DNA of 64,000 bases, taken from Rhodanobacter sp. PCA2. Its GTDB lineage: Bacteria; Pseudomonadota; Gammaproteobacteria; Xanthomonadales; Rhodanobacteraceae. The notes under the pieces were generated by a model that was not told the origin of the DNA, did no database searches, and saw nothing but the letters and a program-made list of their open reading frames with translations. A program made the translations under genes and the position numbers. The stretch spans positions 1-64,000 of the forward strand of contig NZ_NJIC01000051.1 of the NCBI RefSeq assembly GCF_013620825.1, written 5' to 3'. Numbering within the stretch: position 1 is the stretch's first letter; every line of letters begins with the position of its first letter. Of this stretch, positions 1-64,000 are shown piece after piece.

Positions 1-95
1 GGCCATCCTGCGGACTTTCCTTCACCCGCCCGCCGCGCCATAGGGGCCCCGGTAAAGCAGCGCGCTCCCGGCGCGCAGAAGCAACAGCAGGGCAC

Positions 96-129
<34 letters not shown>

Positions 130-156
130 AAGGATGGTCTGATTAATCAACGGCCT

Positions 157-266
157 GCTCGTCATTCCTGCAGTTTGCTCGTCATTCCTGCGAAAGCAGG
201 AATCCAGTGCCGTTGTGTTTCGTGGCTTACAGGCACTGGATCCCAGCTTCCGCTGGGATGACGAGC
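157..266. repeat. Dispersed palindromic intergenic repeat (GTCATTCC family)
   Basis: Left arm 177-211 and right arm 232-266 are near-complementary, both beginning GCTCGTCAT when read from the outside. A partial extra copy of the left end lies at 157-171. The GTCATTCC...GGAATCCAGTG layout is the common dispersed intergenic hairpin of Xanthomonadales genomes, recognised here by pattern. It has no coding content and may act as a transcript-end structure. Confidence 0.75.
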
Positions 267-273
267 AAAATCA

Positions 274-309
274 AAAGCGAAGCGCCGCACGCTCGCGGCG
301 CTTCGCTTT
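274..309. terminator. Strong hairpin, probable terminator
   Basis: A perfect 15-bp stem (274-288 with 295-309) closes a 6-nt loop. The arms begin AAAGCGAAGC and end GCTTCGCTTT, so an A/T flank is available in both directions. It probably ends a gene left of the window and insulates rpiA. Confidence 0.7.
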
Positions 310-478
310 GGCCGTTGCCCTTGCTTCTAGCGCGCACGATGCGCGCCTGCTCTTCCGGGGCCCCTCGGCGGCGGTGAGTCGTGGACGATCAGGCCACGCA
401 GCGGGCGAGGCCACGGATGGCCTCGCCTTTTCGCGCGGACAGGAGTCCGCTCGAAAGGCCACCCCGCGGCAAGCGCGA

Positions 479-516
479 CCCCTCACCCCAGCCCTCTCCC
501 CGGAGGGGAGAGGGGG
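479..516. repeat. Dispersed GC-rich hairpin repeat, copy 1
   Basis: The CCCTCACCCCAGCCCT motif is followed by a hairpin with arms CCCTCTCCCC (492-501) and GGGGAGAGGG (505-514). A near-identical copy lies at 54361-54398. It sits in the rpiA leader about 70 nt before the start codon. In-frame translation through it would add a proline/arginine-rich extension to RpiA, which I treat as spurious. Confidence 0.75.
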
Positions 517-587
517 CAAAACCGCCAGCCGCCACTCCTCCGCGCCATATCTGCGAGAATCCGCCTTCTCCCTGCAAGGCGCCACCC

Positions 588-1229
588 ATGAGCAACGCGA
601 ACGAGAAGAAGCTGGCCGGCGAAACCGCCGTGCGCTACGTCGAGGACGGCGCCATCGTGGGCGTGGGCACCGGCAGCACGGTGGCGTTCTTCATCGATGC
701 GCTGGCCGGCATGAAGGACCGCATCAAGGGCGCAGTATCCAGTTCCGAGCAGTCCACCGCGCAGCTGAAGAAGCACGGCATCGAGGTGTTCGACCTCAAC
801 GCCACCGGGCCGCTGGACATCTACATCGACGGCGCCGACGAGTGCGATCCGTTCAAGCGCCTGATCAAGGGCGGCGGCGCCGCGCTCACCCGCGAGAAGA
901 TCGTGGCGGCGGCGGCGCGGAAGTTCGTCTGCATCATCGACTCCAGCAAGCGCGTGGACGTGCTGGGCAAGTTCCCGCTGCCGATCGAGGTGATCCCGAT
1001 GGCGCGCAGCCTGGTATCGCGCGAGATCGTGAAGCTCGGCGGCCAGCCGGTGTGGCGCGACGGCGTCGTCACCGACAACGGCAACTGGATCCTCGACGTG
1101 CACGGCTGGCAGATCGCCGATCCGGTGGCGCTGGAGCAGCAGCTCAACCAGCTCGCCGGCGTGGTCACCGTGGGCTTGTTCGCGCAGCGCCCCGCCGACG
1201 TGGTGCTGGTGGGCGACCGGGAAATCTGA
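588..1229 (+). CDS. rpiA: Ribose-5-phosphate isomerase A
   Basis: Cytoplasmic isomerase interconverting ribose 5-phosphate and ribulose 5-phosphate in the non-oxidative pentose phosphate pathway. The 213-residue product matches the usual RpiA length (about 219). Family signatures are visible: the phosphate-binding GVGTGSTV near residue 25, DGADE near residue 82, and [11 protein letters not shown] near residue 95 with the catalytic Glu. The start at 588 is chosen because the product then begins right before the conserved N-terminal helix, with an AAGG ribosome-binding motif about 9 nt upstream. An in-frame ATG at 381 would add a repeat-encoded leader. It converges with the L,D-transpeptidase gene only 21 bp downstream. 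Confidence 0.95.
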
Positions 1230-1275
1230 GCCGCTGCAGGAGGGCGCTGCTCAGGGCGCCGTGCCCTGCAGCGGC
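1230..1275. terminator. Bidirectional hairpin between rpiA and the L,D-transpeptidase gene
   Basis: Perfect 11-bp arms (1230-1240 and 1265-1275) flank further inner GC-rich complementarity. It begins immediately after the rpiA stop and overlaps the last codons of the convergent gene. No T-run is seen, so its strength is uncertain. Confidence 0.5.
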
Positions 1276-2894
1276 GAGGTGCGGCGGCGATCCAGCGCGG
1301 CGAGCAGCTTGCCGTCGCGCTGGTAGATGTCCGAGCGGTAGCCGACCCGGCCGTCGTCGTGCAGTTCCACCGTCCAGTAGGCGAGCAGCAGCGGGACCGG
1401 GTTCGCCACGTTCACGGTCTGCGTATTGCCGGTGTCGATCGCGCGGTCCAGCGCCGCCCGGTCCCACTTCGCCGCATCGTCCAGCACCAGCACCGCCAGC
1501 TCGCGCGGATGCTCCACGCGGATGCAGCCGGAACTGAAGTCGCGCTGGCTGGCGTCGAACAGCGCCTGGTGCGGCGTGTCGTGCAGGTAGACCGCGAACG
1601 GGTTCGGGAAGCGGATCACCAGCCGCCCCAGCGAGTTGCCGGGGCCGGCGTCCTGGCGCAGCACGATGCCGCGCGGGTTGTTCCAGTTCACGCTCTTGGG
1701 CGACACCGGCTGGCCCTGGCTGTCCAGCACGCGGATGCGGCTGGCCGCGAGGTAGCCGGGGTTGGCGCGCACCTTGGGCAGGATGTCGTTCTTCAGGATG
1801 GTGGGCGGCACGGTCCAGGTCGGGTTGAGCGTCATGTAGGTGATGCGCGACTTGAACACCGGCGTGCTGCGGTACGGCTTGCCCACCTGCACGCGCGAAC
1901 TCCACACCGGCTTGCCGTCGCGGTAGTAGCTGACCTTGTAGCCGGCGATGTCGACCACCACGAAGTTGCCCTGCGCCTGGAACAGCAGCCAGCGCGCGCG
2001 TTCCAGGTTCACCCGGAGCTGGTCGACGCGCCGGTTCGCCGGCACGTTGAGCGCGGCGCGGGTACTCCCGCCCACGCTGCCGTCGACGGCCAGGTACTGG
2101 TCCTGCTGGAAGTGCTTCACCGCCGACTCCAGCGTGGCGTCGTAGTGTTCGCCCGCCGCCTCGTCCGCCGCGAGGTAACCGCCCGCGACCAGCCGCTGGC
2201 GCAGCAGCGGCACGCGCGCATCCTGCATGCCCGGCTTCAGGGTGGGGCCGTCCGGCAGCGTGGGCCAGCCGCCGCGCCGCGCCACCTCGCGCAGCTGCGC
2301 CAGCGCCGTGCGCAGGCGGTCGTACAGCGGATTCTGCGGACGGGCACGGGCGAACAGCGCGGTGATCTGGCCGCTGCCCACGGCGTCGACGACCGCCTGC
2401 AGGCCTTGCGCCGGATCGAGCGGGCGCGCCTCGAAATTCCACTGCGGGTCCAGCGTGACCGGATCGACCTTGCCCCGGTAAAGCTGCACCAGCGCGGCGA
2501 AGCAGGCGTCGGTGGCGGCGAGGTCGAAACGCGCGCGCTGCTCCGGCGTGCCCTGGCCGCCGGCCAGCGCGGCACGTTGCGCCTGGAGCTGCGCCAGGCC
2601 GAAGTCCTCCGGATCGAGTCCGTCCGAGGCGGTGTCGGCCAGCGCGGCCAGCAACTGGTCCACCGTGGCGGCTTGCGTCCACGCCGGCGCGAACTGGCGC
2701 TGCCGGTAGAAATCCGCCAACGCCCGGGTTTGCGCCGGGCTCGCGCCGCCGGGCGCCGCGAGCTGTTCCACCCGGGCGCGGATGGCTTCCGCCACCGGGT
2801 CCGGACCCTGTGCGCGGCTGGCCAGCGGCAGCACGAGGCACAAGGCGAGCAGCAGCGACTGCAAACGCGACAATGAAAGCGACACGGCCGGCAT
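1251..2894 (-). CDS. YcbB-like murein L,D-transpeptidase
   Basis: Periplasmic peptidoglycan enzyme predicted to form 3-3 (mDAP-mDAP) cross-links. The product is 547 residues. It has an N-terminal hydrophobic signal segment (about residues 7-25), a scaffold region, a peptidoglycan-binding region around residues 195-260, and a C-terminal YkuD catalytic domain. The active-site motif is HDTP followed by SSGCIRVEHP, with Cys near residue 457. This domain order matches E. coli LdtD (YcbB). The ATG at 2894 is preferred because it places the signal peptide at the N-terminus; a start at 2966 would add 24 unrelated residues. It is divergent from the second transpeptidase-type gene at 3022, so the two may share a 127-bp control region. 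Confidence 0.88.
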   Translation of the reverse strand: MPAVSLSLSRLQSLLLALCLVLPLASRAQGPDPVAEAIRARVEQLAAPGGASPAQTRALADFYRQRQFAPAWTQAATVDQLLAALADTASDGLDPEDFGLAQLQAQRAALAGGQGTPEQRARFDLAATDACFAALVQLYRGKVDPVTLDPQWNFEARPLDPAQGLQAVVDAVGSGQITALFARARPQNPLYDRLRTALAQLREVARRGGWPTLPDGPTLKPGMQDARVPLLRQRLVAGGYLAADEAAGEHYDATLESAVKHFQQDQYLAVDGSVGGSTRAALNVPANRRVDQLRVNLERARWLLFQAQGNFVVVDIAGYKVSYYRDGKPVWSSRVQVGKPYRSTPVFKSRITYMTLNPTWTVPPTILKNDILPKVRANPGYLAASRIRVLDSQGQPVSPKSVNWNNPRGIVLRQDAGPGNSLGRLVIRFPNPFAVYLHDTPHQALFDASQRDFSSGCIRVEHPRELAVLVLDDAAKWDRAALDRAIDTGNTQTVNVANPVPLLLAYWTVELHDDGRVGYRSDIYQRDGKLLAALDRRRTSPLQGTAP

Positions 2895-3021
2895 CCTTCG
2901 TTCCCTGGCAATGTCCCTGTATAGCGCAGAGCGGTGCCCGGGCGATAACGCCGACGTTTCGAACAATTGCTTAACGCCGTGCAGCTAGCATCTGCGCTTT
3001 GCACGCCGCATTTTTCTACCG

Positions 3022-3726
3022 ATGAGTCTTCCCGTTCGCCGCGCCGCCATGCTGGCCGCGCTCGCCTCGGGCATCAGCCTGCTGTTGCCTGCCCATGCCG
3101 CCGAAACGCCGCTGGCCGCCGCCCTGCATCGGCTGGCGCCGGCCGCGAATCCCGCCGTGATCGACCTGGCGCTGAAGGCCACCGACTGCGCCACGGCGCG
3201 CGGCGAGCCGCCCTCGGACCGGCTGGCGGTGATCGACTACTCGCTGCCCTCCACCGAACCGCGGCTGTGGGTGTTCGACCTGGTCCACCGCAAGCTGCTG
3301 TTCCACGAGCTGGTGGCGCATGGCCGCAATTCCGGCGACGACCTGGCCACGAAGTTCTCCAACCGGCCCGAGAGCCTGGAATCCAGCCTGGGCCTGTTCC
3401 GCACGCTGGGCGTGTACGACGGCCGCAACGGCTATTCGCTGCGCATGGAAGGGCTGGACCCCGGCTTCAACAGCAACGCGCTGGAGCGCGCGCTGGTGAT
3501 CCACGGCGCCTCCTACGTGAACTCGTCGCTGGCGCGCAAGGCCGGCCGCATCGGCCGCAGCTGGGGTTGCCCGGCCGTACGCCCTGCGGTGGCGCGCCAG
3601 CTCATCGACGCGCTGAAGGACGGCCAGTACGTGTTTTCGTACTACCCGAACCGGCAATGGCTGGGCAGCTCGCGCAACCTGCAGTGCAGCCCCGCGCAGG
3701 TCGCCACCGCCAGTCTGGCGCATTGA
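3022..3726 (+). CDS. Secreted YkuD_2-type murein L,D-transpeptidase catalytic domain protein
   Basis: A 234-residue protein with a signal peptide (cleavage after AHA, residue 27) and a catalytic domain of the YkuD_2 kind. Conserved elements are HGRNSGDD near residue 100, VIHGASYV with His161, and GRSWGCPAV with the predicted nucleophile Cys183. The family is thought to act on peptidoglycan in the periplasm; substrate is not established. It is transcribed divergently from the larger L,D-transpeptidase. It is followed by a strong bidirectional terminator at 3770-3796, so it is probably monocistronic. Confidence 0.85.
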   Translation: MSLPVRRAAMLAALASGISLLLPAHAAETPLAAALHRLAPAANPAVIDLALKATDCATARGEPPSDRLAVIDYSLPSTEPRLWVFDLVHRKLLFHELVAHGRNSGDDLATKFSNRPESLESSLGLFRTLGVYDGRNGYSLRMEGLDPGFNSNALERALVIHGASYVNSSLARKAGRIGRSWGCPAVRPAVARQLIDALKDGQYVFSYYPNRQWLGSSRNLQCSPAQVATASLAH

Positions 3727-3769
3727 GCGCGGCGCCCCGCCGCGAAACCGGCACCTTGCGCCGCCCATG

Positions 3770-3796
3770 AAAAACGGCCCGCATCGGGCCGTTTTT
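3770..3796. terminator. Bidirectional rho-independent terminator
   Basis: Perfect arms AAAAACGGCCC (3770-3780) and GGGCCGTTTTT (3786-3796) form a short-loop hairpin. The A-tract and T-tract give a U-run in both directions. It separates the convergent transpeptidase (+) and CLC (-) genes. Confidence 0.9.
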
Positions 3797-3812
3797 CGTC
3801 GCGCCGCGCGGA

Positions 3813-5753
3813 TCAATGCGCAGCGTGATCCGGACCCTTGCGCGCATCGGCGGCCGCCTCTTCCGGACGCGGCTTGAGGCCGTCGCGGAAGCGCAGGTAG
3901 CGGGCGGAATGGCGCGCCTCGCGCAGGCGCCGGCCATGCGCGGCGAGGATGTCGCCGCGGGTGAGGATGCCGACCAGCCGGTGCGGATCGTCCTTGCTCA
4001 CCACGATCAGCCGTCCCACGTTCTCCGCCACCATGTGGTCGGCCGCCTCGCGCAGCGAATGGACCTCGTTCACCGCGATCGGCGGCCGCGTGACCAGCTC
4101 GCCCAGGGTCAGCGTGTAGTGCCATTGCGGATCGAGCAGGCTGCGCCGGGTCAGCACGCCGCGCACGTGGCCGCGCTCGTCCACCACCGGAAAGCCCTGG
4201 TGCAGCGACTCCGGCGTGCCGTCGTTGAGCCAGCGCCGCACCTCGGCCAGGGTCTGCGTGGTCTTCAGCGTCACCACGTCGCGCGCGCAGGCATCGCCCA
4301 CGACCACCTGGTCCAGATAATCGGCCGCGTACTCGGCCGGCACGCGCACGCCGCGGCGCGCGATCTTCTCGGTCATGATGGTGTTGCGCATCATCAATGC
4401 GGAAATCAGGTAGGCCGCGGTGCAGCCGCCCAGCAGCGGCAGCAGGCCGGCGGGCTGGGCGGTGGTCTCGAACGCGAACACCACCGCCGTGAGCAGCGCG
4501 CGCGAGGCGCCGGCGAAGATCGCCGCCATGCCCACCAGCGCGGCGATGCGCGGATCGATGCCGAAGTGCGGCGCCAGCGCCGCCACGCCGATGCCCATCA
4601 TCGCGCCCAGCGCGCCGCCGATGGTGAACAGCGGCGCCAGCGTGCCGCCGGAAGTGCCGCTGCCCAGCGAGATCGACCACGACACGAACTTCATCGCGCA
4701 CAGGAAGGCCAGCGCCGACAGCGTCAGCCGGCCGTTCACGATGTCCTCGATGTTGGTGTAGCCCACGCCCAGGGTGAGCGGCGCGAAGTAGCCAACCACG
4801 CCCACCACCACGCCGCCGATCGCCGGCCACCACATCCAGTGGATCGGCAGCTTCTCGAACAGGTCCTCGATGCCGTAGACGATGCGCGTGGTCCACACGC
4901 TGAGCAGGCCCACCACCGCGCCGATCAGCACGTAGGTGGCCAGCGCCCAGCCGCCCGGCGAGGCCAGCACCGGCATCGCGAACACCGGCGCGGTGCCCAT
5001 CAGCACGTAGCGCGTGCCGGTGGCGGCCACGCAGGCCAGCGCCACCGGGATCAGCGAGCGCGGGCGCAGCTCGAACAGCAGCAGCTCCACCGCCAGCACC
5101 ACCGAGGCGATCGGCGCGGAGAAGATCGCCGACATGCCCGCCGCGGCGCCGGCCGCCAGCAGCACCTTGCGCTCGCTGCCGGTGACCTTGAGGATCTGGC
5201 CGATGAAGGAACCCAGCGCGCCGCCGGTGGCGATGATCGGGCCTTCCGCGCCGAACGGGCCGCCGGTGCCGATCGCGATCGCCGAGGAAATCGGCTTCAG
5301 GAAGGTGATGCGCGGCGGGATCTTCGACTCGTTCAGCAGCACCTGCTCCATCGCCTCGGGGATGCCGTGGCCGCGGATCGCACGCGAACCCCAGCGCGCC
5401 ATGAAGCCCACGATCACGCCGCCCAGCGCCGGGATCAGCACCACCCACCAGCCGAGGTGCGGCACCGCGCCGGCCGGCGCGGAGAACGCGGTGGAGACGC
5501 GGCCGTAGAACACCAGGTTGGTGATCAGGCCGATCAGCATGGTGAGGATCTTCGCGATCAGCGCCGCGCCCATGCCCAGCACCACCGACACCGCGGTGAT
5601 GCGCAGCACGCGACGGTCGACCAGGGTGGAGCGCCGCGGCATCTTCGCCGCGTCCAGCGTCGCGCCCAGCGAAGGCGACAGCGGCAACGCGTCGGTGCTG
5701 CCTCCCGTGCGCACGTCGACGCGGCCGTGGGGATTGTCAGCCGGAGAGCTCAT
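3813..5753 (-). CDS. CLC-family chloride transporter with C-terminal CBS pair
   Basis: Inner-membrane CLC protein of 646 residues: about 10-12 hydrophobic helices followed by two cytoplasmic CBS domains (roughly residues 470-620). Pore signatures are GHGIPE (usually GSGIPE) and GPFGAEGP, which keeps the gating glutamate. At the position equivalent to the E. coli ClcA proton glutamate (E203), the segment FSAPIASVVLAVELLLFE carries Leu. This suggests weakened or absent proton coupling (inference). The ATG at 5753 is used; a TTG 21 nt upstream gives 653 residues, and neither has a clear ribosome-binding site. It ends against the terminator at 3770-3796. Confidence 0.88.
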   Translation of the reverse strand: MSSPADNPHGRVDVRTGGSTDALPLSPSLGATLDAAKMPRRSTLVDRRVLRITAVSVVLGMGAALIAKILTMLIGLITNLVFYGRVSTAFSAPAGAVPHLGWWVVLIPALGGVIVGFMARWGSRAIRGHGIPEAMEQVLLNESKIPPRITFLKPISSAIAIGTGGPFGAEGPIIATGGALGSFIGQILKVTGSERKVLLAAGAAAGMSAIFSAPIASVVLAVELLLFELRPRSLIPVALACVAATGTRYVLMGTAPVFAMPVLASPGGWALATYVLIGAVVGLLSVWTTRIVYGIEDLFEKLPIHWMWWPAIGGVVVGVVGYFAPLTLGVGYTNIEDIVNGRLTLSALAFLCAMKFVSWSISLGSGTSGGTLAPLFTIGGALGAMMGIGVAALAPHFGIDPRIAALVGMAAIFAGASRALLTAVVFAFETTAQPAGLLPLLGGCTAAYLISALMMRNTIMTEKIARRGVRVPAEYAADYLDQVVVGDACARDVVTLKTTQTLAEVRRWLNDGTPESLHQGFPVVDERGHVRGVLTRRSLLDPQWHYTLTLGELVTRPPIAVNEVHSLREAADHMVAENVGRLIVVSKDDPHRLVGILTRGDILAAHGRRLREARHSARYLRFRDGLKPRPEEAAADARKGPDHAAH

Positions 5754-5921
5754 GGAGGGTTCGCGATGACTCAAAACGGCAATTCTAAGCCGCGCCCCGC
5801 GCGAACCGAAGCAGCAGGATCTTGCGGGATGGCCGCCAGTCAGCCACGCGCATGCCCCGGGACCACGGCCACCGGCGCAACGGGGAAGGCAGGCGCGCCC
5901 GCCTTCCCCGGCGCCGCCGCA

Positions 5922-6338
5922 TCAATGATGCAGCATGCCCATCATCAGGCCGCCGAACACCAGCGCCAGCACGATCGCCAGCACGTAGAACAGCACCATG
6001 TAGAGCAGTTGCACCAGGCAGGACTTGCCGTAGCCGACCTGGTTGCCGTCCTGGCCCGGCAGCAGCAGGTTGATGACCAGCGCACCCACCAGGAACTGCG
6101 CCACGAAGGACAGCAGGCCGCCCACGCTGCCGTGCAGGACCAGCGACACCAGCACCGAGGCCAGCCACGACACCACCACCACGGCGAGCGCCCGGGCGAA
6201 CGCCGGCATGTGTCCCACCACCAGGCGATACGCCAGGCTCAACACCAGCGCCGACACCAGCACGCCGACCACGATCGCCACCAGGCCGGCCAGCAGCCCG
6301 AAGCCCGCCAATGCACCAAACACCGAAATCCCCAACAT
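5922..6338 (-). CDS. Small four-helix inner-membrane protein, unknown function
   Basis: 138 residues, mostly hydrophobic, with about four predicted transmembrane segments and a polar loop containing LPGQDGNQVGYG. I do not recognise a family. The ATG at 6338 is supported by GGGAGG about 6 nt upstream on the minus strand; a longer frame from 6422 would start in low-complexity sequence. It lies 168 bp upstream of the CLC gene on the same strand, so co-transcription is possible. A role in ion or envelope homeostasis would be a guess. Confidence 0.7.
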   Translation of the reverse strand: MLGISVFGALAGFGLLAGLVAIVVGVLVSALVLSLAYRLVVGHMPAFARALAVVVVSWLASVLVSLVLHGSVGGLLSFVAQFLVGALVINLLLPGQDGNQVGYGKSCLVQLLYMVLFYVLAIVLALVFGGLMMGMLHH

Positions 6339-6546
6339 AGATCGCCTCCCTGTCGTCGATGAGCCGCCGCGGCTCCCATGCCGCGACGGCCGGCCCAGCC
6401 TAACCGATCGCACCAGCGGCATGGCGCCCCGGGGCGCAACCCCGGTTCGTCCGGAAGCCGCGCCTCCGGCCTTCTGTGGTCGTACCCTGCGGGATGCCGG
6501 ACCATCGGACCGCGGCGCCTTCGGACGCGCCCCCTTGCGGCGGCAG
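6339..6546. other. Intergenic region between small membrane gene and dgo promoter
   Basis: No supported gene. It contains a GCGCCCCGGGGCGC palindrome at 6424-6437. Otherwise it is GC-rich spacer. Confidence 0.5.
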
Positions 6547-6590
6547 GTGACGCGGCCCGCCGGACTTGCTATAAGATAAATGTATTACAA
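6547..6590 (+). promoter_or_regulatory. Predicted dgo operon promoter with overlapping FadR-type operator
   Basis: A -35-like GTGACG (6547-6552), a 17-nt spacer and a -10-like TATAAG (6570-6575) predict a start near 6582. ATGTATTACAA at 6580-6590, which reads TTGTAATACAT on the minus strand, fits the FadR/GntR subfamily operator pattern TnGTnnnACnA in 5 of 6 positions. It would overlap the start site, consistent with autorepression. Related sites precede the TonB receptor (22839-22855) and galM (27405-27421). Confidence 0.55.
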
Positions 6591-6635
6591 ATAATGACCA
6601 CGACCCGGCGACCCGCCGCGGCCAGGAGAACAGGC

Positions 6636-7343
6636 ATGGTGAAGCCCGTCGTCGTGCGCAACCTGCATGGCCAGGTGGTACAGGAACTGGGTCGGCAAAT
6701 CGTCGGCGGCGCGATCGCCGTGGGCGAGAACCTGCCCCGCGAGGAATTGCTGGCCGAACGCATGCAGGTCAGCCGCACCGCGTTGCGCGAGGCCATGAAG
6801 GTGCTGTCCGCCAAGGGCCTGATCGAATCGCGGCAGAAGACCGGCACCCGCGTGCGCGACACCATGTACTGGAACCAGCTCGACGCCGACGTGCTGGCCT
6901 GGCGCTGCGCCTCCATGCCCACCGAGGATTTCGTCGAGAAGCTGGTGGAGATGCGCGAGGTGATCGAGCCCGCCGCCGCGGCCGCCGCCGCGCGCCAGCG
7001 CAACGACGAGCAACTGGCCCGCATCGAGGTCGCCTACGAGGCCATGGCCGCCGCGGCCGACCTGGAAGCCTGGTCCGAGGCGGATCTGGCCTTCCACGAA
7101 GCCGTGCTGCGCTCCACCAACAACGAGCTGATGGCCTCGCTGTTCTCGGTGATCGAGACCGCGTTGGGCAGCTACTTCCAGTTGTCCGCGAGCATCGCCG
7201 GCAACTTCCGCTACTCGCTGCCGCACCACAAGAAGGTGCTGGACGCGATCCGCCGCCGCCAGCCGGAAGTGGCGCGCAAGGCGATGCAGAAGATGGTGGC
7301 CGACTCGCGCAGCAACATCCGCCGCAACACCCGGAAGGCCTGA
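6636..7343 (+). CDS. dgoR: FadR-subfamily GntR transcriptional regulator of galactonate/galactose genes
   Basis: A 235-residue regulator. The N-terminal winged-helix domain (about residues 8-70) has the GntR signature LPREELLAERMQVSRTALRE. The all-helical FCD effector domain follows (about residues 85-225), with Asp and His residues that normally bind metal and a sugar acid, including FHEAVL and LPHHKK. The start at 6636 has AGGAG 7 nt upstream; an in-frame ATG at 6594 lies almost on the predicted transcription start and lacks a ribosome-binding site. It is first in the operon with the kinase 7 nt downstream, the layout of E. coli DgoR. The effector is probably galactonate or KDGal (inference). 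Confidence 0.85.
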   Translation: MVKPVVVRNLHGQVVQELGRQIVGGAIAVGENLPREELLAERMQVSRTALREAMKVLSAKGLIESRQKTGTRVRDTMYWNQLDADVLAWRCASMPTEDFVEKLVEMREVIEPAAAAAAARQRNDEQLARIEVAYEAMAAAADLEAWSEADLAFHEAVLRSTNNELMASLFSVIETALGSYFQLSASIAGNFRYSLPHHKKVLDAIRRRQPEVARKAMQKMVADSRSNIRRNTRKA

Positions 7344-7350
7344 ACCCGCG

Positions 7351-8280
7351 ATGCATGGACTGATAGGACTCGACTGGGGCACCTCCAGCCTGCGCGCCTA
7401 CCGCTTCGACGGCGCGGGCCGCATCGCGGAGACGCGGGCGCGGCCCTGGGGCATCCGCCAGTTGCCGGAGGGCGGGTTCGACGCCGCGCTCGCCGACGTC
7501 ACCGCCGGCTGGCCGCTGCTGCCGCGACTGGCCTGCGGCATGGTCGGCAGCCGCGGCGGCTGGCTGGAAGTGCCCTACCTCGACCTGCCCGCCGAGCTGG
7601 CGCACCTCGTAGATGCGCTGGACCGCCTGCGCGCCGCCGACGGCATGGACGTCCATCTGGTGCCCGGCCTGCGCGACCCGCACGGCCCCGACGTGATGCG
7701 CGGCGAGGAAACCCAGCTCGCCGGCGCGCTGGCGCTGCGCCCCGCGCTGGCCGCGGCCTCGTCCTTCGTCCTGCCCGGCACGCACAGCAAGTGGGCGGTG
7801 GTGCGCGACGGCGCGGTGACCGGCTTCCGCACCCTGATGACCGGCGAGCTGTACGCGCTGCTGCAACGCCACTCGATCCTCGGCGGCGACGCGACGGCAA
7901 CACGCGACGACGCCGCGTTCGCCCGCGGCGTGGCCACAGCCCGCGACAGCGGCGCGGCCGGCGCACTGGGCCGGCTGTTCACCGCCCGCGCGCTGATGCT
8001 GGATGGCGTACTGGCGCCCGGCGCCGTGCCCGATTACCTCTCCGGCCTGCTGATCGGCGAGGAATTCCGCATCGCGCTGGCCGACGGCCTCGCCCGCCGC
8101 GACGTACCGCTGCAACTGATCGGCGACCCCGCGCTGTGCGAGCGCTACCGCCGCGCGGCCGCCCTGTTCGACATCGATCTGCCGTCGCCGCTGCAGGACG
8201 CCGCCGCCCACGGCTTGTGGCGGCTGGCCGTGCAGGCCGGCGTGGCCGTCACCGCTCCCGAGGAAACCCGCGCATGCTGA
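7351..8280 (+). CDS. dgoK: 2-dehydro-3-deoxygalactonokinase
   Basis: Cytoplasmic kinase phosphorylating 2-keto-3-deoxygalactonate (KDGal) with ATP to KDPGal, the fourth step of the De Ley-Doudoroff route. The 309-residue product starts with the sugar-kinase phosphate loop LIGLDWGTSSLRAY. It carries the family motif LPGTHSKW near residue 143 and TLMTGELYALL near residue 164. E. coli DgoK is about 292 residues. The stop overlaps the aldolase start by 7 nt, indicating translational coupling. Confidence 0.9.
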   Translation: MHGLIGLDWGTSSLRAYRFDGAGRIAETRARPWGIRQLPEGGFDAALADVTAGWPLLPRLACGMVGSRGGWLEVPYLDLPAELAHLVDALDRLRAADGMDVHLVPGLRDPHGPDVMRGEETQLAGALALRPALAAASSFVLPGTHSKWAVVRDGAVTGFRTLMTGELYALLQRHSILGGDATATRDDAAFARGVATARDSGAAGALGRLFTARALMLDGVLAPGAVPDYLSGLLIGEEFRIALADGLARRDVPLQLIGDPALCERYRRAAALFDIDLPSPLQDAAAHGLWRLAVQAGVAVTAPEETRAC

Positions 8281-8909
8281 CCCCCTGGCTCACCCCGCTG
8301 CCGCTGGTGGCGATACTGCGCGGCCTTGCGCCCGACGAGGCGGTCGCCACCGGCCGCGCAATCGTGGACGCCGGCTTCCGCATGCTGGAGGTGCCGCTCA
8401 ACTCGCCGCAGCCGTTCGACAGCATTGCCCGGCTGTCCGCCGCGCTGGGGGACGCCACGCTGGTCGGCGCGGGCACGGTGATGACGCCGGCCCACGTGGT
8501 CGCCGTCGCCGCCGCGGGCGGCCGGCTGATCGTGATGCCGCACGCCGACGTCGCGGTGATCCGCGCCGCCAAGGCCGCCGGCCTGTTCTGCGTGCCCGGC
8601 GTGGCCACGCCCACCGAGGCGTTCGCCGCGCTGGCCGCCGGCGCCGACGCGCTGAAACTGTTCCCCGCCGAGCAGAGCTCGCCCGCGGTGCTCAAGGCCT
8701 GGCGCGCGGTGCTGCCGCGCGAGGCGCCGGTGCTGCCGGTGGGCGGCATCGCGCCCGACACCATGGCGCCCTGGGTCGCCGCCGGCGCCGCCGGCTTCGG
8801 CATCGGCTCCGCGCTGTACGCCCCCGGCCGTTCGCTGGACGACACCTCCCGGCGCGCCCGCGCTTTCGCGCAGGCTTGGCACAACCTGGATACGAGAGCC
8901 TGCTCATGA
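8274..8909 (+). CDS. dgoA: 2-dehydro-3-deoxy-6-phosphogalactonate aldolase
   Basis: Class I aldolase cleaving KDPGal to pyruvate and glyceraldehyde 3-phosphate. The 211-residue TIM barrel has LVAILRG near residue 11, the catalytic Glu in MLEVPLNSP, a GAGTV strand, and the Schiff-base Lys in ALKLFPAEQ. These are hallmarks of the KDPG/KDPGal aldolase family. Assignment to KDPGal rather than KDPG comes from the galactonate neighbours. ATG 8274 overlaps the end of dgoK, with GAGGAAA upstream. It is followed by an unusual 256-bp gap holding nested inverted repeats. Confidence 0.9.
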
Positions 8910-9160
8910 TCTCCAAGAACCCCGCGTTGCCATCGAATGGCCGCCATGCGGCAGTGCGTGGCGCCGGCCTGACTGGCTGTCGGGCCAGGCCGCGCGCTGC
9001 CGCATGGCGGCCACTCGGTGGCAACCCGAAGGGCCGGAGCTGTTTGCCCCCATTCCTGCGTCATCACTCAGTCGTGGACCGACGTCCACTCCTTCCCTCT
9101 TCCTTGGCCTGGGCGCAAACAGCTTTCGGCGCGGGGCGCTTGGAGACCATGAACAGGCTC
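8896..9160. repeat. Nested inverted-repeat block inside the dgo operon
   Basis: Three sets of arms are nested or adjacent. Outer arms are 8896-8917 and 9139-9160 (22 nt, about 2 mismatches). Inner arms are 8926-8958 and 8993-9025 (33 nt, about 3 mismatches). A 10-bp pair AGCTGTTTGC (9038-9047) and GCAAACAGCT (9115-9124) also occurs, plus GTGGAC/GTCCAC near 9074-9089. The block fills the gap between dgoA and dgoD and could fold into a large RNA structure or be a small non-coding element insertion. Confidence 0.75.
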
Positions 9161-9165
9161 TCAGC

Positions 9166-10316
<1,151 letters not shown>

Positions 10317-10319
10317 GCG

Positions 10320-11087
10320 ATGGCCGACGCGTACGCGACCTATCCCAGCCTGCAGGGCCGCGCCGTGCTGGTCAGCGGCGGCGCCACCGGCATCGGCGCC
10401 GCCTTTGTCGAGCATTACGCGCGGCAAGGCGCGAAGGTGGCCTTCCTCGACGTCGACGAAGCGGGCGCGCAGGCGCTGCTCGCCGGCCTTGGCGACGTGG
10501 CGCACGCGCCGAGGTTCCTGCGCTGCGACGTCACCGACCTCGACGCGCTGCGCGAGGCGATCGCCGCGGCGCGCGCGCACATCGGCCCGATCGCGGTGCT
10601 GGTCAACAACGCCGCCAACGACGTGCGCCACGCGCTGGCCGACGTCGACGCCGCCGCGTTCGACCGCAACATCGGCGTGAACCTGCGCCACCAGGTGTTC
10701 GCCACCCAGGCGGTGGTCCCCGACATGCGCCAGCTCGGCGGCGGCTCGATCATCTGCCTGGGCTCCACCGGCTGGATGAAGAAGAACGGCGGCTACCCGC
10801 TGTACGCGATGGCGAAGGCCGCCGTGCACGGCTTCGTCAACGGCATGGCGCGCGAGCTGGGCCAGCAGGGCATCCGCATCAACGCGCTGGTGCCGGGCTG
10901 GGTGATCACCGAAAAGCAGCGCGCGCTGTGGCTGGATGACGAGGGCAAGGCCGAGATCGCGCGCGTGCAATGCATGCCCGGCTACCTGATGGCCGAGGAC
11001 CTCGCGCGCATGGCGCTGTTCCTGGGCGCCGACGACAGCCGCATGTGCACCGGGCAGTCCTTCGTCGTCGACGGCGGCTGGGTGTGA
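10320..11087 (+). CDS. SDR-family sugar 1-dehydrogenase (probable D-galactose/L-arabinose dehydrogenase)
   Basis: A 255-residue short-chain dehydrogenase predicted to oxidise D-galactose (or L-arabinose) to the aldonolactone with NAD(P)+. Visible are the cofactor motif SGGATGIGAA, Asp in FLDVDE that favours NAD, NNAAND, catalytic Ser in CLGSTGW and YAMAK of the YxxxK motif near residue 158. ATG 10320 is chosen; a GTG at 10311 overlapping the dgoD stop as GTGA is an alternative. It ends in a GTGA overlap with the lactonase gene. Substrate is inferred from the pathway context. Confidence 0.8.
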   Translation: MADAYATYPSLQGRAVLVSGGATGIGAAFVEHYARQGAKVAFLDVDEAGAQALLAGLGDVAHAPRFLRCDVTDLDALREAIAAARAHIGPIAVLVNNAANDVRHALADVDAAAFDRNIGVNLRHQVFATQAVVPDMRQLGGGSIICLGSTGWMKKNGGYPLYAMAKAAVHGFVNGMARELGQQGIRINALVPGWVITEKQRALWLDDEGKAEIARVQCMPGYLMAEDLARMALFLGADDSRMCTGQSFVVDGGWV

Positions 11088-12019
11088 GCGCGGCGCACGC
11101 GCCGGCGCAGGCCGTGCTCGCGGCAGCGAACACGCTGGGCGAAGGCGTCGTCTGGTGCGAGCGCACGCAGGCGCTGTACTGGACCGACATCCAGGCCTCC
11201 ACGCTGTGGCGCCACGCGCCGGCCAGCGGCGAGACGAAACAGTGGCAGCTGCCCGAGCGCCTCGCCTCGTTCGCGCTGTGCGAGACGGACGGCTGGCTGC
11301 TGCTGGCGCTGGCCTCGCGGCTGGCGTTCTTCCGCCTTGCCGACGGCGCGCTGCACACCGTGTGCGAGGTGGAACCGGAGCTGCCCACGCGCTGCAACGA
11401 TGGCGGCTGCGACCGCCAGGGCCGCTTCGTGTTCGGCACGCTGCACGAGCCCGCCGACGGCGGCCCGAAGCAGCCCATCGGCGGCTTCTGGCGGCTCGAT
11501 GCGGAGCTCTCGCTCGAACGCCTGCCGCTGGAAGGCGTGGCGATCAGCAACAGCATCGCCTTCAGTCCCGACGGCGGCACGATGTACTACTGCGACTCGC
11601 TCACGCGCACCATCCGTTGCTGCGCCTACGGCGACACGCTGGGCCCGTCGCGCCTGTTCGCCGACCTGCGCGACTGCACGGGCGAGCCGGACGGTTCCTG
11701 CGTCGACGCCGAGGGCGGCCTGTGGAACGCGCAATGGGGCCTGGGCCGCGTGCTGCGCTATCGTCCCGACGGCAGCGTGGACCGTGTGCTGCCGGTGCCG
11801 GCCAGCCAGCCCACCCGGCCGGCCTTTGGCGGCGCCGCGCTGGACACGCTCTATGTCACCAGCGCCCGCGACGGCCTCGACGCCGACGCGCTGGCGCGCG
11901 AGCCGCTGGCCGGCGCGCTGTTCGCCGCGCGCGTCGATGCGCGGGGGCTGCCAGAACCGCGTTTTGCGGGCATGCTACCGGCCGCAGGGCCGTCCACGAA
12001 CACCGCCACCCACAACTAG
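11084..12019 (+). CDS. SMP-30/gluconolactonase-family aldonolactonase
   Basis: A 311-residue six-bladed beta-propeller hydrolase expected to open galactono- or arabinono-lactone produced by the preceding dehydrogenase. Family metal ligands fit Glu in NTLGEGVVW, Asn in AISNSIAFSPD and Asp in EPDGSCVDAEGG. The start is GTG at 11084, overlapping the SDR stop by 4 nt (GTGA); a longer ORF from 10970 would lie inside the SDR gene. With dgoD, dgoK and dgoA it completes oxidation of galactose to central metabolites. Confidence 0.85.
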   Translation: MSAAHAPAQAVLAAANTLGEGVVWCERTQALYWTDIQASTLWRHAPASGETKQWQLPERLASFALCETDGWLLLALASRLAFFRLADGALHTVCEVEPELPTRCNDGGCDRQGRFVFGTLHEPADGGPKQPIGGFWRLDAELSLERLPLEGVAISNSIAFSPDGGTMYYCDSLTRTIRCCAYGDTLGPSRLFADLRDCTGEPDGSCVDAEGGLWNAQWGLGRVLRYRPDGSVDRVLPVPASQPTRPAFGGAALDTLYVTSARDGLDADALAREPLAGALFAARVDARGLPEPRFAGMLPAAGPSTNTATHN

Positions 12020-12055
12020 ACCAAGCCGCCTGCAGGCATCCATCGGGGAGACCAC

Positions 12056-13447
12056 ATGAGCGCAACCACCGCACCACCCGCCAACACGCACGGCAAGGCT
12101 GCCGCGATCTTCGTCTGCGTACTCGCCGCGCTCGCCGGCCTGATGTTCGGCCTCGACATCGGCGTGATCTCCGGCGCACAGCAGTTCCTGCAGAAAGACT
12201 TCGGCATCAGCGACGACACCCTGGGCTGGATCGTCAGCATCATGATGTTCGGTGCCGCGCTGGGCGCGCTCGTCGCCGGCTGGCTGTCCAGCCAGCTGGG
12301 CCGCAAGCGCACGATGATCCTCGGTGCCGTACTGTTCGTCGGCGGCTCCGTGGTGTGCGGCATGGCGCCGACGCCGGAGGTGTTGCTGGTGGGTCGCCTC
12401 GTGCTGGGCATCGCCATCGGCCTTGCGAGCTTCACCGCCCCGCTGTACCTCGCCGAGGTCGCGCCGGAATCGATCCGCGGCGCGATGATCTCGATGTACC
12501 AGCTGATGATCACCATCGGCATCCTGGTTGCTTTCCTCTCCGACACCGCGCTCAGCTACACGGGCAACTGGCGCTGGATGCTGGGCGTGATCGCGATCCC
12601 CGGCGCACTGTTCCTGCTCGGCGTGGCCTTCCTGCCGGAAAGCCCGCGCTGGCTGATGATGAAGGGCCGCGACCCGGAGGCCGAGCAGGTGCTGCAGCGG
12701 CTGCTAGGCAACCGCGACGCCATCTCCCGCGAAATGGGCGAGATCCGCGAACAGCTGAAGACGCCGCAGCGCGGCGTGCACATGTTCTTCCAGAACTCGA
12801 ATTTCCGCCGTTCGGTGGGCCTGGGCATGCTGCTGCAGGTGATGCAGCAGCTCACCGGCATGAACGTGGTGATGTATTACGCGCCGCGCATCTTCCAGGG
12901 CATGGGCTACGACACCGAGTCGCAGATGTGGTTTACCGCGATCGTGGGCCTGGTCAACGTGCTCGCCACCTTCATCGCCATCGGCCTGGTGGACAAGCTG
13001 GGCCGCAAGCCCATCCTCTACGCCGGCTTCGTGGTGATGGCGATCGGCCTCGGCGTGGTCGGCACCATGATGCGCCTGGGCATCCACACGCACGGCGAGC
13101 AGTTCTTCACCGTGGGCATGCTGCTGGTGTTCATCGTGGGCTTCGCAATGTCGGCCGGTCCGCTGATCTGGACGCTGTGCTCGGAGATCCAGCCGCTCAA
13201 GGGCCGCGACTTCGGCATCGGCTGTTCCACCTTCACCAACTGGGTGGCCAACTCGCTGGTCGGCCTCTCCTTCCTGCCGCTGCTCAACAGCATCGGCCAG
13301 GCCGAGACGTTCTGGCTGTACGCCGCGTTCAACGTGGTGTTCATCGGCCTCACCATCTGGCTGGTGCCGGAGACCAAGGGCGTCACGCTGGAGCAGATCG
13401 AGCGCAACCTGATGGCCGGCAAGGCGCTGCGGCGGATCGGCCAGTAG
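12056..13447 (+). CDS. galP: GalP-type sugar:proton symporter (MFS)
   Basis: Inner-membrane major-facilitator symporter of 463 residues with 12 predicted helices. It is strikingly similar to E. coli GalP along its length, including FVC.LAALAGL.FGLDIGVI, SMMFGAA, TAPLYL.E.APE.IRG, QLMITIGIL, QVMQQ.TGMNV.MYYAP and CSEIQPLKGRDFGI. Sugar-porter signatures GRKR, PESPRW and PETKG are present. GGGGAGA precedes the ATG. It likely imports D-galactose, possibly also L-arabinose, released by the locus hydrolases. Confidence 0.92.
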   Translation: MSATTAPPANTHGKAAAIFVCVLAALAGLMFGLDIGVISGAQQFLQKDFGISDDTLGWIVSIMMFGAALGALVAGWLSSQLGRKRTMILGAVLFVGGSVVCGMAPTPEVLLVGRLVLGIAIGLASFTAPLYLAEVAPESIRGAMISMYQLMITIGILVAFLSDTALSYTGNWRWMLGVIAIPGALFLLGVAFLPESPRWLMMKGRDPEAEQVLQRLLGNRDAISREMGEIREQLKTPQRGVHMFFQNSNFRRSVGLGMLLQVMQQLTGMNVVMYYAPRIFQGMGYDTESQMWFTAIVGLVNVLATFIAIGLVDKLGRKPILYAGFVVMAIGLGVVGTMMRLGIHTHGEQFFTVGMLLVFIVGFAMSAGPLIWTLCSEIQPLKGRDFGIGCSTFTNWVANSLVGLSFLPLLNSIGQAETFWLYAAFNVVFIGLTIWLVPETKGVTLEQIERNLMAGKALRRIGQ

Positions 13448-13449
13448 GC

Positions 13450-14526
13450 ATGCGCATCGCCTGCGGCCCCGCGTCCGGATCGCGCACCACGACTGGACGC
13501 GGGCGCCGCACTGTCCTCGCGGCATGGGCGCTCGCCTGCCTCGCCGCCCTGCCCGGCCACGCGCGGGCCGGCGAGACCTTCCGCAATCCCCTGCTGCCCT
13601 CGGGCGCGGACCCGTGGGTGGCGCAGCGCGACGGCGTCTACTACTACACGAGCACCCTGGGCGACCGCATCGCGCTGTGGAAGACGCGCGACATCGGCCG
13701 CCTGGACAAGGCGCCGGTCACCGTGGTCTGGCGCGCGCCGGCCAGCGGGCCGGAATCGACCTCGGTGTGGGCGCCCGAGCTGCACTTCATCGCGGGCAAG
13801 TGGTACCTGTACTACACCGCTGCGGACAAGGCGCACGACGACGACGCGCATCGCCACGTGTTCGTGCTGGAGAACGCCTCGGCCGATCCCACGCAGGGCC
13901 AGTGGGTGTCGCGCGGCATGCTGAAGACCGCCCGCAACGGCATCGACGGCACCGTGTTCGAACTGCGCGGCAAGCTGTACTTCGTGTATTCCGCCTACGT
14001 CGGCGACCGCAGCGACCTGGTCATCGCGCCGATGACCAACCCCTGGACGCTGGGCCAGCCGGAAGTGGACATCGCCCAGCCCACCTACGCGTGGGAGATG
14101 CAGGGCGGACGCAAGATCCTCGAGGGGCCGGAATTCCTCGAAGGCCCCACCGGCAGGCTGTTCCTCAGCTACTCGGCCAGCGCCTGCTGGTCCGACCACT
14201 ACGCGCTGGGCCTGCTGGGCGCGGCGCCGGATGCCGATCCGCTCGATCCCGCCGCGTGGCACAAGTCGCCCACGCCGGTGTTTGCCCAGTCGCCCGCCAA
14301 CGGCGTCTATGCGCCGGGCCACAACGGCTTTTTCGAGTCGCCGGACGGCACGCAGACCTGGATCATCTACCACGCCAACGGCGGCCCCGGCTGGAAGTGC
14401 GGTACGCGCCGCTCGCCGCGCATCCAGCAGGTGCATTGGCGCTCGGACGGTACGCCCGATTTCGGCGTGCCGGCGAAGGCCGGCGAAGCGCTGGCCGTGC
14501 CGTCGGGACAGACGGCCACGCCTTGA
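13450..14526 (+). CDS. Secreted GH43-family glycoside hydrolase
   Basis: A 358-residue exported five-bladed beta-propeller hydrolase, last gene of the dgo operon and only 2 nt after galP. The signal peptide is cleaved near HARA-GE (about residue 41). GH43 catalytic residues fit Asp in SGADPWV (base), Asp in NGIDGTVFE (pKa modulator) and Glu in ILEGPEFLE (acid). The family includes alpha-L-arabinofuranosidases, beta-xylosidases and exo-galactanases; alpha-L-arabinofuranosidase is the best context-based guess. It is related to the second GH43 at 18650-19711. Confidence 0.85.
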   Translation: MRIACGPASGSRTTTGRGRRTVLAAWALACLAALPGHARAGETFRNPLLPSGADPWVAQRDGVYYYTSTLGDRIALWKTRDIGRLDKAPVTVVWRAPASGPESTSVWAPELHFIAGKWYLYYTAADKAHDDDAHRHVFVLENASADPTQGQWVSRGMLKTARNGIDGTVFELRGKLYFVYSAYVGDRSDLVIAPMTNPWTLGQPEVDIAQPTYAWEMQGGRKILEGPEFLEGPTGRLFLSYSASACWSDHYALGLLGAAPDADPLDPAAWHKSPTPVFAQSPANGVYAPGHNGFFESPDGTQTWIIYHANGGPGWKCGTRRSPRIQQVHWRSDGTPDFGVPAKAGEALAVPSGQTATP

Positions 14527-14541
14527 TCCCTCGTTGACGAA

Positions 14542-14569
14542 ACCGGACGCGGCACAGGCCGCGCCCGGT
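14542..14569 (+). terminator. Terminator of the dgo/galP/GH43 operon
   Basis: Arms of 12 bp with one mismatch (14542-14553 and 14558-14569) are followed by CGCTTTCTT. It lies 15 nt after the GH43 stop and faces the convergent sialidase-fold gene. Confidence 0.7.
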
Positions 14570-14702
14570 CGCTTTCTTCATTCCGCTGCGCGACCCCGGC
14601 AAGCCGGATGCGGCGGCGCGAGCTTCAACGATGATGCGGACCGGCGAGCGCGTTCCCGATGTTTCGGTTGCGCTGCTCGCCGACCTGCATCGACACGATC
14701 GC

Positions 14703-16898
14703 TTACTGCTGGTCCTGATCCTGATCCCGCTCATGGTCGCGGTAGCTGCGACCGCGATGGTCGTCGCTCGCCGCCACCGGCGTGCCGCTGTAGTTGAACA
14801 GCAGGTTCGAACCGCCCGTGCCCATCGTCCACAGGTCCATGAAGTCGCCCGTGCTGGACCACAGCACGCGCGGTTCGCTGTTGCCGCCGACGCCCAGCGA
14901 AACGGCCGTGGCGCCCGGGTACGGACCAAACCCGCTGTTGTTGATCAGCGTGGAGGCGATGCTGTTCATGGTCCACAGGTTGATGTGCCCGTCGGTGGCC
15001 GACCACAGCACGCGGATCTGGTTGTCCGGTCCGCTGGCGAGCGCCAGTGCGCGGGTGCCGAGGAAGGGCCCGTACTGGTAGTTGCTGAGCGTGGTGGCGT
15101 TGTCCGCCGACTGGGTCCACACGGCGATCGCGCCGTTGTCGTTGTTCCACAGCAAGCGCGGGTTGTTGTCGCTGCCGACGGCCAGGCTCGCCGCGGTCCA
15201 GCCCTGGAAGCCGGGGAAGTACTTCGACGTCGCGACATTCTGGCCGTTGGCGTCCAGGGTCCACAGCGCTGCCGGACCGTCCACGCCCGACCAGAGGACA
15301 TGGATGAGACCGTCGGGACCGGCGGCGATGGCACGCCCGATGGTGCCGACAGGCGCCCCGTATTGATGGACCTGTTCGACGTAGCCGCCATCACGCGAGA
15401 CGACGCCGATCACCGCCGAGCCGTCGGCTCCATCCCACAGCAGGCGCGGCTTGTTGTCGGCGCCGACCGCGAGGCCCGCTACCGTCCAGCCCGCCTTGAG
15501 GTTGAAGCTGGCGCTGTGCACGAGCGAGCTGCCGTCCGGCGTGAGCACCCACAGCGCGATGTGGTTGTCGGCGTACTTCCACAACACCCACGGCCGGCTG
15601 TCGGGACCGACTGCGACGGCCACCACCGTGGCGTCCTGGGCGGCCGGGGCGACATGCCCGCGTGCATGGACCACCTCGCAGACGTTGGGCGCGATCCAGC
15701 GCGGCGACAGCGCCACGATCTGGTTGTCCTGCCCCGTCCAGGCGAGCCCGGGCTTGTAGTTGTTGCAGTCGGGGTAGAGCGTCGGCGAGGGGTTCAGGCC
15801 CATCGGCGCCGGGGCGCGGCTCCACGGGCCGGTGCCGTTCGCGGTGTTCATGAGCAGCACGTTGCCGGTGGCCGGCGTCTGGCCGCCGTTCTGGTCGAAA
15901 TAGGCCTTCGCGGCCAGCACCAGCGCACCATCCGGATACTTGCGGCTCGGCGGTATGGCGATGAGTTCCGGCGTCGCGCCGAGGTAGTGTCCGTCCGCGG
16001 TGGCCACCAGGGTGCCGAGGTCGCTCTCGTCGCCCCAGTTCGCGCCGTCGTCGGAGAACTTCATGTGCACCTGGCTGGCCGTCTCGCCGACCATCTCGAA
16101 GGCCATCGCGTAGCGGCCGTTCGCCATGCGCACCACGGCCGGCATGCCGGGACGCATGTGGTGGTCGGGCACGCCGACGTCGGCGACCTCGGGGCCCCAG
16201 GTCTTGCCGCCGTCGGTCGAGGTGACGTGGCCGATGATCTGGCTGTAGCCGGAAACGTTCCGGCGCTCGTCGGAGAAATAGCAGTCCAGATTGCCGTTGG
16301 CATCGACCTGCATGTAGGGCTCCCAGATGCCGTGCCCGGAGCCGCCGCCGCTGACGCACGAGCTGAGGTAGGTCCAGCTGCGGCCGTGGTCGGTGCTCTT
16401 GTAGACCTCCATGTCCTGCGCGGCGACGTTCGGCGCCTCGAAGTTGCCGACCAGCAGGATGGTGCCCGGCTTGAGCCCCTGCGGGCCGCCGATCTGGCGC
16501 GGTATTTCAAGCAGCATCGGCTGCTGCGAGAACTTCCAGCCGTGCACCGTGTCGGTCACGACGGACAGCGGCTGCCTGGACCAGGTGGCCCCGGAATCGG
16601 TGCTGCGGTAGATCGGGAAACCGGTCGGCTGGCCGGTGCCGTCGGTGACGGCGAAGGTGTTGCCGTCGTCGAAGCTGGCGAGCATGGTGCCGTTGTGATC
16701 GCCGCTGTGCTGCAGCGTGATCGCTCGCGGCGAGGATGCGCTTGCGTTCGGGTACGCGGACAGGTTCGGCGTGTACAGGACCGATGGCACGGCCGCGTGC
16801 AGCGGCGCAGCGGCCGCCACGCCGAGACCGGCAGCGGCCAGTACCGAAAGCATGCAGCGGGTGTTTGCTTGGAATCGTCGACTGACTGGGTACGTCAT
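14703..16898 (-). CDS. Secreted sialidase-fold exo-glycosidase (GH93/GH33-like) with six 48-residue repeats
   Basis: A 731-residue exported protein (signal peptide ending LHA, residue 35). Residues 40-420 contain four Asp-boxes (STDSGATW at 99, STDHGRSW at 168, STDGGKTW at 227, SDDGANW at 282), typical of sialidase-type six-bladed propellers. The arabinan-type context favours GH93 exo-1,5-alpha-L-arabinanase over a true sialidase (inference). Residues about 430-700 hold six repeats whose conserved LW tryptophan recurs at 440, 488, 536, 584, 632 and 680, exactly 48 apart. They are probably a second beta-propeller or carbohydrate-binding module. ATG 16898 has GAGG upstream. Confidence 0.8.
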   Translation of the reverse strand: MTYPVSRRFQANTRCMLSVLAAAGLGVAAAAPLHAAVPSVLYTPNLSAYPNASASSPRAITLQHSGDHNGTMLASFDDGNTFAVTDGTGQPTGFPIYRSTDSGATWSRQPLSVVTDTVHGWKFSQQPMLLEIPRQIGGPQGLKPGTILLVGNFEAPNVAAQDMEVYKSTDHGRSWTYLSSCVSGGGSGHGIWEPYMQVDANGNLDCYFSDERRNVSGYSQIIGHVTSTDGGKTWGPEVADVGVPDHHMRPGMPAVVRMANGRYAMAFEMVGETASQVHMKFSDDGANWGDESDLGTLVATADGHYLGATPELIAIPPSRKYPDGALVLAAKAYFDQNGGQTPATGNVLLMNTANGTGPWSRAPAPMGLNPSPTLYPDCNNYKPGLAWTGQDNQIVALSPRWIAPNVCEVVHARGHVAPAAQDATVVAVAVGPDSRPWVLWKYADNHIALWVLTPDGSSLVHSASFNLKAGWTVAGLAVGADNKPRLLWDGADGSAVIGVVSRDGGYVEQVHQYGAPVGTIGRAIAAGPDGLIHVLWSGVDGPAALWTLDANGQNVATSKYFPGFQGWTAASLAVGSDNNPRLLWNNDNGAIAVWTQSADNATTLSNYQYGPFLGTRALALASGPDNQIRVLWSATDGHINLWTMNSIASTLINNSGFGPYPGATAVSLGVGGNSEPRVLWSSTGDFMDLWTMGTGGSNLLFNYSGTPVAASDDHRGRSYRDHERDQDQDQQ

Positions 16899-16994
16899 GG
16901 GGTATCCCTCGATCGTGGTGCGATGCCATTCACGGACACTGCGGCGCCTGCGCGACGCTCGCCCGCGGGTTGATGAACTCGTCACGCCGTGCAA

Positions 16995-17013
16995 GCGCCG
17001 CATGCAGCGGCGC
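16995..17013. other. Small hairpin in the esterase/sialidase-fold gene gap
   Basis: Arms GCGCCGC and GCGGCGC enclose a 5-nt loop in the 256-bp gap 16899-17154. I see no promoter or operator matching the FadR-type motif here. The gap otherwise appears featureless. Confidence 0.4.
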
Positions 17014-17154
17014 ACCGGGGCGCAAACCGCGCGCGTCCCCCGCATGCGGCCCCGGCATTCCTGGTTGAAATGAATCAGTGGCAGGCGCGAATGCACGCCC
17101 CGCGGCTCAGGCATGCCGCATGGGCCTGCCCCGGGTTGCCGCCGTTCCCGTGCC

Positions 17155-18456
17155 TCACTGCCTGCAGCCGAACCACGACAGCGGCACGGCCGCCGCCATC
17201 GCGGCATAACCCTTGTCGTTCGGGTGGATGTGGTCGTCGCTGTCGAAATCCGCACGGATGCGCGCCGGGTGCGCGGGATCGCGCACCACCGCGTCGAAAT
17301 CGACCACGCCGTCGAAACCCGCGTGGTGGCGAATCCAGTCGTTCACCTGCCGACGTGCGCGTTCGCCCGCTTCGGAGTACGCGTTCTGCGTGCCCTCGAA
17401 GGGCAGGATCGTGGCGCCGTAGACGCGCAGCCTGGCGGCATGCGCCTTCGCGATGACTTCCTGCTGCGCGGCGATCACGTTGGCCGCGACCGTGCGGTCG
17501 TCCAGCGTCCTGCCCTGCGGGCGCAGCGCGGAGGTGGTTTCGCCGATGTCGTTGACGCCACCCAGCAGCAGCACGTAGCGCACGCCGGCCTGGCCCAGCA
17601 CGTCGCGCCCGAAGCGCGTCGCCATGTCTTCGCCGGGGCCGTAGCCGCCGTTGCGGCCGGACATCTCGTTGCCGTCGATGCCGGTGTTCACCACGCCGAC
17701 GCGGCAGGCCGGGCGCTGTTCGCGCAGGCGCCGCGCGAGCTGTTCCGGATAGCCGCTCGCCGTGCCCGGCGTGGAACGGTAGCCATTGGTGATGGAATCG
17801 CCGAGCGTCACCAGCACGGGCAGCGGCGTGTCGGCCTGCACGTCGACGCCGGAGAGCCACAGCGTGTCGCCGGTCTTCGCGGCCACCGGCATCGCCGCCT
17901 TCGCGGTGTAGTTGCCCGGCGTGGAAATCAGGTTGTCGTGCACCGCGTCCTGGTGCCAGGTGCTCGGCATCGCCGTACCGGCCACGTACAGGCTGATGCC
18001 CAGCGTGTCGCCGCCCTGCACCGCGAGGTCGAGCGGATCGCTGTAGCGCACCGCGCCGGGCGGCACCACCACGTCGGCGCGCCCGTCGAAGCGCAAGGCG
18101 TGCAGGCTGGCGGGATCCAGTTGCCCTGCCGCGCCGTCCGCCACGGTCCTGCCCACGCTCGCCGCGTCGATGCGCAGCGGCTGCCTGCCGAAGGTGTTGG
18201 AGAGGCGAACGCGGATGCGCGAGCCGCCCGCGCTCAGCAGCGCCATCTGCCGCAGCGTCTGTCCGTTCAATGTCGGCGTCGTGAGCGTCGCCGGCCTTAT
18301 CGCGCTGGGCGGCAGCGGCGACTGCATCATCGCGGTCGCCCACACCGTGCTCCATTGGCTGCGGTCATGCGTGCGCGCCGCGCCCGGCTGCAGCGCTGCA
18401 GCCAGCACCAGCGCCGCCACCGCCACGTACCGCCTGATCGAACCCGTGTCCATCAT
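17155..18456 (-). CDS. Secreted SGNH/GDSL-family hydrolase (probable carbohydrate esterase)
   Basis: A 433-residue exported protein with an N-terminal signal (about residues 1-27) and a beta-rich region (30-205). The SGNH catalytic domain follows: block I GDSIT at 219-223 with the nucleophile Ser, the oxyanion Gly/Asn in NTGIDGN, GGVND at 299-303, and a C-terminal Asp/His block DDHIHPNDKGY. The family includes acetyl-xylan and rhamnogalacturonan acetylesterases. In this locus it probably removes acetyl groups from the target polysaccharide. It lies downstream of the terminator at 18494-18537, so it may need its own promoter. Confidence 0.82.
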   Translation of the reverse strand: MMDTGSIRRYVAVAALVLAAALQPGAARTHDRSQWSTVWATAMMQSPLPPSAIRPATLTTPTLNGQTLRQMALLSAGGSRIRVRLSNTFGRQPLRIDAASVGRTVADGAAGQLDPASLHALRFDGRADVVVPPGAVRYSDPLDLAVQGGDTLGISLYVAGTAMPSTWHQDAVHDNLISTPGNYTAKAAMPVAAKTGDTLWLSGVDVQADTPLPVLVTLGDSITNGYRSTPGTASGYPEQLARRLREQRPACRVGVVNTGIDGNEMSGRNGGYGPGEDMATRFGRDVLGQAGVRYVLLLGGVNDIGETTSALRPQGRTLDDRTVAANVIAAQQEVIAKAHAARLRVYGATILPFEGTQNAYSEAGERARRQVNDWIRHHAGFDGVVDFDAVVRDPAHPARIRADFDSDDHIHPNDKGYAAMAAAVPLSWFGCRQ

Positions 18457-18493
18457 GCTGTCTTCGCCTCGCTGGAGTCCCCGTGATCAGCGG

Positions 18494-18537
18494 AAAAAAA
18501 ACGTGGCGGTGGCGTCGGGGAGGGGCACCACCGCCAC
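18494..18537 (-). terminator. Rho-independent terminator after the minus-strand GH43 gene
   Basis: On the minus strand a perfect 10-bp stem (18528-18537 with 18503-18512) is followed by an uninterrupted U8 (18501-18494). It implies that the TonB receptor-GH43 transcript ends here, at least partly, before the SGNH hydrolase gene. Confidence 0.85.
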
Positions 18538-18649
18538 CGGCGCTCAAGTAATGAAGCGCACATCCGGATGGCCGCGGCGATCGCCGCGACCGGCATCGGG
18601 CAACGCAACGCGGCGCGCTGCCGCGATCGACCCGTGCATGCAGGGCGTC

Positions 18650-19711
18650 TCAAGGTTCATGGGTCTGCGCCTGGTCGCCCGACGGCAACGGCAATGCGAC
18701 ACCCGCCTCCACCGGCACGCCCAGCACCGGCGCGCCCGCGGCGTCGAAATGCATGGGTTGCATGCGGATGTCGCGGCAGCGGTAGGCCGGCTGGCAATCC
18801 AGCCGCTCGATGGCGTGGTACAGGTTCCACCATTGGCGGCCGTCCGGCGACGGCGCGAACACCACCGAGCCCGGACCGTAGACCGTGCCGTGGTGGTCGA
18901 AGATGGGGCCGGACTTGCGCCACGCCGATGCATCCAGCGGCGAGGCGCCCGGAGCGAGTGCAAGCAGGCCGACGGCGTAGTCGTTCGGAATCCAGCTCGC
19001 GCTGCCGGAATAGGTGATGTAGGTATGGCCCGCGCGAGTGTAGCCCACCGGCCCTTCCTGGATCGGCTTGCCGCGCGTTTCCCACGGCTCGGTCGGCGTG
19101 GAGATCGCCACGGTGGGCGCGGCCACGTGCAGCGGATCGCGCATTTGCGCTAGGCAGATGCGCTGCGGGAAGCGCGAGTCGGCGTGGTCGGTGCACGACC
19201 AGGTGAGGTAGAGCTTGCCGTCGGCTGCGGTGAAGACGTCCGGATCGATCGCCCAGTGCCCGCTGGCTTCGGCCAGCGCGCCGTGTGGATGCCCGGTATC
19301 CGCTTCCGCATAGGGGCCTTCGGGACGATCCGCCACCAGCACGTAGAGCCGGTGATGGTCGTTGTCGCCGTCGTCGGCCGCGTAGTAGACGTACCAGCGG
19401 CCGTCGATGTGATGCAGCTCCGGCGCCCAGATGTCGCGGGCGTTCGGCGCCTTGTCGTCAGTGTGGTTCCAGATGCCGGTCCATGGCGCATGCGCGAGCC
19501 CGGCGAGGCTGCGCGAATGCTTGATGCAAACGTCCGCCACGCCGCATTGCGAGGCGGAGTAGTAGTAAACCCCGTCGACCCGCGTGATCCACGGGTCGCC
19601 GCCCGCGAACAGCGGATTGCGGAAGCTGGTCGCGGCAGGCGCCGCCCCCGACGACAGGGACAGCACCCAGGCCGCGAGCACGGGCACGGCACTTCGAAAG
19701 TGTCGCAACAC
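18650..19711 (-). CDS. Secreted GH43-family glycoside hydrolase, second copy
   Basis: A 353-residue exported GH43 enzyme (signal to about residue 27). Catalytic residues fit Asp in AGGDPWI, Asp in AIDPDVF and Glu in PIQEGPVGY. GTG at 19711 is chosen as start because AGGAGG lies 7 nt upstream; the ATG at 19780 would sit in spacer sequence. It follows the TonB receptor by 84 bp and is probably co-transcribed with it. It shares overall layout with the GH43 at 13450-14526 but is clearly diverged, so the two may cleave different arabinosyl or galactosyl linkages. Confidence 0.85.
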   Translation of the reverse strand: MLRHFRSAVPVLAAWVLSLSSGAAPAATSFRNPLFAGGDPWITRVDGVYYYSASQCGVADVCIKHSRSLAGLAHAPWTGIWNHTDDKAPNARDIWAPELHHIDGRWYVYYAADDGDNDHHRLYVLVADRPEGPYAEADTGHPHGALAEASGHWAIDPDVFTAADGKLYLTWSCTDHADSRFPQRICLAQMRDPLHVAAPTVAISTPTEPWETRGKPIQEGPVGYTRAGHTYITYSGSASWIPNDYAVGLLALAPGASPLDASAWRKSGPIFDHHGTVYGPGSVVFAPSPDGRQWWNLYHAIERLDCQPAYRCRDIRMQPMHFDAAGAPVLGVPVEAGVALPLPSGDQAQTHEP

Positions 19712-19795
19712 GATGTCCTCCTCGACGGTCCCGCCACGCCGCGCCCGCCGGGAAACCGGCGTGACGGGCGCAGCGGGCAACCCGGACGCTGCCGG

Positions 19796-22663
19796 TCAGA
19801 GCTTCACGCGCACGCCCATGCCCACGGAGCTGTCCTGGTAGCGCAGGTCCTGCGGCAGCGCCTGCCCCGGTCCCGCATAGGAGTGGAACTTGGCGTGCGT
19901 GAGGTTGGTGGCGTTCAGCACCACCGCCACGTTCTTGTTGATGTCGTAGCTCAGCGCCAGGTCCAGCATGTTCGCCGGCTTGTCGTACATCTGCGCGTTG
20001 CCGCCGATCAGGTTGGACGCCGCCAGGAAGAATTCCGGGAAGCGGCTGCGGTAGTTGTACGCGAGGCGCGCCGAGAATCCGTACTTCTCGTACATCAGCA
20101 CGAGGTTGTAGTTGTCCTTCGACACGTTCTGGAACGAGGTGGTGATGAAACCGGTGCCGTTGATCGCGGGCGTCTTCAGGCTGCTGTTGATGTGGGTGTA
20201 GTTCGCCTGCACGCCGAAGCCGTCCCACGGGCCGGGCAGGAAGGTGAAGAACTGCTGGTAGGCCAGCTCGACGCCGTCCAGGTGGCCCGCGCCCGCGCTC
20301 TGCGGACCGGAGATCAGGTAGTTGATGCCGCCGATGTTCTGCTCGAACGTGTAGTTTTCGATGTAGCCGGTGATGTCGTGGTAGAACACGCCGCCGGTCA
20401 GCGAGCCGGACTTGCTGAAGTACCACTCCAGCGTCGCGTCGTAGCTGTTCGACTTGGTCGGCTTCAGGTAGGCATTGCCGCCGCCGCCGCTGGCGATGGT
20501 GTTCGCGGTGGGCGGGCTCAGCGTGAGCGAGGGGTTGAGCTGGCCGAAGTCCGGGTACTGGATGGTCTTGCCGGCCGACAGGCGCATCTGCAGCGAGTCG
20601 GTGAAGTGCAGGTTGAACGTGGCGTTCGGCAGCACGTGGTTTTCGTCGGTGTTCAACGTGATCGGCGAGTACACCGCGCTGGAGCTGTCGTAGGTGTAGG
20701 CGTTGAGGTTGCGCTTCACCTTCTCCAGCCGCACGCCGAACACGCCGTCGAACGGCAGCCCGAACAGCTCGTTGCCGTAGTTCATCTGGGCGTAGCCCGA
20801 GTAGGTCTTTTCGCCGATGTTGAAGTAATGCCCCTGCTGCGCCGGAAGCTTGCCGGACCCAAGCCCGTAATAGGCGCGGATGGCGTTCTGGTTGTTCATC
20901 AGGTAGTCGTAGCAGCCGGTGAGCGCGCCGTCGGGCACGGCCGGCATGGTGGGGATGTTGCAGAAGTACGAGGAGCCGAACACCGCGACCGCCTGGTTGG
21001 CCGGGTTGGGCTGGCCGTTCGGCAGGTAGGCGCCGCCGGGCGGGCCCATGCCCAGCTGCGCGCCGGACGCCTTCACCGTGGTGTCGGAGTAGCGCAGGCC
21101 GAAGTCCAGCGAGCTGAAGAAGCTGCCGTTGATGTCGAAGTTGCCGTCGCCGCGCCAGGCGGTCTGGTTGGCCTTGTTGTTGTTCCAGGCCTGGAACAGG
21201 CCGTTGAGGTAGAACTGCGACGGATTCAGCTGCGGGTTGCCGGCGAAGCCGAAGTTGTTCGGCGCCTTGTAGTTGAAGGTCAACGGGTTGCTGTACGCGT
21301 CCATCAGCGTATCGACCACGAAGTTGTCGTTCTCGAAGCTGGAGCCGTTCAGGCTCAAATCGCTGGACAGGGTGAGGCGGCCGCTGTGCCACTTCACGCC
21401 CAGTGCGTTCTGGCTGTTGTGCCCCCAGTCCCGGTGCGCCTGGGTGCTGGTGAAGCCGTAGAAGTTGCCGGTGAACTGGGCGCTGCTCAGCGGGCACACG
21501 GTCTGCCCGAAGTAGGGCGAGCCGGCCAGGCCGATCGGGAAGCAGCCGCCGCCGGTGGTGTATTGCGACAGCGTGCCCACGCCGACCGGCACCGTGCCAT
21601 AGAACGGCTGGCTGTACTTCTCGGAAATCCAGGTGTAGATGCCTTCCAGATAGACTTCGGTGCTGTCGTTCGGCTTCCACTGCAGGGCGTAGTTCGCCTC
21701 GGGCCGCTGGCGGTAGCCGACGTTGTAGTTCGCGCCGTAGGAGTTGTTGCCCACCAGCAGGTTGCCGTTGCTGGTGCGCACGGGCTGGCCGCCGGGGTTG
21801 GTGAGCACCCGGGTCAGGTTGTTGTCCACGAACGCGACGTTGTAGTCGTAGTGCATCGTGGTGAGGCCGGTGTTCAGCAGCGCGCCGAACTCGCCGATGT
21901 CCGTGCTCCAGCGGTCGCTGAGCAGGAAGCTTCCGGTGGGATCGGTGCTGCCGCCGTACTTCTGGTGCGTGCCGGTCATCGTCGCGGCGATCTTGAAGCC
22001 GTCGAAGTCGAACGGGCGGAACGTGCGCACGTTGACCGTGCCGGCGATGCCGCCGGTGATCATGCTGGCTTCGGTGGTCTTGTAGACGTCCAGGCCGCTC
22101 ACCGCGGTCGCCGGCAGGTCCTGGAACGAGAAGCCGCGGCCGCCCGCGTTGAAGAGCTGGCGCCCGTTCAACGTGGTCACCACGTTGGGCAGGCCGCGCA
22201 CCACCACGCTCGAGGTCTCGCCGGTGAAGCCCTGCGCCACCTGCACGCCGGTGACGCGCTGCAGCGCGTCGGCCACCGTGTTGTCGGGCAGCTTGCCGAT
22301 GTCCTCGGCCACCACCGAGTCGACCACCATGCGGGAGTTCTGCTTGATCGACTGCGCGCTCTCCAGGCTGCTGCGCAGCGGCGACACGTTCACCGTGGAC
22401 AAGGTGATCGCGTTGGCCTGCTTTGCCTCGTCTTCGCGACGCTTGCGGGCTTCCGTCGAGGTGTCCGAACCGCTGGCGGCGGTCTGTGGCGTGGTCTGCG
22501 CCGCGGCGTCGGCAGCGCTTGCCGTGGCCGCGGCGGCATCCGTGCTCCGGGCTGCGGCCGTCGCCGCGGGGGCGGCATCGCTCGCATGCGCAGGGAACAG
22601 GCAGCCAGCGATCGCGCTGGCCAGCAGCGTCGTCGTGCAGGTAACCAGAATCGGGTGCTTCAT
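19796..22663 (-). CDS. TonB-dependent receptor, Xanthomonas/Caulobacter type, for oligosaccharide uptake
   Basis: A 955-residue outer-membrane receptor. After the signal peptide and an Ala/Thr-rich linker (about residues 25-70), the plug domain shows IGKLPDNTVADALQRVTGVQV, a signature of the TonB-Xanth-Caul group. The C-terminal barrel ends in VGMGVRVKL with aromatic-rich strands. The start at 22663 has GGGGAG upstream. Its promoter region holds a FadR-type operator within a perfect palindrome (22841-22855). Neighbouring GH43, esterase and sulfatase genes suggest it imports arabinose/galactose-containing oligosaccharides; the substrate is inferred. Confidence 0.9.
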   Translation of the reverse strand: MKHPILVTCTTTLLASAIAGCLFPAHASDAAPAATAAARSTDAAAATASAADAAAQTTPQTAASGSDTSTEARKRREDEAKQANAITLSTVNVSPLRSSLESAQSIKQNSRMVVDSVVAEDIGKLPDNTVADALQRVTGVQVAQGFTGETSSVVVRGLPNVVTTLNGRQLFNAGGRGFSFQDLPATAVSGLDVYKTTEASMITGGIAGTVNVRTFRPFDFDGFKIAATMTGTHQKYGGSTDPTGSFLLSDRWSTDIGEFGALLNTGLTTMHYDYNVAFVDNNLTRVLTNPGGQPVRTSNGNLLVGNNSYGANYNVGYRQRPEANYALQWKPNDSTEVYLEGIYTWISEKYSQPFYGTVPVGVGTLSQYTTGGGCFPIGLAGSPYFGQTVCPLSSAQFTGNFYGFTSTQAHRDWGHNSQNALGVKWHSGRLTLSSDLSLNGSSFENDNFVVDTLMDAYSNPLTFNYKAPNNFGFAGNPQLNPSQFYLNGLFQAWNNNKANQTAWRGDGNFDINGSFFSSLDFGLRYSDTTVKASGAQLGMGPPGGAYLPNGQPNPANQAVAVFGSSYFCNIPTMPAVPDGALTGCYDYLMNNQNAIRAYYGLGSGKLPAQQGHYFNIGEKTYSGYAQMNYGNELFGLPFDGVFGVRLEKVKRNLNAYTYDSSSAVYSPITLNTDENHVLPNATFNLHFTDSLQMRLSAGKTIQYPDFGQLNPSLTLSPPTANTIASGGGGNAYLKPTKSNSYDATLEWYFSKSGSLTGGVFYHDITGYIENYTFEQNIGGINYLISGPQSAGAGHLDGVELAYQQFFTFLPGPWDGFGVQANYTHINSSLKTPAINGTGFITTSFQNVSKDNYNLVLMYEKYGFSARLAYNYRSRFPEFFLAASNLIGGNAQMYDKPANMLDLALSYDINKNVAVVLNATNLTHAKFHSYAGPGQALPQDLRYQDSSVGMGVRVKL

Positions 22664-22838
22664 GGATGTCTCCCCAAGTTTTGCCGTGCTTGTGACGGTT
22701 GGAAAGGACGCGGTCATCGCCCCGTGGCCCGGGCATTCACCCGGTCCGGCACTCCCTTGCCGCGCCCTTCGAAGGATCGCCAGCCATCCCGGAATCACGC
22801 TGGAAGCCGGCGGGCAACAATAGTCCGACAATTTCTAT

Positions 22839-22855
22839 TTGTCATACTATATGAC
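22839..22855 (-). promoter_or_regulatory. FadR-type operator upstream of the polysaccharide TonB receptor
   Basis: GTCATACTATATGAC (22841-22855) is a perfect inverted repeat with a 3-nt centre. TTGTCATACTA (22839-22849) matches the FadR-subfamily consensus TnGTnnnACnA at every fixed position. It overlaps a -10-like element for the minus-strand gene, which would suit repression by the dgoR product. Confidence 0.6.
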
Positions 22856-22933
22856 TAACGATGCAACACTTGCGCCGGCTTGTCATGCTGCAGCGCACCG
22901 TATGATTCGACGCAATTTTCTGCGCGATTCCCA

Positions 22934-22966
22934 AATGAAAACGCCTGCTTTTCGGACGTTTTCATT
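22934..22966 (-). terminator. AT-rich hairpin downstream of the sulfatase gene
   Basis: Perfect 10-bp arms (22934-22943 and 22957-22966) lie about 110 nt beyond the sulfatase stop. The arm ends in T-rich sequence, so it could end the sulfatase transcript; this is not certain. Confidence 0.45.
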
Positions 22967-23076
22967 CCCTTTCGCAAGGCCTGCAAATGGGCAATACCCG
23001 CTGGTATGTGCATGCCTCGGAACCCGGCCAGACCCTGCCTGGTTTACGCGGGAACGAGCGATGAAAAGAAAGACGG

Positions 23077-24777
23077 CTAGGGCACGAAAGCCACCGGATG
23101 CCGCTCGCCTCGCCGGTGCGGGGCGTACCAGTTGTGCGGGGTGGCCCACTTCGTCCGGTACTTCTCGAATTGCACTTCGCTGTTCGCCTGCGGACCAGTG
23201 GGAAGACTGTCCGTGTTCCTGATCGTCCACATCGCCAGTTCCGCCATCAGCGCAGCCTGTTCCGCCGCGAAGCGCGGATCGCCGAACAGGTTTTCCAGTT
23301 CGTCCGGATCCTTTTCCAGATCGTGGAACTGGCCGTAACCCATCATGTCGAAGACGAGCTTCCATTTGCCCATCCTGACCATGCGCTGGCAGCCGCTCTG
23401 CGTGACTCCGTTCAATTCGTCCCAGCCGGTTTTCCCGGTGCGGGCGATGGAAACCGGCATCCTGTCCTCGCGCTCGTAATACAGGCCGCCGAGACCCGCT
23501 TCCGCATAGATGCTGCGGAATTCGGCCGCGGGATAGTCTTCGCCGCGAATGAGCGGAAGCAGGCTGCGCCCCTGCACGCCGCGCGGAATCGGCGCTCCCA
23601 TGATTTCGCATATCGTCGGCATCACGTCGGCGAGCGAAACGAAATTGTTCTCGCCCACGCTTTTCTCCGCGTGGAAGCCGGGGCCGCACCAGAACATGGG
23701 GACGTGGATCAGGGTCTCCGGCATGCCCACGCCTTTCCGGGCGAGTCCGTATTTCATCAGGTAATCGCCGTGGTCCGATATCCGGGCGATCACGGTGTTG
23801 TCCAGCAGGCCCTTCTCCTTCAAATGATCGACAAGGCGGCCCACCTGGTCGTCGATCATGCGCAGCGAGCCGAGGTAATTCGAGAGATAGCGGCTCCAGA
23901 GTTTGTTCGTCGCCGGGAACCCGTCGATCTCCAGGTCGTGCAGCCATTCGGCGCGATAGCCCAGCCTCTTGAGATCGCCCAGACCGGCGCGCGGCTCCGG
24001 GATGCTTGCCGGCGGGAACATGTCCCAGTAGGGCGCCGGCACCTGTTCGGGATCGTGCGGATCGGGGAACGACACTTCCAGGAAGAACGGCTGCGCCCCC
24101 GCCTGATCGATGAAGTCGATGGCGTCGGTCACGATGCGATGGGAAAACTGCGCCTCCACCGGAAACGGCGTGGGCGTGGTCGACACGTTGAACTCGAGCG
24201 CATCGAGCCAGCGCTCGTACGCATCCAGCATCTTCCTGTCGCCGTTCGTCCTGTCGCCGCGGGTATGGTTGTAGATCCGCCAGAAATCGACTTTCTCCGG
24301 CCCGAGGTAGGTGTGGTTCTTGCCGACCAGGCCGGTCCTGTAGCCGCACGATGCCGCCACGTCGTAGATGTCGCGCTCGAAGAACACGGCGTCGCTCATG
24401 TAGTTCGAGCGCACCCGGTGCGCGCTCGGCCAGCGCCCGGTGAAGATCGAGGTCCGGCTCGGCATGCATGCAGGCATCGTGCAGTAGGCCTTCGTGAAAT
24501 CCACGCCTTCGGAGGCCAGCCGATCCATGATCGGCATCGTGTCGAACGGATATCCGTAGCGCTTCGACAGCCCCGCCGTGTTCTGGTCGTCCATCAGCAG
24601 GATGACGTTGGGGCGGCGCGCCTGGCCGGCGCCGGACGCCTCGCCCGCCGCCATCGACGCAGCGCCCGCCCTGGCGACGCCCGCGCCAGCGGCAACCGCG
24701 GCTACGGCCGCACCTGCGGAGGTCAGCCGCAGAAAGTCGCGGCGATTCATTTTCCCGGCCTGGCCTTGATCGTTCAT
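23077..24777 (-). CDS. Tat-exported Cys-type sulfatase
   Basis: A 566-residue alkaline-phosphatase-superfamily sulfatase. The N-terminus MNRRDFLRLTSAG is a twin-arginine signal. The active-site signature CMPSRTSIFTGR (Cys near residue 104) is the C-x-P-S-R motif whose Cys is converted to formylglycine. MDDQ near residue 62 and SDHGDYLMKYG provide metal ligands. The substrate is probably a sulfated sugar, given the adjacent carbohydrate genes. ATG 24777 is used; ATG 24750, directly at the Tat motif, is an alternative. The transcript is separated from the upstream hydrolase gene by a strong terminator. No maturase gene is in the window. Confidence 0.88.
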   Translation of the reverse strand: MNDQGQAGKMNRRDFLRLTSAGAAVAAVAAGAGVARAGAASMAAGEASGAGQARRPNVILLMDDQNTAGLSKRYGYPFDTMPIMDRLASEGVDFTKAYCTMPACMPSRTSIFTGRWPSAHRVRSNYMSDAVFFERDIYDVAASCGYRTGLVGKNHTYLGPEKVDFWRIYNHTRGDRTNGDRKMLDAYERWLDALEFNVSTTPTPFPVEAQFSHRIVTDAIDFIDQAGAQPFFLEVSFPDPHDPEQVPAPYWDMFPPASIPEPRAGLGDLKRLGYRAEWLHDLEIDGFPATNKLWSRYLSNYLGSLRMIDDQVGRLVDHLKEKGLLDNTVIARISDHGDYLMKYGLARKGVGMPETLIHVPMFWCGPGFHAEKSVGENNFVSLADVMPTICEIMGAPIPRGVQGRSLLPLIRGEDYPAAEFRSIYAEAGLGGLYYEREDRMPVSIARTGKTGWDELNGVTQSGCQRMVRMGKWKLVFDMMGYGQFHDLEKDPDELENLFGDPRFAAEQAALMAELAMWTIRNTDSLPTGPQANSEVQFEKYRTKWATPHNWYAPHRRGERHPVAFVP

Positions 24778-24875
24778 TCGACTCTCCAAGATGCACTGAA
24801 GATTTCTGGAACCCGGTGATCCGTTGACTCGCTTCAAGATCGCCGTCGAGCCATCGGCGCTTCGCGCATCCCTTC

Positions 24876-24911
24876 AAAGCGAAACGCCCGGCTTGCCGGG
24901 CGTTTCGCTTT
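24876..24911 (-). terminator. Strong terminator of the galM-hydrolase transcript
   Basis: A perfect 16-bp stem (24876-24891 and 24896-24911) with CTTG loop has arms AAAGCGAAAC... and ...GTTTCGCTTT. It lies about 48 nt past the hydrolase stop and ahead of the sulfatase start, so the sulfatase is a separate transcription unit. Confidence 0.85.
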
Positions 24912-24958
24912 CCATGCATGGGGCCACCCGTGCGGAAAAGGCCCGCTGTGCACCAGCC

Positions 24959-26122
24959 TCAGAGGCCCAGCGCAGTCGCCGGCACCACGCCCCTGGGCGA
25001 GTGGGTGAGCGCGCGGATGATCTGCGCCTCGCGCTCGCGGTAGGGCTTGCCGTCGGCATGCAGCAGGTCGTGGAACCACAGCGTCGGCTGCTGCAGCGTG
25101 TAGGGGCGCTGCCAGGAATCCCACGGCAGGATGGTCTGCGACTTGCCGCTCACGAAGCCCCAGTTGACCATGCCCACGTCGAGCTTCTTGGCCAGCGGCA
25201 TCACGCCGTCGATGGTGGAGCCGGCGCCGCGCGCCATGTACTCGGTGCAGATCAGCGGCCGCCCGTAGGGCTTCAGCTGCTCCACGCGCTTGAGGAAATC
25301 CTCGGGCCAGCCGTAGTTGTGGAAAGTGATGATGTCGGACTTCTCGACCTGGGTGCGCTCGATGGCGTCCAGATGTCCCGACGGACTCCAGTCCGGGTGA
25401 TCCCACAGGCCGCTGGTGAGCGGCTGGCTCGGGTGCATGCCGCGCGCCCAGTCGAACACCTGCGGCAGCAGTTCGGCCACGCGCTCGAACTTGTCCTTCG
25501 GCTCGCGCGCGTCGTAGTCGCCGCCGCCGGGATTGTTCGGCTCGTTCCACATGTCCCAGGCGAGGATGCGGTCGTCCTTGGCGAAGCTGCCCACGATGTC
25601 CTTCACGTACTGCTCGAAGCGCGGGTACTGGCTGCGGTCGCTCATCGCCACGCCCGGCGACTGCACCCAGCCGGAGTTGTGCACGCCGGGAATCGGCGGA
25701 TGCTGGGGACCGAGCACGGGCTCCGGGTCCCAGCAGGAATCGAACAGCACGAAGATCGGCTTGATGTGGTGCTTCGCCGCGATCGTCAGGAACTGGTCGA
25801 TGCGCTGCTTGAAGCCCGCCGCGTCCTGCTTCCACAGCAGGTCGTGCAGGAACACGCGCATGGTGTTCATGCCCAGCGACTGCGCCCAGCCCAGCTCCTC
25901 GTCGATGCGCTTCGGATCGAAGGTGGCGGCCTGCCACATCTCCAGCTCGTTGATGGCGTCGGAGGGGACGTAGTTGCTGCCGGCCGGCCACGGCTGCTTC
26001 GCGTACCAGGCGTTCGCCTGGGCTTTCGACCAGCGGGCGGGAACCGCCGAATCGGCGCGCGCCGGGCTGGCCGTGACGGCCATGGCCAAGGCGAGCAGCA
26101 GACAGGACAATGCGTGTTTCAT
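24959..26122 (-). CDS. Secreted clan GH-A-type glycoside hydrolase (cellulase-family fold)
   Basis: A 387-residue exported (beta/alpha)8 hydrolase (signal peptide ending ARA, residue 23). Predicted acid/base is Glu194 in AWDMWNEPNN and nucleophile Glu294 in LICTEYMARG, both at strand ends as in GH5-like enzymes. Other pocket residues lie in LGMNTMRVFLHD and ITFHNYGWPE. I cannot assign a CAZy family; related proteins are often labelled 1,4-beta-xylanase or cellulase. The start has GGGAGG upstream. It follows galM by 82 bp, so it likely belongs to the same operator-controlled transcript and attacks the backbone or side chains of the target polymer. Confidence 0.78.
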   Translation of the reverse strand: MKHALSCLLLALAMAVTASPARADSAVPARWSKAQANAWYAKQPWPAGSNYVPSDAINELEMWQAATFDPKRIDEELGWAQSLGMNTMRVFLHDLLWKQDAAGFKQRIDQFLTIAAKHHIKPIFVLFDSCWDPEPVLGPQHPPIPGVHNSGWVQSPGVAMSDRSQYPRFEQYVKDIVGSFAKDDRILAWDMWNEPNNPGGGDYDAREPKDKFERVAELLPQVFDWARGMHPSQPLTSGLWDHPDWSPSGHLDAIERTQVEKSDIITFHNYGWPEDFLKRVEQLKPYGRPLICTEYMARGAGSTIDGVMPLAKKLDVGMVNWGFVSGKSQTILPWDSWQRPYTLQQPTLWFHDLLHADGKPYREREAQIIRALTHSPRGVVPATALGL

Positions 26123-26204
26123 GGAACCTCCCGTGACGGCGGCCAGGCTGGCCGCCCGTGGGGCCCGCCAGCAGCGACGGGCCGGACTACTGTGCCGCCA
26201 TGCC

Positions 26205-27353
26205 TCAGTGCGCCGCGTCGTGCTCGACCGAGAAGCGGTAGACGATGTGGTTGCGGTAGGTCTGTCCCGGCGCCAGGCGCCCGGAGCCGAACGCCGGATG
26301 GTTGGGCGTATCCGGGAACTGCTGCGGCTCCAGCACGAAGGCATCGCCCTGGCGGTAGACGCGCCCCGACGTGCCCGTGCTGGTGCCGTCGAGGAAGTTG
26401 CCCGAATAGAACTGCAGGCCGGGCTGCGCGGAATACAAGGTCAGCACGCGACCACTGTGCGGGTCCGCCACCTTGGCCACCATGCGCGGCTGCGCCGCCC
26501 CGGTGCGGCTGATCACCCAGTTCATGTCGTAGCCTCGGCCGAGCAGCAGTTGTGCTTCCTTGCCGTCGCGGATGTCCTGGCCGATCGGCTTGCCCGCGCG
26601 GAAGTCGTAGACGGTGCCGGCCACCGGACGGAACTCGCCGGTGGGAATCAGCGTGGCGTCCACCGGGGTGATGCTGTCGCCGGGAATGGTGAGGATGTCG
26701 TGGTAGATCGTGCCGGAGCCTTCGCCGCCCAGGTTCCAGTAGGTGTGGTTGCTGAGGTTGACGATGGTGGGCTTGTCGGTGGTCGCGCTGTAGTCGATGT
26801 CCAGCTCGTGATCGGCCTTCAGCGTGTAGGTGGCCGTGGCGGTGAGCGTGCCCGGGAAACCCTGGTCGCCGTCGGGGCTCACGTATTGCAGCGTGACGCT
26901 GGGCTCGGGGCCCTTCACCACTTTCACGACGCTCCACACCACCTTGTCGAAACCCTTCACGCCGCCGTGCAGGGCGTTCGGGCCGTCGTTGAGGGTGAGC
27001 TGGTAGCTCTTGCCGTCCAGCGCGAAACGCCCGTGCCCGATGCGGTTGGCGTAACGCCCCACGGTGGAGCCGAAGTACTGCGGCTTGGCCAGGTAATCCT
27101 GCAGGTTCGGATAGGCCAGCACCACGTCGGCCAGCTTGCCGTGGCGATCCGGCAGCATCAGCGACTGCAGGCTGGCGCCGAGGCTGATCACCCGCGCGGT
27201 GAAGCCGTGGCCGTCGTCCAGCGTCACCACCTCGACCTTCTGTCCATCCGGCATGCTGCCGAAGGTGGCGCGCGTGGCGTCGCTCGCCTGCGCCAGCGGA
27301 GCTGCGGCCAGCAGCGACATCAGGAGGACGTTTGCGGCGAGGCTTCGGTTCAT
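26205..27353 (-). CDS. galM: Periplasmic aldose 1-epimerase (galactose mutarotase)
   Basis: A 382-residue mutarotase with signal peptide (to about residue 24, AQA-SD), so it acts outside the cytoplasm. It interconverts alpha and beta anomers of galactose (also arabinose or glucose). Motifs include NRIGHGRF, catalytic His in NDGPNALHGG and NLSNHTYWNLGG, and a C-terminal Glu region FVLEPQQFPDTPNHPAF. The start at 27353 has AGGA 7 nt upstream. The 194-bp divergent region to the polymerase-like gene carries the FadR-type operator (27411-27421). It would provide the anomer preferred by the galactose dehydrogenase or transporter. Confidence 0.9.
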   Translation of the reverse strand: MNRSLAANVLLMSLLAAAPLAQASDATRATFGSMPDGQKVEVVTLDDGHGFTARVISLGASLQSLMLPDRHGKLADVVLAYPNLQDYLAKPQYFGSTVGRYANRIGHGRFALDGKSYQLTLNDGPNALHGGVKGFDKVVWSVVKVVKGPEPSVTLQYVSPDGDQGFPGTLTATATYTLKADHELDIDYSATTDKPTIVNLSNHTYWNLGGEGSGTIYHDILTIPGDSITPVDATLIPTGEFRPVAGTVYDFRAGKPIGQDIRDGKEAQLLLGRGYDMNWVISRTGAAQPRMVAKVADPHSGRVLTLYSAQPGLQFYSGNFLDGTSTGTSGRVYRQGDAFVLEPQQFPDTPNHPAFGSGRLAPGQTYRNHIVYRFSVEHDAAH

Positions 27354-27404
27354 GGTGATTCCTGCCCTGGGCATGGGTGGGTGACTGAAACAGACATGAA
27401 CGAG

Positions 27405-27421
27405 AACATATAATAAGACAA
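27405..27421 (-). promoter_or_regulatory. FadR-type operator upstream of galM
   Basis: On the minus strand AATTGTCTTATTATATG matches the TonB-receptor site ATTTGTCATACTATATG in 14 of 17 positions. TTGTCTTATTA fits TnGTnnnACnA in 5 of 6. It lies about 50-70 nt before the galM start in locally AT-rich DNA. Confidence 0.55.
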
Positions 27422-27547
27422 TTGACAAGCTGCATGGCCGCATTGCCGCGCGCTCACGCGCGCCTGCGGGGCCTTCCTCGCGGCACTGTCTCCGCCCCTG
27501 CGACGGGTGCAAGCTATACCGCCCGGCTCGCCCCGGAAAGTACGGCC

Positions 27548-28918
27548 ATGAGCCTGCGCAGCCTGTTCGTCGACTTCAACAGCTACTTCGCCTCGGTGGA
27601 ACAGCACGAGGTGCCGGCGCTGCGCGGCCGGCCGGTGGGCGTGGCCCCGGTGGACGCGGAAACCACCAGCCTGATCGCCGCCAGCTACGAGGCGAAGGCC
27701 CATGGCGTCTCCACCGGCACGATGGTGCGCGAGGCGCGCGCGCGCTGTCCGGGCATCGTCATCGTGACCGCGCGGCCGGAACGCTATGTGCACTGGCACC
27801 ACGTTTTCCTTGAAGCGATCGACCGCGCCATCCCCATCGCCCACGTCGGCTCCATCGACGAGATGGCCTGCGAACTCGTCGGCCGCCAGCGCCAGCGAAC
27901 GGAAGCCGAGCGCATCGCGCGGCAGGTGAAGGAAGAGATCGCCAGGGCCGCGCCCGGCGGCGCGATCCGCTGCTCCATCGGCATCGCGCCCAACGACTTC
28001 CTCGCCAAGACCGCCTCGGACATGCAGAAGCCCGACGGCCTGGTGGTGATCGAGCAGGCCGACCTGCCGCACGCGCTGCACGAACTCAAGCTGCGCGACC
28101 TGTGCGGCATCGGCGCCTCGATGGAAGCGCGCCTCAACGTCGAAGGCATCTTCACCGTGGCCCAGCTCACCGCGGCCTCGAAGCTGGTGCTGCGCCGCGC
28201 CTGGGGCGGCATCGAAGGCGAGCGCATGTGGGGCCTGCTGCGCGGCGCGTGGCTGCCGGTCGCCGCGACCACGCGCGGTTCGCTGGGCCACTCGCACGTG
28301 CTCGGCCCCGAACTGCGCACGCCCGAAGGCGCGCTGGCGGTGCTGAAGAAGCTGCTGGTGAAAGCCGCCATGCGCCTGCGCCGCGACCAGTTGCTGGCCG
28401 GCGCGATGACGGTGGCCATCCGCTTCGTCGGCTACGAGGAACGCTGGGAAAGCGGCATCAACTTCGACCCCACCGACGACAGCCGCAACCTGCTGCACCT
28501 GCTCGCAGCGATGCTGGATGCCGGCCGCGTGCGCAAGCGCCCCCTGCCCGGCCCCGCCCGCGCCGTACCGCTGTCGGTGAGCGTCACCCTCACCCGCCTC
28601 GCCGAACGCACGCAAACCAGCGGCTCGCTGTTCGCGCCCGGCGGCGACACGCGCAAGATCGACGCCGTGGTGGATCGCATCAACACCAAATACGGCCTCA
28701 ACAAGGTCTACTTCGGCGGCATGCAGGCCGCGTTGAAGCACGACGCCGCGCCCATGCGCATCCCCTTCAACCGCATCCCCGACGGCGACAGCGAGAAGGA
28801 GGCCGAGCACAACGCGCTGTGGCTGCAATCCATCAACCGCTTCAAGGCGATGGCCGAAGGCGAACATCGGCGGCGGGAGAAGGAACGCGGCGGCAAGCCT
28901 CCGACTGGACGTGGCTGA
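27548..28918 (+). CDS. Noncanonical Y-family DNA polymerase-like protein (UmuC/DinB domain)
   Basis: A 456-residue protein with an N-terminal Y-family palm: metal-binding Asp in LFVDFNSYFASVEQ, the SYEAKAHGVSTGT finger motif, and the acidic pair in GSIDEMACEL. A helix-hairpin-helix-like thumb (RDLCGIGASMEARL) and a little-finger-like region follow. This group is often misnamed type VI secretion ImpB. It is longer than DinB (about 350) and ends in a charged tail KEAEHNALW...REKERGG. It is probably an error-prone polymerase or a catalytically altered paralogue. It is divergent from galM, with no LexA-like box that I could identify. Confidence 0.8.
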   Translation: MSLRSLFVDFNSYFASVEQHEVPALRGRPVGVAPVDAETTSLIAASYEAKAHGVSTGTMVREARARCPGIVIVTARPERYVHWHHVFLEAIDRAIPIAHVGSIDEMACELVGRQRQRTEAERIARQVKEEIARAAPGGAIRCSIGIAPNDFLAKTASDMQKPDGLVVIEQADLPHALHELKLRDLCGIGASMEARLNVEGIFTVAQLTAASKLVLRRAWGGIEGERMWGLLRGAWLPVAATTRGSLGHSHVLGPELRTPEGALAVLKKLLVKAAMRLRRDQLLAGAMTVAIRFVGYEERWESGINFDPTDDSRNLLHLLAAMLDAGRVRKRPLPGPARAVPLSVSVTLTRLAERTQTSGSLFAPGGDTRKIDAVVDRINTKYGLNKVYFGGMQAALKHDAAPMRIPFNRIPDGDSEKEAEHNALWLQSINRFKAMAEGEHRRREKERGGKPPTGRG

Positions 28919-29097
28919 CTGCATCCGGCATGACGCGTTCCACCGGAAAGTGCGTCCGCGAGGCGATCGACTTCGCCGGTTTGCGCAGTCCGGCTTCGCG
29001 GCGCACGGAGGCAGGCGCGACTTTAGGACCCGTCCGATAGTCCGTGGCGAGTCTCCGGCCCAGACTCGGACCCTGCCATGCAGAGCGATCCGAACGG

Positions 29098-29958
29098 ATG
29101 ACGCACGACCCCTCTTCACTTGCCCGGATTGGCCGCGTCATCAGCCGCCATCGCTATTACGGCATGTCGGTGGCCCTGCTGCTCGTGGGCCTGTTGTTCC
29201 TGGTGGCGGCCGCGCTGCTGCTTTACGTCGTCATGCAAGTGCGGCACGGCAATCTATCGATGTCGGACCCGACGCTCATCGCCAGGAGCATGGCCGGCTC
29301 CGCGGCCATCGGCGTGTCGCTCATCCTGCTGGGGCTCTGGGCGCACCAGACCTGCTGGACGCTGGCCGAGCATGGCGTTGCCTGCCACAAGGGCGGGAAG
29401 ATTCAGACATGGCGCTTCGACGAGATCGTCGAAACGAGCCGCTGCTACAGGCAGAACCTGGCGCTGGTCGCCGTGGCATGGCGTGGCCGCGGGGATGGAG
29501 GCTGGATCAGCGTCAACGCGCGCTTGAGCGATTTCCGCCGATTCCACGACGCCCTGACCGCCGCCAACACCGCCGCGCGCACCCCCTGGCTGCTGGACCG
29601 GCTGCACCGCGGCGAAGCGCTCGATTTCGTGGAGTGGCCCGAGGGTGTTTCGTCGGCCATGACGGCCGACTTCGGAACGACGATGGACGCGCTCGCGGCC
29701 AAATCCAGGCCCGCGGTGCGCCTGACGCGCGACAGCCTCGCCATGGGCGATCGACATGTCGAACTGGCCGCCATCGACGAACGGGATGTGCCCGATACCT
29801 GGGCAAAACCCGTCGTGCACTTGCGCCTGCGGGACGGCTCGACGGCGTTGACCCTGGGCTACCAGCGCATCATCGACTTTCCGTTGCTGATGGCCCTGGT
29901 CGAAACCCTGGCGAGACGTGCAAAGGCGAAACCCGTCGACGTATCGCTGCACGCCTGA
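29098..29958 (+). CDS. Hypothetical two-helix membrane protein
   Basis: 286 residues: two hydrophobic segments (about residues 22-46 and 62-82) followed by a roughly 200-residue soluble domain with beta-rich segments, such as HKGGKIQTWRFDEIVE and VHLRLRDGSTALTLGY. This resembles a bacterial PH-like layout. I do not recognise a family. Base composition is slightly lower in GC than in neighbours. It lies 179 bp after the polymerase-like gene, a gap with no clear signal, and converges with the permease-prefix gene. No function assigned. Confidence 0.6.
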   Translation: MTHDPSSLARIGRVISRHRYYGMSVALLLVGLLFLVAAALLLYVVMQVRHGNLSMSDPTLIARSMAGSAAIGVSLILLGLWAHQTCWTLAEHGVACHKGGKIQTWRFDEIVETSRCYRQNLALVAVAWRGRGDGGWISVNARLSDFRRFHDALTAANTAARTPWLLDRLHRGEALDFVEWPEGVSSAMTADFGTTMDALAAKSRPAVRLTRDSLAMGDRHVELAAIDERDVPDTWAKPVVHLRLRDGSTALTLGYQRIIDFPLLMALVETLARRAKAKPVDVSLHA

Positions 29959-29998
29959 TCACGGTGCCCGAGGGACTGCGCCTGTCGACGAACGACCG

Positions 29999-30403
29999 TC
30001 AATGGGCCGCGATCCGCCGCTGGCGAAGATCCATGCCGATATGGACGAAGACGAGGATCGAGGCGGCAAGCGTCAGATAGTCGCGAACCGTGTGCGGCTC
30101 GAAGACGTCGTGGAAGGTGAGCCAGTTCACGAACACCAGAACCAGCACCGTTGACAGGGCAAGCAAGCGTTGTGGCATTTCGAAGTACTCCCGTCCCGAG
30201 GAGGCCAGGCCGTCCACGACGACCCGTACCAGAAACATCGACAGAGCCGTTGCGCCGCCACGCTCGTACGCATCCCTGGCGGCAGCGACGAAGACCAGCT
30301 TCATTTCCCGGCTGAACCGCTCCCGAAAAGGTTTCGGATAGATCAGCAGCAGCGTGCCGTAGCTCTTTTCCAGCAGACGAATGGTGCGATGACCGAGCTT
30401 CAT
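29999..30403 (-). CDS. Small membrane protein with permease-prefix-like N-terminus
   Basis: 134 residues. The N-terminal YPKPFRERFSREMKLVF segment resembles the short prefix domain found before FtsX-like permeases that accompany PadR regulators. Two or three hydrophobic helices follow (about 75-125). Its ATG overlaps the PadR stop by 4 nt (ATGA), so the two are translationally coupled. With the ABC permease remnant upstream of PadR, this may be what is left of a PadR-controlled transporter system (inference). Confidence 0.7.
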   Translation of the reverse strand: MKLGHRTIRLLEKSYGTLLLIYPKPFRERFSREMKLVFVAAARDAYERGGATALSMFLVRVVVDGLASSGREYFEMPQRLLALSTVLVLVFVNWLTFHDVFEPHTVRDYLTLAASILVFVHIGMDLRQRRIAAH

Positions 30404-30783
30404 CCCGGTCGCCCCGTTGCCGTCTGGAAATTTCGCGGAAGCAGTTTCCTCGCCTGCGCCGCAGAGACGGCGACGGCCAGTCGCGCGGCCTCGGCGCGGG
30501 CGGCTCGAAGGCCGATATCGGTCGCGCGATAGTAGCGACGCCGCTCGTCGTCCAGCTCCGGATCGGGGCGCTCGTCGCACTCCTCGACCAGCCCCGCGGA
30601 AAGCATGCGCTTCAGGCATCCGTACAAGGTGCCCGGGCCCAGCTTCAACGCGCCGCCCGTATCGCTCTCGACGGCCTGCATGATGCTGTAGCCGTGCCGT
30701 TCGCGATCGGCCAAGGCCAGCAGTATGTGGAACACGGCCGGCGAGAGCGGGTTGACTGGCATGGCGTGATCGTCTCCGGGCAT
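30400..30783 (-). CDS. PadR-family transcriptional regulator
   Basis: A 127-residue winged-helix regulator: LSPAVFHILLALADRERHGYSIMQAVE is the PadR DNA-binding start, GPGTLYGCLKRML the recognition region, and RRYYRATDIGLRA the wing. A short C-terminal dimerisation helix follows. ATG 30783 lies 1 nt from a perfect 21-bp palindrome, so autoregulation is very likely; ATG 30762 is an alternative start. It is coupled to the small membrane protein downstream. PadR proteins commonly sense phenolics or antibiotics, but no ligand can be inferred. Confidence 0.88.
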   Translation of the reverse strand: MPGDDHAMPVNPLSPAVFHILLALADRERHGYSIMQAVESDTGGALKLGPGTLYGCLKRMLSAGLVEECDERPDPELDDERRRYYRATDIGLRAARAEAARLAVAVSAAQARKLLPRNFQTATGRPG

Positions 30784-30804
30784 CTATATCCGTTACGGAT
30801 ATAG
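30784..30804. promoter_or_regulatory. Perfect 21-bp palindrome, predicted PadR operator
   Basis: The 9-nt half-site TATATCCGT (30785-30793), a central T and ACGGATATA (30795-30803) form an exact inverted repeat. It extends by one more C/G pair to 30784-30804. It abuts the PadR start codon, as expected of an autorepressor site. Confidence 0.75.
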
Positions 30805-30983
30805 TTACTCCCTCGCCGGAACCGAGTCAAGCCGTGGACTCGCGGAACGATGGAAGACCCCGCGATACGGGCCTTCGCCCGGAGCCGGCATACGAAGACG
30901 AAGCCGAACTATCCGCAATCCGGTGCGACGCACGGCGCAGATGGTCGTCCCTGCGCAGAGACGACCGCAACGAATCCGCAAAG

Positions 30984-31318
30984 TCAGCGCCCGGCAAACA
31001 CCACCGCCGGCGAAAGCTTCAGCACCGGGCGCCCGCTGGGCAAGGCCGCCACCAGGCTGACCAGGGTCACAATGGCCATGCCGAAAATCGGCGTGAACCA
31101 CATCATGCGGAAGGGGTGGTCCACCGCGCCGAAGATCCTGCCGGCGAGGCAGCACAGGTCCAGGCCCATTCCCGTGCCCAGCAAGGCACACATGCCGGCC
31201 TGCACGAACAGCATGCGCACGAGCTGCCGCGACGTGGCGCCCATGGCGCCGAGCACTGCGTATTGCCGGAGGTTCTCGCTGGTGAAGATGTAGAGCATCA
31301 CGCCGCTGGCGCCGAAGT
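30984..31318 (-). pseudogene. C-terminal remnant of an FtsX/DevC-type ABC transporter permease
   Basis: The reading frame encodes NFGASGVMLYIFTSENLRQ, then VLGAMGATSRQLVRMLF and a tail ending LSPAVVFAGR. These match the last transmembrane region of FtsX-like permeases (usual family length near 380-400 residues). Only about 110 residues remain, and the similarity begins immediately after the stop of the methylglyoxal-synthase-domain gene. No start codon with ribosome-binding site is seen. The gene is therefore truncated at its 5' end. Its nearness to PadR and a permease-prefix protein suggests one decayed efflux locus. Confidence 0.7.
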
Positions 31319-32206
31319 TCACGCCCCCTTCGCTCGTCGCCCCCGCCGCACCTCCGCCGCCTCGGCCCACCGCGCCGCCAACCGTGGCGTGGTGATGCAC
31401 ACCGCCGTGTCGGTAACCGTGGTCACCGCGCGTTCCAGCAGCTGGATGTCGGCCTCATGCTGGCGGGCCACGTGCGGGTCTTCGAAGAAGATCGCGCGGT
31501 GGCAGCGGCGTTGCAGCACCAGGTCGGCGATCTGCGCGTCGCCGCCCATCGGGCCGCTCTGGTAGCGGTCCACCCAGGGCTTGCCTTGCGGCCAGCCGCG
31601 GCTCCAGGCCAGTTCGTTGAGGCGCTGGCCGGTGGTGCCGGTGGCCACGCGGCGGGCGAAACGCGACAGCGTGTCGAAGTGCTCGCCCGCGTAGGCCAGC
31701 ATGGCGGGCTTCATCGCGTCGTGGGCGATCAGGGCCAGCGTCTGCGACTCCGGCGCATGCAGGTCGTCGGCGCCGGGGTCGGGCGCCAGCCCGGCGTGCA
31801 TGCGCTCCAGCTCGATCCAGTCGCGCGCGGAGGCCACGGTGGAGAGGAAGGGCTTGGCGTGGATCACGCACTGGCGCTTGAGCGCCACCGCCTCGGGGAA
31901 CACCGAGGAGGGATCGACCGGGTCGATCAGGTAGATCGCGCCGTCCAGCGTGCGCGCGTCGCCGTCCATGCCCACCACTTCGGCTACCAGCTTCATCAGG
32001 CCGCCTTCGCGGCCGTAGGGGTAGCGGCGCAGCGGTGGGTAATCCGCGAGCAGGCCGGCGCGCACGATGGCGTCGTGGGTACGGCCCACCGCGTGCAGGC
32101 CGAGATCCAGTTCGCGGATGCCGCGCTCGCAGGCGCGCAGCCAGCGGAACAGCGCCGCGTCGTCGCGGCCGTGGTGCAGTTGATTGGCGGCCAGACCCAG
32201 GCGCAT
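31319..32206 (-). CDS. Tandem methylglyoxal-synthase-like domain protein
   Basis: 295 residues. The C-terminal half (about 155-285) is an MGS-like domain: LALIAHDAMKP, RVATGTTGQRL with the phosphate-binding TGTTG, SGPMGGDAQIADLV, and AIFFEDP. Classical MGS is about 150 residues. The N-terminal half aligns by layout with the same fold: LGLAANQ, HAVGRTHDAI, YPYGREGGLMKLV, GAIYLIDPVD. It appears to be a diverged duplicate. Methylglyoxal synthase converts dihydroxyacetone phosphate to methylglyoxal and phosphate. The catalytic Asp region IAHDAMK is kept in the second half only. AGAGGA precedes the ATG, 19 bp from the SpmAB-like gene. Confidence 0.75.
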   Translation of the reverse strand: MRLGLAANQLHHGRDDAALFRWLRACERGIRELDLGLHAVGRTHDAIVRAGLLADYPPLRRYPYGREGGLMKLVAEVVGMDGDARTLDGAIYLIDPVDPSSVFPEAVALKRQCVIHAKPFLSTVASARDWIELERMHAGLAPDPGADDLHAPESQTLALIAHDAMKPAMLAYAGEHFDTLSRFARRVATGTTGQRLNELAWSRGWPQGKPWVDRYQSGPMGGDAQIADLVLQRRCHRAIFFEDPHVARQHEADIQLLERAVTTVTDTAVCITTPRLAARWAEAAEVRRGRRAKGA

Positions 32207-32225
32207 CGTCGTCCTCTCGTTCGTT

Positions 32226-33455
32226 TCAGCCGAAGAACCAGTAGCACACGCCGATCGAGGCGAGCACGCCGGCGAGGTCGGCCAGCAGTGCGCAGCCGAT
32301 GGTGTGGCGCACGCGGCGGATGCCCACCGCGCCGTAATACACCGCCACCACGTAGAACGTGGTCTCGGTGCTGCCCTGGATGGTAGCGGCGAGCAGCGCG
32401 GGGAAGCTGTCCACGCCGCTGTGGTGCATGGTCTCGATCAGCATCGCGCGCGCCGCGCTGCCGGAGAACGGCTTGACCAGCGCGGTGGGCAGCGCGTCGA
32501 CGAAGCGCGTGTCCAGCCCCGCATGCGTCGCCGCCCAGCGGATGCCGTCCAGCGCGAAATCCAGTGCGCCCGAGGCGCGCAGCACGCCCACCGCGCACAG
32601 CATCGCCACCAGGTAGGGCAGCAGGTCCTTCGCCACGTCGAAGCCCTGTTTCGCGCCGTCGATGAAGCTTTCGAACAATGGCACGCGCTTGTACGCCCCC
32701 GCGCAAAGGAACAGCAGGATCACGCCGAACAGCATCAGGTTGCCGAGCAGGCCGGACAGCGAGGCCAGCGCCGCCGCGGTGAGCGAGGTGAGCAGCGCCA
32801 CGAAGCCGCCGAGCAGCAGGCCGCCGCCCAGCAGCCACGCCAGCACCACCGGATCGCGCAACTTCAGGCGCTGCATGTAGGCCACCGACAGCAGGCCGGT
32901 GAGGTTGGCGCAGAAGTGCGCCAGCAAGGTGGGCAGGAACACCAGGGTGGGGTCGTGCGCACCGGCCTGCGCGCGGTACACGAACACCGTCACCGGCAGC
33001 AGGGTGAGCGAGGAGGCGTTGAGCACCAGGAACAGGATCTGCGCGTTGCTCGCGGTGTCTTCCGACGGGTTCAGCGTCTGCAGTTCGCGCATCGCGCGCA
33101 GGCCGATGGGCGTGGCCGCGTTGTCCAGGCCCAGCGCGTTCGCGGCGAAGTTCAGCGTGACCAGGCCGATGGCGGGATGGCCGCGCGGCACGCCCGGCAT
33201 CAGCCGGGCGAACAGCGGGCCGAGCAGCCACGCCAGCTTGTCCACCAGACCCGCCTGCTCGGCGATGCGCAGGAAGCCCAGCCACAGCGCCAGCGTGCCG
33301 AACAGCAGCAGCAGCACCTTGACCGACAGGTCGGCCATGTCGAACAGCGCGGCCACGATCGCGGCGAACACGCCCGGGTCGCCCCCCACCAGCCAGCGCG
33401 ACAGCGCGGCCACCGCCGCCGCCAGGAAGAAGCCGAACCACAGGCGGCTCAGCAT
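32226..33455 (-). CDS. SpmA-SpmB fusion type nucleoside-recognition (Gate) membrane protein
   Basis: A 409-residue inner-membrane protein with two Gate (nucleoside recognition) halves corresponding to spore maturation proteins A and B fused in one chain. Motifs include LNFAANALGLDNAATPIGLRAM in the first half, and KPFSGSAARAMLIE and QGSTETTFYVVAVYYGAVG in the second. Such fused proteins occur widely in non-sporulating Proteobacteria; transport function is unproven. The same strand carries the methylglyoxal-synthase-domain gene 19 bp downstream, so they form an operon. Confidence 0.85.
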   Translation of the reverse strand: MLSRLWFGFFLAAAVAALSRWLVGGDPGVFAAIVAALFDMADLSVKVLLLLFGTLALWLGFLRIAEQAGLVDKLAWLLGPLFARLMPGVPRGHPAIGLVTLNFAANALGLDNAATPIGLRAMRELQTLNPSEDTASNAQILFLVLNASSLTLLPVTVFVYRAQAGAHDPTLVFLPTLLAHFCANLTGLLSVAYMQRLKLRDPVVLAWLLGGGLLLGGFVALLTSLTAAALASLSGLLGNLMLFGVILLFLCAGAYKRVPLFESFIDGAKQGFDVAKDLLPYLVAMLCAVGVLRASGALDFALDGIRWAATHAGLDTRFVDALPTALVKPFSGSAARAMLIETMHHSGVDSFPALLAATIQGSTETTFYVVAVYYGAVGIRRVRHTIGCALLADLAGVLASIGVCYWFFG

Positions 33456-33868
33456 GCGGGTCCGATGGCTGGGAAGGGCGGCGACATGCAGCCATTGTCA
33501 TCGACAACGCCCGGGACGACCAGCCTGTCCGCCTTGTGCCCGGAACGCCGACGGCCGGGCGGACGCGCGCCCCGGTCGCCTGGATATCCCGCTCCAGGGC
33601 AATGGAAAGCCCGAGGACGGCGACTCGCGCGACCGCCGGGCGGCGGAACGATGCGCCCACCGGCGATGGCGGCCGGCCCCACCTGCGTGCCCGGCCGCCG
33701 CGACAGGCGCCGGCTGCAAGGCACCTCCGCGCCCTGCGGAGCGGCACCTTTTGGGCGGCTATACGGCCATGCGGCCATCGGGGTCGCCGTCATCCATGCG
33801 CCACGGAATCGTAAGAAATGGCCCGCAGGATATCGCGCCTTCACCCTCTTCCAACCTCGGCGCCCTGC
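33456..33868. other. 413-bp intergenic region before the first TonB receptor-phosphatase pair
   Basis: Divergent spacer between the SpmAB-like gene and the TonB receptor. It contains TTGTCATCGACAA (33495-33507), a perfect 5+3+5 inverted repeat, but no convincing promoter or two-half-site Pho box. Alternative receptor starts at 33818 and 33911 fall in or just beyond it. Confidence 0.5.
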
Positions 33869-36178
33869 ATGCACACCTCCGACCGCACGCCCCGTTCCCC
33901 CGGCAGCAAGATGGACCTTCCCGCGTTGAAGGCGCTTGTCGCGGGTATCCGCCGACGCAGCGCATACGCCCCCTTGCTGATCGCCGCGAACTTCTGCGTG
34001 GCCGGCCTGGCCATGGCCGCCGATGCGCCGGCAGCCGACACCGCCCAACCCGCGGCCGCGACCGCCGCCAAGACCAGCGCGACGACCGCCAACGCCAAGC
34101 AGCTGGAAGAAGTGGAAGTCCGCGCCGACACCACCACCTCCGCCATCGTGCAGGCGCCCACCCAGGCCGAGCTGGACATCACCCAGCCGCAGTCGGTGAT
34201 CGGGCTGGACTACATCGCCAACCACGTGGCCCCCACGGCCGACTACGCCACCATCGCCGCGATCGCCCCGGGCGTGTCCAACGTCGGCGTCAGCGGGCCG
34301 GGCCTGGGCGAGTCGAAGCAGATGACCCTCCGCGGCTTCAACGACAACCAGTACAACGTCACCTACGACGGCATCCCCTTCGGCGACACCAACGACTTCA
34401 GCCACCACACCAGCAGCTACTTCCCGGCCAAGATGATCGGCCAGGTCACGGTGGACCGCGGCCCCGGCGGCGCCAGCCAGATCGGCCAGGCCACGTTCGG
34501 CGGCACGGTGGCGCTGCGCTCGAAGGATGCCCGCGACGAGTTCTCGTTCATCCCGACCTACAGCTACGGCAGCTACGACACCTCGCTGACCCACCTCGAG
34601 CTCAACAGCGGCCGGATGGAGAGCCTGGGCGGCGGCAAGCTGATCGCCAGCGCGCAGTACAACGACACCGACACCTTCCGCACCTACGCGCCGATGAACC
34701 GCAAGACCGGCTACGTCAAGTACGTGCAGCCGGTGGGCTCGTCGACCGAGCTGACCTTCCTCAGCAACTACAACTACATCCGCTTCAACAACCCGGACAA
34801 GACCACGCTGACCCAGAAGCAGATCGACACGCTGGGCCGCAACTTCGGCCTCAACACCGACCGCACCAGCACCGACTGCTACTGCTACAACTACCAGACC
34901 AAGGAAACCGACCTCGAGTACGTCGGCCTGAGCAGCGCGCTTACCGACACCTGGCACCTGGACGACAAGCTCTACACCTACGCCTACAAGAACGACAGCC
35001 ACGAAAGCCCGTACGTGGGCACGGCTTCGTCCAAGACCGGCATGGGCGGCTACAACAAGATCAACAACTACCGCGCCTGGGGCAACGTGCTCGAGGCCAC
35101 GCACAGCGACGACCACGGCCAGCTGAAGCTGGGCGCGTGGTACGAGTACATCGACAACACCCGCTACAGCGTCGCGCTCGACTACGGACTCGGCGGCATC
35201 CACGACGTGAAGAAGGGCAAGCCGGACAGCAGCGCCTACAAGTACACGATGGTGGACCGCCTGCGCACCACGCAGCTCTACGCCGAGTACGCCTGGCGCG
35301 TGACCGACGCCTTCACCGTCACCCCCGGCGTGAAGTACGACCGCGCCACCCGCTACCTCGACGCGCCGATCAACCAGACCACCAAGCTGCCGCTGTTCTA
35401 CCAGCAGACCTGGGACAAGGTGCTGGGCTCGCTCACCGCCAACTACATGCTGAGCAGCGAGTGGAGCGTGTACGGACAGGCGGCGCAGGGCTTCCTCACG
35501 CCCAACCTCAACCAGTTCTACGTGCCCGATCCGCGCAAGAGCAACACCAAGCCGCAGCAGACGACGAACTACCAGGCGGGCACGGTGTACAAGAACGACC
35601 GCTTCAACGCCGATGCGGACGTGTTCTACATCGACTACCAGAACTTCCCGCTGTCCAGCACGGACCCGGTCACCCACGACCCCATCTTCGCGATGGCCAA
35701 GGGCGCCACCATGCAGGGCGCGGAAGCCGAGGCCACCTACTACGTGGGCGACGGCGTCAGCCTCTACGCGAACGGCTCGATCATCGACGCCAAGTTCAAG
35801 CGCTCGAACCTGCGCATGCCCACCGTGCCGTCCGGCACCGCCGCGGCCGGCTTCCTGTACGACTTCGGCGGCTTCTCCGGCTCGCTCACCAGCAAGTACG
35901 TGGGCGGCCAGCGCGTCTACAACAGCAACCTCAACCCCGACGTGGCCAGCTCCGCCACCGCCACCGGCCACACCACCGGCTGGTGGACCACGGCGCTCAG
36001 CCTGGGCTACGGCCAGAAGCTCGGCGATTCGTTCATCAAGAGCTACAAGGTGCGCCTGCAGGTGGACAACCTGCTCGACGAGCACAAGCAGGTGATCGAC
36101 AGCATCAAGGGCACCACGCCGTACTTGCTGGTGCTGCCGGGTCGCACCTGGTTCGCCTCCGTGTCGCTGGCGATGTGA
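33869..36178 (+). CDS. TonB-dependent receptor, phosphatase-linked paralogue A
   Basis: A roughly 769-residue outer-membrane receptor. The hydrophobic signal segment (SAYAPLLIAANFCVAGLAMA) is followed by an Ala-rich linker. The plug has TLRGFNDNQYNVTYDGIP and VDRGPGGASQIGQATFGG; the C-terminal barrel ends FASVSLAM. It is clearly paralogous to the receptor at 44169. Start choice is uncertain (33818, 33869 or 33911; the last gives the most usual signal-peptide length). The class A acid phosphatase gene follows after 13 bp. The pairing suggests uptake linked to a phosphorylated compound that the phosphatase dephosphorylates; the ligand is unknown. Confidence 0.85.
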   Translation: MHTSDRTPRSPGSKMDLPALKALVAGIRRRSAYAPLLIAANFCVAGLAMAADAPAADTAQPAAATAAKTSATTANAKQLEEVEVRADTTTSAIVQAPTQAELDITQPQSVIGLDYIANHVAPTADYATIAAIAPGVSNVGVSGPGLGESKQMTLRGFNDNQYNVTYDGIPFGDTNDFSHHTSSYFPAKMIGQVTVDRGPGGASQIGQATFGGTVALRSKDARDEFSFIPTYSYGSYDTSLTHLELNSGRMESLGGGKLIASAQYNDTDTFRTYAPMNRKTGYVKYVQPVGSSTELTFLSNYNYIRFNNPDKTTLTQKQIDTLGRNFGLNTDRTSTDCYCYNYQTKETDLEYVGLSSALTDTWHLDDKLYTYAYKNDSHESPYVGTASSKTGMGGYNKINNYRAWGNVLEATHSDDHGQLKLGAWYEYIDNTRYSVALDYGLGGIHDVKKGKPDSSAYKYTMVDRLRTTQLYAEYAWRVTDAFTVTPGVKYDRATRYLDAPINQTTKLPLFYQQTWDKVLGSLTANYMLSSEWSVYGQAAQGFLTPNLNQFYVPDPRKSNTKPQQTTNYQAGTVYKNDRFNADADVFYIDYQNFPLSSTDPVTHDPIFAMAKGATMQGAEAEATYYVGDGVSLYANGSIIDAKFKRSNLRMPTVPSGTAAAGFLYDFGGFSGSLTSKYVGGQRVYNSNLNPDVASSATATGHTTGWWTTALSLGYGQKLGDSFIKSYKVRLQVDNLLDEHKQVIDSIKGTTPYLLVLPGRTWFASVSLAM

Positions 36179-36191
36179 CGGGAGAGCTGCC

Positions 36192-36923
36192 ATGACCCAC
36201 GCCTGGACATTCCTTCGCCACGCGCTGTGCACCCTGCTGCTGATGGCCGCCGCGGCGGCCCACGCCGACGGCGCACCGCCCTACCTCGACAGCGCCCAGC
36301 TGCACCAGTTGCAGGCGGTGCTGGCGCCGCCGTCGGTGCCGGGCTCGCCGGAAGACCGCGCCGACCGCGGGGTGACCGACCGCGCCTACGCCCATCGCAA
36401 CAAGAAGGACAACGCGCTGGCGCACGCCGAGGAAGAGTTCGACGTGTTCGCCTTCTCCCGCGTGCTGGGCCCGGGCTTCGACGCCAAGCGGCTGCCGCGC
36501 ACCGCGGCGGTGTTCACCGAGGTGCAGAAGGAAACCGCGAAGGCGGTGAGCGAGGCCAAGAAGCATTGGCAGCGCACCCGCCCCTGCCCGCTCGACTCCT
36601 GCCGCAAGGACCCGGAGGGCGACGAGAAGGACCTCAAGAAGAAGAGCTACGGCTACCCCAGCGGCCACAGCACGCGCGCCACCGTCTTCGCCGTGCTGCT
36701 GGGCAAGGCCCTGCCCGCGCGTGCCGATACGCTGGCCGGCTACGCGCGCGACGTGGGCTGGCGCCGCGTGGTCCGAGGCGTGCACACGCCGCAGGACATC
36801 TACGCCGGGCGCGTGTTCGGCCAGGCGCTGGCCGCGGCCTTCCTCGCCAACCCGTCGCTGCAGCACGACCTGGACGAGGCGGCCAAGGAACTCGCGCAGG
36901 CGGGGTTCAACCCGGCGCCCTGA
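36192..36923 (+). CDS. Class A (PAP2-type) nonspecific acid phosphatase A
   Basis: A 243-residue exported phosphatase (signal ending AHA, residue 25). The PAP2 catalytic motif is intact: K with RTRP (Lys near 123, Arg130, Pro131), PSGH at 156-159, and R-x-V-x-R-GVHTPQD with catalytic His198 and Asp202. It resembles PhoN-type bacterial acid phosphatases acting in the periplasm on organic phosphomonoesters. GGGAGAG precedes the ATG. It is in an operon with the TonB receptor 13 bp upstream. An inserted charged segment (about residues 135-152) separates RP from PSGH. Confidence 0.88.
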   Translation: MTHAWTFLRHALCTLLLMAAAAAHADGAPPYLDSAQLHQLQAVLAPPSVPGSPEDRADRGVTDRAYAHRNKKDNALAHAEEEFDVFAFSRVLGPGFDAKRLPRTAAVFTEVQKETAKAVSEAKKHWQRTRPCPLDSCRKDPEGDEKDLKKKSYGYPSGHSTRATVFAVLLGKALPARADTLAGYARDVGWRRVVRGVHTPQDIYAGRVFGQALAAAFLANPSLQHDLDEAAKELAQAGFNPAP

Positions 36924-36926
36924 GCC

Positions 36927-36950
36927 GCGCGCCAGCGCGAGGTGGCGCGC
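36927..36950. terminator. Hairpin after acid phosphatase gene A
   Basis: 8-bp arms GCGCGCCA and TGGCGCGC lie 4 nt after the stop codon. There is no T-run, so this is a transcript-end structure of uncertain strength. Confidence 0.45.
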
Positions 36951-37086
36951 ATGCGGAAATGATCGCGCCACCTGCCCGCCACGCACGCGCCGCATGGCAT
37001 GCTTGGCCGGTCGGTCCGCACGCCGGCATCGCCCCTGCGCACGGCCGCGCCGGGGCGTCCACGCCACGGCCGCGCAGGAGCACCGC

Positions 37087-37848
37087 ATGAACCAACCCGC
37101 CGATTTCGCCGCCGCGCATTACGGCCCGCGCGCGCAGGACTACGTCGCCAGCGAAGTGCACCGCAGCGGCGCCGACCTCGAACAGATCGCCGCCGCCCTG
37201 CAGGACCGGCCCGATGCGCGCGTGCTCGATCTCGGTTGCGGCGGCGGCCATGTCAGTTACCGCGTGGCCGCACTGGTGCGCGAGGTGGTCGCCTGCGATC
37301 CCACCGCCAGCATGCTGGACGCCGTGCGCGCCGCCGCGACGGAACGCGGCCTGCACAACATCCGGGTGCAGCAGGCGGCGGCCGAACGCCTGCCGTTCGA
37401 GGACGGTGCCTTCGACGTGGTGCTGTCGCGCTTCAGCACCCACCACTGGCGGCGCCGCGACGACGGCCTGCGCGAAGCGCGGCGCGTGCTGAAGACGGGC
37501 GGCCTGGCGATCTTCGTCGATACGGTGGCGCCGGAGGATGCGCTGCTGGATACGCACCTGCAGGTCATCGAGTTGCTGCGCGACGTTTCCCACGTGCGCA
37601 ACTACCGCACCAGCGAATGGGTGGCCGCGCTCGCCGCCGCGGGCTTCGCGCTGGACGGCCTGACGCCGCGCCGGCTGCCGCTGCGCTTCGACGACTGGGT
37701 GGCGCGCACGCGCACCGATGCGGCCCACGTCGCGGCGATCCGCAGCCTGCAACAGGGCGCGCCCGCCGAGGTGCGCGAGCACTTCGCCATGGTCGCGGAC
37801 GGCAGCTTCACCCTGGACACGCTGAGCCTGGTCGCGCACGCGGCCTGA
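37087..37848 (+). CDS. Class I SAM-dependent methyltransferase
   Basis: A 253-residue UbiE/type 11-like methyltransferase. Motif I is VLDLGCGGGHVSY near residue 45, followed by ACDPTASML, the post-I acidic site, and LPFEDGAFDVVLSRFSTHHW (motif IV). The N-terminus HYGPRAQDYVAS is typical of this group. The substrate is unknown and the C-terminal helical domain is not diagnostic. It lies 163 bp after the acid phosphatase and converges with gltD across a perfect palindrome at 37878-37901. Confidence 0.85.
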   Translation: MNQPADFAAAHYGPRAQDYVASEVHRSGADLEQIAAALQDRPDARVLDLGCGGGHVSYRVAALVREVVACDPTASMLDAVRAAATERGLHNIRVQQAAAERLPFEDGAFDVVLSRFSTHHWRRRDDGLREARRVLKTGGLAIFVDTVAPEDALLDTHLQVIELLRDVSHVRNYRTSEWVAALAAAGFALDGLTPRRLPLRFDDWVARTRTDAAHVAAIRSLQQGAPAEVREHFAMVADGSFTLDTLSLVAHAA

Positions 37849-37877
37849 GCGTGGCGCGCGCGGCCGGGCAGCGGTGC

Positions 37878-37901
37878 GGGCCGGCGCAGCTGCGCCGGCC
37901 C
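37878..37901. terminator. Perfect 24-bp palindrome between convergent genes
   Basis: GGGCCGGCGCAG (37878-37889) and CTGCGCCGGCCC (37890-37901) are exact complements. The structure separates the methyltransferase (+) from gltD (-). No U-run follows. Confidence 0.55.
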
Positions 37902-37908
37902 GGCGCGC

Positions 37909-43796
<5,888 letters not shown>

Positions 43797-43867
43797 TCGC
43801 TGGATGGCAGGGCACGGAACCCCGGCGGCGCCGGAGCGCCGATTTGGAATTCGTGGATTGCGATTTG

Positions 43868-43896
43868 ACTACAGCACAATTGGTGCGTCGCGTCAA
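43868..43896 (-). promoter_or_regulatory. Predicted sigma-70 promoter of gltBD
   Basis: On the minus strand TTGACG (43896-43891), a 17-nt spacer and TGTAGT (43873-43868) give 5/6 and 4/6 matches to the -35 and -10 consensus. The predicted leader is about 65 nt. Confidence 0.5.
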
Positions 43897-44099
43897 AGCC
43901 TTCTATACGTCCAAATGAAACTATTGCCGCGGCAGGATCGGCCGCAATGCCCGCCGGGGCTTTGCCGGGGGCGGCTGCGTCGCCACTGGACAGGCCGTCC
44001 CAGGCGCCGGTCCGGCGCCCGCCCGCGGCGGCTTGGCTACGGCCATCGTCGATCGCAAGTTCTGACGACGTATCCCACTGATTCGTATCTTCTTTTTGT

Positions 44100-44116
44100 T
44101 GCATGACTGTCATGCA
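44100..44116. promoter_or_regulatory. 17-bp perfect palindrome upstream of TonB receptor B
   Basis: TGCATGACTGTCATGCA is an exact inverted repeat (8+1+8), 52 nt before the receptor start. It contains CTGTCAT (44107-44113), one half-site of a Pho box, but the expected second half-site 11 nt away is poor. It is likely a repressor or activator site for the receptor-phosphatase pair. Confidence 0.6.
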
Positions 44117-44168
44117 TGGGGTCTAGCGTGCCGCGCCACGCCTTTACCCCCACTTCACGGAACCACCC

Positions 44169-46403
44169 ATGCCCCAGTCCACGCCTGCCCTTCGCCACTG
44201 CGCGCCCGCCCTGCTCGCCCTCTCCATCGCGCTCGCGGTGGCGGCGCCGGTCCGCGCCGACGACAATGCGAACGGGGCGCCGTCCGCGCCGGCGGCGGAC
44301 GCGGCCCCTGCCAAACCCCAGGACGCCAAGGACCTGAGCGCGGTGCAGGTGAACGCCGCCACCACCGTGAACGACGTGGCGCCCACGCAGGGCTCCATGC
44401 TGGCGATCGAGCCGCAGTCCATCGTGGGCAGCCTGTACCTGCAGGAAAACATCGCGCCGACCGGCGACTACACCGACGCGGCGGCGATCTCGCCCAGCGT
44501 GTACACGGTGACGCCGAACGGCTCCGGCCTGATGGAGTCGGCGGTGGTCTCGATCCGCGGCTTCCAGGACGGCCAGTACAACGTGACGTTCGACGGCATC
44601 CCGTGGATGGACTCCAACGACTTCACCCACCACTCCACCTCGTACTTCACCAACCAGCAGACCGGCAGCGTCGCCGTCGACCGCGGCCCGGGCACGGCCA
44701 GCACGCTGGGCAACGCCACGTTCGGCGGCACCATCACGGTGGACTCGATCAGCCCGCGCAAGGACTTCGGCATCAGTCCGTACTTCAGCCTGGGCAGCTG
44801 GGCCACCACGGTGGAAGGCGCCAACATCAACACCGGCAGCTTCACCGGCAGCGGCACCCGCGCGGTGGTCAATGTGCAGAACAGCGAGTCGGACGGCTAC
44901 CTCACCTACGCCGGCCAGCGCCGCCAGAGCGTGTTCGCCAAGCTGGTGCAGCCGGTGGGCGAGAACACCACGCTGACCTTCGCGGCGATGTGGAACAAGC
45001 TCAACCAGTACGTGCCGTTCGGCGCCACCAAGGCGCAGCTCGCCCAGTTCGGCAACAACTACGGCCTCAACAACGACCCGACCAGCCAGGCCTACTACCG
45101 CTACAACCAGGACAAGATCAACACCAACCTGGGCTACATCGGCCTGCATTCGGAACTCGACGGCTGGAAGATCGACAACAAGGTCTACACCTACGGCTAC
45201 AACCACTTCGGTTTCAACGGCGAGGATCCGAACGGCGAAACGCCGAACGGCACCTTCTACGGCCCGGACAACGTGCCCGGCCAGCACATGCGCAACACGA
45301 ACCGCTCGTGGGGCGACATCTTCCGCCTGGCCAGGGACCTCGGCCCGGGCGAAGTGCGCACCGGCATCTGGTACGACCACCAGGACGACATCCGCTGGCT
45401 GTACGAGTTCGACGACACGACGAACCAGCTGAACCCCGTGGTCAATCCGGGCGCGTCGAACCTGCAGCTGGCATCGGCGGACCGCCGGATGAACGACACC
45501 CTGGTCACGATCCAGCCATACCTCGAATACCAGTGGAACATCGCCGACAACGCCTACTTCATCGGCGGCGTGAAGTACAACGACTTCAAGCGCGACATCA
45601 ATGCGCCGGTGAACCAGAAGACCGGCACCCCGCTGAACTACTCCAAGAAGTGGACCGCCACCCTGCCGTCGGCCTCGTTCCACTACGCGTTCAGCCAGAA
45701 CTGGACCGCGTACGCGCAATGGGCGAAGGGCTACCTGGCGCCGAACCTCAACCTGTTCTACGTGCCGAACCCGGCGGTTTCCGACAGCGTGGTGGCGCCC
45801 GAGAAGACCACCAACATCCAGCTCGGCACCACCTGGACCAACGACCGCCTGACGCTGTCCGGCGACGTCTACAAGATCAACTTCAACAACTTCGTGCAGA
45901 AGCACAACGTCGCCGGCATCTCGGAGTTCTACAACGGCGGCGGCGTGCACTACAAAGGCATCGAGCTGGAAGGCACCTACATGCTGGGCGCGGGCTTCAG
46001 CATCTACGCCAACGGCTCGCTGAACCGCGCGATCCAGACCACGGACAACGCCTGGAACGCGAACACGCCGCACAAGACCGCCGCGCTGGGCCTGATCTAC
46101 AGCAACGGCCCGGCCTATGTGTCGCTGGTCGACAAGTTCGTCGGCAAGACCTACTACACCGCCAACGCGGAAGACGACACGCCCATCGGCGGCTATGCGA
46201 TCACCAATTTCACCGCCAGCTACCGCTTCGATCCGCACATCGCCGACGTGAAGGACCTGAAGATCGGCGTGCAGCTCAACAACATCTTCGACAACACCCA
46301 CATCAACGCGCTGGCCGGCACCACCGGCGCGGACAGCACGCCGCTGTACTTCACCATCCCGGCGCGCAACTTCAACTTCACCATCACCGCGGACCTGTTC
46401 TGA
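44169..46403 (+). CDS. TonB-dependent receptor, phosphatase-linked paralogue B
   Basis: A 744-residue outer-membrane receptor with signal peptide (ending VRA, residue 30) and Ala/Pro linker. The plug shows SIRGFQDGQYNVTFDGIP and VDRGPGTASTLGNATFGG, and the barrel ends in NFTITADLF with a terminal Phe. Extended similarity to the receptor at 33869 (shared QPQSIVG/QPQSVIG, APTxDY and HHxxSYF segments) marks them as paralogues. Its stop overlaps the phosphatase start as TGATG. The ligand is unknown; the phosphatase partner points to a phosphorylated or phosphate-linked nutrient. Confidence 0.88.
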   Translation: MPQSTPALRHCAPALLALSIALAVAAPVRADDNANGAPSAPAADAAPAKPQDAKDLSAVQVNAATTVNDVAPTQGSMLAIEPQSIVGSLYLQENIAPTGDYTDAAAISPSVYTVTPNGSGLMESAVVSIRGFQDGQYNVTFDGIPWMDSNDFTHHSTSYFTNQQTGSVAVDRGPGTASTLGNATFGGTITVDSISPRKDFGISPYFSLGSWATTVEGANINTGSFTGSGTRAVVNVQNSESDGYLTYAGQRRQSVFAKLVQPVGENTTLTFAAMWNKLNQYVPFGATKAQLAQFGNNYGLNNDPTSQAYYRYNQDKINTNLGYIGLHSELDGWKIDNKVYTYGYNHFGFNGEDPNGETPNGTFYGPDNVPGQHMRNTNRSWGDIFRLARDLGPGEVRTGIWYDHQDDIRWLYEFDDTTNQLNPVVNPGASNLQLASADRRMNDTLVTIQPYLEYQWNIADNAYFIGGVKYNDFKRDINAPVNQKTGTPLNYSKKWTATLPSASFHYAFSQNWTAYAQWAKGYLAPNLNLFYVPNPAVSDSVVAPEKTTNIQLGTTWTNDRLTLSGDVYKINFNNFVQKHNVAGISEFYNGGGVHYKGIELEGTYMLGAGFSIYANGSLNRAIQTTDNAWNANTPHKTAALGLIYSNGPAYVSLVDKFVGKTYYTANAEDDTPIGGYAITNFTASYRFDPHIADVKDLKIGVQLNNIFDNTHINALAGTTGADSTPLYFTIPARNFNFTITADLF

Positions 46404-47113
46404 TGAAGCGCTGCGCATTGCTCGCATTGGCATTGCTGATCGCCCAGCCCGCACTGGCCGACGGCAACGGGCCGGTGGTCGATCTCGCGGCGCTGCTGCC
46501 GCCGCCGCCCGCCGCCGGTTCGGCGGCGGCGCGGCAGGACATCAACGGCGTGCTCGCCGTGCAGGCCCACCGCACGCACGCGGAGATCGCGGCGGCCCAG
46601 GCCGACCGGCTGCACAGCGTGTTCCGCTTCGCCGACGTGTTCGGCGCGGCGTTCACGCCGGAACAGCTGCCGCACACGGCGGCGTTCTTCACCCGCGTGG
46701 TGGCCTACGACAAGGGCGAGGTGAAGGCGGTGAAGGCGTTCTGGCACCACCCGCGCCCGGTGCTGGTGTCGCACGCGGTGCATCCGCTGAGCGAGGAAAA
46801 GCCCGACGACTGGAGCTACCCCAGCGGCCACTCCACGCTCGGCTACACCGAGGCGGTGCTGCTGGCGAACATGGTGCCGGAACGGCGCGCCGCGATCTTC
46901 GCCCGCGCCGACCTGTACGCCCACCACCGCATCGTGATGGGCGTGCACTACCCCAGCGACGTGGAAGGCGGACGGCTCGCCGGCACCGTGCTCGGCGGCC
47001 GCTTGCTGGACGATCCCTCATGGCAGGCGGATTACGACGCGGCACGCGCCGAACTGCGCAAGTCGCTGGGATTGCCGGCCACGCCCGCCGCCGCGGCCGT
47101 TGCCGCACGCTGA
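46403..47113 (+). CDS. Class A (PAP2-type) nonspecific acid phosphatase B
   Basis: A 236-residue exported phosphatase (signal ending ALA, residue 19). PAP2 motif residues are Lys111 with HPRP (Pro119), PSGH at 140-143, and a GVHYPSD block with His182 and Asp186. It is periplasmic by prediction and paralogous to the enzyme at 36192. It overlaps the receptor stop by 1 nt, so the two are translationally coupled. It ends in an Ala-rich tail. Substrate specificity cannot be read from sequence. Confidence 0.88.
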   Translation: MKRCALLALALLIAQPALADGNGPVVDLAALLPPPPAAGSAAARQDINGVLAVQAHRTHAEIAAAQADRLHSVFRFADVFGAAFTPEQLPHTAAFFTRVVAYDKGEVKAVKAFWHHPRPVLVSHAVHPLSEEKPDDWSYPSGHSTLGYTEAVLLANMVPERRAAIFARADLYAHHRIVMGVHYPSDVEGGRLAGTVLGGRLLDDPSWQADYDAARAELRKSLGLPATPAAAAVAAR

Positions 47114-47117
47114 CTCC

Positions 47118-47140
47118 GCGCCGGCCCGCAGGGCCGGCGC
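47118..47140. terminator. Hairpin after acid phosphatase gene B
   Basis: 10-bp arms GCGCCGGCCC and GGGCCGGCGC with a GCA loop lie 4 nt after the phosphatase stop. No U-run is visible. Confidence 0.5.
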
Positions 47141-47204
47141 CGGCGCATGAACGATCGCCCGCGGGCGGCTCGCCCCCGCCCGCGGGCTCGGCGATAATCG
47201 GCCG

Positions 47205-48425
47205 ATGCCCAGCCCCGTCCGCGTCGCCCGCCTTTCCGTTCTCGCCGCCGCGGCACTCGGCGCCGCCCTCGCCGTCGCGCCCGCGCAGGCGCGCCAGGAC
47301 AAGAGCCAGGCCGAGCAGGCCGCCGCGAAGCAGAAGCTGAGCAACGTGCATCAGGAGGTGCAGGCGCTGGGCAAGCAGCAGGCCGCCACCGCCGAGCGCC
47401 GCGACCAGCTCAACACCGAACTGGCCAAGCAGACCACCGCGCTGGCCGCCGCCGCGCGCACCCTGCGCCAGACCGACGCCGAGATCGCCGCCAAGCAGCA
47501 GCAGCTGGAGCAGCTGCAGCAGCAGCGCGCCGAACTGAAGCAGAAGCTGGCCGGGCAGAAGGCCGCGATCGCCGACCTGCTGCGCGCCAGCTATGCGCTG
47601 GGCCACGGCTCCGACCTGCGCCTGCTGCTGGACAACGAGGACGTGGGCCGCGTCGCGCGTGCGCTGGTCTACTCGAAGTACTTCCAGCAGGACCGCGTGC
47701 AGAAGGTGCAGCAGCTGATGGCCAGCCTGGCGCAGCTGCAGACGCTGGAGGAACAGATCACCGCCGAGCAGCAGGCGCTGCAGGCCCGGCGCGCCCAGCG
47801 CGAAAAGCAGAGCAGGCAACTGGCGCAGCAGCGCGCCAGCCAGCAGAAGCTGGCCGCCGAGGCCGACGCCACCTACCAGAACCAGGCCCAGCGGCTGGCC
47901 GCGCTGAAGCAGGACGAGCAATCGCTCAACGCGCTGGTCGACCGCCTGCAGAAGCAGATCGACAAGGCGATGCGCGAAGCCGCCGCGCGCGAGGCCGCGC
48001 GCCAGGCGGCCGCGCGCAAGCACGGCGGCAAGGCGCCGCCGCCGCTGGAAGTGGGCGATGCCGGCGCGAACATCCGCGGCAACCTGCCGTGGCCGGCGGC
48101 CGGCGACGTGCGCCGCTACGGCAACGGCGTGCTGATCCGTTCCCCCGGCGGCAGCGAGGTGCACGCGGTGGCGAACGGCCGGGTGGTCTACGCCGGCTTC
48201 CTGCGTGGCTACGGCATGCTGGTGATCCTCAACCACGGCAACGGCTGGATGAGCATGTACGGCAACAACGAGACGGTGCTGCACGGCGTGGGCGACGCGG
48301 TCGCCGCCGGCCAGGCGGTGGGCACCGCCAGCGCGCCCACCGGCGTCAACACCGGCGTGTATTTCGAGCTGCGCCGCGACGGCCAGCCGGTGGACCCGCG
48401 CAGCTGGCTCAGCCAGCACCGCTGA
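47205..48425 (+). CDS. envC: Murein hydrolase activator EnvC
   Basis: A 406-residue exported division factor. The signal peptide ends AQA (about residue 29). Residues 30-280 form a long Gln/Lys/Ala-rich coiled coil with repeated heptads. The C-terminal LytM (M23-like) domain (about 290-406) lacks the usual zinc ligands, reading LNHGNGWMSMYGNN, as in E. coli EnvC. It is thus an activator of AmiA/AmiB amidases at the septum rather than a hydrolase. It is followed by an S41 protease gene 121 bp downstream, the common envC-ctp arrangement. Confidence 0.93.
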   Translation: MPSPVRVARLSVLAAAALGAALAVAPAQARQDKSQAEQAAAKQKLSNVHQEVQALGKQQAATAERRDQLNTELAKQTTALAAAARTLRQTDAEIAAKQQQLEQLQQQRAELKQKLAGQKAAIADLLRASYALGHGSDLRLLLDNEDVGRVARALVYSKYFQQDRVQKVQQLMASLAQLQTLEEQITAEQQALQARRAQREKQSRQLAQQRASQQKLAAEADATYQNQAQRLAALKQDEQSLNALVDRLQKQIDKAMREAAAREAARQAAARKHGGKAPPPLEVGDAGANIRGNLPWPAAGDVRRYGNGVLIRSPGGSEVHAVANGRVVYAGFLRGYGMLVILNHGNGWMSMYGNNETVLHGVGDAVAAGQAVGTASAPTGVNTGVYFELRRDGQPVDPRSWLSQHR

Positions 48426-48500
48426 CCGCCGAACGCGGGAATCCGTTCAGCCAGCCCCGTTGACGGCCGCCGGCCATCGTCGCAGGCTGGCACCGTCCAC

Positions 48501-48522
48501 ACCCGCCGCCCGCGCGGCGGGT
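48501..48522. other. Hairpin between envC and the S41 protease gene
   Basis: 9-bp arms ACCCGCCGC and GCGGCGGGT enclose CCGC, 25 nt before the protease start. It could attenuate read-through or be a leader structure. Confidence 0.45.
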
Positions 48523-48546
48523 GCACCCCTTCCCCGGAGTCGTTCC

Positions 48547-49923
48547 ATGCGGTTTCCCACGTCTACCCTGTGCGCCCTGCTGCTGGCGGCGCCCTTCGCC
48601 CACGCGCAGATCGCGCCCGCGCCGGCCGCCAGCGCGCCCGAGCCGCCCACCGACCTGGCGCCCACCCACGTCCATGCCGACGCGCCCGCCAAGGCCGCCG
48701 ACAACCAGGTCGACCTGCAGGACATCCGCCGCTTCAGCCGCGTCTACGACATCGTGCGCCAGGCCTACGTCGAGCCGGTGGGCAACCACGCGCTGATGAA
48801 GGACGCGATCACCGGCATGCTGGCCGGCCTCGACCCGCACAGCGAATACCTGGACAAGGAAGGCCTGGCCCAGCTCGACGAGGACACCACCGGCCAGTAC
48901 AGCGGCCTGGGCATCGAGGTGCTGCAGCAGGACGGCGGCCTGGTGATCGTCACCCCGATCGACGACACGCCGGCCTCGCGTGCGGGCGTGCGGCCCGGCG
49001 ACAGCATCGTGAAGATCGACGGCATGCTGGTCGATCCGCAGAACGTGGACGGCATGTTCAAGAAGCTGCGCGGCAAGCCCGGCAGCAAGATCACGCTCAC
49101 CATCCTGCACAAGGGCAGCGACAACCCGGTGGACATGCACCTCACGCGCGAGAACATCGCGATCACCAGCGTGAAGGTGCGCCAGCTCGAACCTGGCTAC
49201 GACTACATCCGCATCACCCAGTTCCAGAGCGACACCGCGGCCGACCTGGAGCGCAAGCTGTCCGCCATGGTGGGCAAGGACGGCACGCCCAAGGGCGCGG
49301 TGCTGGACCTGCGCAACAACCCCGGCGGCCTGCTCACCGCCGCGGTCTCGGTGAGCGACGACTTCCTCGACTCCGGCACCATCGTCACCACGCGCGGGCG
49401 CCTGGCCGATTCCAACATGAGCTTCGGCGCGCATCCCGGCGACCTGCTGAAGGGCGCGCCGCTGGTGGTGCTGGTGAACCACGGCACCGCCTCCGCCGCC
49501 GAGATCGTCTCCGGCGCGCTGAAGGACAACCATCGCGCGCTGCTGATCGGCCAGCGCACCTTCGGCAAGGGCGTGGTGCAGACCGTGCTGCCGCTGGACG
49601 CCGAGCACGCGGTGAAGCTCACCACCGCGCGCTACTACACGCCGAACGGCACCTCGATCCAGGCCGAGGGCATCAAGCCCGACATCCCGCTCGCCGACCT
49701 CAGCGTGCGCAAGGTCGACGCGGCGCCGGAACTGGTCAGCTCCGAGGCCGACCTGCCGAACCACCTCGCGAACGAGAACGCGAAGGCCGCCGGCAACATC
49801 GACGCCGACGGCAGCGCCGCCGAGGGCACGCTCGCCACCAACGACTACGCGCTGGCGCAGGCGCTCAACGTGCTGAAGGGCATGGCGCTGGGACGCGGCG
49901 CGGCGGTGCCGGCGGCGAAGTGA
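48547..49923 (+). CDS. S41-family C-terminal processing protease
   Basis: A 458-residue exported serine protease (signal ending AHA, residue 20). The domain order is an N-terminal helical region, PDZ (about 115-195, including GLGIEVLQQDGGLVIVTPIDDTPASRAG), then the S41 catalytic core. The nucleophile is Ser316 in NHGTASAAEIVSG and the general base Lys341 in RTFGKGVVQ. It cleaves C-terminal segments of periplasmic proteins. The ATG at 48547 has GGAG upstream. It lies downstream of envC, probably in one unit. Confidence 0.93.
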   Translation: MRFPTSTLCALLLAAPFAHAQIAPAPAASAPEPPTDLAPTHVHADAPAKAADNQVDLQDIRRFSRVYDIVRQAYVEPVGNHALMKDAITGMLAGLDPHSEYLDKEGLAQLDEDTTGQYSGLGIEVLQQDGGLVIVTPIDDTPASRAGVRPGDSIVKIDGMLVDPQNVDGMFKKLRGKPGSKITLTILHKGSDNPVDMHLTRENIAITSVKVRQLEPGYDYIRITQFQSDTAADLERKLSAMVGKDGTPKGAVLDLRNNPGGLLTAAVSVSDDFLDSGTIVTTRGRLADSNMSFGAHPGDLLKGAPLVVLVNHGTASAAEIVSGALKDNHRALLIGQRTFGKGVVQTVLPLDAEHAVKLTTARYYTPNGTSIQAEGIKPDIPLADLSVRKVDAAPELVSSEADLPNHLANENAKAAGNIDADGSAAEGTLATNDYALAQALNVLKGMALGRGAAVPAAK

Positions 49924-49940
49924 ACGACGCCCGCGGCGCA

Positions 49941-49958
49941 GCGGCCCGCACGGGCCGC
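49941..49958. terminator. Hairpin between convergent protease and DUF1080 genes
   Basis: GCGGCCC and GGGCCGC enclose GCAC, with further imperfect pairing outside. It sits between the two stop codons and is probably a shared transcript end. Confidence 0.5.
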
Positions 49959-49974
49959 GCGCCGCCGCAGCGCG

Positions 49975-50712
49975 CTACTTCAACTCGCGGATCATGATGT
50001 TGCGGAACCACACGTCGGCGCCGTGGTCCTGCAGCGCGACCTTGCCGGAGCGGAACATGCCGAAGCCCGGCATGTCGCGGAACTTGCTGCCGGCGACCAG
50101 CCGCTTCCAGTCCGCGTCCCACAGCGTGGTTTCCAGCACCACCACGCCGTTGAGCTTCTCCACCAGGTGGCCGTGGTCGCTGACGATCTCCAGCCGGTTC
50201 CACTCGTTCGCGGGGCGCACGGCCCCGGGCTTGGCGGCGATCAGGTCGTACAGGTCGCCGGCGCGGTGCTTCTCGTACTTCGCGTCGTCGGCGGCGACGT
50301 TGTCCAGCACCTGCGACTCGATGCCCGTATGCCACGGATACGGGTACTGCTTCCCTTCCTGCACGTAGAACATCACGCCGCTGTTGCCGGCGGTGGCGAT
50401 CTTCCATTCCAGCCGGAGATCGAAGTTGGCGTACGCGCCGTCGTGGACGATGTCGCCGCCGTCGGGCGCCTGCCAGCCGTCCTTCATGTGGCTGGTGTCG
50501 AGATGCAGGCTGTCGCCGTCGACCTTCCACGCCTTGCCGATGGTCGTTTCGTTGTAGCGGTGCCAGCCCGCGGTGGACTTGCCGTCGAACAGCAGTTTCC
50601 AGCCTTCGCGCTGCTGTGCGGCGGTGAGGGTGTTCGCAGGGGCAGCCACATGGTCGGCGGCATGCGCGCCGAACGCCAGCGCGACGCCAAGCAGCAGGAA
50701 TGCGAATTTCAT
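49975..50712 (-). CDS. Periplasmic DUF1080 protein (3-keto-disaccharide hydrolase domain)
   Basis: A 245-residue exported protein (signal ending AHA, residue 18) made almost wholly of the DUF1080/3-keto-disaccharide hydrolase lectin-like domain. Motifs include WKLLFDGKSTAGWH, LRLEWKIATAGNSGVMFYVQEG, the H-x-G-x-E-x-Q block HTGIESQVLDN, and NEWNRLEIV. Members of this family hydrolyse or eliminate glycosidic bonds after oxidation at C3. The two genes upstream encode a GMC oxidoreductase and its subunit 3, supplying exactly that oxidation. It is last gene of the operon, 35 bp after subunit 3. Confidence 0.85.
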   Translation of the reverse strand: MKFAFLLLGVALAFGAHAADHVAAPANTLTAAQQREGWKLLFDGKSTAGWHRYNETTIGKAWKVDGDSLHLDTSHMKDGWQAPDGGDIVHDGAYANFDLRLEWKIATAGNSGVMFYVQEGKQYPYPWHTGIESQVLDNVAADDAKYEKHRAGDLYDLIAAKPGAVRPANEWNRLEIVSDHGHLVEKLNGVVVLETTLWDADWKRLVAGSKFRDMPGFGMFRSGKVALQDHGADVWFRNIMIRELK

Positions 50713-50747
50713 CGGGATGGCTCCGTGTGGAAGTGGATGGCGGCCGC

Positions 50748-51305
50748 TCACCATGCCCAGAACGTCTCGCCCCGGTACGGCACGACGCCCTTGTACGGGC
50801 CGGGCACCGGCCGGTAGCGCGCCACCTGCGTCTCGCCCGCTTCCGAGGTGAAGAAACCGAACAGCACCAGCTGCTTGCACAGCGTGAACCAGTGCGGCGG
50901 CGGGCCGTGGTCCGCACCGGATGCCTGCGCGTGGCGCTTCGCCTCGGCGTCGACCGCCGCCAGGAGCGCCTGCTTCTGCGGGCCGCTGCAGCGCAGGAAA
51001 CCGGTGCCGTGGGCCTGGTGCGCACGCGCATCCAGCTCGACCAGGCCGGCATGAAGGATGGCGAGGTTGGCCGGCGTGTAGCAGGCGGCCGAATAGCGCG
51101 CGACGTAGGCGCCGACCTGGGCATCCTTCGCGCCGGGCGTGTCGGTGCGCGGCAGGATGGTCTCGGCGATTTCGTCGAACAGCACGACCTGCTGCGGCCT
51201 GCCCGCGGCGGCCGCGGGCAGTTCGGCCGCAAGCAGGCGGTCCGCGCCGACGAATGCGCTGCCGGTCCATGCCGCGATCGCGCGCAGCAGTTCGCGGCGG
51301 TCCAT
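50748..51305 (-). CDS. Tat-exported gluconate 2-dehydrogenase subunit 3-family protein
   Basis: 185 residues. The N-terminus MDRRELLRAIAAWTGSAF is a twin-arginine signal, followed by the subunit 3 domain with ETILPRTDTPGAKDAQVGAYVA and a C-terminal GPYKGVVPYRGETFWAW. Such small subunits chaperone and co-export the GMC flavoprotein through Tat and help electron transfer. Its start overlaps the GMC stop (TGATG). No cytochrome c subunit lies nearby, so the electron acceptor is encoded elsewhere or is different. Confidence 0.87.
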   Translation of the reverse strand: MDRRELLRAIAAWTGSAFVGADRLLAAELPAAAAGRPQQVVLFDEIAETILPRTDTPGAKDAQVGAYVARYSAACYTPANLAILHAGLVELDARAHQAHGTGFLRCSGPQKQALLAAVDAEAKRHAQASGADHGPPPHWFTLCKQLVLFGFFTSEAGETQVARYRPVPGPYKGVVPYRGETFWAW

Positions 51306-52999
51306 CAGGCGATCCTGCCGTGCCGGCGCAACTGCGCGGCGGCATGGTTCGCGGCGCGCGCGGTCAGCGCCATGTACAGGATGGACGGGCTCTGGCTGCC
51401 GGTGCTGGTCATGCATGCGCCGTCGGTGACGTAGACGTTGCGGCACAGGTGCAGCTGGTTGTGCGCGTTGAGCATCGAGGTCTTCGGGTCGGCGCCCATG
51501 CGCGCGCCGCCCATCTCGTGGATGTCCAGGCCCGGCGGCTGGTGGTTGTCGGTCGCGTTGACGTGGGTGAAGCCTGCGGTTTCCAGCATGCGGCGCCCTT
51601 CGGCGAGGAAGTCGCGCACCATGCGGTCGTCGTTGTCGTCGTAGCCCACCGAGACGACCAGTTGCGGGACGCCCCAGCGGTCCCTGCGGTCGGGCGACAG
51701 GCGCACGTGGTTCGAGGCCTTGGGCAGGGTCTCGCCCTGCATGTACATGTACGCAGTCCACTTGCCCGGCCGGCTGACCGCCTGCTTGTAGTTCGCGCCG
51801 ACCGCCTCGCCATGCATGTCGCGGTCGTCCATCAGGCGCCGGCTGGCGCCGCTGAAGATCACGTAGCCGCCGAGGAAATCCGTGTCCTGCCTGCCCACGT
51901 TGCGGAAGTTCGGGATGATGCTCTCGGCGGGCTTGTACACCTCGTAGTACGAATCCTCGAAACCGTCGATCTCCCCGCTCATGCCGGCGCGGTAGTTGTG
52001 GAAGCCGACGTAGCGGCCGAGCACGTCGTGGTCGTTGCCGAGGCCGTGCGGGAAGCGCTTCGAGGTGGAGTTGAGCAGGATCAGCGTGGAGTTCAGCGCC
52101 GAGGCGTTGACGAAGATCACCTTCGCGCTGAACACCAGCTCCTCGTGCGTGTTCGCGTCGATCACCTTGACGCCGCTCGCCTGCTGCGTCGCCTCGTCGT
52201 AGATGATCGAGTGCGCCACCGAGAACGGTCGCACGGTGAGGTTGCCGGTCTTGCGCGCCCACGGCAGCGTGCTCGCGTTCGAGCTGAAGTAGCCGCCGAA
52301 CGGGCAGCCGCGCATGCACAGGTTGCGGTTGCGGCAGGTCGCGCGACCCTGCTGGCGATGGATCTCCTGCGCCTCGGTGACGTGCGCCCAGCGGCCGGAG
52401 ACGTAGTGGCGGTCGAACTTCTCCCTGAGCACGCTGCGCAGGTGCTGCTCGACCGCGTTCAGTTCATAGGGCGGCAGGTACTCGCCGTCCGGCATGGTGG
52501 CGATGCCTTCGCGGCTGCCGCAGACGCCGATGAATTTCTCGACGTGGGCGTACCACGGCGCGACGTCGTCGTAGCCGATCGGCCAGGGGATGCCGTAGCC
52601 CAGCCGCGCCGGCGCCTCGAAATCCATCGGCGACCAGCGCGCGCTGGCGCGACCCCAGATCAGCGACTTGCCGCCGACCTGGTAGCCGCGCACCCACAGG
52701 AAGGGCTTCTCCTGCACGTAGGGATGGTCGGCGTCCTCGACGAAGAAATGCTTCGTCGTGGCGTCGTAGCCGGCGGCGCGCGAGATCAGCGGGTTCGCCT
52801 CGTTCCACGCACGGGGGTTGTCGCCGCGCAGGTCGAAGTCCCAGCGGCGCAGCGCCATCGTGGGATAGTCCTTGATGTGCTGCACGTCGCGGCCGCGTTC
52901 CAGCACCAGTGTCTTCAGGCCCTGCTCGCAGAGTTCCTTCGCCGCCCAGCCGCCGCTGATGCCGCTGCCGATCACGATCGCGTCGTACTGCGTCTCCAT
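51305..52999 (-). CDS. GMC-family FAD-dependent sugar oxidoreductase (glucoside 3-dehydrogenase-like)
   Basis: 564-residue flavoprotein. The Rossmann motif AIVIGSGISGGWAAKEL is at the N-terminus. VRGYQVGGKSLIWGR is the GMC substrate/FAD region. The catalytic His region reads PGLDIHEMGGARMG and NVYVTDGACMTSTGSQSPS. CRNRNLCMRGC gives a Cys-x5-Cys-x3-Cys pattern like the 3Fe-4S site of bacterial FAD glucose dehydrogenases. It is expected to oxidise a sugar at C1 or C3; C3 is favoured by the DUF1080 partner. ATG 52999 is used; a GTG at 53014 is an alternative. Confidence 0.85.
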   Translation of the reverse strand: METQYDAIVIGSGISGGWAAKELCEQGLKTLVLERGRDVQHIKDYPTMALRRWDFDLRGDNPRAWNEANPLISRAAGYDATTKHFFVEDADHPYVQEKPFLWVRGYQVGGKSLIWGRASARWSPMDFEAPARLGYGIPWPIGYDDVAPWYAHVEKFIGVCGSREGIATMPDGEYLPPYELNAVEQHLRSVLREKFDRHYVSGRWAHVTEAQEIHRQQGRATCRNRNLCMRGCPFGGYFSSNASTLPWARKTGNLTVRPFSVAHSIIYDEATQQASGVKVIDANTHEELVFSAKVIFVNASALNSTLILLNSTSKRFPHGLGNDHDVLGRYVGFHNYRAGMSGEIDGFEDSYYEVYKPAESIIPNFRNVGRQDTDFLGGYVIFSGASRRLMDDRDMHGEAVGANYKQAVSRPGKWTAYMYMQGETLPKASNHVRLSPDRRDRWGVPQLVVSVGYDDNDDRMVRDFLAEGRRMLETAGFTHVNATDNHQPPGLDIHEMGGARMGADPKTSMLNAHNQLHLCRNVYVTDGACMTSTGSQSPSILYMALTARAANHAAAQLRRHGRIA

Positions 53000-53089
53000 C
53001 CGGCGATTCTGCACGCGCCGTGCCGCCGCGGCCAGCGCGGCGCCGTCGTCACGGATTCTTCACGGCGCCGGATGGCCCGCGCGTGGACG

Positions 53090-54280
53090 CTACAGGCGGT
53101 CGCCCTGGTCGGCGGCCAGCAGTTCCGCCGGCAGCGGCAGCGCCTCGATGCCGCGCGCCAGCAGCATCGCCTGGAAGCGTTCGCCCATGCGGTCGGGCAG
53201 CGTCAGCCGCTTCACTTCCTGCGCCAGCCGGTAGCGCGCAGCCTCGTCGGCGGCCTGGGCGTGCGCGCTCTCGAACGCTTCCTGCAGGCCGCTGGCGATC
53301 AGGAACTGCGCCTGCGGCAGGTAGGCGGCCACGCCGAAGCCGGCGCTGTTGCCGGCCTCGGCCAGCGCGGTGAAATCCACCGAGGCGGTGAGGTCGTTGA
53401 GGCCGGGCAGCCACAGCGGATCGGCGTGCGCGTGGTGGCGGTAGTGCGCCATCAGCGTGCCGTCGCTGCGCTCGGCGCGGTAGTACTCGCGGCGCACGTA
53501 GCCGTAGTCCACGAACAGCATCAGGCCGGCCTCCAGCGCGCCGGCCACGGCCTGCAGCCAGTACGGCAGCTGCGGCAGGATCTCGGTGCGGTAGCCTTCG
53601 GGGAAATCCGCGCCCAGGTCGCGCTCGACATGGCGCACCGCGCCGGCCACCAGCGCGTCGGCGGGCCGGTCCACGCGCATCAGCCGCCCCTCGCCGTCCA
53701 GCGCCACGTATTCCTCGTACACCTCGCCGCCCTTCATCGCGATGCGCGTGGTGGGCAACGCGTCGATCACCTCGTTCGCGAACAGCACGCCGCGCCAGTC
53801 CTGTTCCGGCGGACGGTCCAGCCATTCGACGCGCGCGCCGAGTTCCGCCGGCAGCGCGGCAAGGCGTTCGCGCTGGCGTTCGCGCAGGTCCGCGCTGGGT
53901 TCGAGGATCAGGTAGCGGCGCGGCAGCACGCCGGACGCAGCGAACGCGCGCAGCGCCGCCGCGGCGAACGCGCCGCTGCCGCCGCCCAGTTCCAGGAAGT
54001 CCGCCTCGTCGCCCAGCGCGGCCAGCACCGGCGCGACGGCGTGCACCACGCAACGCGCGAACAACTCGCCCAGCTCCGGCGCGGTGACGAAATCGCCCGC
54101 CTCGCCGAACTTGGTCTTGCCCGCGCTGTAATAGCCCAGCCCCGGCGCGTACAGGCTGCGCTCCATGAACTGCGAGAACGGCATCGGCCCGTGGACGGCG
54201 ATCTGTTCGCGCAACTGGCGCAGCAGGCGGTCGGAATGCGCGCGCTCGTCGGCGCCGGGTTCGGGGAGTCGGGATGCCAT
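53090..54280 (-). CDS. MidA/NDUFAF7-family SAM-dependent methyltransferase
   Basis: 396 residues, class I methyltransferase of the MidA group. The N-terminus has PMPFSQFMERSLYAPGLGYY and GDFVTAPELGELFARC. The SAM motif FLELGGGSGAFAAA is near residue 95, then ILEPSADLRERQRERL, NEVIDALPT, and the late GLMLFVDYGYVRREYY. In mitochondria the homologue methylates a complex I subunit; the bacterial substrate is not known. It lies upstream of the GMC operon on the same strand, with no clear functional link. Confidence 0.87.
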   Translation of the reverse strand: MASRLPEPGADERAHSDRLLRQLREQIAVHGPMPFSQFMERSLYAPGLGYYSAGKTKFGEAGDFVTAPELGELFARCVVHAVAPVLAALGDEADFLELGGGSGAFAAAALRAFAASGVLPRRYLILEPSADLRERQRERLAALPAELGARVEWLDRPPEQDWRGVLFANEVIDALPTTRIAMKGGEVYEEYVALDGEGRLMRVDRPADALVAGAVRHVERDLGADFPEGYRTEILPQLPYWLQAVAGALEAGLMLFVDYGYVRREYYRAERSDGTLMAHYRHHAHADPLWLPGLNDLTASVDFTALAEAGNSAGFGVAAYLPQAQFLIASGLQEAFESAHAQAADEAARYRLAQEVKRLTLPDRMGERFQAMLLARGIEALPLPAELLAADQGDRL

Positions 54281-54360
54281 CGTCGGGATCGTTGCCGGAG
54301 AACGCCGCCAGCATAGCGGATGGCGCTCGATGCCTTCTGGAAGCTGGCCGCAAGACCCGC

Positions 54361-54398
54361 CCCCTCACCCCAGCCCTCCCCCCGGAGGGGAGAGGGGG
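54361..54398. repeat. Dispersed GC-rich hairpin repeat, copy 2
   Basis: Nearly identical to the repeat at 479-516, with the same CCCTCACCCCAGCCCT lead and GGGGAGAGGG arm. It sits between the TonB receptor stop and the MidA-like gene start, where it could end the receptor transcript. Confidence 0.75.
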
Positions 54399-54405
54399 TT
54401 CAAGG

Positions 54406-56589
54406 TCAGAAATCCTTCTGCAGGCTGAGGTACACGCCGCGGCGCGGGCCGAACTGCGGCGCGCCCACGCCGATGCCGGTGCCGTCGCGCAGTTCGTAGG
54501 TACGGTCCAGCGCGTTGATCAGCGCGAGCTGGGTGTGCAGCTTGCCGAACCCGTCGAACGCGAAATCGTGCGACACGCTGAGGTCGAGCTGGAAGTACGC
54601 CGGCAGGTGCGCGCCGTTCGGCACCGCGCCGTCGCTGCGCAGGCCGGTGCCGAACAGGTAGTTCGCGCCCAGCCTGGTGCCGTCGCCCAGCGCGTAGCTG
54701 ATGCCGCCGGACGAGCTGTACTTCTGGTCGTGGTCGAGGTGGATGTAGTGGTTCGCGATGTAGGCCAGGTCGTCGGGGCTGAAGTTGTACTGGCTGGTGA
54801 TCACGTCCTTGCCCATCGCCTTGCTGTACGCGAAGTTGAAGTAGCCGGACCACGGGCCGCTGTCGTAGCTGGCGGTGAACTCCACGCCGGCCACGCGGCC
54901 CAGCCGGTAGTTGAACGTGGAATAGACCAGCGCCTGGCCGAACTGGCCTTCGTCCTGCAGGCGGTGCAGCTTGCGGTAGTAGCTGTCCAGGCCCAGCGTC
55001 CAGGCCTTGCCGAAGTTCTGCGAGATGCCCAGGTCGAAGTAGTCGGCGCGCTCGGCCAGCGGCTGCGCGTTGCCGGGGCTGGACACCGCGTTGGTGGTGC
55101 CGTCGAAGCGGTCGATGTTCGAGGTGGTGATCATCTCGGTGGCGGGCGGCGTGAAATAGCGCGAGTAGCCGGCGTGCACGGTGGTGCTGTCGGTGGCCTG
55201 CCAGACCACGCCCAGGCGCGGGCTGAGCTGGCTGCTGGTGGTGCCGGCCAGCGTGTACTGGTCGCCGCGCAGGCCGTAGTTCACCGTCCAATCCTGGCCG
55301 ATGCTCCATTCGTCCTGCACGTAGGCCGACCAGGTTTTCGCGATCAGCTTGTTGTTGTCGACGATGTTGATCGGCGTGGTGCTGCTCTGGTTGCCGTCGG
55401 CGTCCGCGGGGAACACCCAGGCGTCGTTGCCGCTGGCGGCGCGCTCGAAGCTGCCGTACACGCCGTAGCGCAAGGTGTGGGTGTCGTTGAGCGGGGTGGA
55501 GAAGTCCGCCTGCAGCGTGCTGGCGCGGTTGCTGCGGCCCACGTTCGCGGCGACGCCGTTGAACATCAGGTCGCCGACCAGGTCGGGGCTGTAGGTCAGG
55601 CTGGTGTAGCGCTGGCCCAGCGACACCTGGTAATCGGTGCCGCCCAGCTTGCCCTGCAGGCTGAGCACGCCGAAGCGGGTGTTCTCGCGCTGCCGCTCGT
55701 TGAGCCTGGCGGAGTCGAATTCGGTGAGGCCGAGATAGCCGAACTGCGGCTCCTGGCCCGGGTTGTTCGGGATCTGGAAGCGGTTGTTGGTGACGCCGAA
55801 CATGAAGGACAGGCGGGTGTCGTTGTCGATCAGGTAGGAGATGTCGCCGAAGCCCTTCACCTGGTTGGTGTGGTCGTGCACCGGCTTGCGGCTGGACGTG
55901 GGGTTCTCGATGCCCACGTCGTTCTCCAGATAGTTGCCGGTGAGGTACCAGCTCCAGCGGTCGGTGCTGCCCCAGATCGAGGCGTTGGGATTGAGCATGC
56001 CGAACGAACCGCCGGTGATGCCCACGCTGCCGCCGTTGCCGAGGTCGTGCCCGCTCTTGGTGGTGATGTCCACCACCGCGGCGGTGCGCAGGCCGTACTG
56101 CGCGGGCAGCGCGCCGTCCAGCAGGTTCACGCTCTGGATCATGCGCGTGTCCAGCGTCTGGCCGAAGCCGGAGATGGACTCGGGCACGATCACGCCGTTG
56201 ATGCGGTACTGCAGGTTCGCGTGGTCGCCGCGCACGTGCAGGCCGCCGTAGGAATCCTGCACCACGCCCGGCGCCTGCAGGATCACCTGGTTCAACGGCG
56301 TGGCCGCGCCCAGCGGCAGCGCCTGGATCGCCTTCTGGTCGATCACGTACTGGCTGGAACCGGTGTCCGGCGACAGCGCGTTGCGCGCCTGGTCCAGCGC
56401 GGCGGAGACGCTGATCGCGCCGAGCTCGTGCACCTTGGGCGCCGGCTTGTTGCGCGTGGCGCCCTGGGTGTCGTCCGTGGGCGTGGCGGGCGCGACGGCG
56501 GCGCCGGCGGGGGCATCGCCCGCGTTCGCACGGGAGGAGATCAGGCACAGCGCGGCGGCGAGACCGAGGGCAAGCGGGGAAAGCTTCAT
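54406..56589 (-). CDS. TonB-dependent receptor under a Zur-like box
   Basis: A 727-residue outer-membrane receptor. The signal peptide ends ANA (residue 23). The plug carries VVQDSYGGLHVRGDHANLQYRING and the barrel ends in GVYLSLQKDF with the terminal Phe. Its gene is preceded by the perfect palindrome GTAATGTTATAACATTAC (56646-56663), which resembles Zur-binding sites. Zinc or a zinc-carrying ligand is therefore the best predicted substrate (inference). The start at 56589 begins a normal signal peptide; the long frame extending to 57717 is rejected because it runs antisense to two genes. Confidence 0.85.
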   Translation of the reverse strand: MKLSPLALGLAAALCLISSRANAGDAPAGAAVAPATPTDDTQGATRNKPAPKVHELGAISVSAALDQARNALSPDTGSSQYVIDQKAIQALPLGAATPLNQVILQAPGVVQDSYGGLHVRGDHANLQYRINGVIVPESISGFGQTLDTRMIQSVNLLDGALPAQYGLRTAAVVDITTKSGHDLGNGGSVGITGGSFGMLNPNASIWGSTDRWSWYLTGNYLENDVGIENPTSSRKPVHDHTNQVKGFGDISYLIDNDTRLSFMFGVTNNRFQIPNNPGQEPQFGYLGLTEFDSARLNERQRENTRFGVLSLQGKLGGTDYQVSLGQRYTSLTYSPDLVGDLMFNGVAANVGRSNRASTLQADFSTPLNDTHTLRYGVYGSFERAASGNDAWVFPADADGNQSSTTPINIVDNNKLIAKTWSAYVQDEWSIGQDWTVNYGLRGDQYTLAGTTSSQLSPRLGVVWQATDSTTVHAGYSRYFTPPATEMITTSNIDRFDGTTNAVSSPGNAQPLAERADYFDLGISQNFGKAWTLGLDSYYRKLHRLQDEGQFGQALVYSTFNYRLGRVAGVEFTASYDSGPWSGYFNFAYSKAMGKDVITSQYNFSPDDLAYIANHYIHLDHDQKYSSSGGISYALGDGTRLGANYLFGTGLRSDGAVPNGAHLPAYFQLDLSVSHDFAFDGFGKLHTQLALINALDRTYELRDGTGIGVGAPQFGPRRGVYLSLQKDF

Positions 56590-56645
56590 GAGGCGCGGGT
56601 TCCAGTCTGGGGCGGCTCCGGCCCACGCGGGCCGGATCAATTTTC

Positions 56646-56663
56646 GTAATGTTATAACATTAC
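56646..56663 (-). promoter_or_regulatory. Zur-like operator, perfect 18-bp palindrome
   Basis: GTAATGTTATAACATTAC is fully self-complementary and contains the TGTTATAACA core typical of proteobacterial Zur boxes. It lies 57-74 nt upstream of the TonB receptor start in unusually AT-rich DNA. Confidence 0.7.
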
Positions 56664-56793
56664 CGACATCGACCGCAGCCGACCCGGGCCACAAGTCATG
56701 GTCGCGTGAAGACGCACGCCGATTGGGCGCCGCTTCATGCCAGGCGCCTAGACTGGCCTGCACGCGCCAGCCGGCGCGCCCATGGAGTGCGCC

Positions 56794-57567
56794 ATGAGCC
56801 AGCAACGCCCGCCCGAGGGCGATCGCGCCGGGAGCAGCCGCCAGGTTCCGGCGGTGATCGGCAAGCACGAGGAGGCGAACCGCGTCACCCAGGCCATCCT
56901 CGATTTCGTCAGCCGCATCCCCGACAGCAAGGTGGACGGCGCGGCCGATCCGAAAGCACAGGCGCGCCAGCTCGCCGGCCGCGCCGCGCAACGCGCCGCG
57001 CTCACCGCCGGCACGCTCGCGCTGCCGCCCGGGCCGCTGGGCTGGCTCACCGTGCTGCCGGAGCTGGTGGCGATCTGGCGGATCCAGGCGCAGATGGTCA
57101 GCGACATCGCCGCCGCCTACGGCCGCCACGCCGAGCTGGGCCGCGAGCAGATGCTGTACTGCCTGTTCCGCCATACCGCGGCGCAGGCGTTCCGCGACCT
57201 GGTGGTGCGCATGGGCGACCGCCTGCTGTTCCGCCCCATGTCGTACGCGGTGGTGGAACGCATCGCCAAGCATCTCGGCGTGAAACTCAGCCAGCGCGCG
57301 GTGGGCGAAGGCGTGTCGCGCTGGCTGCCGGTGATCGGCGCGCTGGGCGTGGGCGCCTACGCGTACTACGACACCGGACAGGTGGCCGCCACCACCATGG
57401 AGCTGTTCGACCACGGCATCGAATACCAGACCGGCGATGCGCCAACGGAACCTCCGCCGCTCGCACAGCACGGCGTTCCACCGGCACGCAAGGCCACGGG
57501 CAAGCTCGCCAGTGCGGTACGCAAGGTCGCCACGCGCAAGCGCCGCCCGCCGTCGGACGAAACCTGA
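56794..57567 (+). CDS. EcsC-family protein
   Basis: 257 residues. The EcsC domain spans about residues 40-210: LPPGPLGWLTVLPELVAIWRIQAQMVSDIAAAYG, GRDRL-like LFRPMSYAVVERIA, and the C-terminal hydrophobic VGEGVSRWLPVIGALGVGAYAYYDT. Function of the family is unknown; Bacillus EcsC is associated with an ABC transporter, but no such genes are nearby. The start at 56794 has GGAG 7 nt upstream; ATG 56782 is an alternative. The C-terminus is basic and Pro-rich. Confidence 0.82.
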   Translation: MSQQRPPEGDRAGSSRQVPAVIGKHEEANRVTQAILDFVSRIPDSKVDGAADPKAQARQLAGRAAQRAALTAGTLALPPGPLGWLTVLPELVAIWRIQAQMVSDIAAAYGRHAELGREQMLYCLFRHTAAQAFRDLVVRMGDRLLFRPMSYAVVERIAKHLGVKLSQRAVGEGVSRWLPVIGALGVGAYAYYDTGQVAATTMELFDHGIEYQTGDAPTEPPPLAQHGVPPARKATGKLASAVRKVATRKRRPPSDET

Positions 57568-57571
57568 GGCA

Positions 57572-57592
57572 CGGCCGCGGGTGACGCGGCCG
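57572..57592. terminator. Hairpin after the EcsC-family gene
   Basis: CGGCCGCG and CGCGGCCG flank a GGTGA loop 4 nt after the stop. No U-run is present. Confidence 0.45.
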
Positions 57593-57640
57593 CGCCGATC
57601 CGGCAAGCTTGTCCATCCCGTCGCCGTGCAGGAACGCCGC

Positions 57641-58387
57641 ATGCCGCCACGCCATGAACGTCCCGTCGCCCTGGTCACCGGCGCGGGCAAGCGCGTGGGT
57701 GCGGTGATCGCGCGCACGCTGCACGCGGCCGGCTACGACCTCGCCCTGCACTGCCGCCGCTCGGTGGCGGAAGCCGAGGCGCTGGCGGCCGAACTGGAAC
57801 ACGCGCGCGCCGGCAGTACCCTCGTCCTGCAAGCCGAACTGGCCGATCCGCATGCGCTGCCCGCGCTGGTGGACACCGCGCTCGCCCGCTACGAAAGGCT
57901 GGACGCGCTGGTCAACAACGCCTCCGCCTTCCATCCCACGCCCGTGGGTTCGGCCACCGTCGCGCAATGGAACGAGCTGTTCGCGTCGAACGCGCAGGCA
58001 CCGTTCTTCCTCGCCCAGGCGGCCGCGCCCGCGCTGCGCGCCGCGCGCGGCGCCATCGTGAACATCGTGGACATCTACGCCGAGCGCCCGCTGGCGGACC
58101 ACCCGATCTACTGCATGGCGAAGGCCGCGCTCGCAGCGATGACGCGCTCGCTGGCGCTGGACCTCGCGCCCGATGTACGCGTCAACGGCGTGGCGCCCGG
58201 CGCCGTGCTGTGGCCGAGCGACGGCAAGCCGTACGCCGACCAGCAGGCCATGCTGGCGCGCACCCCGCTGGGCCGCGCCGGCTCGCCCGAAGACGTGGCC
58301 GGCGCCGTGCTGTGGCTGCTGCGCGACGCGCCCTACGTGACCGGCCAGATCATCCGCGTGGATGGCGGCCGCACGCTGGCGACGTAG
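57641..58387 (+). CDS. Pteridine reductase-like SDR
   Basis: A 248-residue short-chain dehydrogenase. The cofactor motif is TGAGKRVG, with Arg in place of the usual Gly/Ile, a mark of pteridine reductases that favour NADPH. NNASAF, catalytic Asp/Tyr region IVDIYAERPLADHPIYCMAKAA (YxxxK) and PGAVLWP follow. It probably reduces dihydropterins such as dihydromonapterin or dihydrofolate (FolM-like). The gene lies 1-4 kb from folK and folB, which supports a pterin/folate role. AGGA precedes the ATG. Confidence 0.85.
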   Translation: MPPRHERPVALVTGAGKRVGAVIARTLHAAGYDLALHCRRSVAEAEALAAELEHARAGSTLVLQAELADPHALPALVDTALARYERLDALVNNASAFHPTPVGSATVAQWNELFASNAQAPFFLAQAAAPALRAARGAIVNIVDIYAERPLADHPIYCMAKAALAAMTRSLALDLAPDVRVNGVAPGAVLWPSDGKPYADQQAMLARTPLGRAGSPEDVAGAVLWLLRDAPYVTGQIIRVDGGRTLAT

Positions 58388-58398
58388 TCCGGTGTCGG

Positions 58399-58419
58399 GA
58401 AAGTGCAGCCTGCACTTTC
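58399..58419. terminator. Hairpin between convergent pteridine reductase and membrane-protein genes
   Basis: Perfect 9-bp arms GAAAGTGCA (58399-58407) and TGCACTTTC (58411-58419) with a GCC loop, 11 nt after the stop. It is followed by TCGG, so it is not a classical U-run terminator. Confidence 0.6.
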
Positions 58420-58513
58420 TCGGCTCGCCGAGTCCGGTGCATGTCCGGACCCGGCTCCGCCACCCAGCCGCGCACGCGGCCGACTGGCGCGCGATCCATC
58501 CATGGACCGGTGC

Positions 58514-59368
58514 TCAACCCTTGCGGCGGAACGCCGACTCCAGCAGCGCCTGGTCGAAACCGCCGCCCACTTCGCCCGCTTCCGCGTAGCGGTACAGCGC
58601 CGCGGCGTAGATGCCCTGCAGGGTGGACTGCACCAGCCCCAGCAGCACGAGGCCGATCGCCACCAGCACGACCACCGGCACGATGACGGCGCTGGACTGG
58701 GTGGCGACCGCGCCGAACACCAGCATTCCCGCGACCAGCGCCGCGAGGAAGAACACCACGCCGAACACCACGCCCAGCCCGGCGTTGCCGATCAGGTTCT
58801 CGCCCCAGGTCTGCTTCAGCAGCTCCGCGCTGCGCTTCACCGCATCGACCGGGCCGACGCCCTCGCTGGCCAGCACCGGCACCACCAGGAACGTCGCCAC
58901 CGTCCATGCCAGGCCCAGCAGGCCCACCACGAAGCGGCCGACCAGGCCCAGCCGCTCCTGCAGCGCGCGCAGGAACAGGCCCACCGTGGCGGCGATCAGC
59001 GCGTAGCCGAAGATGCTGCCCAGCCGCGAACGCGCCAGCGCGAAGCCGTCGGCCATGCCCGCCGGCTCGCCGCGCAGGCGCCGCAGGGCCACGCCGGCCA
59101 GCGCGGTGTTGAAGAACACGATCACGAAGTACTGCACCAGGTAGAACGCGAACAGCACCAGGTAGTACATGGGCGCGAAGCGGCCGCCGTCGAGGTCGCC
59201 GCCGCGGTGGCCGGCCATGGCCAGCACCACCGGCAACAGGAAACTCGCCGCCACCACGATGCTGCACAGTCCCGACAGCAGCGGGAACAGCAGCAGCGAC
59301 TTGTCCGAGCGCAGCACGCCCGCGCTCGCCTTCATCAACGCCCAGCTGCGGGCGAACTTTCCGGCCAT
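58514..59368 (-). CDS. DUF6159-like multi-pass membrane protein
   Basis: 284 residues with about six hydrophobic segments (starting around residues 28, 68, 118, 145, 190 and 225). The N-terminus GKFARSWALMKASAGVLRSDK and central VGPVDAVKRSAELLKQTWGENL are typical of uncharacterised bacterial membrane proteins labelled DUF6159; this label is from pattern memory. ATG 59368 is preferred because conserved-looking sequence begins there; a start at 59410 adds 14 residues. No function assigned. Confidence 0.7.
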   Translation of the reverse strand: MAGKFARSWALMKASAGVLRSDKSLLLFPLLSGLCSIVVAASFLLPVVLAMAGHRGGDLDGGRFAPMYYLVLFAFYLVQYFVIVFFNTALAGVALRRLRGEPAGMADGFALARSRLGSIFGYALIAATVGLFLRALQERLGLVGRFVVGLLGLAWTVATFLVVPVLASEGVGPVDAVKRSAELLKQTWGENLIGNAGLGVVFGVVFFLAALVAGMLVFGAVATQSSAVIVPVVVLVAIGLVLLGLVQSTLQGIYAAALYRYAEAGEVGGGFDQALLESAFRRKG

Positions 59369-59440
59369 GCCAACCACCCCTGCATCCGATGTGAGCCGTT
59401 CTTCTAGCACCGCCCGCGTTGCGGCGACAGTGCTGGACGG

Positions 59441-59923
59441 CTACAGCGGCTCGGGCGTGAGCGGCTCGCGCTCCTTGGGAAACGCCGCCCACAGTGCGGC
59501 CATGGTCTGCCCGCTGACGGGGTGGCGCAGCTGCGGCGCGATATCGGCCAGCGGCTTCAGCACGAACGCGTGGCGGAGTTCCTTGCGCGGGATCTGCAGA
59601 TGGCCCGGGCCGCTGATCACCTCGTCGCCGTACAGCACGATGTCCAGGTCCAGCGTGCGGTCCGAATAGCGCGGCACGTCGCGGCGGCGGCCGTGGCGGT
59701 CTTCCAGCGCGTGCAGCCAGTCGTTCAAGGCGCCGGGGGCGAGCTCGGTGTCCAGGCCCACCGCGAGGTTCACGAAGTCCGCGCCGTCGAAGCCCACCGA
59801 GCGGCTGCGGTAGGCCGGCGACACCACGATCGCGCCGAAGCGCGCGCGCAGTTCGTCCAGCGCGGCACGCAGGTAGCGGTGCGGTTGCTGGTTGGAACCC
59901 AGGCTGAGGTAGACGCGGGCCAT
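59441..59923 (-). CDS. folK: 2-amino-4-hydroxy-6-hydroxymethyldihydropteridine pyrophosphokinase
   Basis: Cytoplasmic kinase transferring pyrophosphate from ATP to 6-hydroxymethyl-dihydropterin in folate synthesis. The 160-residue product matches E. coli FolK (159). Motifs are YLSLGSNQQPHRYLRAAL at the start, SRSVGFDGADFVNLA, the ATP/Mg signature RTLDLDIVLYG, and IPRKELRHAFVLKPLADIAP. Its start overlaps the MscS-type gene stop (TGATG), so the two are coupled. Confidence 0.95.
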   Translation of the reverse strand: MARVYLSLGSNQQPHRYLRAALDELRARFGAIVVSPAYRSRSVGFDGADFVNLAVGLDTELAPGALNDWLHALEDRHGRRRDVPRYSDRTLDLDIVLYGDEVISGPGHLQIPRKELRHAFVLKPLADIAPQLRHPVSGQTMAALWAAFPKEREPLTPEPL

Positions 59924-61191
59924 CACGGTGTCGCGGGCTGGAAAGTCCGCGATTCTGCCTGCCCTTCGCCCAGTCGCGCCAGCCCGGCCTGCAGATCGTG
60001 GCCGCTGGGCTGCTGGTACAGGCGCAGGCCGAACTCCGGCAGCAGCGCGAAAAGATGGTCGAAGATGTCCGCCTGGATGCCCTCGTACTCGGCCCATGCC
60101 ACGGTGGCGGTGAAGCAGTACAGCTCCAGCGGGATGCCCTGCGGACCGCTGGCAAGCTGGCGCACCATGCAGCTGAGGCCGTGGTGGATGCGCGGATGGT
60201 CGTCCAGGTAGGCCTGCGCATAGGCGCGGAACGTGCCGAGGTTGGTGAGCCGGCGCCGGTTGGCCGCCACCGCGTCCGCCTCGCCCAGCGCCCGGTTCCA
60301 CTCGGCCACTTCCTGCTGCTTGGCCGACAGGTAGCCCGCCAGCAGGTGCAGCCGCGCCAGGCGCTCCAGCGTCGCGGCGTCGAGGAAGCCCACGCTGCCC
60401 GCGTCTATGGTGATCACGCGCTTGATGCGCCGGCCGCCGGTCTCCTGCATGCCGCGCCAGTTCTTGTACGAGTCGGAAATCAGCCGCCAGCTCGGGATGG
60501 TGGTGATGGTCTTGTCCCAGTTGCGCACCTTCACCGTGTGCAGCGCGATGTCGATCACGTCGCCGTCGGCATTGAGCTGGGGCACCTCAATCCAGTCGCC
60601 CACCCGCAGCATGTCGTTGGAGGACAGCTGCACGCCGGCCACGAAGCCCAGGATGGTGTCCTTGAACACCAGCATCAGCACCGCCGACATCGCGCCCAGC
60701 CCCGACAGCAGCAGGCCGATCTCCTGCCCGGTGAGCGCGGTGACGACGACCAGCCCGGCCGCCACGAACAGCGCGATCTTCGCGAGCTGCATCACGCCCT
60801 TGATCGAACGCTCGCGGCCGCGCGGCGTGTCGCGGTAGAGGTCTTCCAGCGCCGACAGCGCGGCGGCGATCGCCATGGCCACGAACAGCACCAGCAACGC
60901 CTCGGCGACGTTGCCCACCACCTGCGCCAGCCGGTCCGGCACGTCCGGCACCAGCGCGATGCCGTATTGCACGATCAGCGCCGGCACCGTGCGCGCCAGC
61001 CACAGGAAGGTGCGGCGCCGGCACAGCGCATCGTCCCAGTGCCACTCGGTGCGCGCGGCGATGCGGTGCACCACGCGCACCAGCACGCCGCGCACCAGCA
61101 CGCCGGCCAGCCACGCCAGCAGCAGCAGGGCCAGCAGGCCCAGCACGGTGCGCATGCCCGGCAGGTCCATCAGTTGTTGCAGGGAAGCCAT
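59923..61191 (-). CDS. YbdG-like mechanosensitive channel (MscS family)
   Basis: A 422-residue inner-membrane MscS-family protein. Five predicted helices (to about residue 185) end with the pore-lining GLGAMSAVLMLVFKDTILGFVAG. The beta domain has MLRVGDWIEVPQLNADGDVIDI, then KNWRGMQETGGRRIKRVI, as in E. coli YbdG (415 residues). It likely opens under strong membrane tension and protects against moderate osmotic downshock. It is unusually placed between folB and folK, overlapping folK by 1 nt. Confidence 0.87.
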   Translation of the reverse strand: MASLQQLMDLPGMRTVLGLLALLLLAWLAGVLVRGVLVRVVHRIAARTEWHWDDALCRRRTFLWLARTVPALIVQYGIALVPDVPDRLAQVVGNVAEALLVLFVAMAIAAALSALEDLYRDTPRGRERSIKGVMQLAKIALFVAAGLVVVTALTGQEIGLLLSGLGAMSAVLMLVFKDTILGFVAGVQLSSNDMLRVGDWIEVPQLNADGDVIDIALHTVKVRNWDKTITTIPSWRLISDSYKNWRGMQETGGRRIKRVITIDAGSVGFLDAATLERLARLHLLAGYLSAKQQEVAEWNRALGEADAVAANRRRLTNLGTFRAYAQAYLDDHPRIHHGLSCMVRQLASGPQGIPLELYCFTATVAWAEYEGIQADIFDHLFALLPEFGLRLYQQPSGHDLQAGLARLGEGQAESRTFQPATP

Positions 61192-61214
61192 TCGCTTCGC
61201 TCCTCGGTATAGGT

Positions 61215-61234
61215 CCGGCCCGGCGACGGGCCGG
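61215..61234. other. Hairpin between folB and the MscS-type gene
   Basis: CCGGCCCG and CGGGCCGG with a GCGA loop in the 64-bp gap. It may attenuate read-through from folB. Confidence 0.4.
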
Positions 61235-61255
61235 GTGGCCTGCGCCGCAGGACGG

Positions 61256-61612
61256 CTACGGCCGCGTGCCGCGCTCGATGCGCACGCCCACCGCCTTCGC
61301 GCCGCGCACCGCGCCGGGCTTGGACAGCTTCAGCCGCACCCAGCCCACGCCGAACTCCTCGCGGATAATCGCGGCGCAGCGCTCGGCCAGGGTTTCCACC
61401 AGGCCGAAGCTGGAGGCCTCGACGTAGTCGATCAGCCGCTTCGACACGTCCTTGTAGTTCAGCGTCAGCGCGATCTCGTCGCTGGCGGCCGGCACGGTGT
61501 TGTCGAACGCCATCTCGATGTCGAACGACAGGGTCTGGCGCACGCGCCGCTCCCAGTCGTAGATGCCGATCACGGCGTCGATGCGCAGATCCTCGATGAA
61601 GACGATGTCCAT
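61256..61612 (-). CDS. folB: Dihydroneopterin aldolase
   Basis: 118-residue aldolase converting 7,8-dihydroneopterin to 6-hydroxymethyl-dihydropterin and glycolaldehyde, the step before FolK. The N-terminus [21 protein letters not shown] includes the catalytic Tyr/Glu region, followed by NYKDVSKRL and [13 protein letters not shown]. Length is typical (about 120). It forms one minus-strand set with the channel gene and folK. Confidence 0.92.
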
Positions 61613-61745
61613 GGCGGCACGTGGCGGAACGGGCCCTACAGGGTCCGCGACCGCGCGCGCAGATGCAAGCGGGGCCCTGGCAACGGGCAGGCAAACGCGC
61701 AACGTGCTAGATGTGGAAACCCCTCTCCATCCCGCAGGACCCGCC

Positions 61746-62156
61746 ATGAGCACGCCCGCCAACGTGACCGCCGCGATCGCCGGCACGCCCTACACCACCC
61801 GCCTCGCCGACGACCGCGGCCACCAGTGGCTGGCCGACGAGCCCGCCGACCTGCACGGCGCCGACGCCGGCCCGGACCCGCACCGCCTGCTGCTGTCCGC
61901 GCTGGGCGCCTGCACCTCGATCACGCTGAAGATGTACGCCGAGCGCAAGGGCTGGCCGCTGGAGGGCGTGGACGTGGCGCTGGACTTCAACCCCGACGGC
62001 ACGCCGCCGGCCGGCACGAACGTGATACGGCGACACATCGCGCTGCGCGGCGCGCTGGACGAGGCGCAGCGCGAACGCCTGCTGCAGATCGCCAACGCCT
62101 GTCCCATCCACAAGGTGCTGAGCGGCGAGATCCGCATCGACTCCGCGCTGGCATAG
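61746..62156 (+). CDS. OsmC/Ohr-family peroxiredoxin-like protein
   Basis: 136 residues with the OsmC/Ohr fold. The two reactive cysteines sit in [19 protein letters not shown] (near residue 59) and [11 protein letters not shown] (near residue 119). Such proteins reduce organic hydroperoxides with lipoyl or thiol donors. The sequence is closer to the general OsmC group than to Ohr, so the preferred peroxide is unclear. It is 41 bp upstream of dbpA on the same strand. Confidence 0.87.
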
Positions 62157-62197
62157 GCGTCGCGGGCCGTGCGGGCGGCGGCATGCGATCATGGCGC

Positions 62198-63589
62198 ATG
62201 ACTACTTTCGCCACGCTCCCGCTCAAGCCCGCCCTGCTCGCCAGCCTCGACGCCCTCGGCTACACGGAGATGACGCCGGTGCAGGCGCAAAGCCTGCCGC
62301 CGATGCTGGAAGGCCGCGACGTGATCGCGCAGGCGCGCACCGGCAGCGGCAAGACCGCCGCCTTCGGGCTGGCCCTGCTGCAGGCCCTGCAGGCGGAAAC
62401 GATCCGCCTGCAGGCGCTGGTGCTGTGCCCCACGCGCGAGCTGGCCGACCAGGTCGGCAAATCCATCCGCAAGCTCGCGGCGAACATCCCCAACGTGAAG
62501 CTGCTGACCCTGTGCGGCGGCATGCCGCTGGGGCCGCAACTCGCCTCGCTCACGCACGACCCGCACATCGTGGTCGGCACGCCCGGCCGCGTGCAGGAAC
62601 ACCTGAAGCGCGGCAGCCTGCACGGCGGCGGCATCCAGGTGCTGGTGCTGGACGAGGCCGACCGCATGCTCGACATGGGCTTCAGCGAGGCGATCGACGA
62701 CATCGTCGGACGCATCGCCAAGCATCACCAGACGCTGCTGTTCTCGGCCACCTACGCCGAGGAAATCCGCGCGGTGAGCAAGCGCCTGCAGCGCGATCCG
62801 GTGGAAGTGACGGTGGAAACGCCAAGCGGGGAAACCACCATCGAGCAGCGCTTCCACGAAGTCGATCCGGCGCAGAAGATCGACGCGCTGGCGCAACTGC
62901 TGTCCAGGGACACGCTCAGCGCGGAACAGGCGCAGCACGCGCTCGTCTTCTGCAACATGCGCAAGGACGTGGACGCCGTGGCGCAGGAACTGGATCGCCG
63001 CGGCTACTCCGCGCTGGCCCTGCACGGCGACATGGAGCAGCGCGACCGCGACGAGGTGCTGGTGCAGTTCGCCAACCGCAGCTGCTGCATCCTGGTCGCC
63101 ACCGACGTGGCCGCGCGCGGCCTCGACATCGCGGCGCTGCCGCTGGTGGTGAGCCACGACATCGCCCACGATCCGGACACGCACACGCACCGCATCGGCC
63201 GCACCGGCCGCGCGGGCGAACACGGCCTCGCCATCACCCTGGTCACGCCGCGCGAACGGCCCAAGGCCGCGAACATCGAGGAACAGCTCGGCCATCCGCT
63301 GCCCTGGCATCCGCTGCGCGTGGCGCCGCCGCGCGGCAAGCAGCTCAACCTCGCACCGATGAAGACCCTGGTGATCGACGCGGGGCGGCAGGACAAGCTG
63401 CGCCCCGGCGACATCCTCGGCGCGCTCACCGGCGACGCGGGACTCGATGCGAAGGACATCGGCAAGATCGACGTGTTCGCCACCCGCGCCTACGTGGCGA
63501 TCACCCGCGCGCTGGCGAACAAGGCGCTGGAGCGCTTGCGCGCAGGGCGCATCAAGGGCCGCAATTTCCGGGTGCGGCCGCTGGGCTGA
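62198..63589 (+). CDS. dbpA: ATP-dependent RNA helicase DbpA
   Basis: A 463-residue DEAD-box helicase (E. coli DbpA has 457). Motifs in order: Q motif [17 protein letters not shown] (I), PTRELADQ (Ia), [15 protein letters not shown] (II, DEAD), FSATY (III), FCNMRKD (IV), [10 protein letters not shown] (V) and [10 protein letters not shown] (VI). The C-terminal RNA-binding domain (about 390-463, ending [14 protein letters not shown]) targets hairpin 92 of 23S rRNA in large-subunit assembly. Its 3' end overlaps the convergent flavoprotein gene by 38 bp. Confidence 0.95.
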
Positions 63590-64000
63590 CCGTCGTCCGG
63601 CGCCGCAGCCAGGCCGCGGCGCCGCGGCCGGCCAGCAGGCCGCTGGCGAAGCAGGCGGTGAGCAGGTAACCGCCGGTGGGCGCTTCCCAGTCCAGCATCT
63701 CGCCGGCGCAGAACGTGCCGGGCCGGGCGCGCAGCATCAGGTGTTCGTCCAGCGCTTCCAGCCGCACGCCGCCGGCCGTGCTGATCGCCTCGGCCAGCGG
63801 GCGCGGTGCGCGCAGCGTGAGCGGCAGCGCCTTGATGCGCGCAGCCAGCGCCTGCGGATCGGCGAGCGCGGACTTGTCGGCGCCCTCGAACACCAGCGCG
63901 CACTTCGCGGCATCCAGATGCGCACGGCGGCGCAGCCAGTCGCCGAGGCTGTGCTTGCCGCGCGGCGCGGCGAGGCGTTCGGCCAGCGCGTCCTGCGCGA
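63552..64000 (-). CDS. BaiN/HI0933-like NAD(P)/FAD-dependent flavoprotein, C-terminal part
   Basis: Partial: the 5' end lies beyond the window. The visible 149 codons encode the family's C-terminal part: a [12 protein letters not shown] helix, [28 protein letters not shown], the [22 protein letters not shown] stretch that closes the FAD site, and the final helix [11 protein letters not shown]. The gene converges on and overlaps the end of dbpA. Function of the family is mostly unknown. Confidence 0.8.

Follow-up and report, generated by a model that had tools for sequence, protein, structure and literature searches.

An 18-bp palindrome, GTAATGTTATAACATTAC, lying 56 nt ahead of the start codon of a TonB-dependent receptor gene in Rhodanobacter sp. 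PCA2, is most likely a Zur operator that keeps this gene blocked when zinc is sufficient. The window, that is, the whole stretch of 64,000 nucleotides that was analyzed, and the genome around it contain the features listed in Table 1. Zur is taken to be the regulator by association, through the motif that the site shares with the zur/merC site of the same genome and with sites at zinc genes of relatives, and the receptor is very probably zinc related and repressed by Zur. In the proposed mechanism, zinc-loaded Zur would bind the palindrome under zinc sufficiency, possibly with two dimers occupying overlapping sites 5 bp apart, and would prevent the receptor gene downstream from being transcribed. 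Upon zinc shortage, Zur would dissociate and the receptor would be made, which would use TonB energy to bring zinc or a zinc complex through the outer membrane. In this explanation we infer the binding, the repression, the occupancy by two dimers, and the ligand.

Table 1 Features of the predicted Zur-controlled receptor locus. Positions are those of the window, except for the Zur candidate on contig C4 of the same genome.
Feature	Position	Strand	Basis
Predicted Zur operator, 18-bp perfect palindrome GTAATGTTATAACATTAC (two overlapping dimer sites)	56646-56663	.	Exact coordinates
First overlapping single-dimer site, GTAATGTTATAAC (RNNNYxxxRNNNY)	56646-56658	+	4/4 purine/pyrimidine positions; 1 mismatch to GTTA-N5-TAAC
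Second of the two overlapping single-dimer sites, GTTATAACATTAC, shifted by 5 bp	56651-56663	+	4/4 purine/pyrimidine positions; 1 mismatch to GTTA-N5-TAAC
56-nt spacer from operator to start codon of the receptor	56590-56645	-	Contains GC-rich hairpin 56617-56636
TonB-dependent receptor, 727 residues, predicted Zur target	54406-56589	-	ORF; Pfam Plug and TonB_dep_Rec_b-barrel above cut-off; AlphaFold2 model
EcsC-like reading frame	56782-57567	+	Pfam EcsC 24.8 bits, under the 30.4 cut-off; start 118 nt from the site
Zur candidate P0003, FUR family	C4:12689-13198		Own genome

The palindrome is perfect (9+9), and the first-pass annotation had given its sequence and coordinates exactly. It was the sole match at up to 3 mismatches both within the window (0 in 100 shuffles) and in the whole 3.91-Mb assembly. 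A search for its 12-bp core at up to 2 mismatches found 5 other places in the assembly, which look like chance, given 2 mismatches at every one of them and 3 matches of the reversed pattern used as control. The context, at first described as AT-rich, turned out to be GC-rich, with the AT-richness confined to the site itself. No sigma-70-type promoter was found around the site by a consensus scan, so that the blocking of a promoter element by Zur is only a possibility here. The hairpin between the operator and the start codon, with a run of T behind it on the plus strand (1 found vs 0.2 expected in shuffles), would fall in the receptor leader if the transcript starts upstream.

The palindrome was compared with published Zur sites. 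Escherichia coli Zur binds RNNNYxxxRNNNY as a single dimer and the 18-bp repeat RxxxYRxxR*YxxYRxxxY as two dimers, as described in the sections of PMC4219657 on which we draw. The window 18-mer agreed with the two-dimer motif at 8/8 positions, and with the base-specific E. coli motif TGWNAYRWTATAWYRTNWCA, taken from the same sections, at 18/18 inner positions and 18/20 positions of the full 20-mer. Among 69 sites of relatives (up to 6 mismatches), 66 fitted the two-dimer skeleton at 8/8 and 3 at 7/8. A shorter Zur core, GTTA-N5-TAAC, is called conserved in many proteobacteria in the part of PMC4176598 used here.

Conservation was analyzed in 71 loci obtained from one receptor scan of named genome contigs, mostly of Rhodanobacter, Dyella, Luteibacter, Frateuria, and Fulvimonas, by taking, from a stretch of about 480 bases spanning the start of each receptor match, the 18-mer with the fewest mismatches. 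The results showed that 65 of the 71 relatives carried the site before the orthologous receptor with no more than 5 mismatches in its 18 positions, vs 3 of 2130 resampled stretches (first-order Markov). There were 0 mismatches in 14 loci, 1 in 4, 2 in 7, 3 in 6, 4 in 17, 5 in 17, 6 in 4, and 9 in 2. The six loci outside the threshold were L052, L053, L062, and L074, with 6 mismatches, and L071 and L076, with 9; L071 is a distant relative (50% identity), and L076 has a receptor fragment only. An exact GTTA-N5-TAAC was absent from L052, L053, L062, L066, L069, L071, and L074. The first in-frame ATG followed the site by 8-72 nt where one was found, with none found in 4/71 loci. Among the 65 sites, 15 of the 18 positions carried 0.7-2 bits (position 16, 0.74), positions 2 and 17 were weak (0.16 and 0.48 bits), and the flanks held 0.02-0.78 bits, most of them below 0.5. 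In two loci, L076 and L077, a similar site (5 and 3 mismatches, respectively) stood ahead of an adjoining ZIP gene.

The genome encodes two FUR-family proteins, the Zur-like candidate on contig C4 and a second one on C55 (145.6 bits). The candidate matched the E. coli Zur chain 4mtd with an E value of 4.4e-35 and 7dh7, annotated as "Fur family" only, with 5.8e-53; its top NCBIfam model was Zur, at 142.8 bits, below the cut-off of 167. In the alignment to 4mtd, Y45, D49, R52, and R65 were kept. According to the sections of PMC4219657 cited above, Y45 and R65 are DNA contacts, D49 and R52 form dimer-dimer salt bridges, and the D49/R52 pair is generally conserved among gram-negative Zurs; the pair is described as limited to enterobacterial and actinobacterial Zurs in the portion used of a review (PMC6103462).

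Behind the zur gene lies a second site, TTGTTATAATGTAACAT, whose 13-bp core begins 46 nt past the stop codon of zur, with 9 nt left between the end of the core and a MerC-family gene, which a CDF transporter gene follows. This site fitted 7/8 of the two-dimer skeleton and contained a full single-dimer site. The pattern GNWAYRTTATAAC was built from the receptor sites of relatives, the zur/merC site being already known by then. At up to 1 mismatch, it matched only the receptor promoter (in both orientations) and the zur/merC site in the whole genome, each with 0 mismatches; the reversed control had 2 matches on one strand and 4 on the other. Set against further Zur sites of the genome, as far as such sites were available, the first-pass annotation held up, the sole other GNWAYRTTATAAC match lying directly behind zur and before merC-CDF; there was no znuABC site for comparison, because the ZnuA model had no match in this genome. 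GTTA-N5-TAAC with 1 mismatch occurred at 46 places vs 221 for the reversed control, and since the loose core was rarer than its control, only exact or context-supported matches were used. At the other exact match in the genome, C13:68572, no zinc gene was recognized nearby by eye. In the region of the zur locus (L096:5246-6805), the order is a Zur-type site, the MerC-like gene, and a ZitB-like CDF transporter. The CDF family is normally an exporter family, and its place behind an apparently repressive Zur site is odd.

The zur/merC site of this genome does not fit a longer pattern, GNWAYRTTATAACRTWNC. Of 147 genomes of the family, 77 carried this longer pattern, and the reversed control had 0 matches among those listed. 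Around such sites, 39 regions were chosen from the matches listed, with second sites and less usual genomes favored, so that the following proportions are biased. The 39 regions held 45 motif sites, 42 of which adjoined the receptor or zinc-related genes: 23 preceded the orthologous receptor (2 of them common to a divergent merC), 11 the merC-CDF genes of the zur locus, 3 a ZIP gene, and 1 a second zur with a ZnuD-like receptor gene behind it, and 4 adjoined ZrgA or a second MerC. The remaining 3 sites (L133:2501, L142:2501, and L144:2501) had no nameable zinc neighbor; a FAD-binding enzyme, a Band 7/SPFH protein, and an S46 peptidase were seen near them. One relative, L148, carried a second zur, the ZnuD-like receptor (425.6 against the NF038289 cut-off of 950), ZrgA, and a second MerC beside two motif sites (L148:2501-5151 and 12798-13836).

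Receptor and zur were neighbors in 9 genomes (G042, G096, G055, G070, G083, G138, G001, G027, and G008). A Zur match within the up to 4 kb covered on either side was present in only 2 of the 71 named loci (75% and 36% identity), indicating that proximity to zur is not the rule; it is absent in the genome studied here as well. Together, the motif at ZIP, ZrgA, MerC-CDF, and second zur/ZnuD-like receptor genes and the receptor-zur neighbors support the reading of the palindrome as a Zur-like box.

Among 200 genomes of the order that were searched, the receptor was found at E 1e-80 or better in 43, of which 13 belong to another family (f2). In 12 of these 13, GTTA-N5-TAAC occurred just once in the fetched 4.2-5.8 kb and lay 11-51 nt ahead of the receptor's first in-frame start codon; the thirteenth locus (L213) had an 18-bp variant with 4 mismatches. 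Agreement with the base-specific motif was 12-15/18 at the 12 f2 sites (at the better offset or at either), vs 16-18/18 in the 69 relatives and 18/18 in the window, and it is plausible that the receptor operator is of a tighter two-dimer type in the family of the window than in f2. The two-dimer purine/pyrimidine skeleton is a loose criterion and failed as a means of telling the window site from the f2 sites, which also reached 6-8/8.

These data also bear on the alternative that an unrelated regulator binds a palindrome that happens to resemble a Zur site, which we consider very improbable. An even-centered perfect palindrome is unlike the odd-centered Zur sites of Caulobacter, and just one other pattern match was present in the genome. 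However, an even center is what two overlapping Zur dimer sites would produce, and that one other match sits behind zur. Moreover, the receptor-zur neighbors in 9 genomes and the plain Zur core of the f2 orthologs argue for Zur itself.

The receptor behind the site was confirmed as a TonB-dependent receptor of the length first proposed, with a plug (25.3 bits; cut-off 23.9) and a barrel (110.4; cut-off 27) in Pfam. Its AlphaFold2 model contained the plug and 22 barrel strands (mean pLDDT 75.9, pTM 0.77), and the best 50 PDB structural matches listed were all TonB-dependent transporters with 14-16% identity. The PDB sequence and fold searches gave no ligand class, returning only generic TonB-dependent transporters; the ligand may be zinc, a zincophore, or another zinc complex. 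NCBIfam yielded weak matches to heme, siderophore, and other receptor models, and the ZnuD family (NF038289) had no match at E 0.001. Five histidines (His118, His123, His238, His472, and His620) were identical in 32/32 aligned sequences, and His118 and His123 lie near each other in the plug.

The weak heme and siderophore scores, the siderophore receptors among the structural matches, and the second FUR-family protein would fit a site bound by the iron regulator Fur in front of an iron-siderophore receptor. We give this a slighter chance still, as the receptor scores in NCBIfam are all far below the cut-offs and sites of the motif in relatives lie at ZIP, ZrgA, MerC-CDF, and zur genes. In addition, the site has a central TATA, which the relevant sections of PMC4219657 report for the Zur site of E. 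coli but not for its Fur box.

The first-pass annotation had also held that the receptor was the only gene the site could control in its direction, which the sequence by itself does not warrant: the palindrome is a symmetric site between two divergent genes, with the EcsC-like frame on the other side, and joint control of both genes is possible. An EcsC match was kept near the receptor, across the site, in 61/71 loci. That the Zur site mainly serves the EcsC-like gene, or both genes, is nevertheless no more probable than the Fur alternative, given that 7 of the 10 EcsC-less loci (L029, L046, L057, L061, L066, L069, and L077) keep the site at up to 5 mismatches before the receptor, that the site accompanies the receptor beside zur and in f2, and that it is less than half as far from the receptor start as from the EcsC start.

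The genome was also searched for a route for zinc across the inner membrane. The ZnuA family model, which matched 11/14 control genomes, had no match in it. The ZrgA search had none either, and as it matched none of the control genomes, it is uninformative on absence. The one ZIP-family match (C22, 39.4 bits; cut-off 35.1) lay among mercury-operon-like genes; its region (L149) contained no match to the 18-bp pattern, and a one-mismatch GTTA-N5-TAAC place lay about 170 nt behind the match. By eye, ORFs resembling MerR, MerT, and MerP precede the ZIP-family protein there (L149:789-3217), which may be a mercury operon that includes a metal transporter. The boxed MerC-like protein, whose family takes its name from mercury transport and whose gene is paired with that of the CDF transporter, is a candidate for the passage of zinc across the inner membrane. 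A broader reading, which we regard as unlikely, is that the motif-visible Zur regulon here consists of the receptor and the MerC-like protein with its CDF transporter, that the MerC-like protein could be the inner-membrane zinc-importer partner of the receptor, and that the receptor operator may have changed between the tight two-dimer palindrome here and the plainer GTTA-N5-TAAC in f2. The overlap of the f2 sites with the two-dimer skeleton lowered our estimate for the operator change.

The Zur reading provides a likely trigger, zinc shortage, for a receptor that many Rhodanobacter-, Dyella-, and Luteibacter-type genomes carry and that received no specific family assignment in this analysis. 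The orthologous receptor promoters, with their two forms of Zur site, are material for a direct binding comparison, and MerC-family proteins are possible members of Zur regulons. Among the papers listed by a literature search, mostly of open-access literature, none appeared to treat Zur in this bacterial group.

The arrangement is of a known kind, and its mild novelty lies in the receptor without a ZnuD match and in the MerC-like proteins that recur at the sites. Like the window site, the E. coli Zur operators are 18-bp inverted repeats with 8/8 purine/pyrimidine agreement and a central TATA, and E. coli Zur, like the Zur candidate, has Asp49 and Arg52. The window site lacks the motif's outer T...A, however, and the target here is a TonB-dependent receptor in a genome where the ZnuA model matched nothing. 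According to the sections of PMC4176598 cited above, EMSA showed binding of Caulobacter crescentus Zur to the promoters of three TonB-dependent receptor genes with the core GTTA-N5-TAAC, namely znuK, znuL, and znuM. There, as in the control predicted here, TonB-dependent receptors are linked to Zur through a GTTA...TAAC core; the listed Caulobacter sites are single and odd centered, whereas the window site is an even-centered palindrome. The Caulobacter vibrioides control genome was also without a ZnuA match. ZnuD is likewise a TonB-dependent receptor, but the window receptor did not match its family, and a ZnuD-like receptor was found behind the boxed second zur of one relative (L148). In Xanthomonas campestris, the Zur regulon includes two TonB-dependent receptors and a CDF exporter that Zur activates at a different, GC-rich sequence (PMC6103462, in the portion used). 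As in the present genome, TonB-dependent receptors and a CDF transporter are thus linked to Zur in that regulon, and the f2 orthologs of the window receptor carry Zur cores.
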